Assembly (NCBI GenBank): GCA_900299215.1
Contig: OMIY01000262.1
Span: forward strand, 1-39,116
Source: a bacterium
GTDB taxonomy: Bacteria > Bdellovibrionota_B > Oligoflexia > Oligoflexales > CAIYRB01
Length of the DNA stretch: 39,116 nt
Direction: 5' to 3'
Under the pieces are notes generated by a model. It had not been told where the DNA came from and searched no databases. It saw nothing but the letters and a program-made list of their open reading frames with translations. The translations under genes were made by a program, and so were the position numbers. Shown here piece by piece: positions 1-39,116 of this stretch. The first letter of the stretch is position 1; each line of letters begins with the position of its first letter.

Positions 1-564
1 CGCCATGCAGGATATATAGCTGCTACCACCTGTTTAGCAGCAGGTCAGGCTAATATTTGCCTAATCCCTGAGGTGCCATTCGAGCTTGAAGGACCGAACG
101 GGCTTCTCCAGCTAGTCGAGGCTAGAGTACGCTCGAGACGGCACTGCGTGATTGTTGTGGCTGAAGGTGCTGGACAGCAGTTTTTTGTGGGCGAGGAGCA
201 GCAACACGATGCTTCCGGCAATATTAAGCTACGCAATATCGGGACGTATCTCCAAGATCGTATCACCGCCTATTGCAAGGAGCGTGGGCTTGATATGACA
301 CTTAAATACATCGACCCGAGTTATCTCATCCGTTCAGCTCCGGCTAATCCCACCGACCAGCTGCTATGTGCGAGGCTAGCTCAAAACGCCGTGCATGCCG
401 CTATGGCCGGCAAATCGGGACTCCTGATCGGCTACTGGCATGGACTCATGACACATGTTCCAATGGCAGCGCTAAGTGGCCGTAAACAGGCCATTAATCC
501 AGAAGGTGAAACCTGGTTCAACGTGCTCGAGACCACGGGTCAACCGGTTCACATTGGGACCTAA
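1..564 (+). CDS. 6-phosphofructokinase, C-terminal part (5' end outside window)
   Basis: The reading frame is open from base 1 to the TAA at 562-564 and encodes about 187 residues. It begins inside the strongly conserved phosphofructokinase segment RHAGYIA, followed by ICLIPEVPF and a VVAEGAGQ stretch. These are the active-site and fold motifs of the PFK superfamily, which phosphorylates fructose 6-phosphate to fructose 1,6-bisphosphate in cytosolic glycolysis. The N-terminal nucleotide-binding half (GGDxx motif) lies outside the window, so I cannot tell an ATP-dependent from a pyrophosphate-dependent enzyme. The C-terminal motif VPMAALSGRKQAINP fits the longer group-II-like enzymes rather than the short E. 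coli PfkA type. The gene is followed 70 bases later by a HAMP protein gene on the same strand. Confidence 0.9.
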   Translation, partial: RHAGYIAATTCLAAGQANICLIPEVPFELEGPNGLLQLVEARVRSRRHCVIVVAEGAGQQFFVGEEQQHDASGNIKLRNIGTYLQDRITAYCKERGLDMTLKYIDPSYLIRSAPANPTDQLLCARLAQNAVHAAMAGKSGLLIGYWHGLMTHVPMAALSGRKQAINPEGETWFNVLETTGQPVHIGT

Positions 565-633
565 AGATTTCGTAGTGACTGCCGATACCACCAACGAGGA
601 CTAATTCCCCCCCGTGTTGGGAAAGGGCTAGCA

Positions 634-1125
634 GTGAGTGCAGGTACCGCTACAGATCTCGAACGTGCGCGCCGTAGTCTCCGGTCGACGGTGATTGAGC
701 CTTTCAAGCAGATCAAGTTTGGGCTCTACGTGATCGGCGTGTCAGTAGCCTTTGTTGGCATCTGTGCACTGATGTTTGTGGTGGCCTTCAACGAGCAGTA
801 CAACCATGTGATGACTATTTTTAACGTAGTAGATCCAAGTCGTCAGTGGGAGCTCGTAACTAATGACGTGTTCTACACAAACGCGATCCGGATTGGTGCG
901 ATGTTGGCACTCTTCATTGCAGTGATGTTTACGATGGTTTTTAAGCTAACACACAGATATTACGGCCCTTTGGTCAGCATCGAACGCTTTGTCGAGCAGG
1001 TCACCGAGGGCGATTACAGCGTTCGCTGCAAAATCCGCGAAAAAGATGAACTGCACGATCTGGTCGGCAAGCTGAACCATATGGCTGAGGTGTTAGAGGG
1101 GCGTCACAAGCAGAACCGCGGGTGA
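634..1125 (+). CDS. Two-TM HAMP-domain protein without output domain
   Basis: This 163-residue protein starts at GTG 634 with GAAAGGG at 621-627 as ribosome binding site. Hydrophobic segments lie at about 30-52 and 84-106, separated by a short periplasmic loop of about 30 residues. A HAMP-like segment (about 107-156) follows, with PLVSIERFVEQVTEGDYS and the DEL/DLxxKLN heptad pattern of the second helix. HAMP modules normally relay a transmembrane signal to a kinase, methyl-accepting or cyclase domain. Here the chain ends right after the HAMP, so the protein must act through a partner or as a dimeric membrane scaffold. Stand-alone HAMP proteins of this size are known in deltaproteobacterial-type genomes. 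The function is not assignable. Confidence 0.85.
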   Translation: MSAGTATDLERARRSLRSTVIEPFKQIKFGLYVIGVSVAFVGICALMFVVAFNEQYNHVMTIFNVVDPSRQWELVTNDVFYTNAIRIGAMLALFIAVMFTMVFKLTHRYYGPLVSIERFVEQVTEGDYSVRCKIREKDELHDLVGKLNHMAEVLEGRHKQNRG

Positions 1126-1198
1126 AAATGTCCTTGCACTTTTGCACGGACCTAGTTACCTTCGGCAACCCTATATCACTAGCAGTTGGAGTTCTGAC

Positions 1199-1303
1199 TT
1201 GCACGGTTCTAGACACAGAAGAAAACATCCCAAAGGTCGCCGCAAAGTTGGTCGTAAAAAGCGTAGGATGATGCGCAAGCGTCGCCAGCTCCGGACTATC
1301 TAA
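1199..1303 (+). CDS. Very small Arg/Lys-rich protein (34 aa)
   Basis: A TTG-initiated frame of 34 codons ends in TAA at 1301-1303. TTGGAG at 1186-1191 gives a well-spaced ribosome binding site. The product starts MHGSRHRRKHPKGRRK and continues with GRKKRRMMRKRRQLRTI. It has 12 Arg and 6 Lys in 34 residues and no acidic residue at all. Such composition is typical of RNA-binding ribosome-associated peptides (bL34, bL36, THX and the bacterial COX24/AURKAIP1-like proteins). I cannot align it convincingly with any of these, so ribosome association is inference. It sits between a HAMP gene and a hairpin region and is read as a stand-alone transcription unit. The absence of acidic residues, the Shine-Dalgarno sequence and a downstream hairpin argue for a real gene. 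Confidence 0.62.
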   Translation: MHGSRHRRKHPKGRRKVGRKKRRMMRKRRQLRTI

Positions 1304-1324
1304 GCGTAGCTGACATCAGAGCTG

Positions 1325-1383
1325 GACCGATCAAGCACCTGGGGATTTGGTTTTTCTACCAAAGTTTAATTGGTGCTTCGGTC
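1325..1383 (+). promoter_or_regulatory. Long nested RNA hairpin in leader region
   Basis: GACCG (1325-1329) pairs with CGGTC (1379-1383), AAGCACC (1333-1339) with GGTGCTT (1372-1378), and inside these TTTGG (1346-1350) pairs with CCAAA (1359-1363). All three stems are perfect and collinear. The outer stem is followed by TGTTTTG. It could be the terminator of the small basic gene just upstream, or the first half of a cis-acting leader for the genes at 1550-4719. I do not recognise a known riboswitch class. Confidence 0.5.
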
Positions 1384-1392
1384 TGTTTTGAG

Positions 1393-1450
1393 GAAAAAAC
1401 ATCTTGGCGATCAGGCAACAGCCTGTAATCGGCCGGGATGGTTTTTTTTT
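1393..1450 (+). terminator. Strong rho-independent terminator
   Basis: CATC (1400-1403) pairs with GATG (1437-1440), the inner CAGGC/GCCTG stem has an AACA loop, and CGAT/ATCG lies between. The stem is preceded by an A-tract and followed by nine T (1442-1450). It lies in the 424-base stretch between the HAMP gene and the next long coding region. It ends transcription from the small basic gene or attenuates transcription into the coiled-coil/Lon operon. Its presence rules out a start of the downstream gene near 1370. Confidence 0.75.
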
Positions 1451-1549
1451 GTTAAGTTTTTCGATACTTCCTGCCTTGTCCCCATGTTATCCTATCAGGA
1501 CGCCGCAAAGGATAGTGGACGTCTCAACCATGGAATGGGGAAGGCCTCG

Positions 1550-2242
1550 ATGATGCTCGACTTTATCTGTGAACTCGAGAGGGTTATTGGCAAGTGGCCC
1601 GAGGCCACAAGTTGGACTCTGGCACAAATCGCTGACAAGACCAAAACTGGTGTGCCGCAAGTGGTCGACATCTTGTCGGACACCCTGGATCGCGAACTCG
1701 AGGTCCACGAGACCCTCACCCAGGTCGAGGCGGCTCAAGTTCTCGCGAATCTAAAAGAGCGCATGGCTGGCGAACTTGCTGCCCGCCAAAAGCGCCTAGA
1801 CGAACGTCGCGAAAAGGCGATTCGTGCCTACGACAATACCATGGAAAAGGTTCGGGTACTCCTCGCCGCGAAAAACTGGCGCAGTGCCTACAAGACTCTC
1901 GGCTACTATGTTGGCTGTAACGAAAAAGACCTGCCCGAGGATTTACTGCTTACATTATGCGGTGAGTGTCTTAGGCTGGGAGCAAAGAGCGAGGCCAACA
2001 TGCAGGAGCTCAGCCAGTGGCTGCGCAAAGGTATCAATGCCTGTATGACCACGCCTTCAGCCGAATGGACAGAAGAAGCTATAGATTTTATCGATGCTTA
2101 CGGCCAAGTTTTTGTAGACGACAGCAGTCAACGTGGCAGAAAGTTAATCGAGAACGTACTGGAAACCATCAAAGATCAGGCAGCTCAACATAATCTTATG
2201 ACACGCTACGATGAAGTCGTACGGGAGCTGCGGGTTCTGTAA
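1550..2242 (+). CDS. Helical/coiled-coil protein of unknown function, upstream of Lon-like protease
   Basis: I place the start at ATG 1550 (or the adjacent ATG 1553), because GGGGAAGG at 1537-1543 is a good ribosome binding site. Longer in-frame starts lie across or just after a terminator. The product is about 230 residues with no signal peptide or membrane segment. Near the N-terminus, WTLAQIADKTKTGVPQVVD could form a helix-turn-helix. Residues about 55-110 are a charged coiled coil rich in Glu, Arg and Lys (KERMAGELAARQKRLDERRE). The rest looks all-helical. The stop is 17 bases before the GTG of the Lon-like protease gene, so the two are very likely cotranscribed and may act together, for example as adaptor or substrate. 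I do not recognise the family. Confidence 0.8.
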   Translation: MMLDFICELERVIGKWPEATSWTLAQIADKTKTGVPQVVDILSDTLDRELEVHETLTQVEAAQVLANLKERMAGELAARQKRLDERREKAIRAYDNTMEKVRVLLAAKNWRSAYKTLGYYVGCNEKDLPEDLLLTLCGECLRLGAKSEANMQELSQWLRKGINACMTTPSAEWTEEAIDFIDAYGQVFVDDSSQRGRKLIENVLETIKDQAAQHNLMTRYDEVVRELRVL

Positions 2243-2259
2243 CGCAAAAGGGATCACCT

Positions 2260-4719
2260 GTGCCTAAAAAGCAGTTGCGGCCGACCGAGCGCAAGAAGCC
2301 TGCGGCAGCAAAGGCGGCGCGCTGGACACTACCCAAACCAGTGCCAGCGCGCCTGACATATCTCAAGTGTCCAACCAGCTTATTTAAGTTTAAGGACACC
2401 TCGGACCTAGCCAAATCCCATGACATCATCGCCCAAGATCGAGCGGTTGGTGCAATCAACATGGGCCTAGGGATCCGCAAGCCCGGCTATAATATCTACG
2501 TCGCTGGAATTCAGGGTACGGGCAAGACGAGTGTCATTCGCTCCTTTCTCGAAGAATGGTCGAGCGATTCCCCACGCCCCTGTGACTATATTTACGTCTA
2601 CGACTTTGAAGATACCGAATCTCCTAAGGCGATCAAAATGCCGGCGGGTGAAGGTCGCAAGTTTAAAAAGCAGATGGACGCACTGATTAAACAGCTGCGC
2701 GAATTAGTGCCGTCGGCACTACAAAGCGAAGACTACGAAAACGCTGTTAACGCCTACGTCTCTGCCTCCAATGAACGCAAAGCCAAGCTTTACGCCGAGC
2801 TAGAAAAACTTGCCAAGTCGATGGACTTCGTCATCAAGTCGACCCGCATGGGGATCGAGACGATTCCAGTGGTTGATGGGCGCGCGTTGACCGAAAAAGA
2901 GTACAGTAAACTCGGTGACGCCGATCGTGAATCAATCGAGGACAGACGGTCCCAGCTCGAACCTGAAGTCCTCGATTTTGCCAGAAAAGTACGGGCAATC
3001 GAGCAGGAAACCAGTGGCTTTGTCGAGTCACTGCGCAATGACCTTGGTCTGAATCTCGTGGGTCGTGAGATCGACCCTTTGCTTGAAGAGTATAAGGATC
3101 ATAGTGAGATTGCCGCACATCTGACCGCAGTCAAAAACCATATTCTGGAAAACTTGCTAGATTTTGTCGACGAGAGTCACGAGCAAGAGCAAGAACCTGC
3201 GCACATGATGAACGAAGAGCGCGATCGTTTTGTCAAATACAAGGTCAACGTATTTGTCGACAATACAAACGTTCAAGGCGCTCCAGTCATCATCGAATCA
3301 AATCCGACCTACTACAATTTGTTCGGTCGGATCGAAAAAAATGTCGAACACGGCATGTACCTAACCGATTTCACCATGATCAAAGCCGGTGCCATCCATC
3401 GTGCCAACGGTGGGTACTTGGTGCTGAATGCCATGGATATCTTTAAAACCACGAGCATTTGGGACACGCTGAAACGAGCTCTGAAAAATCGTCTCGGTTT
3501 CATTGAAGATATGGGTGAGCAGTATTCACTTTTGCCGACATCAGGCTTAAGACCGGTGCCAATTCCGCTCGATGTCAAAGTGATCCTTATCGGCAATAAC
3601 GACATCTATCACTTGCTTCACTCCGGTGATGAGGATTTCCATAAAATCTTCAAAATCAAAGCGGATTTTGATCACCGGATGACCCGCAATGCAGAGACTG
3701 TCAACGCCTATGCGAGCTTCATCGCTACGCGTACTCACGTCGAAAACTTGCTCCCATTCAATGCGGATGGAATCGCAGCCGTGGTTGAGTATGGCTCGCG
3801 TATGGTGGAAGATCAGCGTTTTCTCTCAACGCAGTTTGCTGAAATCAAAGATCTGACAATTGAAAGTGACTACCTCGCTCGTGGTGAGAAGGCCAAAGAG
3901 GTGACGCGATCGCATGTCGAGCAAGCTTTGGACTTAAAGCATCACCGCTTAAGTTTGGTTGAGGAGCAAATGCTCGAAATGGTACGCCAGGAAGACATCA
4001 TGCTGAGTGTCGATGGCAGCCGCATCGGTCAGGTAAACGGACTAGCGGTGTATGACCTGGGCGATTTTTCTTTTGGTAAATTGGGTCGCATCACTTGCAC
4101 CGTATCGATGACCCGCGAGGGCATCTTTAATATCGAGAGAGCCAGTCGCCTTTCAGGCAAGATCCACGACAAAGGTATATTTATCCTTAGCAGCTTTCTT
4201 AATGCTATTTTAGCTAAGGAGGAAGCCCTAGGTATAGCTGCCAGTATTTGTTTCGAGCAGTCTTACGGTGTGATCGACGGTGACAGTGCCACCGTTGCCG
4301 AAACCGTGGCCGTGCTCAGCTCACTGGCTGAAATACCTGTGCATCAGCATGTTGCAATGACTGGCAGCCTTAATCAATTCGGCGATGTGCAGCCGGTAGG
4401 CGGAATCAATGAAAAGGTCGAAGGCTTCTTCAAAACTGCGCGCTTGATTGGCAAAGGTAAGTGTTACGACGTCTTGGTTCCGGCACAAAATATCCCTAAT
4501 CTCATGCTTCACTCCGAGGTTAGAGCTGCTATTGATGCTAGGAAATTTAGAATCTTCCCTATACGTAGCATCAATGATGCCTTTGAGCTAGCCACTGGAG
4601 TACCTTTGGGCTACACGCAAGTGCAGCACGATGCGTTTCCCGAAGGAACTGCACTGGCCACCATTGTGGCCAAGTTGGCTAAACTCAGGAAGGCTAAAAA
4701 AGCCAAGAAACACGACTAA
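2260..4719 (+). CDS. LonB-like ATP-dependent protease (AAA_32/Lon_C family)
   Basis: This 819-residue cytosolic AAA+ protease starts at GTG 2260, with AAAAGGGAT as ribosome binding site. The Walker A motif GIQGTGKT is at 83-90. A long charged helical insertion (about 120-320) precedes the second half of the ATPase core, with NGGYLVLNAMDI as the likely Walker B region. The C-terminal Lon protease domain carries Ser676 in DGDSAT and Lys719 in GGINEKVEGF. Their 43-residue spacing matches the Ser-Lys dyad of E. coli Lon (679/722). It lacks the N-terminal substrate domain of classical Lon. This makes it a member of the group that includes E. coli YcbZ (COG1067), which degrades damaged or regulatory proteins. 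The tail is Lys-rich (KLRKAKKAKKHD). It follows the coiled-coil gene with a 17-base gap. Confidence 0.95.
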   Translation: MPKKQLRPTERKKPAAAKAARWTLPKPVPARLTYLKCPTSLFKFKDTSDLAKSHDIIAQDRAVGAINMGLGIRKPGYNIYVAGIQGTGKTSVIRSFLEEWSSDSPRPCDYIYVYDFEDTESPKAIKMPAGEGRKFKKQMDALIKQLRELVPSALQSEDYENAVNAYVSASNERKAKLYAELEKLAKSMDFVIKSTRMGIETIPVVDGRALTEKEYSKLGDADRESIEDRRSQLEPEVLDFARKVRAIEQETSGFVESLRNDLGLNLVGREIDPLLEEYKDHSEIAAHLTAVKNHILENLLDFVDESHEQEQEPAHMMNEERDRFVKYKVNVFVDNTNVQGAPVIIESNPTYYNLFGRIEKNVEHGMYLTDFTMIKAGAIHRANGGYLVLNAMDIFKTTSIWDTLKRALKNRLGFIEDMGEQYSLLPTSGLRPVPIPLDVKVILIGNNDIYHLLHSGDEDFHKIFKIKADFDHRMTRNAETVNAYASFIATRTHVENLLPFNADGIAAVVEYGSRMVEDQRFLSTQFAEIKDLTIESDYLARGEKAKEVTRSHVEQALDLKHHRLSLVEEQMLEMVRQEDIMLSVDGSRIGQVNGLAVYDLGDFSFGKLGRITCTVSMTREGIFNIERASRLSGKIHDKGIFILSSFLNAILAKEEALGIAASICFEQSYGVIDGDSATVAETVAVLSSLAEIPVHQHVAMTGSLNQFGDVQPVGGINEKVEGFFKTARLIGKGKCYDVLVPAQNIPNLMLHSEVRAAIDARKFRIFPIRSINDAFELATGVPLGYTQVQHDAFPEGTALATIVAKLAKLRKAKKAKKHD

Positions 4720-4779
4720 TTTCAGGCTAGAAATCTAAGAAAACTGGGAAACACGACAAATCTGGGCCTGAACGTATTT

Positions 4780-5712
4780 ATGGACAATGTAGAAGAACTC
4801 AAAGCCAGGGCGCGTCTTAAAGCCGCAATTCGGTCTTTTTTTGCTCAAAAAGATTATCTCGAGGTCGATACACCTATCGCAGTGCCTACCCCAGGCACTG
4901 AGGTCCATCTGCGCTACTTCGCTACGGCTTGGGTGGATCACAGCGGTAAGCCACATCCGCTATATCTACGTTCAAGTCCCGAACTTCATATGAAGAAGCT
5001 ACTGGCATTTGGAGCTGACCGCATTTTTCAGCTAGCTCCTTGTTTTCGAAATTGGGGCGAAACATCCGACTGGCACCGCCCTGAATTCACCATGCTTGAA
5101 TGGTATGAAAAAGGTCTTTCATTTACAGCTTTGATCGATCAAACGGAAAGTCTAATTCGCTACTGCAATGAGATCATGGGTGGTCAACTCAAGCTTCCCG
5201 CTCAAATTGAGCGCATCAGTGTAGCCGAAGCATTCGAGCGCTGGGTGGGTATTCAACTCATCGACCACGATAAGGACTTAGCCGCCAAGGGCATCGCTTG
5301 CGGAGCCATTTCTCTCAGAGACGACGACGACTTTGAAACTGCGTTCTTCAAGCTACTCCTCGAACGCGTAGAGCCAGGCCTAAGTGAACTCGGTGCTGCC
5401 ATTCTCTATGATTACCCAGAGTCTCAAGCTGCATTAGCCACAGTTCGAGACGGCGTCGCTAAAAGATTTGAGATCTATATTGGACGAGTCGAGCTTTGTA
5501 ATGGTTTTGAAGAACTACTCGACGCAGATGCCAACGCATCTCGTATTCGCGAAAGTCACCGGCGGCGCAGTGAATTAGGGTACGAGGTACCAGCCGAAGA
5601 TGAGTCGTTCTATGCAGCGCTCCGTAAGGGAATTCCACCTTGTTCCGGCAATGCCCTCGGATTCGACCGCCTCCTGGCGCTGCTACATGGCCGTGATAAA
5701 TTGCTAAGATAA
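4780..5712 (+). CDS. epmA: EF-P lysine aminoacylase (lysyl-tRNA synthetase-like)
   Basis: The 310-residue protein is a class II aminoacyl-tRNA synthetase catalytic core without the OB-fold anticodon-binding domain of LysS. The length and sequence match EpmA (also GenX/PoxA/YjeA). Motif 1 lies in YLEVDTPIAVPTPGTE, motif 2 at about 83-109 in FQLAPCFRNWGETSDWHRPE, and motif 3 at about 289-304 in GNALGFDRLLALLHG. EpmA activates (R)-beta-lysine, or lysine, and attaches it to a conserved lysine of elongation factor P. This helps ribosomes pass polyproline stretches. Neither efp nor epmB is visible in the window. The ATG at 4780 has only a weak ribosome binding site, and it lies 60 bases after the Lon-like gene, possibly in the same transcript. 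Confidence 0.92.
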   Translation: MDNVEELKARARLKAAIRSFFAQKDYLEVDTPIAVPTPGTEVHLRYFATAWVDHSGKPHPLYLRSSPELHMKKLLAFGADRIFQLAPCFRNWGETSDWHRPEFTMLEWYEKGLSFTALIDQTESLIRYCNEIMGGQLKLPAQIERISVAEAFERWVGIQLIDHDKDLAAKGIACGAISLRDDDDFETAFFKLLLERVEPGLSELGAAILYDYPESQAALATVRDGVAKRFEIYIGRVELCNGFEELLDADANASRIRESHRRRSELGYEVPAEDESFYAALRKGIPPCSGNALGFDRLLALLHGRDKLLR

Positions 5713-5723
5713 TTAAAATTTAT

Positions 5724-5748
5724 AAGTTTGCTCAAGCAACTTTAGAAT
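5724..5748 (+). terminator. Weak terminator-like hairpin after epmA
   Basis: AAGTTTGCT pairs with AGCAACTT across a CA loop with one bulged T, and is followed by TAGAATTT. The stem is short and AT-rich, so termination is only plausible. Confidence 0.3.
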
Positions 5749-5811
5749 TTGTCCGACAAGTAGTGTGGGAGACCTGGAGGGAACTTCTAACTCCCCTAAC
5801 GGAGGCTAGTC

Positions 5812-6372
5812 ATGAGCCTCGACAAATTGAAACTCAGATCGATTGGACTTAAACCCGATCCAGACCGAGTTTGGATGGTTGCCAGCGTTGGCGCTCATGA
5901 ATGTGGCCCACTCTTGCCCGAGGAAGTGCTTAGCCTTGGTCTGCACGGGGGCGTCCATGCGATGCAAGTTTGGCATATGCTCAGACCCTCTGACGTTCGG
6001 CTTTTTAGTGACATCGAGCCCGAACTCAAACTTCTAGTTTCACCTGAGAAACGCCAAGGACCTCCGCGCGCACACTGTCAGGCCACAGTTCTTCTACAGC
6101 TCCGCAACCAATCGATCATCCACGCCGAAAGTATCGACTTAGCAGCAAATGGTATGCTGATGCGCTTGGATCGAGGGATGCTTAGTGTCGGTTCGCAGCT
6201 AAACCTAACCGCGAGTCACACGTTGTTTCTGTCCTCCTTCACAACCAGAGGCCGGGTCGCTCGGAAAGTCAGCGAGTTAATTTACGCTGTAGAGTTTTTG
6301 GAACCGAGTGACGAAGTTCGTCGTGTCATTGAGGCGTTCCTAATCATGGCTAGCAATCGGGATGCTGCATAG
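5812..6372 (+). CDS. PilZ-domain protein with N-terminal GYF_2-like region
   Basis: The ATG at 5812 follows ACGGAGG with ideal spacing. The 186-residue soluble protein has two parts. Residues about 18-70 (VWMVASVGAHECGPLLPEEV) resemble the small GYF_2/DUF4339 fold, in which a Trp and a GPxxxEE stretch are typical. Residues about 84-182 resemble a PilZ domain, the usual receptor for cyclic di-GMP. The second PilZ motif is present as DLAANGM, with Ala where Ser is usual. The RxxxR motif is not clean (KRQGPPRAH), so ligand binding is uncertain. A diguanylate cyclase is encoded at 14929-15927, which makes a c-di-GMP circuit reasonable but unproven. The gene ends in TAG. Confidence 0.75.
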   Translation: MSLDKLKLRSIGLKPDPDRVWMVASVGAHECGPLLPEEVLSLGLHGGVHAMQVWHMLRPSDVRLFSDIEPELKLLVSPEKRQGPPRAHCQATVLLQLRNQSIIHAESIDLAANGMLMRLDRGMLSVGSQLNLTASHTLFLSSFTTRGRVARKVSELIYAVEFLEPSDEVRRVIEAFLIMASNRDAA

Positions 6373-6465
6373 CTGACTTAAAAAGTTTGACTCTCATGTC
6401 ACTTCCTCTCCGCATCTATCTATGATTCATTGACTGCAATCTGTTGACCTTTGCTTGGGTATTTC

Positions 6466-6885
6466 ATGCAGACTTTGTCATCATGCGTGCTTATTGCGGT
6501 GGGATTTTATTTAGTGCAATTAAATATAAAGCAATGGAACAAGTTGGACTTGTTGCTAAGCACATCAGTAGTGAGATGGCAGGACGAGTTTGATCTTAGA
6601 ATCTGCGCCAATTTAGCAGCGGCCGAGGCAAATCTTGTTAGTGCGTGGGAAATACTACCTCCTAACGCCGGAAATTTGAGGGAACGTTTTCGCGCATTGG
6701 CTGAGGTTCAGCGTGACCAACTTTTTGACCGTTACCCTGACGCACCCAAACCTGATCACCATGGTGTTTGCGCCGGATCGCAACAGATAAAATTGGCTAC
6801 GTCCTTACATCGAGAAGATAGAGACGAGGCATTTTCTAAAGCAAACTTGGTTAGCCGCTTTACATCGAATACGAGTCAGAGGTAA
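6466..6885 (+). CDS. Small membrane-anchored protein of unknown function (first of three)
   Basis: A frame of about 139 residues runs from ATG 6466, or TTG 6451, to TAA at 6883-6885. An in-frame TGA at 6445-6447 bounds it upstream. One hydrophobic N-terminal helix (SSCVLIAVGFYLVQL) is followed by a soluble, probably extracytoplasmic domain with two Cys residues. No convincing Shine-Dalgarno sequence precedes either start, and I do not recognise a family. It opens a run of three small same-strand genes spaced by 10 bases and then overlapping, so they are probably one transcript. The single N-terminal helix recalls minor pilins, but I see no prepilin-peptidase motif. AT content is somewhat higher than in the neighbouring genes. 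Confidence 0.5.
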   Translation: MQTLSSCVLIAVGFYLVQLNIKQWNKLDLLLSTSVVRWQDEFDLRICANLAAAEANLVSAWEILPPNAGNLRERFRALAEVQRDQLFDRYPDAPKPDHHGVCAGSQQIKLATSLHREDRDEAFSKANLVSRFTSNTSQR

Positions 6886-6895
6886 CAACTGGACC

Positions 6896-7258
6896 ATGCA
6901 TTCATTACAGCTTCTTCTGGTTGCGAGTATGCTTAATATCGGTACTTTCAAATTGATGAAAGAGTCTATCCAGACCACAAATAGATTTCTTTCATTGTTT
7001 GATGACGAAAAAATGTCTCCACTTTACTGTCATCAATCCCTAAGTTCACTAATCACAAATGGTCCTCGACATCATTTGCGTATACCGAATAACGGTACAC
7101 CAATGGCTGTAAACTGCATTCCTGGTCGCTATGATTTGGCCTCTCCAGTTAGATACGATGAAAGCTTGGCTCCAGCGTTCTGTGCCTTAACTAAAGTAAG
7201 TGATGGTGAAGAACCCGCAGTTTCTCTGCTGAAAGTGAAACTATGCGATTCTCATTAA
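6896..7258 (+). CDS. Small secreted or anchored protein of unknown function (second of three)
   Basis: This frame of 120 residues starts at ATG 6896, ten bases after the previous stop. The nearest purine-rich site is GAGG about 13 bases upstream, inside the end of the previous gene. The N-terminus (LQLLLVASMLNIGTF) is hydrophobic and may be a signal anchor. The rest is polar with four Cys (YCHQ, NCIPG, FCAL, LCDS), which suggests disulfide bonds in the periplasm. No known family is recognised. The gene's 3' end overlaps the next gene by 16 bases, which supports an operon with translational coupling. Confidence 0.5.
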   Translation: MHSLQLLLVASMLNIGTFKLMKESIQTTNRFLSLFDDEKMSPLYCHQSLSSLITNGPRHHLRIPNNGTPMAVNCIPGRYDLASPVRYDESLAPAFCALTKVSDGEEPAVSLLKVKLCDSH

Positions 7259-7683
7259 GTCTCAATGGGTGGCCTCCTCTCGCGTCACACACAGCTGCGC
7301 TACTACTCGGCGTGGCTTTAGCGAATTCTTCCTGGGGACAGGGCGAAATCCCTCTCCAATTAAAGCCAAAATCTGTGGCTTTTTCTCTGAATTCAGGGCA
7401 AGTGCAATGGCTTGATCAAGGGCGCGTTCATCCGGGCATGGAGGTGCACCTACTTAAAAGATCGACGGACGGAGAGTTTTGTCGACTGAGCACTACGCCT
7501 TGGATCGTTATGACCAAAGACGCGAACTGGATCATCAGTACTCAGATGCGTGAGGCCGAAATTTGCACCGGATTTTTTAAAGCTCTGTCGGATAAACAGT
7601 TGTCATTCTCAGGTAGCAGACAATCGTCTTTGATTAGAAGTTGCCAACATTCGCCGCGTGTAATTTACGGATCTACCGACTGA
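7243..7683 (+). CDS. Small exported protein of unknown function (third of three)
   Basis: The ATG at 7243 lies 16 bases inside the preceding gene. The 146-residue product has a signal peptide-like N-terminus. A hydrophobic stretch (HTAALLLGVALANSSW) ends in small residues, so cleavage near residue 33 is likely. The mature part has a few Cys (FCRL, ICTG, SCQH) and no recognisable domain. The three-gene set lies between a PilZ gene and an outer-membrane barrel gene. Its products all look envelope-located, so a shared envelope task such as surface-structure assembly is possible but is inference. No terminator is visible in the following 139 bases. Confidence 0.5.
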   Translation: MRFSLSLNGWPPLASHTAALLLGVALANSSWGQGEIPLQLKPKSVAFSLNSGQVQWLDQGRVHPGMEVHLLKRSTDGEFCRLSTTPWIVMTKDANWIISTQMREAEICTGFFKALSDKQLSFSGSRQSSLIRSCQHSPRVIYGSTD

Positions 7684-7822
7684 CTAGAGTTCTTATTTAT
7701 CTGCACATTTTCCTACGTTTTTACGTTTTGCCAACCGAACATTGTGCGACGAGACTAAAGTATTACCACATCTCAGCCGAACCCATCAAAGAGGCTTAAC
7801 TCCACCCTGCAAAAAGGTGCTC

Positions 7823-8596
7823 ATGAAAGCCATGCTGACAAAATTTGTACTGGGAGCGCTGTTCGCAGCAGCGGCAGGGCAAGCCTATGCAGACGAATCC
7901 TCACCCTATGCACCTACAGCTTTCGTGGACATCGTCGGTGGCTATGCTACTTACAAAAGCGCTCTCCTCTCTAGCAACGACACCTCCACCACTGTGTCTT
8001 ACGGTGTTGGGATGTACGCAGGTCTGGATCACTCACTGGGTATGAAACTGGACCGTTCGTCAGCTACCTTTACCTTTACATTAAATAGCAGCAAGATTGT
8101 TCAGTCGTGGCAGGATTTGCATCTAATCTACCGATTCGGTGTGACTCGTCTAGGGGTAGTTATCACTAGCAGCTCCTACACTATCACCGCTCCACCTGAC
8201 AGTGACGGAGACGGCAAGCCGGACGACAACACAGACCCTGTCGACTACATCGACGTCGTCACTAATGGCTACGGAGTCAGCGGTGGCTTCAGCTTTCCCC
8301 TCGCCCGTCGTGCCTTAGTTGAAAGTGACTTCATCTACGCACTGGCAGCACCGGGGCGGCAAAAAGCAGCAGCTGAGGGAGCTGATGCATCGACTCTGAC
8401 TGCTTCCTACCGTGAATCCAGCATCGGTCCCCGGCTAGAAGCTGGCTTCGGAGGCCGCTTCTTCATCACACGCAAGGCTCTAACCGCCGTGGTTGGGGCC
8501 AAGTACAGCAGCTATACCATCACGGTTGACAGCACTGCTAAAGCCGATGTGATGACTTCGACCTATGTGGGATTAGCCACAGCTTGGGACTTTTAA
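7823..8596 (+). CDS. Outer-membrane beta-barrel protein
   Basis: The start is ATG 7823 (AAAAAGGTG at 7811-7819). A longer in-frame start at 7742 would put 27 polar residues in front of the signal peptide and is less likely. The signal peptide runs to about residue 23 with an AYA-D cleavage site. The mature protein of about 234 residues alternates aromatic and polar residues and ends ...ATAWDF. A terminal Phe is the usual BAM recognition signal of outer-membrane barrels. Size and pattern suggest an 8- to 10-strand porin-like barrel. At 126-138 there is a DSDGDGKPDDNTD loop that resembles a calcium-binding thrombospondin type 3 motif, likely an exposed loop. No specific function can be assigned. 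Confidence 0.75.
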   Translation: MKAMLTKFVLGALFAAAAGQAYADESSPYAPTAFVDIVGGYATYKSALLSSNDTSTTVSYGVGMYAGLDHSLGMKLDRSSATFTFTLNSSKIVQSWQDLHLIYRFGVTRLGVVITSSSYTITAPPDSDGDGKPDDNTDPVDYIDVVTNGYGVSGGFSFPLARRALVESDFIYALAAPGRQKAAAEGADASTLTASYRESSIGPRLEAGFGGRFFITRKALTAVVGAKYSSYTITVDSTAKADVMTSTYVGLATAWDF

Positions 8597-8606
8597 AGGT
8601 CCTGGC

Positions 8607-11045
8607 TCAGAAGTCCAACTGTAATTGATAGCAAACGTATTTGCGCTTAAATTGATTAGCGCTTCGTGTTGAACTCTGCATCTCGTAGGATGCCTCCAGG
8701 GTCTGCTTGAGATCTGGAGTCAAGTAATAGTCCCAGATCGTTGCTACGATCAAGTCGTTGTCTTTACGACCGTCAGTAGCCTTAGCAAACTTGCGGGTGT
8801 TCTGAGTCAGTTGCCATCTAAGAGCAGTCCTTGTATGCGGCTCTCGAAAAACCTGTAAAGTACCCCCCAAATCAGAGAAATCCTCTCCCCTCATGGAATC
8901 GGCGCGGTACGCTGTAGTACGACTCAGCATCTTCATGGCGATGCGCCAATCACCGCTAGTCCAAGCATCACCTGCCAGTTCTAAGGCCGTTTGCGCTGCC
9001 GTGAAATCCCCGGGTTTACCCAGCTCCCATCTTATTGGTTCAATGCTGCGTGGTCGCTCTGGAGCTGGATCCACTAAATAGCTCTTCAGGAGCTCAAAGC
9101 GTATCTTTTGAAACAAAGGCGAACCGACGCTTACACCAGCGCTGACTCGAGTAAGCTGATGCTCAGCACCGATCAAGTCTTGACCAAGAGATGCTGTCAT
9201 GCCAACGGCTAGAAAACGCGCTGCGCGCTCCCCCCCTAAACTCATCTCACTGGCAAAACGAACGCGGTATTTCGACTGCGCCAGCTCCCGATTGGTAGGT
9301 TTGATAAAGTTACGCCATGATCCCTCTAAAGCGATTTCCGTCCAACCTTCCGCACTTCGATAGGGCCATAGACTGATACCAGCCTCCGCTTGAAAGCCGC
9401 TCCCATAGTTACTGCGCACGACGCCGTCACCTAAATCTAGTTTAGTATCTGCAACACGCAAGATCGCAGAGTCGTAAAATAAACCAAGCCGCGTGTAGGC
9501 TGACTTAACGTTTTGATCAGTGATGTCATCAATCTGCTGTTGAGCCTTGGCACTTGCGGAGTCTCGAGGGGGGTACCAAAGCACTCGTCTAAAAGACCTC
9601 AACGCTTCGACAGAGTCACCGCTACTTTGCAAAGCATCGCCGAGCCTCGAGTGCAAATCTTTTTGGTTACTATAGTCGCGCTGATCGGCCCCCACGTAAG
9701 CTTTAGCTGCCATCTTCCACTTCGAGACACTGGCAAATAGTCGGCCAATTTCGTAATGCGGCATCGGCGAATCTGGTGCCAGTTTGATAGCTTGACGCAT
9801 GAGTCCCAACGCTTCGTCGTACAGGAACAATCCAGCATAGGCTTGTGCCATCAGCAATGTCCCTTCACTCTCCTGCTTTAGCTTTGACCAAAAAGGAGCC
9901 AAGGTCTCGAGCGCACTTAAATACTCCTGGCGATCGAGATACTGTCGTGCCGCTAACTTGGCCGCTTTGGGATCTTTGATTTGCGGCAAAAGTAAATGAA
10001 AAGGACTATCGACCTGCCATTCTTCGAGCACATCTGGCAAATGATCGCGACTAGTCGTTGCGACGATGGGTTCGATTTTAAAAGTGTCCACAGGCTGAAG
10101 CACAAGACTGTCTTCGACTTTACCAGGTACGACCAAAGTTTGCCCGTAGACCACAGTCTCAATTGCTCCAGACTTGACGTCGGAGCTTATCGACTCGGCG
10201 ATCCGACTGACCTTTGCCGAGCCACGCAAAACGCTCACTAGAACCGGTTCTGACTGTGAGCATGTGGCGACGACATCGGCATGCGTGGCTAAGGTGACGG
10301 TGGCGACATCACAAACTTTAAGCGTCGTAGCAGTAGCCGAATCGTCGAGAAGACGAACTCTTAGTATCCCCTTGCTCATGGTTAATTCCATGCCGTCGAT
10401 CGTTTTACGCAAGGCTAATTCGCTGTCGGACATGGCCTGGACATCGATGACACCAGCGCGCCCAAATTGGACTTGCGACTGTGCACCAGTCTCGATTTTA
10501 GGGTTTGCTTCCAATGACAATCTTGTTGGCAACGAACCAATAGACTGCCGCCGTCTTTGTGAGTACCCATCGAACTCAATCGACGCTCGTCCCTGTTGCA
10601 GTCGAATGGCCCAATCTTCAGGCCCAATCCCCTGCAAGTCCTGTCCCTCCACCAACCGCGGGCTCACCGCTGTAGGTCGGTGATCCATGGGGGCAGCAAC
10701 CACTTTCACAAGGAATTCCAGGTGTATGGTACCCCCTGAATTGGTCAACACGACCATCAGGCGATGCGACCCAAGCACCATGTTGCCAGTGTTGACAGTG
10801 CAGGCTGTGGTTCGACAAAAAATATGCCCATCCTTTTCCCACCTGGTTTGAATATCAGCTCCGCCTGGAAGCACTGATAAAGTCACTTCATCACCCTGAT
10901 ACACGGTGAACTCCGTCAGCGAATGACGAAGAATCATTGGCGGCATGGGCGAGGTGACTTGCTTGGTCGACTCTATGTTGTCAGCAAGCGCAGACGATCC
11001 AGGGTTCAAGAACAGGATCAGTGCAGCTAAAATTTGCCGCATCAT
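8607..11045 (-). CDS. Exported FecR-like/TPR protein with C-terminal outer-membrane barrel
   Basis: This 812-residue protein has a signal peptide (about 1-22, ending SSALA-DN). It also has an Ig/PKD-like beta domain (36-118, with Cys77 and Cys82) and a FecR-like beta region (about 145-310). Tetratricopeptide-type helical repeats follow (about 360-500, e.g. YDEALGLMRQAIKLAPDS). A long beta-rich C-terminal part (about 520-812) ends in LQLDF. The terminal Phe and the alternating pattern suggest an outer-membrane barrel. If so, the protein is a surface or periplasmic scaffold anchored by its own barrel. Its ATG overlaps the coaD TGA by four bases (ATGA), so translation is coupled to coaD. FecR domains in such proteins act as cell-wall or sugar-binding modules. 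The role is unknown. Confidence 0.8.
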   Translation of the reverse strand: MMRQILAALILFLNPGSSALADNIESTKQVTSPMPPMILRHSLTEFTVYQGDEVTLSVLPGGADIQTRWEKDGHIFCRTTACTVNTGNMVLGSHRLMVVLTNSGGTIHLEFLVKVVAAPMDHRPTAVSPRLVEGQDLQGIGPEDWAIRLQQGRASIEFDGYSQRRRQSIGSLPTRLSLEANPKIETGAQSQVQFGRAGVIDVQAMSDSELALRKTIDGMELTMSKGILRVRLLDDSATATTLKVCDVATVTLATHADVVATCSQSEPVLVSVLRGSAKVSRIAESISSDVKSGAIETVVYGQTLVVPGKVEDSLVLQPVDTFKIEPIVATTSRDHLPDVLEEWQVDSPFHLLLPQIKDPKAAKLAARQYLDRQEYLSALETLAPFWSKLKQESEGTLLMAQAYAGLFLYDEALGLMRQAIKLAPDSPMPHYEIGRLFASVSKWKMAAKAYVGADQRDYSNQKDLHSRLGDALQSSGDSVEALRSFRRVLWYPPRDSASAKAQQQIDDITDQNVKSAYTRLGLFYDSAILRVADTKLDLGDGVVRSNYGSGFQAEAGISLWPYRSAEGWTEIALEGSWRNFIKPTNRELAQSKYRVRFASEMSLGGERAARFLAVGMTASLGQDLIGAEHQLTRVSAGVSVGSPLFQKIRFELLKSYLVDPAPERPRSIEPIRWELGKPGDFTAAQTALELAGDAWTSGDWRIAMKMLSRTTAYRADSMRGEDFSDLGGTLQVFREPHTRTALRWQLTQNTRKFAKATDGRKDNDLIVATIWDYYLTPDLKQTLEASYEMQSSTRSANQFKRKYVCYQLQLDF

Positions 11046-11578
11046 CGCCGCGCGAACTTAAGCTTGAGGGCCTTGGCAACTGGACCAGGGACTAGCAGTT
11101 TACACTCGCCACCGTGGCGGGCAATTTCCTTGGCCAGGGTTGAAGAGATATGACTGAACTCTGCCCTCGTCGGTAGAAAAAGGGTCTGTAAATCAGGCTT
11201 CAAAGTCTGGTTCATGAGAGCCATCCGCATTTCGTAATCGTAGTCGATCGCCGACCTGACCCCCCTGATGCTGACTGTGGCACCCACTTTGGTAGCAAAA
11301 TCAACGGTCAGCCCACTGTAGGTCGCAACGCGCACGTTTTTTAGACCTGCCGTCAGTGATTCAATGAGAGCCACCCGCTCCTCAGTCGTAAACAGCGGAG
11401 CTTTTCCGTCAGCAGCACCGATACCAATTACAAGTTCATCGACCAGCTCGGTTGCTCTTTCGATCAGATCGACATGACCGAACGTAGGTGGATCGAAACT
11501 GCCGGCAAAAACTCCTATACGCCGTGAATCTACCTTTGCAGTCCTAGTACCTTTGCCAGATTTGGATGAGGTCGCCAC
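11042..11578 (-). CDS. coaD: Phosphopantetheine adenylyltransferase
   Basis: The 178-residue enzyme transfers AMP from ATP to 4'-phosphopantetheine, giving dephospho-CoA in coenzyme A synthesis. The nucleotidyltransferase signature is clear: GVFAGSFDPPTFGHVDLI carries the TxGH form of the HxGH motif. The ISSTLAKE segment matches the family's ISSSxVRE. It starts at GTG 11578 with GGAG six bases upstream. About 19 residues (MATSSKSGKGTRTAKVDSR) precede the usual start of the fold, a small extension of unknown meaning. The gene lies 48 bases downstream of rsmD, a common bacterial order, and overlaps the next gene by ATGA. Confidence 0.96.
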   Translation of the reverse strand: MATSSKSGKGTRTAKVDSRRIGVFAGSFDPPTFGHVDLIERATELVDELVIGIGAADGKAPLFTTEERVALIESLTAGLKNVRVATYSGLTVDFATKVGATVSIRGVRSAIDYDYEMRMALMNQTLKPDLQTLFLPTRAEFSHISSTLAKEIARHGGECKLLVPGPVAKALKLKFARR

Positions 11579-11626
11579 CTGTGTCTCCGATCGTCATTTC
11601 ACCTAATTAAATTCGGGCCGTGCCAC

Positions 11627-12199
11627 CTATCTTATCAGTATGACTAGTGCAGTTTCACCATAAGCTCGCTTTTGATGAAGCTGCCAGCCCGAGGCAGCGG
11701 CGGCCACGACCGACTCCACGTCGGTGGCAGCGCACTCGAAAACTACCGACCCGCCCTCGTTCATAAAGGGCATCAAACCGGCCAAAAGTGGGGCTGCCAA
11801 CTTTGGCACCAAACTGTAAGGCGGGTCGATAAAAGCCAGGTCAAACGGTCCTTTAACGCCCGACAACGCTTCAGGCAAAGGCCTCGCCAGTATCGACAAA
11901 AGCGGGAGATCCAATCCCTGTGCCTTAGCCCGACGCTCGACCTCAGTGATGTTGGCTTTGAGTGCCCTAAGTGCAGGTGCTGCCTGCTCCACAAAGACGG
12001 CTCGTGCAGCTCCCCGGCTAACGGCTTCAAGTCCCAAGGCCCCACTACCCGCGAAAAGGTCCACGACTTGGGCTCCTGGGAGATCGCTGGCCACCATGTT
12101 CAGGGCGGCAGCACGGACCTTGATGGCGGTCGGGCGAGTCGCATCTCCAGGAGGTACTTGTAGGCGCGCTCCCTTTGCCCAGCCAGACGAAATCAGCAT
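11627..12199 (-). CDS. rsmD: 16S rRNA (guanine(966)-N2)-methyltransferase
   Basis: The 190-residue protein carries the SAM-binding motif I VVDLFAGSGALGLEA and the catalytic FIDPPYS (the DPPY motif of N-methyltransferases). It matches RsmD, which methylates G966 of 16S rRNA during 30S assembly. The N-terminus (SSGWAKGARLQVPPGDATRPT) matches the family's short substrate-binding lead. The ATG at 12199 is preceded by GGAAG. It is the first gene of the minus-strand rsmD-coaD-FecR/TPR unit and is divergent from speA. The 152 bases between them must hold both promoters, though I see no consensus promoter there. Confidence 0.94.
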   Translation of the reverse strand: MLISSGWAKGARLQVPPGDATRPTAIKVRAAALNMVASDLPGAQVVDLFAGSGALGLEAVSRGAARAVFVEQAAPALRALKANITEVERRAKAQGLDLPLLSILARPLPEALSGVKGPFDLAFIDPPYSLVPKLAAPLLAGLMPFMNEGGSVVFECAATDVESVVAAAASGWQLHQKRAYGETALVILIR

Positions 12200-12351
12200 A
12201 AGACTTCCATTTTTAGATTTAACCCCCTAGAATCTCAGCCTCTAAGCTACAAGCGGCCAAGTCGTGGCGATGGTAATGCTATTCACATAATTTTCTACTT
12301 GTAAATTGCTTTCATTGCCGCCATTTTACGCCGTCCCGGTCACCCTAATGA

Positions 12352-14277
12352 GTGAGTCCACGTCCAATGAATATCCGCCAAATCCAAGAGGCACGCGAAC
12401 TTTACGGTATCGACGAGTGGGGTGCTGGCTACTTCGGCATCAATGACGAGGGCCATGTAGTGAGCCATCCCACCGGCGAAGAGCACCTGAGTGTGTCCTT
12501 GCCCGAAGTGATTGCCAAGCTCAAAAGTCAGGGCATTCATACGCCGCTGATTTTGCGCTTTCCGCAAATCGTCGAGTGCCAGCTTGAGCGGATGCATATG
12601 GCCTTCCGTCAGGCAATTGGCGAATTTAACTTCAAAGGGAAACACATCGGGGTGTTCCCGTTTAAGGTCAATCAGCGCCGCGAGTTTATCGATGCCGTTG
12701 TGTCCTGTGGTCAGCGGCTTGACTACGGGCTAGAGGTTGGCAGCAAGACTGAATTCATCGCCGCCTTGAGCTACCCGCTTTCTGCCAATTCGCTTTTGAT
12801 CTGCAACGGCTTTAAAGACCGCGAGTTTATTGACATGGCATTTCTTGGTGCTGCCATGGGTAAACGTGTCATCGTGGTCGTCGAAGGACCTGATGAGCTA
12901 GGGACCTTTATTGACCTTGCTAAGAACCACTCCGTTGTGCCTGAGGTTGGCTTGCGGGTGCGTCTTTACAGTAAAGGTGCAGGTAAGTGGGAGAAAAGCT
13001 CAGGCGATTCGTCCAAGTTCGGCCTTACTACCACCGAGGTTCTTAATTGTCTTTCGCTGCTCGAAGAGGCCAATCTACAGAATCGCCTTGCGATGCTGCA
13101 CTTCCACATTGGCTCACAGATCACTGAAATCAAACGCTTCAAGAATGCGATTAAAGAAGCGTCTCGCGTCTATGCTAAAGTCGTCAAGATGGGTTACAGC
13201 CCAACATTTCTAAATATCGGTGGTGGCGTTGGCGTTGACTACGACGGCAGTAAGACGTCGTTCCTATCGAGCGCCAATTACACGATGCAAGAGTTTGCCA
13301 ACGATGCCGTTTACGTGCTTGGTGACGTGTGTGCAAATGAAGGCGTCCCGTACCCTACGATCGTTACAGAGAGTGGCCGCGTAATTGCTGCCTACCACTC
13401 CGTTGTGGTCACAGATATTCGCGAAGTCCAGGGCGAAGAGGCACTTCCAATTGAAGCTGACCTACCCGCATATGCCGAGGGCGAAGTTCACAAGAGTATT
13501 AAAGAACTCAAGTACATCCTCGATAACATCAACAGAAAGAATTACGTTGAGTTTTATCATGATGCCATTGAGTACCAAGAAGAGCTCTTCACGCTCTTCA
13601 ATCTTGGTTACCTAAATCTGCAGGATCGCGCTTACGCTGAGGATCTTTTCCGTCGCGTCTGCCGCCGTGCTTTGTATTTCTCAAGCTTTCAGCGTCATCA
13701 GCTTGAGGAGTTTGACGACCTACAAAAGGTTATGGTCAGCAAGTACCTAGCTAATTTCTCGATGTTCCAATCGATCCCTGACTCCTGGGCCATCGACCAG
13801 CTATTTCCTGTGATGCCTCTGAGTCGTCATGATGAGAAGCCATCGCACAAGGCGACCATCGTCGACATTACCTGTGATTCCGACGGCTGCCTTGATACCT
13901 TTGTCGACAGAGCTGACGTCAAAACAGCCTTAGACTTGCACGTTCCGAACAACGAGCCTTACTACATTGGATTCTTCCTGGTCGGTGCCTACCAAGAAAG
14001 TCTCGCCAACGAGCACAACCTCTTTGGCGCCATTCATGAGGCAGAGATTTATATCAACGCCGATGGTGACTGGGAAATCACCAAGGTCACCAAAGGCGAT
14101 CCCATCGACGAGCTACTGGAGTCGCGCAACTACGACCTCAAGGAGATGTTTGGTTGCTACGAGCTACAGTTTGACCGGGCAGTCAGTGAGGGTAAGCTGA
14201 GCCAGGACCAGGCTAAAATTGGCCTGGAGAGGCTTGGTAAATTCATGCGTTCCTACCCTTATTTGATCGATCGATAG
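12352..14277 (+). CDS. speA: Biosynthetic arginine decarboxylase
   Basis: The 641-residue protein decarboxylates arginine to agmatine, the first step of putrescine and spermidine synthesis by the SpeA route. It is a fold-III PLP enzyme close to E. coli SpeA (658 aa). The PLP lysine is Lys105 in FPFKVNQRR. Other family blocks are HFHIGSQI, FLNIGGGVGVDY, TESGRVIAAYHS and CDSDGCLDTFV. The start is either GTG 12352 or ATG 12367. Neither has a good ribosome binding site, so the first five residues are uncertain. The gene ends in TAG. No speB or other polyamine gene is in the window. Confidence 0.96.
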   Translation: MSPRPMNIRQIQEARELYGIDEWGAGYFGINDEGHVVSHPTGEEHLSVSLPEVIAKLKSQGIHTPLILRFPQIVECQLERMHMAFRQAIGEFNFKGKHIGVFPFKVNQRREFIDAVVSCGQRLDYGLEVGSKTEFIAALSYPLSANSLLICNGFKDREFIDMAFLGAAMGKRVIVVVEGPDELGTFIDLAKNHSVVPEVGLRVRLYSKGAGKWEKSSGDSSKFGLTTTEVLNCLSLLEEANLQNRLAMLHFHIGSQITEIKRFKNAIKEASRVYAKVVKMGYSPTFLNIGGGVGVDYDGSKTSFLSSANYTMQEFANDAVYVLGDVCANEGVPYPTIVTESGRVIAAYHSVVVTDIREVQGEEALPIEADLPAYAEGEVHKSIKELKYILDNINRKNYVEFYHDAIEYQEELFTLFNLGYLNLQDRAYAEDLFRRVCRRALYFSSFQRHQLEEFDDLQKVMVSKYLANFSMFQSIPDSWAIDQLFPVMPLSRHDEKPSHKATIVDITCDSDGCLDTFVDRADVKTALDLHVPNNEPYYIGFFLVGAYQESLANEHNLFGAIHEAEIYINADGDWEITKVTKGDPIDELLESRNYDLKEMFGCYELQFDRAVSEGKLSQDQAKIGLERLGKFMRSYPYLIDR

Positions 14278-14343
14278 GCAATAGTTTTAGATAGTTACAG
14301 ATTTTTTTCGATTGAGACTCAAGTCCCGGGCTGAAGCGCCGAT

Positions 14344-14370
14344 GAGCACCGTGGGGATACCCCAACGCTC
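14344..14370 (+). promoter_or_regulatory. Hairpin next to start of STAS gene
   Basis: TGGGG (14352-14356) pairs with CCCCA (14360-14364) across ATA, and GAGC (14344-14347) pairs with GCTC (14367-14370). The stem ends directly before ATG 14371 and 15 bases before the preferred ATG 14386. It could influence ribosome access. There is no T-run after it, so it is not a terminator. Confidence 0.35.
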
Positions 14371-14385
14371 ATGCGAGGTCAGCCT

Positions 14386-14865
14386 ATGGGAATTACTCTG
14401 AACGTCGAGAAAAAAGGTGAATGGGACCAGTTGGTCTACGTTGGCCCGATAAACGAAGACGCCGAGGTCCACCTCAAGCCCATGCTTTCAGCATTGGGTG
14501 CCAACGTGATTATCAACTTCAAGAAAGTTGAGTCCGTCAACAGCTGCGGCGTTCGCGCTTGGATCAATTTTATGCGCGAGGTTGCCAAAGGGCGTAACCT
14601 CATTTTCGAAGAATGCACTCCTGAAATAGTTTGTCAGATAAACATGATTCCGAACTTTCGCGGCAGCGCCAAGGTCAAATCTGTTTATGCCTCATATTCG
14701 TGCGGGCAGTGCGACAACCAAACCTGGGTACTTTTTGAAGAGGGTCGCAACCTACCAAGTTCGGGCGCAGACGGGGTTGGTGAACAAAAATGCGAGAAGT
14801 GTGGCTCAGCCATGGAAATGGAAGAGCTCGAAGACGAATTTTTTGCCTGGCTAGATGCAGCCTGA
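14386..14865 (+). CDS. STAS-domain protein with C-terminal zinc ribbon
   Basis: I choose ATG 14386 because GAGGT lies six bases upstream; an in-frame ATG at 14371 would add five residues. The 159-residue cytosolic protein has a STAS-like domain (about 3-95). Its KKVESVNSCGVRAWINF corresponds to the conserved SpoIIAA region where a Ser is phosphorylated by the partner kinase. Here Ser53 is followed by Cys54. A four-cysteine module follows: CGQC (106-109) and CEKC (136-139), the pattern of a zinc ribbon. Anti-anti-sigma STAS proteins are dephosphorylated by SpoIIE-type phosphatases, three of which lie within 20 kb. A link is possible but unproven. A diguanylate cyclase gene follows after 63 bases. 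Confidence 0.8.
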   Translation: MGITLNVEKKGEWDQLVYVGPINEDAEVHLKPMLSALGANVIINFKKVESVNSCGVRAWINFMREVAKGRNLIFEECTPEIVCQINMIPNFRGSAKVKSVYASYSCGQCDNQTWVLFEEGRNLPSSGADGVGEQKCEKCGSAMEMEELEDEFFAWLDAA

Positions 14866-14928
14866 GATTCTCGTTTGATTTTGTGGTTACGATTAAAATA
14901 AACATTTTTAAAGGTCGAGAGTGAAGCC

Positions 14929-15927
14929 ATGGGTGAAGCAGCACTAAATTTACCCGAAACCAGCGGTCAAGACGTACTGGATGCTTTCAAGCCACACGAG
15001 CACTTCTCTAAGTGTTTGCTCGACGCCTTCGCTGTGGTGGACATGACCGGCCGCGTGCTGAAGTGCAATGCGTTGCTCAGCCTAGTGACAGGTCAGAAGA
15101 CCAAGCAGATCATGAAGGCTGGGTCGCTGGCTGAGTTACTTACTTTTGACATCAAAGGCATGCCTCTGACCGTAGCTGAGATCCTTAACAACCAAGCACC
15201 TTACCGGTACGATGACGTCACTGGCACTGCCACGATTAATAACCAGTCGCTAAACCTGACCATTGGCGTGTTTCCTTTCATCGTCAACGGAGCCAATATC
15301 GGCGCCTTCGTTCTCCTTCGTGACGTGACGGCAGAAACCAACCTACAAGACCGCTATAAAGATAAGGCTACGCAATCGATAACTGACAACTTAACAGGCC
15401 TATTCAATCGTGCTTATTTTTCCGAATACCTGACAAATCAAGTCAAGGTGATGGAAAGTATGCCAGCTGACTCAGAGCAAAGAACAATGTCGGTCATCAT
15501 GTTCGATATCGACCACTTCAAAAAGATCAATGACGTCTACGGACATCAGGCTGGCGACTTCGTGCTGAAGCACGTGGGCGGGATCCTGAAAAACGGATTC
15601 CGAAAGACCGACGTCGTTGCACGTTACGGTGGGGAAGAATTCCTAGCTATTTTACCCGCGACGCCAATGAGTGGCGCTGCTGGTGCAGCTGAAAAGATCC
15701 GCGAGTCCATTGCAACTTTCAAATTTGATATGGACGGCACGGTCATTCCCGTCACCATTTCGATTGGCTTGGCGCAGATGGCCTTTTCGAAAGAGACTGC
15801 TGCCGAGGCGATTGCACGCGCCGACGCCGCTTTATATTTCTCCAAGAAAACTGGCCGTAATCGTGTCAGTGCCCACAATGGCACCGAACCTCAGCCGGTG
15901 ACACCAGAGGCTGTAAAGCCGAGTTGA
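14929..15927 (+). CDS. PAS-GGDEF diguanylate cyclase
   Basis: The 332-residue soluble protein has an N-terminal PAS-like sensor (about 22-140: LLDAFAVVDMTGRVLKCN, then VLLRDVTAE). A C-terminal GGDEF domain spans about 155-315. The active-site motif is GGEEF at 234-238, and DNLTGLFNRAYF and FDIDHFKKINDVYGHQ are intact. The inhibitory site RKTD at 225-228 stands at the proper distance, so product inhibition by c-di-GMP is expected. The enzyme joins two GTP into c-di-GMP. The gene follows the STAS gene and ends before a terminator hairpin. The PilZ protein at 5812 is a candidate receptor. Confidence 0.95.
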   Translation: MGEAALNLPETSGQDVLDAFKPHEHFSKCLLDAFAVVDMTGRVLKCNALLSLVTGQKTKQIMKAGSLAELLTFDIKGMPLTVAEILNNQAPYRYDDVTGTATINNQSLNLTIGVFPFIVNGANIGAFVLLRDVTAETNLQDRYKDKATQSITDNLTGLFNRAYFSEYLTNQVKVMESMPADSEQRTMSVIMFDIDHFKKINDVYGHQAGDFVLKHVGGILKNGFRKTDVVARYGGEEFLAILPATPMSGAAGAAEKIRESIATFKFDMDGTVIPVTISIGLAQMAFSKETAAEAIARADAALYFSKKTGRNRVSAHNGTEPQPVTPEAVKPS

Positions 15928-15946
15928 AATCAAAGAAAAAATGCTG

Positions 15947-15968
15947 AGGTCACTCAGGTGACCTTTTA
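15947..15968 (+). terminator. Terminator after diguanylate cyclase gene
   Basis: AGGTCAC (15947-15953) pairs perfectly with GTGACCT (15958-15964) across TCAG and runs into TTTTAAT. The T-run is short, but the place after a gene end fits. Confidence 0.6.
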
Positions 15969-16085
15969 ATTCAGAGCTTATAAAGCAATGTTTATCGACT
16001 ATTAAGTGCCGACCTCAAGTTTTTAGGCTGGCTACCGTTATAGGAAACGTGCACCTGATGGCACGGACCCAATGCGGAGGTCACG

Positions 16086-17513
16086 ATGGTAGCCACTAAA
16101 GCAGCCACCCTAAATCTGATCGGCAAGATTAGTATTTACAGTTTCATTGGTCTTGCGACCTCTGGCGTCAGCACTTGCAATCAAAATGAAAGTACCAGTG
16201 ATCAACCGACCGACGGTGCGCAGAGTACGTCGACTGATGAAGAGGTCACTGACTCCAGTAGTGGTGCCTCTGGCGGTTTCGATTCTGGTACGACTGCTTT
16301 GCCTGATTGCCTTAGCGACGGACAAGTTGATTGTATCATTCGGCGATCCAGCGACTTCAAGGCCGTGAAAGCGACCGCGCTGTTGGCTGAGCAGATTCGC
16401 AGCGGTGTTACGATCGCGGGTATTGCTGGCAATCTTGCTGAATGTACCCAGGATGGCAGCACGGCTTGCGTTGCTAATAGCGACTACCGAGCTGCAATGG
16501 TAAATGGCCTGGCAGGGAAAGTACTATCTGGCAGTACCGTTGCCGGCATCGAAGGTACAAGTCTGCCTCCACCGGTGCAGGTAACGACCGTGACGGTGAA
16601 TGGCGCTGGAACTACAACTCCCGTGCCTAACTGTGCTAGCGATGGCGCCGTTGGATGTGTCACAGTTAGCGCCTATCCTGCCGCCAAGCTGGCCAATTTC
16701 GCTAATACAGCAGTGCGTGCTGGCACCACAATTGCCGGGGTTGTCGGGTCTCTCCAGAACTGTGCGACGGATGGCCAGGTGGGTTGCGTTACTTCTAGCT
16801 CCATGCGTGCTGCAGCAATTGCTGGACTCTCTGCATGGAATATTCGCCACGGCACATCCATTGCCGGAGTCTCTGGTCTACTTAAAGCCAACTGTCGCAA
16901 CTCTGCGGATCTAAGCAAATACAACTACGACGGTGCCATAGCTTCGCTTACAAACTCCGCCGTGATCTCAGGCTCACTGGCTGACATCTGGGACACTATC
17001 GACGACTACTATGGCTTCCCGTCAGCTAAGGTAAATAGCTGGTCGACGAGTACTTATTGCGACCCGAGTATCTGGTTAAATACCACCACGCTTGATGGCG
17101 GTGCCACTTTTGTCCCATGCGGCACCAGTAGTGTCTGTATCGCTAAAGACATGATGTCCAATCTTGAAGTGACAGGCATCCTCTCAAGCTCTGGAAATAC
17201 CACGAGCACTGTGTCTCCTGGCCAGTTTCCGTGGAATATTGCCATCAACAAATGCGCTGCCTCGACTTATGGTGGCTATACAGCTGGCACGTGGCGCCTA
17301 CCGACTCAGAAAGAAATGCTGAATTTGTATTTGCATGGAATTGCCGGTATTGCTGGCTACAATTTCATGAACCAAGCACATATGACGAACAATATGTGGA
17401 CATCAACCAGCTGGAGTTTGATAGGAAGTTCAGCTTGGGCGGTAACTGTGGGTTACGGCACAGCAGGACTTCAATCCAAAACAACTTCCCTGCCGATATT
17501 TTGCGTGCGTTAA
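16086..17513 (+). CDS. Surface protein with four DG/IAGV repeats and C-terminal DUF1566 (Lcl) domain
   Basis: GGAGG at 16076-16080 sets the start at ATG 16086. The 475-residue product has a hydrophobic leader followed by Cys31 (GVST-C), a possible but atypical lipobox. A Ser/Thr/Asp-rich linker (32-72) follows. Four tandem repeats of about 40 residues lie at about 75-117, 120-158, 183-223 and 226-266. Each has the pattern C-x2-DG-x3-CV, a variable stretch, then G-(S/T)-x-(I/V)AG-(I/V)-x-G. The C-terminal part (about 320-475) has TWRLPTQKEM and MWTSTSWS, the hallmarks of DUF1566/Lcl domains found on bacterial surface proteins. Function is unknown; adhesion or carbohydrate binding is inference. 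It is convergent with the phosphatase gene that follows. Confidence 0.82.
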   Translation: MVATKAATLNLIGKISIYSFIGLATSGVSTCNQNESTSDQPTDGAQSTSTDEEVTDSSSGASGGFDSGTTALPDCLSDGQVDCIIRRSSDFKAVKATALLAEQIRSGVTIAGIAGNLAECTQDGSTACVANSDYRAAMVNGLAGKVLSGSTVAGIEGTSLPPPVQVTTVTVNGAGTTTPVPNCASDGAVGCVTVSAYPAAKLANFANTAVRAGTTIAGVVGSLQNCATDGQVGCVTSSSMRAAAIAGLSAWNIRHGTSIAGVSGLLKANCRNSADLSKYNYDGAIASLTNSAVISGSLADIWDTIDDYYGFPSAKVNSWSTSTYCDPSIWLNTTTLDGGATFVPCGTSSVCIAKDMMSNLEVTGILSSSGNTTSTVSPGQFPWNIAINKCAASTYGGYTAGTWRLPTQKEMLNLYLHGIAGIAGYNFMNQAHMTNNMWTSTSWSLIGSSAWAVTVGYGTAGLQSKTTSLPIFCVR

Positions 17514-17541
17514 ATGCATCAGTAGCATCGCAGCTTCTAAT

Positions 17542-18966
17542 TCAAGCAGCCTCTTGACCAGCTTCCTGGCTCTCAATAACAACCAAAATCTTATCGTCAG
17601 GAGCCGGTAAACTCCGCAAGGCCTTGCTACCTTCGACCTGAATCTGTGCCACCAGTTTTAGTAATTTTTTTGGATTGCGCCGAATCGTCCAATCAAAGAC
17701 GCCGTCAGTTCCAAGGAAAATTCGGTATGATTGATCGGACTGCAAGTCAATCTGCCGCGGATTCACGGTGAAATCTCTCGATATGCCCATCAAGTTACTA
17801 TCACCAAAGATGACCGAAAGCTTTTCAGTCTTGCCGCTACCCTCTATGACATAAATGGGCACATGGCCAGCACAGTAGTATACGAGTTTATGCTCACTCA
17901 GGACCACAAGCCCCATGGTTAGAGTATAGGCCTCTTTTTCTCCAAGATTTAACAAGGAATTATTGACTCGACTCATCCAAGAGCCTGCCAAAAACTCATT
18001 CGCGTGCAAGCTCTCTGACCATAGCGTCTGGAGCGATTGCACCACCATCGCCGCTGGGATTCCCTTACCAGATACGTCCGCCACTCCAATCACAAGACTT
18101 CCATCTTCTAGCTTACGCGTCGCCAACCAATCACCGCCAAGGATGCCGTAAGGCTCCTGATGAAAAGACACACTCATGCGACCAACCTGGACACTGGCGG
18201 CAGGTACCGTCAGCGATGACTGGATCCGGCTGGCAACCAAGAGTTCAGATTCGATGGCCTGCCGCTTTAAGGTCTCATTTTGCTGCAATAGATAGGCCTT
18301 ATCCAAGGCGAGTCGCGCTAGGGTATTACGATCTTTGATGCGCTTTCTAGAAGTCATTAAAGTGAGGCCGTCGGTACATGTAACAAGGATGATCATCGCC
18401 AGAACTTGCTGATGTCCAGCTACTATCCAGATAACCATAGCTAAGGATACATGCAAGATCGCACCTACTATCGCAAACAGCGGAGCGCCCCGGTTAGAAT
18501 TACAAATGAGCGTGCCAAAAAACGTGTATAGAATCCAGCCAATCAGGCGATTTGAGATGTCCATACTCTGGTCTAACGCACCATTAATCATGATCATACC
18601 GAGGCCAGATAAGTAGGCCAGAGACTCGATTGCGGCGAACATGCTAAGTCTAAATAGAGACGGTGTTTTATTATAAAAGCTCAGCACAATCCAGCAGGTA
18701 TGAATGCTAAAGAGCATCAGAAAGAACAAGGTCGTTAAGTTCCGCACGGACGTGGGCGCCAAGAAATATAATGAAACAGCCGAAACCAAAGTGATGGGAG
18801 CTGAAATTCTGGAGAAAGAATCGCGAGCTTTCATGCGATCTTGCAAGATCCATTCTTCAGAGCGAATGGCTTCGGCAGAATAAACGACATCCTTCCCTGA
18901 GCCTTCCGGCTTAGACTCTAGATACCTATTCACAATTTTTTCAATCAGGCCGATATCCCACTCCAA
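17542..18966 (-). CDS. Multi-pass membrane PP2C (SpoIIE-type) phosphatase
   Basis: The 474-residue protein has an N-terminal cytoplasmic stretch and about six hydrophobic helices between about 55 and 205. A short coiled coil (NTLARLALDKAYLLQQNETL) leads to a C-terminal SpoIIE-type phosphatase (about 245-460). Metal-binding and core motifs are intact: GGDW, VADVSGKGIPAAM, YCAGHVPIYV, LGTDGVFDW and PDDK. These phosphatases dephosphorylate a serine of STAS anti-anti-sigma proteins or other targets. The membrane part has no named sensor domain that I recognise. The assigned start is a TTG with a poor ribosome binding site, so the true start could be a few codons downstream. It is divergent from the DISM-cyclase gene. 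Confidence 0.88.
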   Translation of the reverse strand: MEWDIGLIEKIVNRYLESKPEGSGKDVVYSAEAIRSEEWILQDRMKARDSFSRISAPITLVSAVSLYFLAPTSVRNLTTLFFLMLFSIHTCWIVLSFYNKTPSLFRLSMFAAIESLAYLSGLGMIMINGALDQSMDISNRLIGWILYTFFGTLICNSNRGAPLFAIVGAILHVSLAMVIWIVAGHQQVLAMIILVTCTDGLTLMTSRKRIKDRNTLARLALDKAYLLQQNETLKRQAIESELLVASRIQSSLTVPAASVQVGRMSVSFHQEPYGILGGDWLATRKLEDGSLVIGVADVSGKGIPAAMVVQSLQTLWSESLHANEFLAGSWMSRVNNSLLNLGEKEAYTLTMGLVVLSEHKLVYYCAGHVPIYVIEGSGKTEKLSVIFGDSNLMGISRDFTVNPRQIDLQSDQSYRIFLGTDGVFDWTIRRNPKKLLKLVAQIQVEGSKALRSLPAPDDKILVVIESQEAGQEAA

Positions 18967-19094
18967 ATGCAGAATTTCCCTAGTCGTTATCGGCAGATTA
19001 CCGAAAGGCTTGATGCCGTGCGTTTGCTATGCCGGACAAACCCCTCTAAATTCCCAGTTAATTTGGACGATAAGCAAAGCTGAGGTGAGTTTTG

Positions 19095-20948
19095 ATGATG
19101 ATCCTGAATGGCTTGCTAAAACTTTTGGTCTCTGGAGTGGCGTTGGCTTCGTCACCTGGCGCAATCACAACGCTCGAAGGACTACCTCTTGAGATCGGCG
19201 AGGTCGACTATGTCGTCGATGAAAGCCAAAAGCTCAGCTTTGAAACCATCAAAAATCTTGATGCTTCCAAATGGAGTCAATCTTCCGACAAGACCTTTGA
19301 GATACCTAGGGGCAGCGTCTGGTTTCGTTTCACTATCAACTCTGAACTTAGGCTACCGGGCATCATCGAACATCGATGGAATATCCCAATCGATGGAGCT
19401 ACGCTCTATCACCACCAGGGAGCTGAGTGGATACCAATCAAGCCTATTCGTGGCTTTGCTCCCATGTTTCCGGTAGAGCTCTCATCAGGTCGGCACGATT
19501 TCTACCTTCATTTGCAAAACTGTCGTTCGTATACCATGAAGACTAGACTTCTAATCTCAAGCGCATTTAGGACTGGGGAAGATCAGTACACTGGGCGCGA
19601 TCTCATTGCGCTATTATACGGAATCACTATCGCGCTAATTTTGCAAACTTTAGCCTGGTTCCTACTATATCGGCGCTCGTATTTTATCTATTACATCACC
19701 TATAGCTTATCGATGCTCGGTATTTTAGCAATTGCGTCGTTTCACCTCCAAAACTTCATGCAGTGGTTTTGGAATCTACTGTTTTTAACCAACGCTGCCT
19801 CAATCTTTAGTTTTATGTCCTCAGCCTTATCGCTCAGAAGATTTACACCAAAGATCTACTACGCGATGATGGTACTTCTGGCAGCTATGACAGCACTGAT
19901 CGCAGTTGAGATCACCTTGGGACGCTTGATGCCGTGGTTTGTTCCACAAATCGGCATTTACGGGCTATCAATCGCAGCAGCCATTACCCGGCAACGCCAG
20001 GGCTATAAACCCGCAGCTTTTTTCGTCGCGGGCTGGACCATCCTGACCATCGGATTCCTGATCAATGCCCAAGCATATGCAGCACACGTCAGCGTGGTAT
20101 GGCGTTATGCACTCTATATCGCCTTTGTTGCTGAAAGTGTCCTTTTCGCTGTAGCCGTTGGCTTTAAAGCGCGCCTATCAGAAACGCAGATTACCGCCGA
20201 GAACGCTAACGCCTTTAAGCAAATGGCAAAGGTCTTTTATCCACACCAACTTCAGCAAATTCGTAGTGGTCAGGAACTAGAGCTCACCATGCCTACGGGG
20301 GCAGGTGAGGCGTGCGTCATTTGTTTTGATATTGTCGGTAGTAGCAAAATTAATCACGAAAAGGCCAAAGACTTCTTCCGCGCAGTCTTTAGACGCTGTA
20401 ACGAGGCCATGGACCAGGATTACGATCCACAGAATCTCGTAGCCAGTGGCTACCGCGTTAAGGAAATGGGCGATGGGTTTATCTGCAGCGTTGGCTATCC
20501 CTTCAAGGCTCCCACCGGTTCGATGGCCAATGATGCCCTGCAACTATCTTTAAGATTCGTCGAGATATTCACTGAAGAGGTCGCAAGCTTTGCCTATCAC
20601 GAGCCTCTTTACTGCTGCGTTGGTTTAGCCATGGACAGTATTTTGGGTTTCTACCCAGCTGGTGGCACAAAGTCCTACGACTTATACGGACGCAGCATTA
20701 TCCTTGCTAATCGCTACGAAGCGATGCGTAAAGTCATCTTTAGTGATCACCTGTCGGCAAGCGTTTTGATCCTACAGGAGCGAGTCTACTATAGTCTGGA
20801 TCGGAGTGCGCGAGACGGCTTTGTGACATACAAACTCCGCGAGCATGGATCAGTCGTGCGCGATGATCCAGCTGCGGAGAATCTTTATTACCTAGAAGTC
20901 AATGCGGCCGAAGCCCCGGTTGTCATTACTATGACAAAGTCGGCTTAG
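19095..20948 (+). CDS. 7TMR-DISM sensor fused to class III adenylate/guanylate cyclase
   Basis: The start is ATG 19095, with GAGGTGAG ending five bases upstream. A signal peptide (about 1-20) is followed by a periplasmic 7TMR-DISMED2-like domain (about 40-155, with VWFRFTI and HWRxxx-type strands). Seven transmembrane helices lie at about 175-355, and a class III cyclase at about 385-600. Metal-binding Asp412 is in CFDIVGSS and Asp460 in KEMGDGF; Lys456 is the expected purine-specifying residue for ATP. The enzyme would make cAMP (cGMP less likely) in response to an outside ligand. DISM receptors commonly bind carbohydrates or small molecules. The stop overlaps the 3' end of the convergent 155-aa gene by 20 bases. 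Confidence 0.92.
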   Translation: MMILNGLLKLLVSGVALASSPGAITTLEGLPLEIGEVDYVVDESQKLSFETIKNLDASKWSQSSDKTFEIPRGSVWFRFTINSELRLPGIIEHRWNIPIDGATLYHHQGAEWIPIKPIRGFAPMFPVELSSGRHDFYLHLQNCRSYTMKTRLLISSAFRTGEDQYTGRDLIALLYGITIALILQTLAWFLLYRRSYFIYYITYSLSMLGILAIASFHLQNFMQWFWNLLFLTNAASIFSFMSSALSLRRFTPKIYYAMMVLLAAMTALIAVEITLGRLMPWFVPQIGIYGLSIAAAITRQRQGYKPAAFFVAGWTILTIGFLINAQAYAAHVSVVWRYALYIAFVAESVLFAVAVGFKARLSETQITAENANAFKQMAKVFYPHQLQQIRSGQELELTMPTGAGEACVICFDIVGSSKINHEKAKDFFRAVFRRCNEAMDQDYDPQNLVASGYRVKEMGDGFICSVGYPFKAPTGSMANDALQLSLRFVEIFTEEVASFAYHEPLYCCVGLAMDSILGFYPAGGTKSYDLYGRSIILANRYEAMRKVIFSDHLSASVLILQERVYYSLDRSARDGFVTYKLREHGSVVRDDPAAENLYYLEVNAAEAPVVITMTKSA

Positions 20949-21396
20949 GTGCCTCGACATCCAGGTCAAAACCAGCCAACAGCTCATCCGCCATCTTTTC
21001 AAGCTCGAGATTAAGGATCTGCCCCTTGACTTGAAAAGCCACGCCGTCCCACTGGTACTCAGTCCAATCGATGGGCAGATAACAATCGCCATCTTCGCGG
21101 AAGTACTCAGCAAAGTACTCGCTAATGTAGTCGAGGAGGAACATCCCAGCGGCGCGTTCACCGAGGTAGGTGTCGGCAAAAGCGATGCGTGCTTCGACCG
21201 GGTAGAAATAAGATGATGAATCGTTACGTAAGGTCACCTTGGCGTAAACACCCTGGCCGTCCTTGCTAAACTCAACACCAAAATAACGCGCCCCTCGCAG
21301 TCCAGCAAATTTGCGGTCTAAAAGGCGAGCTAGATCAGCGCACTCGGATTGATCAAACCAGTTGTTAGCGGTCGTTCCGGTCCTGACGTCGGTCAT
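20929..21396 (-). CDS. Conserved-looking 155-aa protein coupled to DUF6178-like gene
   Basis: The ATG overlaps the TGA of the upstream DUF6178-like gene by four bases (ATGA, 21393-21396), and GGGGGAACG in that gene gives the ribosome binding site. The soluble acidic product has no signal peptide. It contains KVTLRNDSSSYFYPVEARIA and many aromatic residues (FLLDYISEYFAEYFREDGD). No family is recognised. Strict coupling suggests that it acts with the 619-aa partner in about equal amounts. The last 20 bases overlap the DISM-cyclase gene on the other strand. Confidence 0.8.
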   Translation of the reverse strand: MTDVRTGTTANNWFDQSECADLARLLDRKFAGLRGARYFGVEFSKDGQGVYAKVTLRNDSSSYFYPVEARIAFADTYLGERAAGMFLLDYISEYFAEYFREDGDCYLPIDWTEYQWDGVAFQVKGQILNLELEKMADELLAGFDLDVEAPKPTLS

Positions 21397-23252
21397 AGCG
21401 TTCCCCCTTTGATTTCTTGAACGAGGAGCAAGTTACTCAACACACGGTCCAGATGTGGAGTACTGGTTTCCGTATCACGAGCATGCCTTAGGGCCGTGCT
21501 TAGCTGCATCAATAAGTCTGCCAGTCCGGCCATGACGCCCTGGACTCTCTGGGCAGGATCTGAAACGCTTACACCAGCGTTCTCGCTGACCGCCCAAGAA
21601 TCACCATTAGGTGTACCTACAGCTAGCCTTAAAGTTCCCTCGATACTGCGCATGACATCGACAGCCAAATCTTGTAGGGACGCGACGTCACGACTGCTCA
21701 ACGACTCTAGCTCAGCGTTGGTCAGAGGTGCGCCGGTGAATTGCCCACCCGCCAAAGCCCGCGCAAAGGCTGTCATCAATCGCTTGTCGACACTGACCGT
21801 AGCAGCGCTGGAGTCATCGTCAGCTAGCTGAGCTACAGCCAGCATTCCGCTCAAGGCATCAAGCTTAGAGGCAAGCGCCATCAGCTGGGCCATGCTACCG
21901 ATTGGGGCAAATACCACTCTAGGTCCACGTGAGCCTTGTACTTGCAATCTTTGCGGCACGACGGGAAGCCTGTTGCAAGCTCCTTTGAGTAGTTCCGCCT
22001 GCTCGTAGCCGATGAGGGCCAGGAGATTTTGGTCGATAGCGTCTAGCAAGAGGCCACGCTTATTGAGCTGCAGCTTTTTCACCATATCATCGGTGCCGGG
22101 CAGCTTGTGGCGCTCCAGCTGCTTCAAAGCAGCATTTGCCAGACCGTTGACTAGGGTCAGGCCAGTTCTGAAAAGAACTTGCGGATGCTCCGTTGCGAGG
22201 ATAGTCGCACCGACTTTAACGTCGCCACTAGACAGATATTCAAGCCCTAGACTTACAAGGCCCTGTGCATGCGTCAGGATGCGCCTAAGACCACCGGTAT
22301 CATCAGCCTCAACCTGCAAAGCGGAGCAGAGTGAGTTAGCAAGATGCAGGAGCTGATGCTGCAAGATCGGAGCCTGATCCGCGTTTTCAGCGACCATGCT
22401 AGCCATCACATCGAGCAGGAACAGCTTTGATTCGCTGCTCACTGCAACTGGCAATTGATCCTGAGTGGACAGTAGATCGTCTGCCTTGACTTCGTACTTT
22501 TTACGCAAGGCCTCAAGGCCAACCGGACGAAACGCAGCTAAGCTTTCATCGTAGGTGACAAAACCATCTTCCGACAGACGCGCAGCGCGGAATTGGGCCA
22601 GCTGTGCCTCCGCCTCGTTCGGTGGGTTGTAAGCAGCATGCGTCAGTAATGCATAGGCATACGACACATCGCTGGACAAGGTGGCTTCGATCAGTTGGTT
22701 GATGAATTCGACGACCGCTGGGTCCTCGCTTTTGACGCGATAATGCAGCGTCCCGCACGGTAGTCGGTGCAGGGCGTCTTGCTCAGCAGAACCTAGTTTT
22801 TCGTATAGCTCTTCATCGATTAGGTCGATGTAGGGTCCGAGTAAGCCAAGCTGATACTCTTCGTCTAGGTCACGAAAGCGCCGGTACATCTCCTCGTCGC
22901 TGACCTCTTTGAACAAGGACAACCAACGCGCGGCTCTGCGGATCTCGAGTTGATCCTGACGCCAAACGTCGTAGTCCATAATGCGAATCACTTGGTCTTC
23001 AGACATCAAGGGCAGAAGCTCAAGGCACTCTTCAGGGCCCTTAGCTAGGATCGCATGATAGAGTGCTTGAGGCGCAACGGCCTGAACTGCCTCAACTGGG
23101 TCCTCGCTCAGGAGCAGCGCATCAACATCTACCGGCGTCGGTAAGAGGGCCGAGGCCTTCCACGGCGTCTCCACAGGCAGCGCCTGATGCCCTGCATCCA
23201 CAACCCCTGCTAAGCCTTCTCGTAGCACTTCTTCCGACAATCGGCTTGCCAT
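21393..23252 (-). CDS. DUF6178-like protein
   Basis: The 619-residue cytosolic protein starts at ATG 23252 with GAGGAG six bases before it. The N-terminal third is acidic and helical. Its segments LPLMSEDQVIRIMDYDVW and RRAARWLSLFKEVSDEEMYRRF match what I recall of DUF6178, a family of deltaproteobacterial-type genomes with no known function. I cannot verify this by search. The rest is helical and Leu/Ala-rich, without enzyme motifs or membrane segments. It is the first gene of a two-gene minus-strand operon and is divergent from the polyprenyl synthase gene. Confidence 0.72.
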   Translation of the reverse strand: MASRLSEEVLREGLAGVVDAGHQALPVETPWKASALLPTPVDVDALLLSEDPVEAVQAVAPQALYHAILAKGPEECLELLPLMSEDQVIRIMDYDVWRQDQLEIRRAARWLSLFKEVSDEEMYRRFRDLDEEYQLGLLGPYIDLIDEELYEKLGSAEQDALHRLPCGTLHYRVKSEDPAVVEFINQLIEATLSSDVSYAYALLTHAAYNPPNEAEAQLAQFRAARLSEDGFVTYDESLAAFRPVGLEALRKKYEVKADDLLSTQDQLPVAVSSESKLFLLDVMASMVAENADQAPILQHQLLHLANSLCSALQVEADDTGGLRRILTHAQGLVSLGLEYLSSGDVKVGATILATEHPQVLFRTGLTLVNGLANAALKQLERHKLPGTDDMVKKLQLNKRGLLLDAIDQNLLALIGYEQAELLKGACNRLPVVPQRLQVQGSRGPRVVFAPIGSMAQLMALASKLDALSGMLAVAQLADDDSSAATVSVDKRLMTAFARALAGGQFTGAPLTNAELESLSSRDVASLQDLAVDVMRSIEGTLRLAVGTPNGDSWAVSENAGVSVSDPAQRVQGVMAGLADLLMQLSTALRHARDTETSTPHLDRVLSNLLLVQEIKGGTL

Positions 23253-23402
23253 GCCGCACTCCTCTATGTATTCCTACTAAGCACACTGTCTGCGTGAGCT
23301 TTGTCGCTCAGGACTGCCGGCAACAGCTTGCCGACGCCGTCAAGCGGCGCCGGACCATATCATTAATTGATACTAGTCGCAATGAATGCCTGGTTACCAT
23401 GG

Positions 23403-23418
23403 ATTTGATTTGTCAAAT
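23403..23418 (+). promoter_or_regulatory. Perfect inverted repeat upstream of polyprenyl synthase gene
   Basis: ATTTGA (23403-23408) and TCAAAT (23413-23418) form a perfect dyad with a TTTG spacer, 19 bases before the first possible start. This operator-like site lies in the 184-base divergent region between the DUF6178-like gene and the synthase gene. No regulator is known for it. Confidence 0.25.
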
Positions 23419-23436
23419 TAGAGTGTTGTCCTTAGG

Positions 23437-24468
23437 TTGGAGGGTCCCCCCCTGCACGCTATAGATCCATCGGTAGCACTTGATACCCTGGCTAAATCCT
23501 TGATTGAAAAGGCTTTGGCCCCGGTTAAACACGACCTTGCTGAGCTCAACCGGCGTTTGGTGGACTTTATTCCTACCGAGACTGCCACGGCTCGCGCCGT
23601 GAGCGAGCATGTTTTGGCCGCTGGCGGCAAACGTATCCGGCCGGCCCTATTTTTCATGGCAAGCGAGCTTTTGGGCTACCGCGGCGACCATTTGTACCAG
23701 ATCGCAGCTGTGACTGAGTTTGTCCACGCTGCAAGCCTCTTGCATGACGACGTCATCGACAACAGCACCCTGCGGCGCAATCGACCTACTGCTAACAGCA
23801 TCTACGGCGGCGCCGCCAGCGTACTAGTCGGTGACCTCATATATTCGACAGCCAGCGAGATGATGGCTGCTACTGGCAATATGGAGATCGTCAAGACTTT
23901 CGCTCGCGCTATCCGTCTGATGAGTGATGGTGAGCTGCTGCAGCTTGAAAATTTGTACAATGCTGACGTTAGCGAAGTCACGTACATGAATATTCTAGAG
24001 TACAAGACCGCAGTGCTTATTGCAGCTTCGTGCCAAGCAGCCGGACTACTCGCCAATGCGTCTCAAGCCCAATGCGACGCACTGGCATCGTTTGGCCACC
24101 ATGTTGGGCTTGCATTTCAGCTGATCGATGATGCTTTGGATTACACTGGGTCAGCTGAGGTTGTGGGGAAAGCTACTCACTCAGACTTGCTCGAAGGCAA
24201 GGTGACGTTGCCTGTGATTCTGTTACGCACTGCCGCAACGCCAAGCGAATGGGCGCGGGTGCAGGAGCTGATTTCACAGGATATCACGCAAGCCTCGGTA
24301 GTTGAGATTGCCGCGCTAGTCGACAAGTATGACACTGCAAATTTGACCGTTGAGCGAGCTCATGGTTTCACCATGAAGGCCATGGCAGCACTGCATAGTT
24401 TCCCAGCGGGCACTGCACGGGATCATCTCGAGAATTTGGCGAACAAACTCCTTTTCCGCTTTAACTAA
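23437..24468 (+). CDS. Polyprenyl diphosphate synthase (IspB/octaprenyl type)
   Basis: This soluble all-helical trans-prenyltransferase extends farnesyl diphosphate with isopentenyl diphosphate to a long chain for quinones. The first Asp-rich motif is LLHDDVIDN, the second QLIDDALDY, and GGKRIRPAL binds the diphosphate. The frame opens at TTG 23437, but the only good ribosome binding site, GGAGGG (23439-23444), overlaps that codon. It is spaced seven bases from CTG 23452, so translation may start at this CTG. The product is then 338 residues rather than 343. The exact chain length cannot be read from the sequence. The M16 peptidase gene follows after 75 bases. Confidence 0.93.
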   Translation: MEGPPLHAIDPSVALDTLAKSLIEKALAPVKHDLAELNRRLVDFIPTETATARAVSEHVLAAGGKRIRPALFFMASELLGYRGDHLYQIAAVTEFVHAASLLHDDVIDNSTLRRNRPTANSIYGGAASVLVGDLIYSTASEMMAATGNMEIVKTFARAIRLMSDGELLQLENLYNADVSEVTYMNILEYKTAVLIAASCQAAGLLANASQAQCDALASFGHHVGLAFQLIDDALDYTGSAEVVGKATHSDLLEGKVTLPVILLRTAATPSEWARVQELISQDITQASVVEIAALVDKYDTANLTVERAHGFTMKAMAALHSFPAGTARDHLENLANKLLFRFN

Positions 24469-24543
24469 GCCACTTGAACGGAAACCAGCTGACTAAGCCG
24501 GAGAGAAGTCAGGTAAATAGATAGCGCAGATTGCTAGGATAAT

Positions 24544-25893
24544 ATGATCCGGAAACACCCGCGTGACATGCACACCAGTCGTCTTGAGCAGTTTGATGCT
24601 AGCTGGCGTCGTGAGGTGTTACCGAGTGGACTTACGCTTTTCAGCATTCCACGTCCTCATGATGATCACTTTTTTCTCGGTGTGACACTGAAGGTCGGAA
24701 CAAGACTAGAGCGCGGCAAACACAAGCCAGGAGTCTCGCATTTTCTCGAGCACATGATGTTTCGCGGTTCGAAGCGCTACCCGGACTATGCTCAGCTGGC
24801 TGAGGCTTTTGAATGGTTGGGCGGTGACTGGAATGCAGCCACTGGACAAGAGCACACGGAGTACTGGTACTCAGGTATCAAGCATACTGCGGCCGAGGTC
24901 ATCGATCTATTCGCCGATTTTATTGCGACGCCTCAATTTACCGATATCGAGGTTGAGCGCAGTATCATCACACGCGAGCTCGACGGCGAGACCAACGATC
25001 ACGGCCACTGCACTGATCTTGATTATCATATTGCTACGCTACTCTGGCCGGGCACGACTCTGGCACAGCCAATTTTAGGCACGCGAGAGTCCATTGCTAG
25101 TATGACTGTCGATGACCTGCGACGTTATCGAGACGCCTTTTATGTTCCGCAAAATATGGCCATATCGGTAGTTGGCGGGGACGATCACCTACTAGACCTA
25201 TTGCGTTCTGCCTTTGGCAATCTTAGAGCTGACTTCCGCGATGTGAATAAAGTCGCCTTTCCACCTTTGGCTAACTACAAAGGACCTACGGTCAAGTGGG
25301 TTGAGCACAGCGACAACGAATACGAGATTAAACTTAGTTTTGTTTGTGGTTCTGAGTGGTCTAGTGAGGCCCAAACTGTGGAGCTAGTCAGTCGCATCTT
25401 GGCCGACGGATTTTGCTCGCGCCTTGGTCGCCGCCTGCGTGAGCAACTTGGTCTTGTTTACGATATTCATGCGCATCCTAGCCTTGGGCTCGATGTGGGG
25501 ACGTTGGATATCGGAGCCTCCTGCGCCCAAGATCAGCTAGACGAATTTATGACCGAGCTACTTCGCGAGCTAGCAAGGCTGGCAACCGATGGCCCCACCT
25601 CAGACGAGCTTGAAAGGGCTAGAGTTCGCTCAATAGTCGATCTTGAGCTTGCCCCAACCGTACCAGAGGTCATTGGCACACGCTTGCCCTGGGCATATCT
25701 CGCAGGTCGCAATCTCTCCTTAGTCGAGGAACGCGAACGTCTCAAAGCTGTCACCACCGAGGCAGCTGCAGAGTGGTGCAAACGTACTTTGACAGCAAGC
25801 AACGCAGCGCTCGCAGTATTAGGACCTGCCGCCAAGGATATCGAGAAGCGTCTGAAGAAGGCTCTAGTTGCCGGGCTGACAACGGCTGGCTAA
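24544..25893 (+). CDS. M16-family zinc metallopeptidase
   Basis: The 449-residue protein has the inverted zinc motif HFLEH (His66, Glu69, His70) and the distal glutamate region IITRELDGETND (Glu145). A C-terminal M16 half about 200 residues later lacks the motif, as usual. It resembles processing-peptidase-like single-chain M16B enzymes of 410-450 residues that act as homodimers or heterodimers. No signal peptide is seen, so a cytosolic or loosely membrane-associated location is likely. AGGAT five bases before ATG 24544 supports the start; a second ATG at 24568 is possible. The substrate is unknown. It may be cotranscribed with the upstream synthase gene. Confidence 0.92.
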   Translation: MIRKHPRDMHTSRLEQFDASWRREVLPSGLTLFSIPRPHDDHFFLGVTLKVGTRLERGKHKPGVSHFLEHMMFRGSKRYPDYAQLAEAFEWLGGDWNAATGQEHTEYWYSGIKHTAAEVIDLFADFIATPQFTDIEVERSIITRELDGETNDHGHCTDLDYHIATLLWPGTTLAQPILGTRESIASMTVDDLRRYRDAFYVPQNMAISVVGGDDHLLDLLRSAFGNLRADFRDVNKVAFPPLANYKGPTVKWVEHSDNEYEIKLSFVCGSEWSSEAQTVELVSRILADGFCSRLGRRLREQLGLVYDIHAHPSLGLDVGTLDIGASCAQDQLDEFMTELLRELARLATDGPTSDELERARVRSIVDLELAPTVPEVIGTRLPWAYLAGRNLSLVEERERLKAVTTEAAAEWCKRTLTASNAALAVLGPAAKDIEKRLKKALVAGLTTAG

Positions 25894-26091
25894 ATCATTG
25901 CCTAGAAGTTGGTTAACTTTAAAAACGCTAGAAATTCTCAAATCAAATCTGACTCTACTAATCAAGCCTACCGCGTCTGTAAACCCTACGACAGAACGCT
26001 ACCGTAAGTTTTTCCAGTGATTGCCGATAAATTTTAGGACACGCCCGCAAATTTGCCGATGGCGCAGTCGCGAAGTTGCCCGGAGCCACTG

Positions 26092-28068
26092 ATGAATAAA
26101 ACCCATAATTGGAGAGCGAACGCGATTGTTTGCGGCATAGTTGTGTTGGCAACACTAGTGATTTACATGACACCAGCTCGGGTCACATACGATAAAAACG
26201 TCACACTACCAGTCAACTTTTATTTGCGTAGCCTAATTCACAGGGACCCGCCCGTATCACCGTTGCTAAAGGTTTATGCCTTCGATGATAAGACCCTGCA
26301 GTATTTAGATCGGCCTGAGTTATCACTAAGCGAGTGGTCTCAACTGCTCACAGCCCTTGCTGCGACTAAGCCAAAGGGTATTTACATAGATAAACTTTTC
26401 GGCACTCCAGATACCGAAGGCCGCTCCGAGTTCGTGGACTCGATCAAGCGTCTCGATGTGCCGATCGTTAGTGGGGGCTTTTTGCACCCTGGGCTGATTC
26501 GCAAGAACAGTCTAGTCGCCATGAATGAACGACCAGAATATTCATTGAGCGAGGCTGACATCGTGACCCTGAAAGACCGTCCCATGCCGCAGGTTGAGGG
26601 ACACCTTTACGGTCCTCACGTCGATGTGCAGAAGGCTTTTACGCGCATTGGTCACCTACAATACGAGGGAGATGGACGCGTCGCGCCATGGATCAAAATC
26701 GGAGCTGATAAGCTTATACCTCACATTTCACTGGCTCTTGAGTCAACCAGCGGACGCAACTCGCAAATCCCCGACCTACAACGTTCACTTCACCCAGACT
26801 TCAAAGGATTACTGACCGTTAATTTGTTGCCGCCATCATCGTTTGCCAAAAACTTCTACAGCTTGAAAAGTGCTCTTGAGCGTATCAAGAACGGATCGTC
26901 ATTTGCTCCGGTTATCAATGAAGGTCAAACTATATTAATTTTGCCGGGTGCATTTACAGGTAGCAGTGACTGGGTTGAAACACCTTTAGGATACCTCCCG
27001 GGAGGCTATGTTGTGGCCTCGATGCTAAACAGTGTTCTTACCGAGCAGTGGCTCGTAAACTCTAATCTTGATTGGCTTTGGTGCATATGCTGCGTGATAG
27101 CTGCCACACTTTTGCCGTGGAGTCTTTCACCAGCAGCTTGGATGGTGACAGCTGTAACGATCGGGATAAGCATCGCCGTTTTAAACATTTCAGCGCTTAT
27201 CTGGACTGGACTGGTTACAACCTGGCCTCTCATGGTATTGGCCTATACTATCACCGCAGCGTCGCTTTTTGTTTTTCATCGACATAACCGTGAGCGACAG
27301 ATTCGCGATGAGCAGGTGCGTAGAGCTGAAATGAACGCTACAGCTGCAGTAGTTCAGTATGCTTTTTTCCACGACCAAAAAACACCCGACAGCTTAGTTA
27401 AATTTGCTGCGTCACACCAACCAGCAGATACCATTGGTGGTGATTGGTATGGTATTTATGAATACCCTTCAAAAGGTTATGTGTTTTTATTTATCGGTGA
27501 TGTGACAGGTCATGGTATATCTTCTGCCCTCATGGTCTGCGCGGTTGCAGGTGCCGTCAATTCAACACTCCCTCAGCTGATTGAAGCAGAACATAACGTT
27601 CAGAAAAGTCTTGAGCAGCTTGCTTCCGTCGTGAATAAAGTTGTTTTTGATTCAGGCTATGCTGTCGAAAAAGCCATGACTATGGCTTTCATCGGCATGG
27701 ATCTTAAATCGCGAAGGGCCCACCTGTTAAACTGCGGCCATTTACCAATTTATGTTCGAAGTGAGGACAAGGTCAAAAGTATTGCCATCGGCGGTGATAT
27801 ACTTGGCATGACGCCTAACATTACCTGTCGTCCTTGCGATTGGGAAATCAAGCCAGGAGATACGATCCTCACGGTCACTGATGGCCTATTTGACAATCGC
27901 GGACCCAACGGAGCACGAGTGAAAATTAACGAACTGAAACGGCTAATATCTGGGCCGCAATTATCCCCGGCTGAACTGTGTTCCGCGATCAGAGCAACAG
28001 TCACCCAAAAATGGCAAACGATCCCACTTCGAGACGACTGCACCTTTTGCATCGTCGCAATTGACTAA
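26092..28068 (+). CDS. CHASE2-sensor SpoIIE-type phosphatase
   Basis: GGAG at 26082-26085 favours ATG 26092; in-frame starts at 26053 and 26059 lack this support. The product of about 658 residues has one N-terminal helix (9-28) and a large periplasmic CHASE2-like domain (about 30-320, with VYAFDDKTLQYL and KGIYIDKLF). Three helices (about 330-400) and a C-terminal SpoIIE-type phosphatase (about 455-655) follow. Catalytic motifs are intact: GGDWYGIYE, IGDVTGHGISSALM, NCGHLPIYV, TDGLFDNRG and DDCTF. CHASE2 domains usually sit on adenylate cyclases or histidine kinases; on a phosphatase they place outside signals on a protein-dephosphorylation output. The catalytic part resembles that of the gene at 32370-34508. 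Confidence 0.92.
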   Translation: MNKTHNWRANAIVCGIVVLATLVIYMTPARVTYDKNVTLPVNFYLRSLIHRDPPVSPLLKVYAFDDKTLQYLDRPELSLSEWSQLLTALAATKPKGIYIDKLFGTPDTEGRSEFVDSIKRLDVPIVSGGFLHPGLIRKNSLVAMNERPEYSLSEADIVTLKDRPMPQVEGHLYGPHVDVQKAFTRIGHLQYEGDGRVAPWIKIGADKLIPHISLALESTSGRNSQIPDLQRSLHPDFKGLLTVNLLPPSSFAKNFYSLKSALERIKNGSSFAPVINEGQTILILPGAFTGSSDWVETPLGYLPGGYVVASMLNSVLTEQWLVNSNLDWLWCICCVIAATLLPWSLSPAAWMVTAVTIGISIAVLNISALIWTGLVTTWPLMVLAYTITAASLFVFHRHNRERQIRDEQVRRAEMNATAAVVQYAFFHDQKTPDSLVKFAASHQPADTIGGDWYGIYEYPSKGYVFLFIGDVTGHGISSALMVCAVAGAVNSTLPQLIEAEHNVQKSLEQLASVVNKVVFDSGYAVEKAMTMAFIGMDLKSRRAHLLNCGHLPIYVRSEDKVKSIAIGGDILGMTPNITCRPCDWEIKPGDTILTVTDGLFDNRGPNGARVKINELKRLISGPQLSPAELCSAIRATVTQKWQTIPLRDDCTFCIVAID

Positions 28069-28124
28069 ATTAATATAATAATTAATGCCATTTACAGATA
28101 AATGCCAAGAAAGCCTAAACTTTT

Positions 28125-28144
28125 CCTATTCGGCGACCGATAGG
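28125..28144. other. Intergenic stem-loop
   Basis: CCTATTCGG pairs with CCGATAGG across a CGA loop with one bulged T. It lies between a phosphatase stop and the lipoprotein gene. No T-run follows on either strand, so it is not a simple terminator. Confidence 0.3.
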
Positions 28145-28197
28145 ACCCAATAAGCCGTGATTTAGAGGTACTGTCTCCAGTCGAAAGGGCTGTACCT

Positions 28198-29367
28198 ATG
28201 GATCGCCTAAATCGCATCCGGATATCGCAAGCGGTACTATCGTGCATCGTACTTTGGGGGCTTTCGAGCTGTTCGAGTACCCTCCTGCAGGGCGAGTCGT
28301 CAAAGATCAAGAGCGAAGACAATCAAAGCACAGATAAAGGTGATACCGATAAAAACGACGGCGAAGGCAAAGAGGAAGCATCTGTGGACCCCTCACCAAT
28401 CGCTGGTATTAACCTAGTATCTAACTGCGATGCGGCTGTCATTAGCAATGATAATGCTGACATTTCATGTAGGGCCTACGATGGTAGTCGCCCGAAGGAA
28501 AAGTTACCCGCAGTTACCTGGAACTACGAATTATCGGTACCTCTGACCCCAACTCAATCAGTAACAATGGAAGCAACTCCAAATCAATCTGATCGAGATG
28601 CTGTTTACCATCTGAAGGCTGCAAGTGGCAGCGAACTCGACACATTGATAAAAAACTTCAAACCATACTTTGTCTTCCAAAGCACTAAAAGACCACTTAC
28701 AGTGCCACAAGCTGCGGTGCAGATCATCAAAGGCTGCGAACAGCCAAACCTGTCTCCAGATGCACCCTGTACTGCAACGCGTATTCGGTACCAAAGCGCT
28801 GCTGTCAACGAACCTCAACTTTGCGTGTCTGAGACGCAACAAGCCACGTGCGTTGGGGGCAGCTGCGGAGCTTTCAGCGGTACGATGACTAACGTGTCTT
28901 GTGTGATTTCTCGCACCAGGTACCCAGTGACATTGGCTGCCTCCTGCACTCCGGAAGCACAAACGTCGACCTGTACCGAGGGCAGCTGTACAGCTTTTTC
29001 AGGGAAGTACAGTGAGACTACATGTGGCCTATGCGCCGGTGCCGCCGTCGGTGGGTTTTGTTGGTATAACTCCGGCCAAAATACCGACTGTATTTCAACC
29101 TGCAATACGCATGGCGGTGTAACAGCCGGCACGATCACTTATGCCGGATACCCGGACGGGACGCTTGCCCAATGCAGCGCTGTCCTCGATGCCCTCAACA
29201 TGGGTACAACTGGAACCATGGCGACGGACAATAATTCTGCTGGATACACTGCAGGCTGTGGACTTTACACTGGCAACAGTCGCCTTCGTTACATATCCGG
29301 TAAGACTACGCAAACTAACTCGTCGTTGATGTTCTTGACCGCTCGCGTATGTTCTTGCGTCAACTAA
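28198..29367 (+). CDS. Cysteine-rich lipoprotein with tandem Cys repeats
   Basis: The ATG at 28198 has AAAGGG as ribosome binding site. The 389-residue precursor has a signal peptide with lipobox LSSC (Cys25). An acidic, lysine-rich disordered linker (about 33-65) follows, then a beta-rich region. There are two repeats of about 40 residues (about 194-235 and 239-276) with the shared pattern RY, Cys, (S/P)E-x-Q-x2-TC, G-S-C-x-AFSG and a final Cys. The C-terminal domain (about 277-389) holds at least eight further Cys, including CWY and CNTHGG. It is likely a disulfide-rich outer-membrane surface lipoprotein. I do not recognise the domain with certainty. It is convergent with the TM2 gene. Confidence 0.75.
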   Translation: MDRLNRIRISQAVLSCIVLWGLSSCSSTLLQGESSKIKSEDNQSTDKGDTDKNDGEGKEEASVDPSPIAGINLVSNCDAAVISNDNADISCRAYDGSRPKEKLPAVTWNYELSVPLTPTQSVTMEATPNQSDRDAVYHLKAASGSELDTLIKNFKPYFVFQSTKRPLTVPQAAVQIIKGCEQPNLSPDAPCTATRIRYQSAAVNEPQLCVSETQQATCVGGSCGAFSGTMTNVSCVISRTRYPVTLAASCTPEAQTSTCTEGSCTAFSGKYSETTCGLCAGAAVGGFCWYNSGQNTDCISTCNTHGGVTAGTITYAGYPDGTLAQCSAVLDALNMGTTGTMATDNNSAGYTAGCGLYTGNSRLRYISGKTTQTNSSLMFLTARVCSCVN

Positions 29368-29404
29368 CCTGAACAGAGTTGGCCATTGATGCGGCTTCTC
29401 CATT

Positions 29405-29437
29405 CATAGGCCAGTCATAGGCCAGTCATAGGCCAGT
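29405..29437. repeat. Three tandem copies of an 11-bp unit
   Basis: CATAGGCCAGT occurs three times head to tail (29405-29415, 29416-29426, 29427-29437) between two convergent genes. The last base touches the stop codon of the TM2 gene. A GGCC-rich stretch follows (GGTTGGCC). This is a short repeat array; no spacers are present. Confidence 0.9.
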
Positions 29438-29850
29438 CAGCGGTTGGCCTGATTGACCTCTGAAATTTGACCGTTCAAGGTCCAAAAGTCATAGCAAATT
29501 CCGACGGCAAAAAACCCACCTGTTAACAGGTATAGTAGGCCCGTCCAAATTTTACCCAAATAAAAGCGGTGTATGCCAAACACCCCGAGATAGGTCAGCA
29601 GGACCCAGGCTAAAGAATAGTTAACAGGTCCAGGGACATAGCGACGCTCAGCACTGCGCTCCATGCCGGGGAGCAAAAAAGCGTCTACAATCCAGCCAAT
29701 CCCACATAGCCCGAGGGTGCAAAACCAAATCGTACCGGTCACTGGACGCCCGTAATAAAAGCGATGGGCCCCAGTAAAACCAAACAACCAAATTATATAA
29801 CCCAGTAATAGATTATGTGTTTCTGCTCTGTGTTCAGCCTGATTCTGCAT
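29437..29850 (-). CDS. Membrane protein with two TM2 domains
   Basis: The 137-residue protein has four hydrophobic helices arranged as two TM2 units: GYIIWLFGFTGAHRFYYGR (about 17-35) with its second helix, and LLTYLGVFGIHRFYLGK (about 84-100) with its second helix. Each has the typical G-x-HRFY-x-G motif. TM2 proteins are small membrane proteins of no agreed biochemical role. The ATG at 29850 is preceded by AGGAA. The start region, in particular TTAAC-ACAA-GTTAA at 29864-29877, holds an inverted repeat that may be part of its promoter. Confidence 0.88.
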   Translation of the reverse strand: MQNQAEHRAETHNLLLGYIIWLFGFTGAHRFYYGRPVTGTIWFCTLGLCGIGWIVDAFLLPGMERSAERRYVPGPVNYSLAWVLLTYLGVFGIHRFYLGKIWTGLLYLLTGGFFAVGICYDFWTLNGQISEVNQANR

Positions 29851-29950
29851 ATAGATTCCTAAGTTAACACAAGTTAAGTCACTACCACCCGTGCAGCCGT
29901 CGATACACCCAATTTGGCTAAGCTTTCAACAACATTGCTTGCACAGGGTT

Positions 29951-29980
29951 TTGACATTGGGCCTCCAGGGGCCGTTTTAA
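29951..29980 (+). promoter_or_regulatory. Possible sigma-70-type promoter for vWA lipoprotein gene
   Basis: A perfect TTGACA at 29951-29956 is followed 18 bases later by TTTTAA (29975-29980), a moderate -10. The leader to ATG 30068 would be about 80 bases. It is the best -35 match I found in an intergenic region of the window. Confidence 0.4.
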
Positions 29981-30067
29981 AGCAGCGAATTCATTGAAGT
30001 CAAAGTTGTGCACGGATCTTGCAGCTTCCTATTGTGTACGCAATAAAACTTCTGGAGTCACGAAATC

Positions 30068-31516
30068 ATGATTACTTCGCGGACGTCACGATTGATCCAC
30101 GCAATGGTGTTGGTTGCCACTGGTACGGTGACCACGATGTCGTTGATCGCCTGTAATGAGGCGAAATTCGGTGGCAAGAGCGTACCGGGCGCAGGTAACT
30201 TAAAAGACGGCAAGTACGGTCCTAACGATCGGGATGGCCTGGGCGGAGAAAACGCCACCGCTGGCGTCGACGCTAATGCCTACGGCACACCCGTGACCGA
30301 CGATCTCGGTAAACCGGGCTGGACCGATGACAAGCTCAAACCGCTCGTTGATACTCTGTTCAGGACCGGCTCCATCCCAACTTTGGGAGGAGACAATCCA
30401 GGCTCTGGTGGCAGCACCGGAACCGGTTCCGGCATTCCCGGACTAGGTGGCTCAGAATCCAACGGTAACGGTCCCGGTAATGGCGGCGACAACGGCGATA
30501 ATAACAACGGCAGCCTATTTAGTGACTCCAGCGGAGTGCTATGGTTGCCGTGCAGTGAGAACGGTGCCAAACCAGCACCATTTAGTAACGATTTCTTTGC
30601 TAAGGTCGGATCAAAGGTACGAGTAGCTGGCGAGTTCTGCCCTCAGGCTAAACTCGGAGGCGAGGTCACTGTAGTCTATGTGATCGATCATTCCGGCTCG
30701 ATGGAAGGTACAGGACCTGAAGGTCCCAACGATAAGACTAACGGTGGCACTTGCGGTCGTATGAAAGCGGCAGAAGTGATCGCACAGAAATTTGCTGCGA
30801 TGCCCGACACCAACGTGAAAGCAGCCGTGGTTAACTTTTCGGGTGCATCCCGCGTCGATTTGCCAGTCGGCCCTCTGGCCGCCCTGAATGCTTATCCAGA
30901 TAAGTCAAAATTATTCTGTGGCTCAGACCCCAAAGATGCATCGACTAACTACAACGCAGCTTTCAGCGAAACCAAAAATCTCATCGCCAACATCCCTGGC
31001 AAAAAACTTGTTTACTTTATTTCAGATGGCTCCCCTACTTCCGGTGGCAGCAATGGCACTAGCGCAAGTGCTGCGGGTTTGAGCGCTGCCCAAGCGTTAC
31101 GCCAGGTAAAAGACGTCACTCTCTTTGCACTCTTTGTCGGTTACACCAAAGGCAATGCAAATAATCCCCAAGGCTATCTTGAGCAAGTCACAGGTGACCC
31201 GAAAGCCGTGCGCGTAACCGCCAATGCTACAGAGTTAGTACAAGCAGCAGCAGCGCTCGCACAACCCATCATCAACATCAGCGCCAAAGATGTCGTGGCT
31301 CAAGTTAAAACCGACAAAGGTGTGACTGACGTTAAAATCGACAAAATTGATGCGCGCAAAGATGCGATCAACCGATATTACTGGGTGACCGAACCATTCG
31401 AGCTGACTGGCGTTGCCGGCAAGTCGCAGGTTAACGAGCTCAGCATCAGCGCTCAGACCTCAACCGGCGAAAAGGTATCTGCTGTGACAGAAATCAACTT
31501 CAACGCATCAAAGTGA
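30068..31516 (+). CDS. von Willebrand A-domain lipoprotein
   Basis: The 482-residue precursor has a signal peptide with lipobox LIAC (Cys29). A Gly/Asn-rich linker (about 115-165) follows. A vWA domain (about 200-400) carries the metal-ion-dependent adhesion site DHSGS (Asp207, Ser209, Ser211) and the later SDGSPTSGG loop. The C-terminal region is beta-rich. The linker suggests that the vWA domain is held away from the membrane. Such proteins take part in surface adhesion or protein complex assembly, but the partner is unknown here. The start ATG 30068 has TGGAG about ten bases upstream. It is convergent with deoC, 33 bases away. Confidence 0.88.
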   Translation: MITSRTSRLIHAMVLVATGTVTTMSLIACNEAKFGGKSVPGAGNLKDGKYGPNDRDGLGGENATAGVDANAYGTPVTDDLGKPGWTDDKLKPLVDTLFRTGSIPTLGGDNPGSGGSTGTGSGIPGLGGSESNGNGPGNGGDNGDNNNGSLFSDSSGVLWLPCSENGAKPAPFSNDFFAKVGSKVRVAGEFCPQAKLGGEVTVVYVIDHSGSMEGTGPEGPNDKTNGGTCGRMKAAEVIAQKFAAMPDTNVKAAVVNFSGASRVDLPVGPLAALNAYPDKSKLFCGSDPKDASTNYNAAFSETKNLIANIPGKKLVYFISDGSPTSGGSNGTSASAAGLSAAQALRQVKDVTLFALFVGYTKGNANNPQGYLEQVTGDPKAVRVTANATELVQAAAALAQPIINISAKDVVAQVKTDKGVTDVKIDKIDARKDAINRYYWVTEPFELTGVAGKSQVNELSISAQTSTGEKVSAVTEINFNASK

Positions 31517-31549
31517 TATGTTGATTTGCTGAAATTAACTAATGTTGTT

Positions 31550-32278
31550 CTAGACTAGCGATTTTTTGGGAGCGGTTTCTGCAAGAAGTTTGCGGAAATC
31601 GCTTAATATTTGGACAGTCGCGCTAGATCCTATGCGATCGACACCAGCCGCCGCAAATTCAACTGCCGAAGCCAAAGAGCGAATCCCTCCAGATGCCTTG
31701 ACCCCAACATCTGGGTGCCTAGCAAGCCCTGCTCGGATGGCTTGGATATCACCCAATGAGGCTCCACGAGCGCCAAAACCGGTACTAGTCTTGACCATGC
31801 TTGCTCCTGCCTCAGCACACCATAGGCTGATCTCACGAATTTGCGTTGGGTTTAATAGGGCCGTCTCGATGATGACTTTGACTGGCACCTTTCCGGCTAT
31901 CCTGACCACCGATGCTATATCATGACGACACGCAGCAGTTTCACCACCTAGGTAGTAACCAGAGTTAATTACCATGTCCAGCTCTCGAGCACCGTCAGCG
32001 ATGGCCCTTAACGCCTCGTCAATCTTAACATCAGTGCGATTGCAACCTAGTGGAAACCCAACCACGGCGATCGGCATCACAGCACTGTCGCGCAACTCTC
32101 TGGAGGCTAACGGAATGTAGCAAGGATTCACGCATACGGCCTTGCATCCCAACTCGCGAGCCTCTTGGCAAAGTTGACGCACTTGAGCTGGTGTGGCGTC
32201 AGGCTTAAGTAACGTGTGATCGAACAAGGCGGCAAATGCGGCAAGATTTCTTCTGGATTCGGGTACGGTATTTAACAT
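31550..32278 (-). CDS. deoC: Deoxyribose-phosphate aldolase
   Basis: The 242-residue class I aldolase cleaves 2-deoxyribose 5-phosphate to glyceraldehyde 3-phosphate and acetaldehyde in nucleoside catabolism. The Schiff-base lysine is Lys163 in MVKTSTGF. The second lysine is Lys194 in KASGGIR, and Asp101 in ELDMVIN completes the catalytic set. I choose ATG 32278 because GGAGGG is eight bases upstream of it; the ATG at 32284 is only two bases from that site. The gene lies 91 bases after the DISM-SpoIIE gene on the same strand. It ends in TAG. No other deo gene is present. Confidence 0.95.
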   Translation of the reverse strand: MLNTVPESRRNLAAFAALFDHTLLKPDATPAQVRQLCQEARELGCKAVCVNPCYIPLASRELRDSAVMPIAVVGFPLGCNRTDVKIDEALRAIADGARELDMVINSGYYLGGETAACRHDIASVVRIAGKVPVKVIIETALLNPTQIREISLWCAEAGASMVKTSTGFGARGASLGDIQAIRAGLARHPDVGVKASGGIRSLASAVEFAAAGVDRIGSSATVQILSDFRKLLAETAPKKSLV

Positions 32279-32369
32279 CAGCATTGCCCTCCATCGATCC
32301 GTGCACGTTGCTAATTACAAAGGCACTACTCGGCATAGACTACTCCCACTCTCGCCGATCACCAAGTAC

Positions 32370-34508
32370 CTAAGCAGGTTCACTCAAACTCCTGGTAGCC
32401 CGAGGTCCGAGCCACCTAATGTAAACGAAAGTGCAGTCATCCTTGGGCTTTTCTTGACCCCAGAGCGACTTGGTCACTGTTTGTAGCCGATGATGTACCT
32501 GATCAGCGGACGGAGCCTCCTTTAAAATTCCCTTGAGGTCCCTTAATCGGAATTTGCGGCCACCGGGTCCGAGGTTATCGAAAAGGCCATCAGTATGCAG
32601 AAATAGTGCTTCTCCCTGTTCAAGTTGAAATTCGACTCTACCGTAACGGGCCAATGGACGAAGTCCAAAGGGGTTTGCTGGGGGAATAACCGCGGATATT
32701 TGTGGCCCGTTAACGCGGAGCATGGGTGTGTGACCGGCGTTGAGGTAAGCGATTTTCCCGGTATCGATCTCAATACCCAGGATGGCTGCTGTCATCAGTT
32801 TCTGACCGCTATCACCGCTATCACGAACGGCACTGTTTAATACATTTGCTAGGATTTCCAAGACGGCCCCCATGTCCATCGACCTATTTTGGGCCTTTAT
32901 GGCTGAGATCGCCCCTTTAAACCCACCGGCAGTCGCAATCGAAACCAAGGCGGACATTAAATCATGACCAGTCACATCAGCTAAGACCACATATAGACGA
33001 CGCTGCTCCTCGTCGTAGTTGGTGCCGATCCAATCACCACCTGAGATCTCGGCTGGCTGGTACTCGCTAATGATCTCGATACCAGGAATACCCCTTAGTT
33101 CCTGCCCCAGAGACCGGTAGACCTCCTGCGCCTCAGCGAGGCTATTCTGCAGCGCACGGCGTTCTGCCGAAATTTTCGTTAACTCGACTCGTGTGGCTTC
33201 CTGCTCGCGCAGTTCATGATTCAATTTGATGATGTCACGTTCTCGAGATTCGACAGCTTGGAAAGCCGCATTGAACCGCCTGGCTAACTGGATCGATTGG
33301 AAACCGACGAAAAGGTACATTCCGATAGGGGACATTCTCGGAATGTCTAACCCGATGTTTAACGCGACAATTTCAAACACAGATAGTCCAGCAATGACTC
33401 CAAATCCAGCTAGGAAGAGCCTCGCTCCATCTCGATTCTTTTTGATCATGCTAATTATTGCGCGACTATACTCGACGACCAGAACTAAGTTCATCAACTG
33501 AGTAATCATGCGAGCGTAGCCGAAGATTGGCGGAGTTGTAACCAACGTCAGAATCGTGGCTGGCGTTACCACGATGATTGCGAGGATTAATGGCCATCTG
33601 CGACTATCTAGCGGATACATGCAATTAATGAATTTAGCCAATACCGGAATTGCAATAAAATAGCTCACAAGCTCCATCCGCCAAGACCAGAGACCAGGCA
33701 AACTGAGAAACATAACTCCAAGTTGACCCTCGCCTACAAAGATGATTCGCAGAGCGATGATCGAGCTAAATATCGCGAACCAAAGATTGGACGACTCAAA
33801 TCGTCGAAAAATGAACATCCATAGATGATAGAAGGCTGTAAAGATCAAGGTGCTTATCAGGAACATGTCAAAACCGACACGAAACGCCTGATTTCGTGCC
33901 ATCTGATCGGGATCTCCAATCATGAGATCACCAATAATGCCACCATGTGTGACAGTATAATTTGCCGTTTGGATCACGATTTCCATTTTACCGTGCGGCA
34001 CCTGATGCAACAGCAACACCTTGTGACCGCCACTATCAGTTTCGGGAATTTCGGTGCGATAATAGCCAAATTCACGTACCAATTCGCCATCTAGGTAAAT
34101 CCTGGCCCAGCCATAGAAATAAGGTAGCTGCAATCCAACCTGCTTTACGTTGGATGGCAGTGAAACTTGAGCTCGGTAAGTTGCCTTGCCGAAGTCGGTA
34201 AGTACGTCAGCACCAACTTTGCCACCGCGCCATACTTGTGGAACTTCGTAGTACAGCGATTGCGAGACTCTTGCGCCTAGGTCTGCAGGAGACAATAGCT
34301 CGCCCCAGTAGAATTCCCAGTCCCCTCGCACAGCCACTGCACCACCGCGAACAAAATCAACATCATCTAGGTTCATGTGCCCACGTTCCACCATGGGCAT
34401 ATTGGCCGCTGTAGATTTCAAAGAAATCGAAATTAGAAATGTGATCACACCAATGGCGCCTAAAGCTCGCCATATGTTGTTTCCTAGTTGGCTATGTGAG
34501 CGATCCAT
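32370..34508 (-). CDS. 7TMR-DISM sensor fused to SpoIIE-type phosphatase
   Basis: The start is ATG 34508, with AAGG six bases upstream; a TTG at 34553 would add 15 residues. The product has about 712 residues: an N-terminal helix (about 12-34), a periplasmic DISMED1-like galactose-binding-fold domain (about 45-185, with RGDWEFYWGELL), and seven transmembrane helices (about 200-395). A coiled coil (about 400-465) leads to a SpoIIE-type phosphatase (about 475-700). Motifs GGDWIGT, LADVTGHDLMSAL, NAGHTPM, TDGLFDNLG and DDCTF are present. The GHG of relatives is GHD here. An outside ligand, perhaps a carbohydrate, would control dephosphorylation of a cytosolic target. Confidence 0.92.
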   Translation of the reverse strand: MDRSHSQLGNNIWRALGAIGVITFLISISLKSTAANMPMVERGHMNLDDVDFVRGGAVAVRGDWEFYWGELLSPADLGARVSQSLYYEVPQVWRGGKVGADVLTDFGKATYRAQVSLPSNVKQVGLQLPYFYGWARIYLDGELVREFGYYRTEIPETDSGGHKVLLLHQVPHGKMEIVIQTANYTVTHGGIIGDLMIGDPDQMARNQAFRVGFDMFLISTLIFTAFYHLWMFIFRRFESSNLWFAIFSSIIALRIIFVGEGQLGVMFLSLPGLWSWRMELVSYFIAIPVLAKFINCMYPLDSRRWPLILAIIVVTPATILTLVTTPPIFGYARMITQLMNLVLVVEYSRAIISMIKKNRDGARLFLAGFGVIAGLSVFEIVALNIGLDIPRMSPIGMYLFVGFQSIQLARRFNAAFQAVESRERDIIKLNHELREQEATRVELTKISAERRALQNSLAEAQEVYRSLGQELRGIPGIEIISEYQPAEISGGDWIGTNYDEEQRRLYVVLADVTGHDLMSALVSIATAGGFKGAISAIKAQNRSMDMGAVLEILANVLNSAVRDSGDSGQKLMTAAILGIEIDTGKIAYLNAGHTPMLRVNGPQISAVIPPANPFGLRPLARYGRVEFQLEQGEALFLHTDGLFDNLGPGGRKFRLRDLKGILKEAPSADQVHHRLQTVTKSLWGQEKPKDDCTFVYIRWLGPRATRSLSEPA

Positions 34509-34623
34509 CGTTGCCTTACCAAAGTAGGGAAATCCCCCAATGTTTATCGGCAAGTTAGAGCTCGAGTTGAGTTGAACCCAAAATATTTAAATTAATGAAT
34601 TCAGGTACTTAAGGAAAAACCGA

Positions 34624-35499
34624 TTAACGCACCAATGAATCCACAATATTTTTGCGCACAGTCGGGTCCGCCACGATAGTGACATGGGCCAAAAGTGCAT
34701 CTGCAGCCAAGTTAATATCTGAGTTCTCGGCTCCGTCCACTGGACCTGAATGCAAGTAGTTCTTTTCGTCCTGATAGTGGTTACTCCACAGCTTCGCCTT
34801 AGATTTAATCGTCGCCAATCCGTCGGCTCCAAAATCAGCAGGTGATTGTTTGCATCCTTCTGCTGACTGCCCACTCACAGAGCCTAAAAAATCTGAAGGC
34901 TGACATTTGGTTGCGCTAATGGGATCTACCGTCGCTAGTGTCATCAGGCTAGTACCGGGCGCAAGTTCCAGTTCTCTAGCCAATTTCATCGCTAACCATC
35001 CACCGTATGAGTAACCGACAAGATGCACTGAGGCATTGGCTTCTTTTGCGATAATCTGGCCAATCTTTGAAGTGAAGTCATTAACTCCGACGTATTGGGT
35101 AAACTTGGGGAACTCAGCAGTTGTAAAGTAGACAGAGCCCGTAGCTTGCGTAAAACAAGAAAGCAAAAAAATCGGATCCGGTTTACTTTTAGCCTTCAAA
35201 TCAGCTTTAAGATCGTCAAGGATTCGCGTCATATTCGTGCCTTTTATCTCACCTTCGGTATCGGAGAAGTTCGGGCACGTAGCAAAGCCATCTAAAAGAA
35301 AATAGAGGCTTTTCCCTGGCTTAGGTACAGGGTCACCTGGTGATTTCGAGACTGTAGGGTTTTGTGGCTGCGACGAGCCGCCAGCTCGGAGACCCACATC
35401 CTTCTTTACCGGTTTGCCATCACCGCAGCCGGTGGACAGACCCCATAGAATCATTGCGATCAGTGGCAGTAGCTTCAAATGTTCGTGCGAGTACCACAT
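34624..35499 (-). CDS. Alpha/beta-hydrolase lipoprotein
   Basis: The 291-residue precursor has a signal peptide and Cys25 (LSTGC), a near-lipobox with Ser at -3. A Pro/Lys/Ser-rich linker is followed by an alpha/beta-hydrolase-like fold (about 63-290). The nucleophile elbow GYSYGG contains Ser164; TVDPIS (Asp192) fits the acid. The His is not certain (NHYQDEKNYLHSG or LLAHVT). The substrate is unknown; an ester or thioester hydrolase in the periplasm is plausible. AGGAGG is 11 bases from ATG 35499, a slightly long spacing. It lies 115 bases before the DISM-SpoIIE gene and is divergent from the peroxidase gene. Confidence 0.8.
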   Translation of the reverse strand: MWYSHEHLKLLPLIAMILWGLSTGCGDGKPVKKDVGLRAGGSSQPQNPTVSKSPGDPVPKPGKSLYFLLDGFATCPNFSDTEGEIKGTNMTRILDDLKADLKAKSKPDPIFLLSCFTQATGSVYFTTAEFPKFTQYVGVNDFTSKIGQIIAKEANASVHLVGYSYGGWLAMKLARELELAPGTSLMTLATVDPISATKCQPSDFLGSVSGQSAEGCKQSPADFGADGLATIKSKAKLWSNHYQDEKNYLHSGPVDGAENSDINLAADALLAHVTIVADPTVRKNIVDSLVR

Positions 35500-35723
35500 G
35501 GGGATGTAAACCTCCTAAACACTAGCCTCTCAATCTACATTTCGGATGAATTCAACTAAAACTAAAACAAATATTATTTTTATATTTATTACAGTTAGTT
35601 ACGATAAAAATAGCGACCCGAAATAAGTTGGCAGAAATTGTGCAAAGGGTGCATCGCGGATGTCTATTTGACGTCTGTAGTCCCCGGTGTCTGGGTCTGA
35701 ACTGAGCTGTTACGAGGTCGTGT
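35500..35723. other. AT-rich divergent intergenic region
   Basis: 224 bases separate two divergent lipoprotein genes. The part at about 35551-35610 is strongly AT-rich (runs of A, T and TATTTATT). No clear -35/-10 pair, operator or terminator could be assigned, but both genes must be transcribed from here. Confidence 0.5.
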
Positions 35724-37166
35724 ATGTTCCGAAATTTAGCAATCATGAGTGCCCTGCTGACTGCATGTGGAGGCACCAAGTCGGAGAGCAAAACACCTCA
35801 GACTGAACCAAGCGCTGGACAAAGCACTATTAGAGTCGAGCAAACGCAGGAGCTTGCAGTTACCTCGGGAACCATTGGAAACTCCACTCTCAACACTGCC
35901 ATCACTCGTATGGCTGCGCCACCAAGGATCATTCCCAATCTCCAGCCCTTCGCCAATGCTCGAGGTTTTGCCGCTACTTTTAGTACGGCGGGTAGTATCG
36001 ACTTAGACAATCTTTTTTTCAAAAGTCTCGGCAGCAACGGCCGTACCTGTGTTACGTGTCACAGTCCTTCTACTGGATGGACGGTGAACCCTACTGACAT
36101 CGTCTCTCGCTTCAATGCCACGAATGGTCTCGATCCCATATTCAGACCTAACGATGGCGCAGTGTGCGCAAATGCAAACGTTTCGACTGTACAGGCAAGA
36201 AGTAATGCTTACAGCCTTCTACTCCGACGAGGAGTATTCCGCATTGACCTACCCGTACCTTCTGATCGTGATTTTGACCTAGTCAATGCTACAGGCGTCT
36301 ATTGCAATAATCCCATGCAATCGCAGTTCTTGCCACTGTTTCGCCGTCCATTACCGTCAACCAACCTAAAATTCTTGGCATCAGTGATGTGGGATGGTCG
36401 CGAGAGCAAACCAGGGCTGACGGTAAGAGAATCTCTCTTGAATCAGGCTAATAATGCGACCGTTGGTCACGCCCAATCTCTATCTCAATTATCACCTGAA
36501 GACCGTGAGCGTATTGTCAACTTCGAGCTAGGTTTATTTACTGCGCAGATTTCAAGCTTGGCCGCTCTCAACAGCAGCGGAGTCAATGGCGGTCCAAAAT
36601 TTCTTGCCGATGTGCCATTCACTATTGGCACAAACTTCCCACCGAATTTTGACCCATCAATCTTCAATCTGTTTAACTTGTGGCGCACTCGCCCAAATTC
36701 AGCCGGTCAAGCGGCAATCGCTCGCGGAGAGCAAATCTTTAATACCAAGAAATTTCGCATTCGCAATGTCGCTGGATTGCCATCCGCCGATTTTGAAGGT
36801 ACTTGCGGAACCTGCCACAACACGCCAAATGTTGGCAGCTTCTCAGCTCCAGGATTTGTCAATATTGGAATCGGAGCCGCAAATCGCCGCACCGTGGACA
36901 TGCCTCTTTTTACCTTCAGAAACAAGTCTACCGGAGCGACCATTGCCGTGAGCGATCCTGGACGTGCCCTCGTCACTGGCAAGTGGGATGATATAGGTAA
37001 GTTTAAGGTTCCCAGTTTGCGAGCTCTGCCAACTAGAGCACCATACTTCCATGATGGCTCGGCTCAATCGATTGAGGACGTGATTGGTTTTTATGTTGGC
37101 CGCTTTGGTATTAACATGAATCCCCAAGAACAAGCAGATTTAAGTGCCTTCCTTCGATCTTTATGA
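35724..37166 (+). CDS. Di-haem cytochrome c peroxidase-like lipoprotein
   Basis: GAGG lies about ten bases before ATG 35724. The 480-residue precursor has a very short signal peptide with lipobox LTAC (Cys15). It carries two haem c sites: CVTCH (Cys109, Cys112, His113) and CGTCH (Cys361, Cys364, His365). Other family blocks are SVMWDGRESKPG in the middle and RALPTRAPYFHDGSA near the end, as in the CcpA/MauG superfamily. It would receive electrons from cytochrome c or a quinol and reduce peroxide in the periplasm. Activity is not proven, since some relatives oxidise other substrates. It is convergent with the oxyR-like gene (9 bases apart) and lies beside ahpC-ahpF. Confidence 0.92.
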   Translation: MFRNLAIMSALLTACGGTKSESKTPQTEPSAGQSTIRVEQTQELAVTSGTIGNSTLNTAITRMAAPPRIIPNLQPFANARGFAATFSTAGSIDLDNLFFKSLGSNGRTCVTCHSPSTGWTVNPTDIVSRFNATNGLDPIFRPNDGAVCANANVSTVQARSNAYSLLLRRGVFRIDLPVPSDRDFDLVNATGVYCNNPMQSQFLPLFRRPLPSTNLKFLASVMWDGRESKPGLTVRESLLNQANNATVGHAQSLSQLSPEDRERIVNFELGLFTAQISSLAALNSSGVNGGPKFLADVPFTIGTNFPPNFDPSIFNLFNLWRTRPNSAGQAAIARGEQIFNTKKFRIRNVAGLPSADFEGTCGTCHNTPNVGSFSAPGFVNIGIGAANRRTVDMPLFTFRNKSTGATIAVSDPGRALVTGKWDDIGKFKVPSLRALPTRAPYFHDGSAQSIEDVIGFYVGRFGINMNPQEQADLSAFLRSL

Positions 37167-37175
37167 CTAATTACT

Positions 37176-38120
37176 TTAGTCGATTGGGACCGTTCGCTGT
37201 TTACTCGTGTTGGACTTTATTGAGTCGGGTAAGTTACCCGCGATGATTTCCACTAACTTGGCGAGCAACTTGGTCCTCATAAAGGAACGGTGAACCACCA
37301 AGCTAACCTCTCGAGTTGGAACAGGTTGTTTAAACGGCACGACGACTCCTTGTCGTCGCGCCTCCCAGCTAGCCGCAAGTTCCGGAATCACAGTGTATCC
37401 CTGGCGTTGTTCCACGAGTCGACACAATGTTTCTAAACTGCCACTGCTGAAGCTCAAGCCACCCTTTGAGACGGTGCGACTGCGGCGTCCGCGACAAACA
37501 CGAAGGGTTTGCTCGCGCAAGCAATGCCCCTCAGTCAGCTACAGTAAATGCTCATCTTTCAGAGCTTGATCATCGATTTCCTTGATCGATCCCAAATCAC
37601 TATCCTTAGCCGCGTAAACATAAAAGGCTTCGTTGAATAGAAAATGTTCTATCAACGAATCCTCGCCTAAAGGAGTGGCAAGTAAGCCAACATCAAATCT
37701 ATTGCGATTCAAGCCATCGATAATGTCTGATGTCCTTGCCTCCTCTATGGAGAGCTCGATGTTTGGACATTGGTTTTGCAAGTCATTGAGAAAAAGCGGC
37801 ACCAAATAAGGTGAGATCGTTGGAATCACCGCGAGTCTGAGCTCACCACTGAGTTCGTCCTTGGTCACGTTCACAAGTTGCTCAATTTTAGCGGCCTGAC
37901 TGAGCACCAGGCGACTCTGCTCTATCACGAGTCGCCCTATCGGTGTCGGAGCAATGGGCTGACTGCTGCGGTCAAATATCAGGATTCCAAGGTCATCCTC
38001 TAATTTTTTGATCTGCATGGACAAAGTTGGCTGTGTTACAAAGCACGATTTAGCGGCTTGATGGAAGTTGCCAAACCGCTCAACGGCGATCAAATAGCCT
38101 AGCTGAGTTAGTGTAATCAT
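37176..38120 (-). pseudogene. oxyR: OxyR-like LysR-family regulator interrupted by in-frame TAG at codon 194
   Basis: From ATG 38120 the frame encodes a LysR-type HTH (about 1-60, HQAAKSCFVTQPTLSMQIKK) and the first part of an OxyR-like effector domain. It stops at TAG (37539-37541). The same frame continues with LTEGHC and the rest of the domain to TAA at 37176, giving about 314 codons as in OxyR (305 in E. coli). The peroxide-sensing cysteines are both present after the stop, at codons 200 (GHC) and 209 (RVC). Their spacing equals that of E. coli Cys199/Cys208. No frame change is needed. It may be a nonsense-mutated gene, a sequence error or a read-through gene. It is divergent from ahpC, the usual OxyR target. 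Confidence 0.85.
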
Positions 38121-38212
38121 CTTCTGAGTGACCTTTTATTACCATAGTGACCTGTTTATATACCCAAAGAATACAGCATGTTAAGTTAACTATCAAGAAA
38201 ATCGATCAGTAG

Positions 38213-38232
38213 ATAAAAATTATAGATTTTAT
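38213..38232 (+). promoter_or_regulatory. LysR-type operator candidate between oxyR-like gene and ahpC
   Basis: ATAAAA (38213-38218) and TTTTAT (38227-38232) are perfect inverted arms. They contain a T-N11-A spacing (T38214, A38226), the general LysR box. The 207-base divergent region is AT-rich around it. I could not fit the full four-half-site OxyR consensus or assign a clear promoter. Confidence 0.3.
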
Positions 38233-38327
38233 TGATTCAACGATTCAACCGATAACTGAGTTGTAACAAGCTCGGGGCATGTGACCTGGGCACTAACGGA
38301 TGTGTGTGAATCACTAAGGAGGCTTTT

Positions 38328-38894
38328 ATGTCTAGCATCATTAATTCCAAAATCCCTGAGTTCAAAGTCCAGGCCTATCACAACAACAGTTTCAAAACGG
38401 TCAGCAACGCAGACTTAAGCGGCAAATGGTCAGTATTCTTCTTTTACCCTGCCGATTTTACCTTCGTATGCCCTACCGAACTAGGCGATATGGCCGATAA
38501 GTACGAAGAGCTTAAGAAACTCGGCGTCGAGGTGTATTCAGTTAGCACCGATACGCACTTTACCCACAAAGCGTGGCACGATGCGTCGGATACTATCAAG
38601 AAAATCAAATTTCCAATGCTGGCTGATCCGACCGCTCATCTTGCAAAATCCTTTGGAGTTTATATCGAAGACGAAGGAGTCGCCTACCGCGGAACTTTTT
38701 TAGTCGATCCTGAGGGCCGCATCAAAGTAGCTGAAATCCATGATAACGGCATAGGACGCAATGCCGATGAGCTGGTCAGAAAGATCCAAGCGGCACAATT
38801 CGTTGCCACTCACAAAGGCGAAGTATGCCCAGCTAAATGGCGTCCAGGGAAAGAAACACTGAAACCGGGTCTAGATCTGGTAGGCAAAATCTGA
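38328..38894 (+). CDS. ahpC: Alkyl hydroperoxide reductase subunit C (2-Cys peroxiredoxin)
   Basis: The 188-residue enzyme reduces hydrogen peroxide and organic peroxides in the cytosol. The peroxidatic cysteine is Cys48 in TFVCPTE, and the resolving cysteine is Cys167 in EVCPAKW. Their 119-residue separation equals that of E. coli AhpC (46/165). AGGAGG five bases before ATG 38328 gives a very strong ribosome binding site. It is the first gene of an ahpC-ahpF pair and is divergent from the oxyR-like gene. In most bacteria OxyR induces this operon. Confidence 0.97.
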   Translation: MSSIINSKIPEFKVQAYHNNSFKTVSNADLSGKWSVFFFYPADFTFVCPTELGDMADKYEELKKLGVEVYSVSTDTHFTHKAWHDASDTIKKIKFPMLADPTAHLAKSFGVYIEDEGVAYRGTFLVDPEGRIKVAEIHDNGIGRNADELVRKIQAAQFVATHKGEVCPAKWRPGKETLKPGLDLVGKI

Positions 38895-38906
38895 TTGGCC
38901 CTGATT

Positions 38907-38927
38907 GGTGGGCGCTTGTCGCCCACC
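38907..38927 (+). terminator. GC-rich hairpin between ahpC and ahpF
   Basis: GGTGGGCG (38907-38914) pairs perfectly with CGCCCACC (38920-38927) across CTTGT. A T-run appears only 16 bases later (38945-38953). It may act as a partial terminator or RNA stabiliser, giving more ahpC than ahpF mRNA. Confidence 0.5.
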
Positions 38928-38968
38928 TTCATCGGCAGAGTTGGTTTTTTTTAAATGACGGAGGACTT

Positions 38969-39116
38969 ATGTTTGACACTGCTATTCGCGAACAGCTTGC
39001 CCCTTTATTAGCACAGCTCAGTGCGCAGGTTGCCATAGAAGTAATGAGTAGTGCGCATGACCAACAAGCCGAGCTCCTTGCTCTACTTGAGGGGCTTGCC
39101 TCGATGTCAGACAAAA
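38969..39116 (+). CDS. ahpF: Alkyl hydroperoxide reductase subunit F, N-terminus (3' end outside window)
   Basis: GGAGG at 38960-38964 precedes ATG 38969. The 49 visible residues start MFDTAIREQLAPLLAQL and end GLASMSDK. They match the N-terminal thioredoxin-fold domain of AhpF (E. coli: MLDTNMKTQLKAYLEKL, then ELSDK). AhpF is the flavoprotein that passes electrons from NADH to AhpC, which is encoded 74 bases upstream. The FAD and NADH domains lie beyond the window. Confidence 0.85.
   Translation, partial: MFDTAIREQLAPLLAQLSAQVAIEVMSSAHDQQAELLALLEGLASMSDK

Follow-up and report, generated by a model that had tools for sequence, protein, structure and literature searches.

A previously overlooked, ultra-conserved basic mini-protein of Oligoflexia and relatives as a candidate ribosomal protein

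The 39,116 nt stretch of contig OMIY01000262.1 analysed here (in the following, the window) contains a strongly conserved protein-coding gene which had not been recognised before. It is present in one copy in this genome. The 34-residue product, MHGSRHRRKHPKGRRKVGRKKRRMMRKRRQLRTI, has 12 Arg, 6 Lys and 3 His residues (Arg plus Lys, 53%) and neither Asp nor Glu, as the first-pass annotation of this DNA had described it: more than half basic and without any acidic residue. The suspicion voiced there that so short a gene had been overlooked was justified, as it is conserved in 55 out of 58 genomes and neither Pfam nor NCBIfam holds a family for the peptide. Judged by its sequence, its predicted structure and the analogy to other lineages, the mini-protein is probably a lineage-specific ribosomal protein. 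The gene and the elements surrounding it are given in Table 1.

Table 1. Location of the mini-protein gene and its flanking elements in the window
Feature	Position	Strand	Remarks
Leader, genus-conserved	1130..1198	+	Six genus members lined up
Shine-Dalgarno core GGAG	1188..1191	+	7 nt 5' of the start codon
Mini-protein gene	1199..1303	+	Start TTG, stop TAA; based on translation, homologues and codon analysis
Long imperfect hairpin 3' of the stop codon	1304..1395	+	-33.1 kcal/mol, z -3.3
Hairpin plus T run, resembling an intrinsic terminator	1400..1450	+	Closes the unit 5' of the coiled-coil gene

Conservation of the peptide in relatives had been set beforehand as a test of the gene. By profile search, 55 out of the 58 genomes examined from the window's phylum were found to carry the mini-protein, which rules out a chance open reading frame. 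A single-sequence tblastn search detected it in 54 out of 56 relatives, with 54 strong matches that are 78–97% identical and free of internal stop codons. The three genomes for which no profile match was found are G014 (680 contigs), G056 (1060 contigs) and G044 (9 contigs), and a DNA search for the region was empty in all three. G044 also lacks the adjoining gene, which G045 of the same genus possesses; therefore, the whole region appears to be absent or diverged in G044. Repeat searches of the phylum, for THX and with the bS22 profile, drew 56 genomes instead of 58. A scan of GTDB contigs yielded 16 loci with the mini-protein, titled Oligoflexales, Silvanigrellaceae, Silvanigrella, Pseudobacteriovorax, Bdellovibrio sp., unspecific MAG names and, in two cases, Bacteriovoracaceae. 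This group of bacteria, in which predators and parasites of other organisms are found, and its relatives keep the mini-protein nearly unchanged.

A second group consisted of genomes around the first Bacteriovoracaceae genome, of which 240 were drawn evenly and searched with an E-value limit of 0.05. Matches were obtained in 14 of these; five weak ones (E 0.004 to 0.05) were dropped: G258, G263 and G214 once their sequences had been read, G099 and G241 solely because of their scores. The remaining nine are clear homologues, for instance MASGSRHRRKHNKGRRKRGSKYRKNLRLRKKQRS, and in a profile test their similarity to the window family exceeded what composition explains (p 0.0003). Two further genomes of the second group, G087 and G079 (loci L116 and L117, outside the match list), hold a canonical bS22, MGSVVKKRRKKM[SA]KHKRRMWRRR..., and not the mini-protein; its scores lie under the NCBIfam cut-off, and both bins could be contaminated.

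For synteny and codon counts, 52 of the 54 tblastn matches from the window's phylum were combined with the nine second-group loci, giving 61. The motif GSRHxRKHxKGRRKxG forms a nearly fixed core in both groups, and the C-terminus is variable. Sixteen columns are invariant among 30 distinct sequences, and 16 are likewise invariant in 18 rows with the second group included. The mini-protein is under purifying selection at the codon level. Differences at codon positions 1, 2 and 3 amount to 12702, 6140 and 26666, and comparison of the window copy with the remaining ones gave pS 0.72 and pN 0.13 (pN/pS 0.18). Within the genus, five comparisons gave ratios of synonymous to nonsynonymous changes of 8:1 (twice), 6:0 (twice) and 1:0, the values of 8:1 and 6:0 being those of the four more distant copies. 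Frame-neutral substitution, which the first-pass annotation had named as the pattern speaking against the gene, is thus not seen: third codon positions vary most. Arg codon usage, compared with the neighbouring genes as an indicator of expression bias, was higher in 21 out of 42 loci (p 0.83).

The start codon is at an identical position in 61 out of 61 genomes (27 GTG, 23 TTG, 11 ATG). The good ribosome binding site claimed earlier is present in the window as the GGAG core (Table 1), and a Shine-Dalgarno core was seen at 54 of the 61 homologous loci. Directly 3' of the HAMP gene, six genus members share a conserved leader block with TTGCAC, a spacer of 17 nt and TACCTT or TAACTT (TA(C/A)CTT), elements which we read by eye as -35 and -10. 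This leader is likely to be the gene's own promoter. A promoter consensus score made no difference between the loci (9.08) and shuffled sequences (9.04), and a simple promoter and terminator scan of positions 1050–1600 returned no site, in the case of the terminator probably because its stem definition permits no bulges. The terminator-like region downstream of the gene, also proposed at first sight of the sequence, was found again: the hairpin at 1400–1440 (-23.2 kcal/mol, z -4.7) is followed by nine T at 1442–1450, and 36 out of 61 loci carry a hairpin with a terminal T run no more than 200 nt past the stop codon, versus 1 out of 61 after shuffling.

Searches of the libraries for known relatives remained negative. 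Neither Pfam nor NCBIfam contains a family matching the window peptide up to E 1 or any of the 30 A1 members up to E 10. The sole match in PDB was an unrelated Get2 peptide for the window peptide (E 0.27) and uL3 for the profile (E 5.4); Foldseek gave no structural match, and an hhalign comparison aligned one column only. A mobile or phage gene was rejected, as no relative was found in phage and plasmid collections, which were searched without a positive control. A literature search with the peptide strings returned 0 papers, and among the papers listed by further literature searches none was, judged by title or abstract, on a ribosome structure from this bacterial group. AlphaFold2 predicts an extended N-terminus followed by a helix at residues 19–33 (mean pLDDT 81.5), an arrangement that in the model resembles mini-proteins of other lineages.

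What could such a peptide do? According to the first-pass annotation, it resembles ribosome-bound mini-proteins in composition and not clearly in sequence, and this still describes the situation, as no significant link to solved ribosomal proteins was obtained. Probably, it belongs to a type of ribosomal protein that is already known, but by sequence constitutes a new family. In the proposed arrangement the extended N-terminal half, MHGSRHxRKHPKGRRKVG, rich in Gly, His, Arg and Lys, would thread into rRNA, the basic C-terminal helix (residues 19–33) would lie in an rRNA groove, and the peptide would serve the ribosome as a permanent structural clamp. That Gly, His, Arg and Lys are so strictly kept, in a peptide whose window copy is rich in Arg and Lys and lacks acidic residues, agrees with fixed contacts to a single conserved RNA. 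A permanent clamp on rRNA would likewise agree with the small size, the extreme basicity, the invariant Gly and His positions and the near-universal presence. Also counted in favour of a ribosomal role are the purifying selection, the behaviour of the gene as its own unit and a uL13-uS9 operon located at most 2.7 kb away in 5 out of 12 genomes of the families f12 and f13, in four of them convergent. Against it we count, besides the missing link to solved ribosomal proteins, the lack of an Arg-codon expression bias, a most conserved block that has no counterpart in bS22 and the presence of recognisable second-group copies in only 9 out of 240 genomes. Lineage-specific mini ribosomal proteins recur as unexplained cryo-EM density because annotation skips them; with its fixed start codon and diagnostic core motif, the mini-protein is a candidate defined ahead of any map.

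As to its site on the ribosome, our guess is the small-subunit pocket formed by h27, h44 and h45, filled elsewhere by bS22, mS38 and eL41. According to PMC10618245 and PMC10085706, peptides of this type are bound in this pocket in Actinobacteria, Bacteroidetes, Borrelia, mitochondria and eukaryotes. A new family of ribosomal mini-protein at a site that no other known protein occupies, sharing no ancestry with bS22, THX or bL37, ancestral to the Oligoflexia/Silvanigrellia lineage and shared with some Bacteriovoracaceae, is possible but somewhat doubtful.

Rather unlikely is a true but diverged member of bS22/mS38 (AURKAIP1/COX24, PF08213, NF047430), lengthened at its N-terminus and placed in the same pocket. 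The bS22/mS38 proteins are alike in size class (about 30 residues), strongly basic composition and C-terminal helix, and are often unannotated. The C. acnes bS22 is 33 residues long (PMC10085706); that of Borrelia is 61% Lys/Arg, had been unannotated and, like the window gene, begins with a non-AUG start codon (PMC10618245). By eye, the best register is ungapped over q14-31, RRKVGRKKRRMMRKRR versus RKKMSKHKRRMWRRRN. Furthermore, the phylum appears to have no recognisable bS22 of its own: 4 out of 56 genomes matched the profile, all with E above 0.15. However, the mini-protein carries an additional N-terminal block, GSRHxRKHxKGRRK, which is absent from bS22, and its helix starts only past Gly18. 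The sequence match is not significant; no hit to PF08213 or NF047430 reached the curated score, and the bS22 profile A5 found the mini-protein in 0 out of 56 phylum genomes. The library result is weak evidence against bS22, because the family libraries also overlook the bS22s of Flavobacterium and Borrelia, which are proven by structure. Our composition-controlled profile tests, in which shared basic composition was given no value, gave p 0.20–0.88 for bS22, but they are home-made and of low power: two of three accepted bS22 control pairs pass, and the third, Bacteroidetes/Borrelia versus Actinobacteria, fails (p 0.32).

A small nucleic-acid binder acting off the ribosome, for instance a nucleoid or protamine-like protein or an RNA chaperone, is unlikely. 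The composition alone would suit such a protein, and the sequence is tied to no ribosomal family. Protamine-like proteins are variable in sequence, and the 16 invariant positions, Gly and His among them, therefore count against it.

Another known mini-protein site, occupied by a THX-like or bL37-like protein, is less probable still. All of these are basic and small; bTHX (TIGR04560) is a tiny small-subunit protein of some lineages only, bL37 a lineage-specific protein of Actinobacteria with 24 residues. The second-group segment KRGSKYRKN resembles by eye parts of both, and no THX scored over the cut-off in 56 phylum or 240 second-group genomes, but the resemblance does not go beyond composition in the same low-power tests (p 0.31–0.999 for THX, 0.26–0.50 for bL37). 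Moreover, TIGR04560 gave 0 matches with the window peptide, the 30 A1 members and three second-group variants, and the ANHGKRPN end of bL37 is absent. The Arg/Lys-rich eL41, tested with a provisional sequence, gave p 0.09 and 0.26 at similarly low power. It forms, according to PMC10618245 and PMC10085706, a single helix in the bS22 pocket, and in contrast to the mini-protein it has about 25 residues and no extended N-terminus.

Genomic context, too, had been suggested as a check, and it holds in part. A coiled-coil gene adjoins the mini-protein gene on the 3' side in 36 of the 40 loci from the window's taxonomic order and in 36 of 52 own-phylum loci overall, but it does not define the gene, being next door in 0 out of 12 f12/f13 and 0 out of 9 second-group loci. 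These changes of neighbours between families, together with the terminators at 36 of 61 loci, show that the mini-protein gene travels as an independent unit, often with a terminator of its own. A leader peptide or regulatory RNA of the downstream coiled-coil and Lon-like genes, suggested by this frequent adjacency and by the strong hairpins past the stop codon, was rejected as extremely improbable on the amino-acid constraint with its three-base periodicity, the change of neighbours, a coding stretch that folds no better than shuffled sequences (z 0.43) and the lack of any Rfam match.

Of the neighbours themselves, the HAMP protein (window 634–1125) combines an N-terminal half of membrane-like character with a HAMP domain and has no kinase or effector domain; its gene is mostly divergent in relatives and runs in the same direction as the mini-protein gene in the window and at L005. 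The coiled-coil gene (1370–2242) codes for a protein of about 235 residues with homologues in 36 of 52 loci; one homologue matched no Pfam family below E 0.001, and the window copy gave only a weak hint of FliG_M. Further downstream, positions 2260–4719 encode a LonB/LonC-like AAA+ protease (AAA_32, LonB LID, LonC helical, Lon_C).
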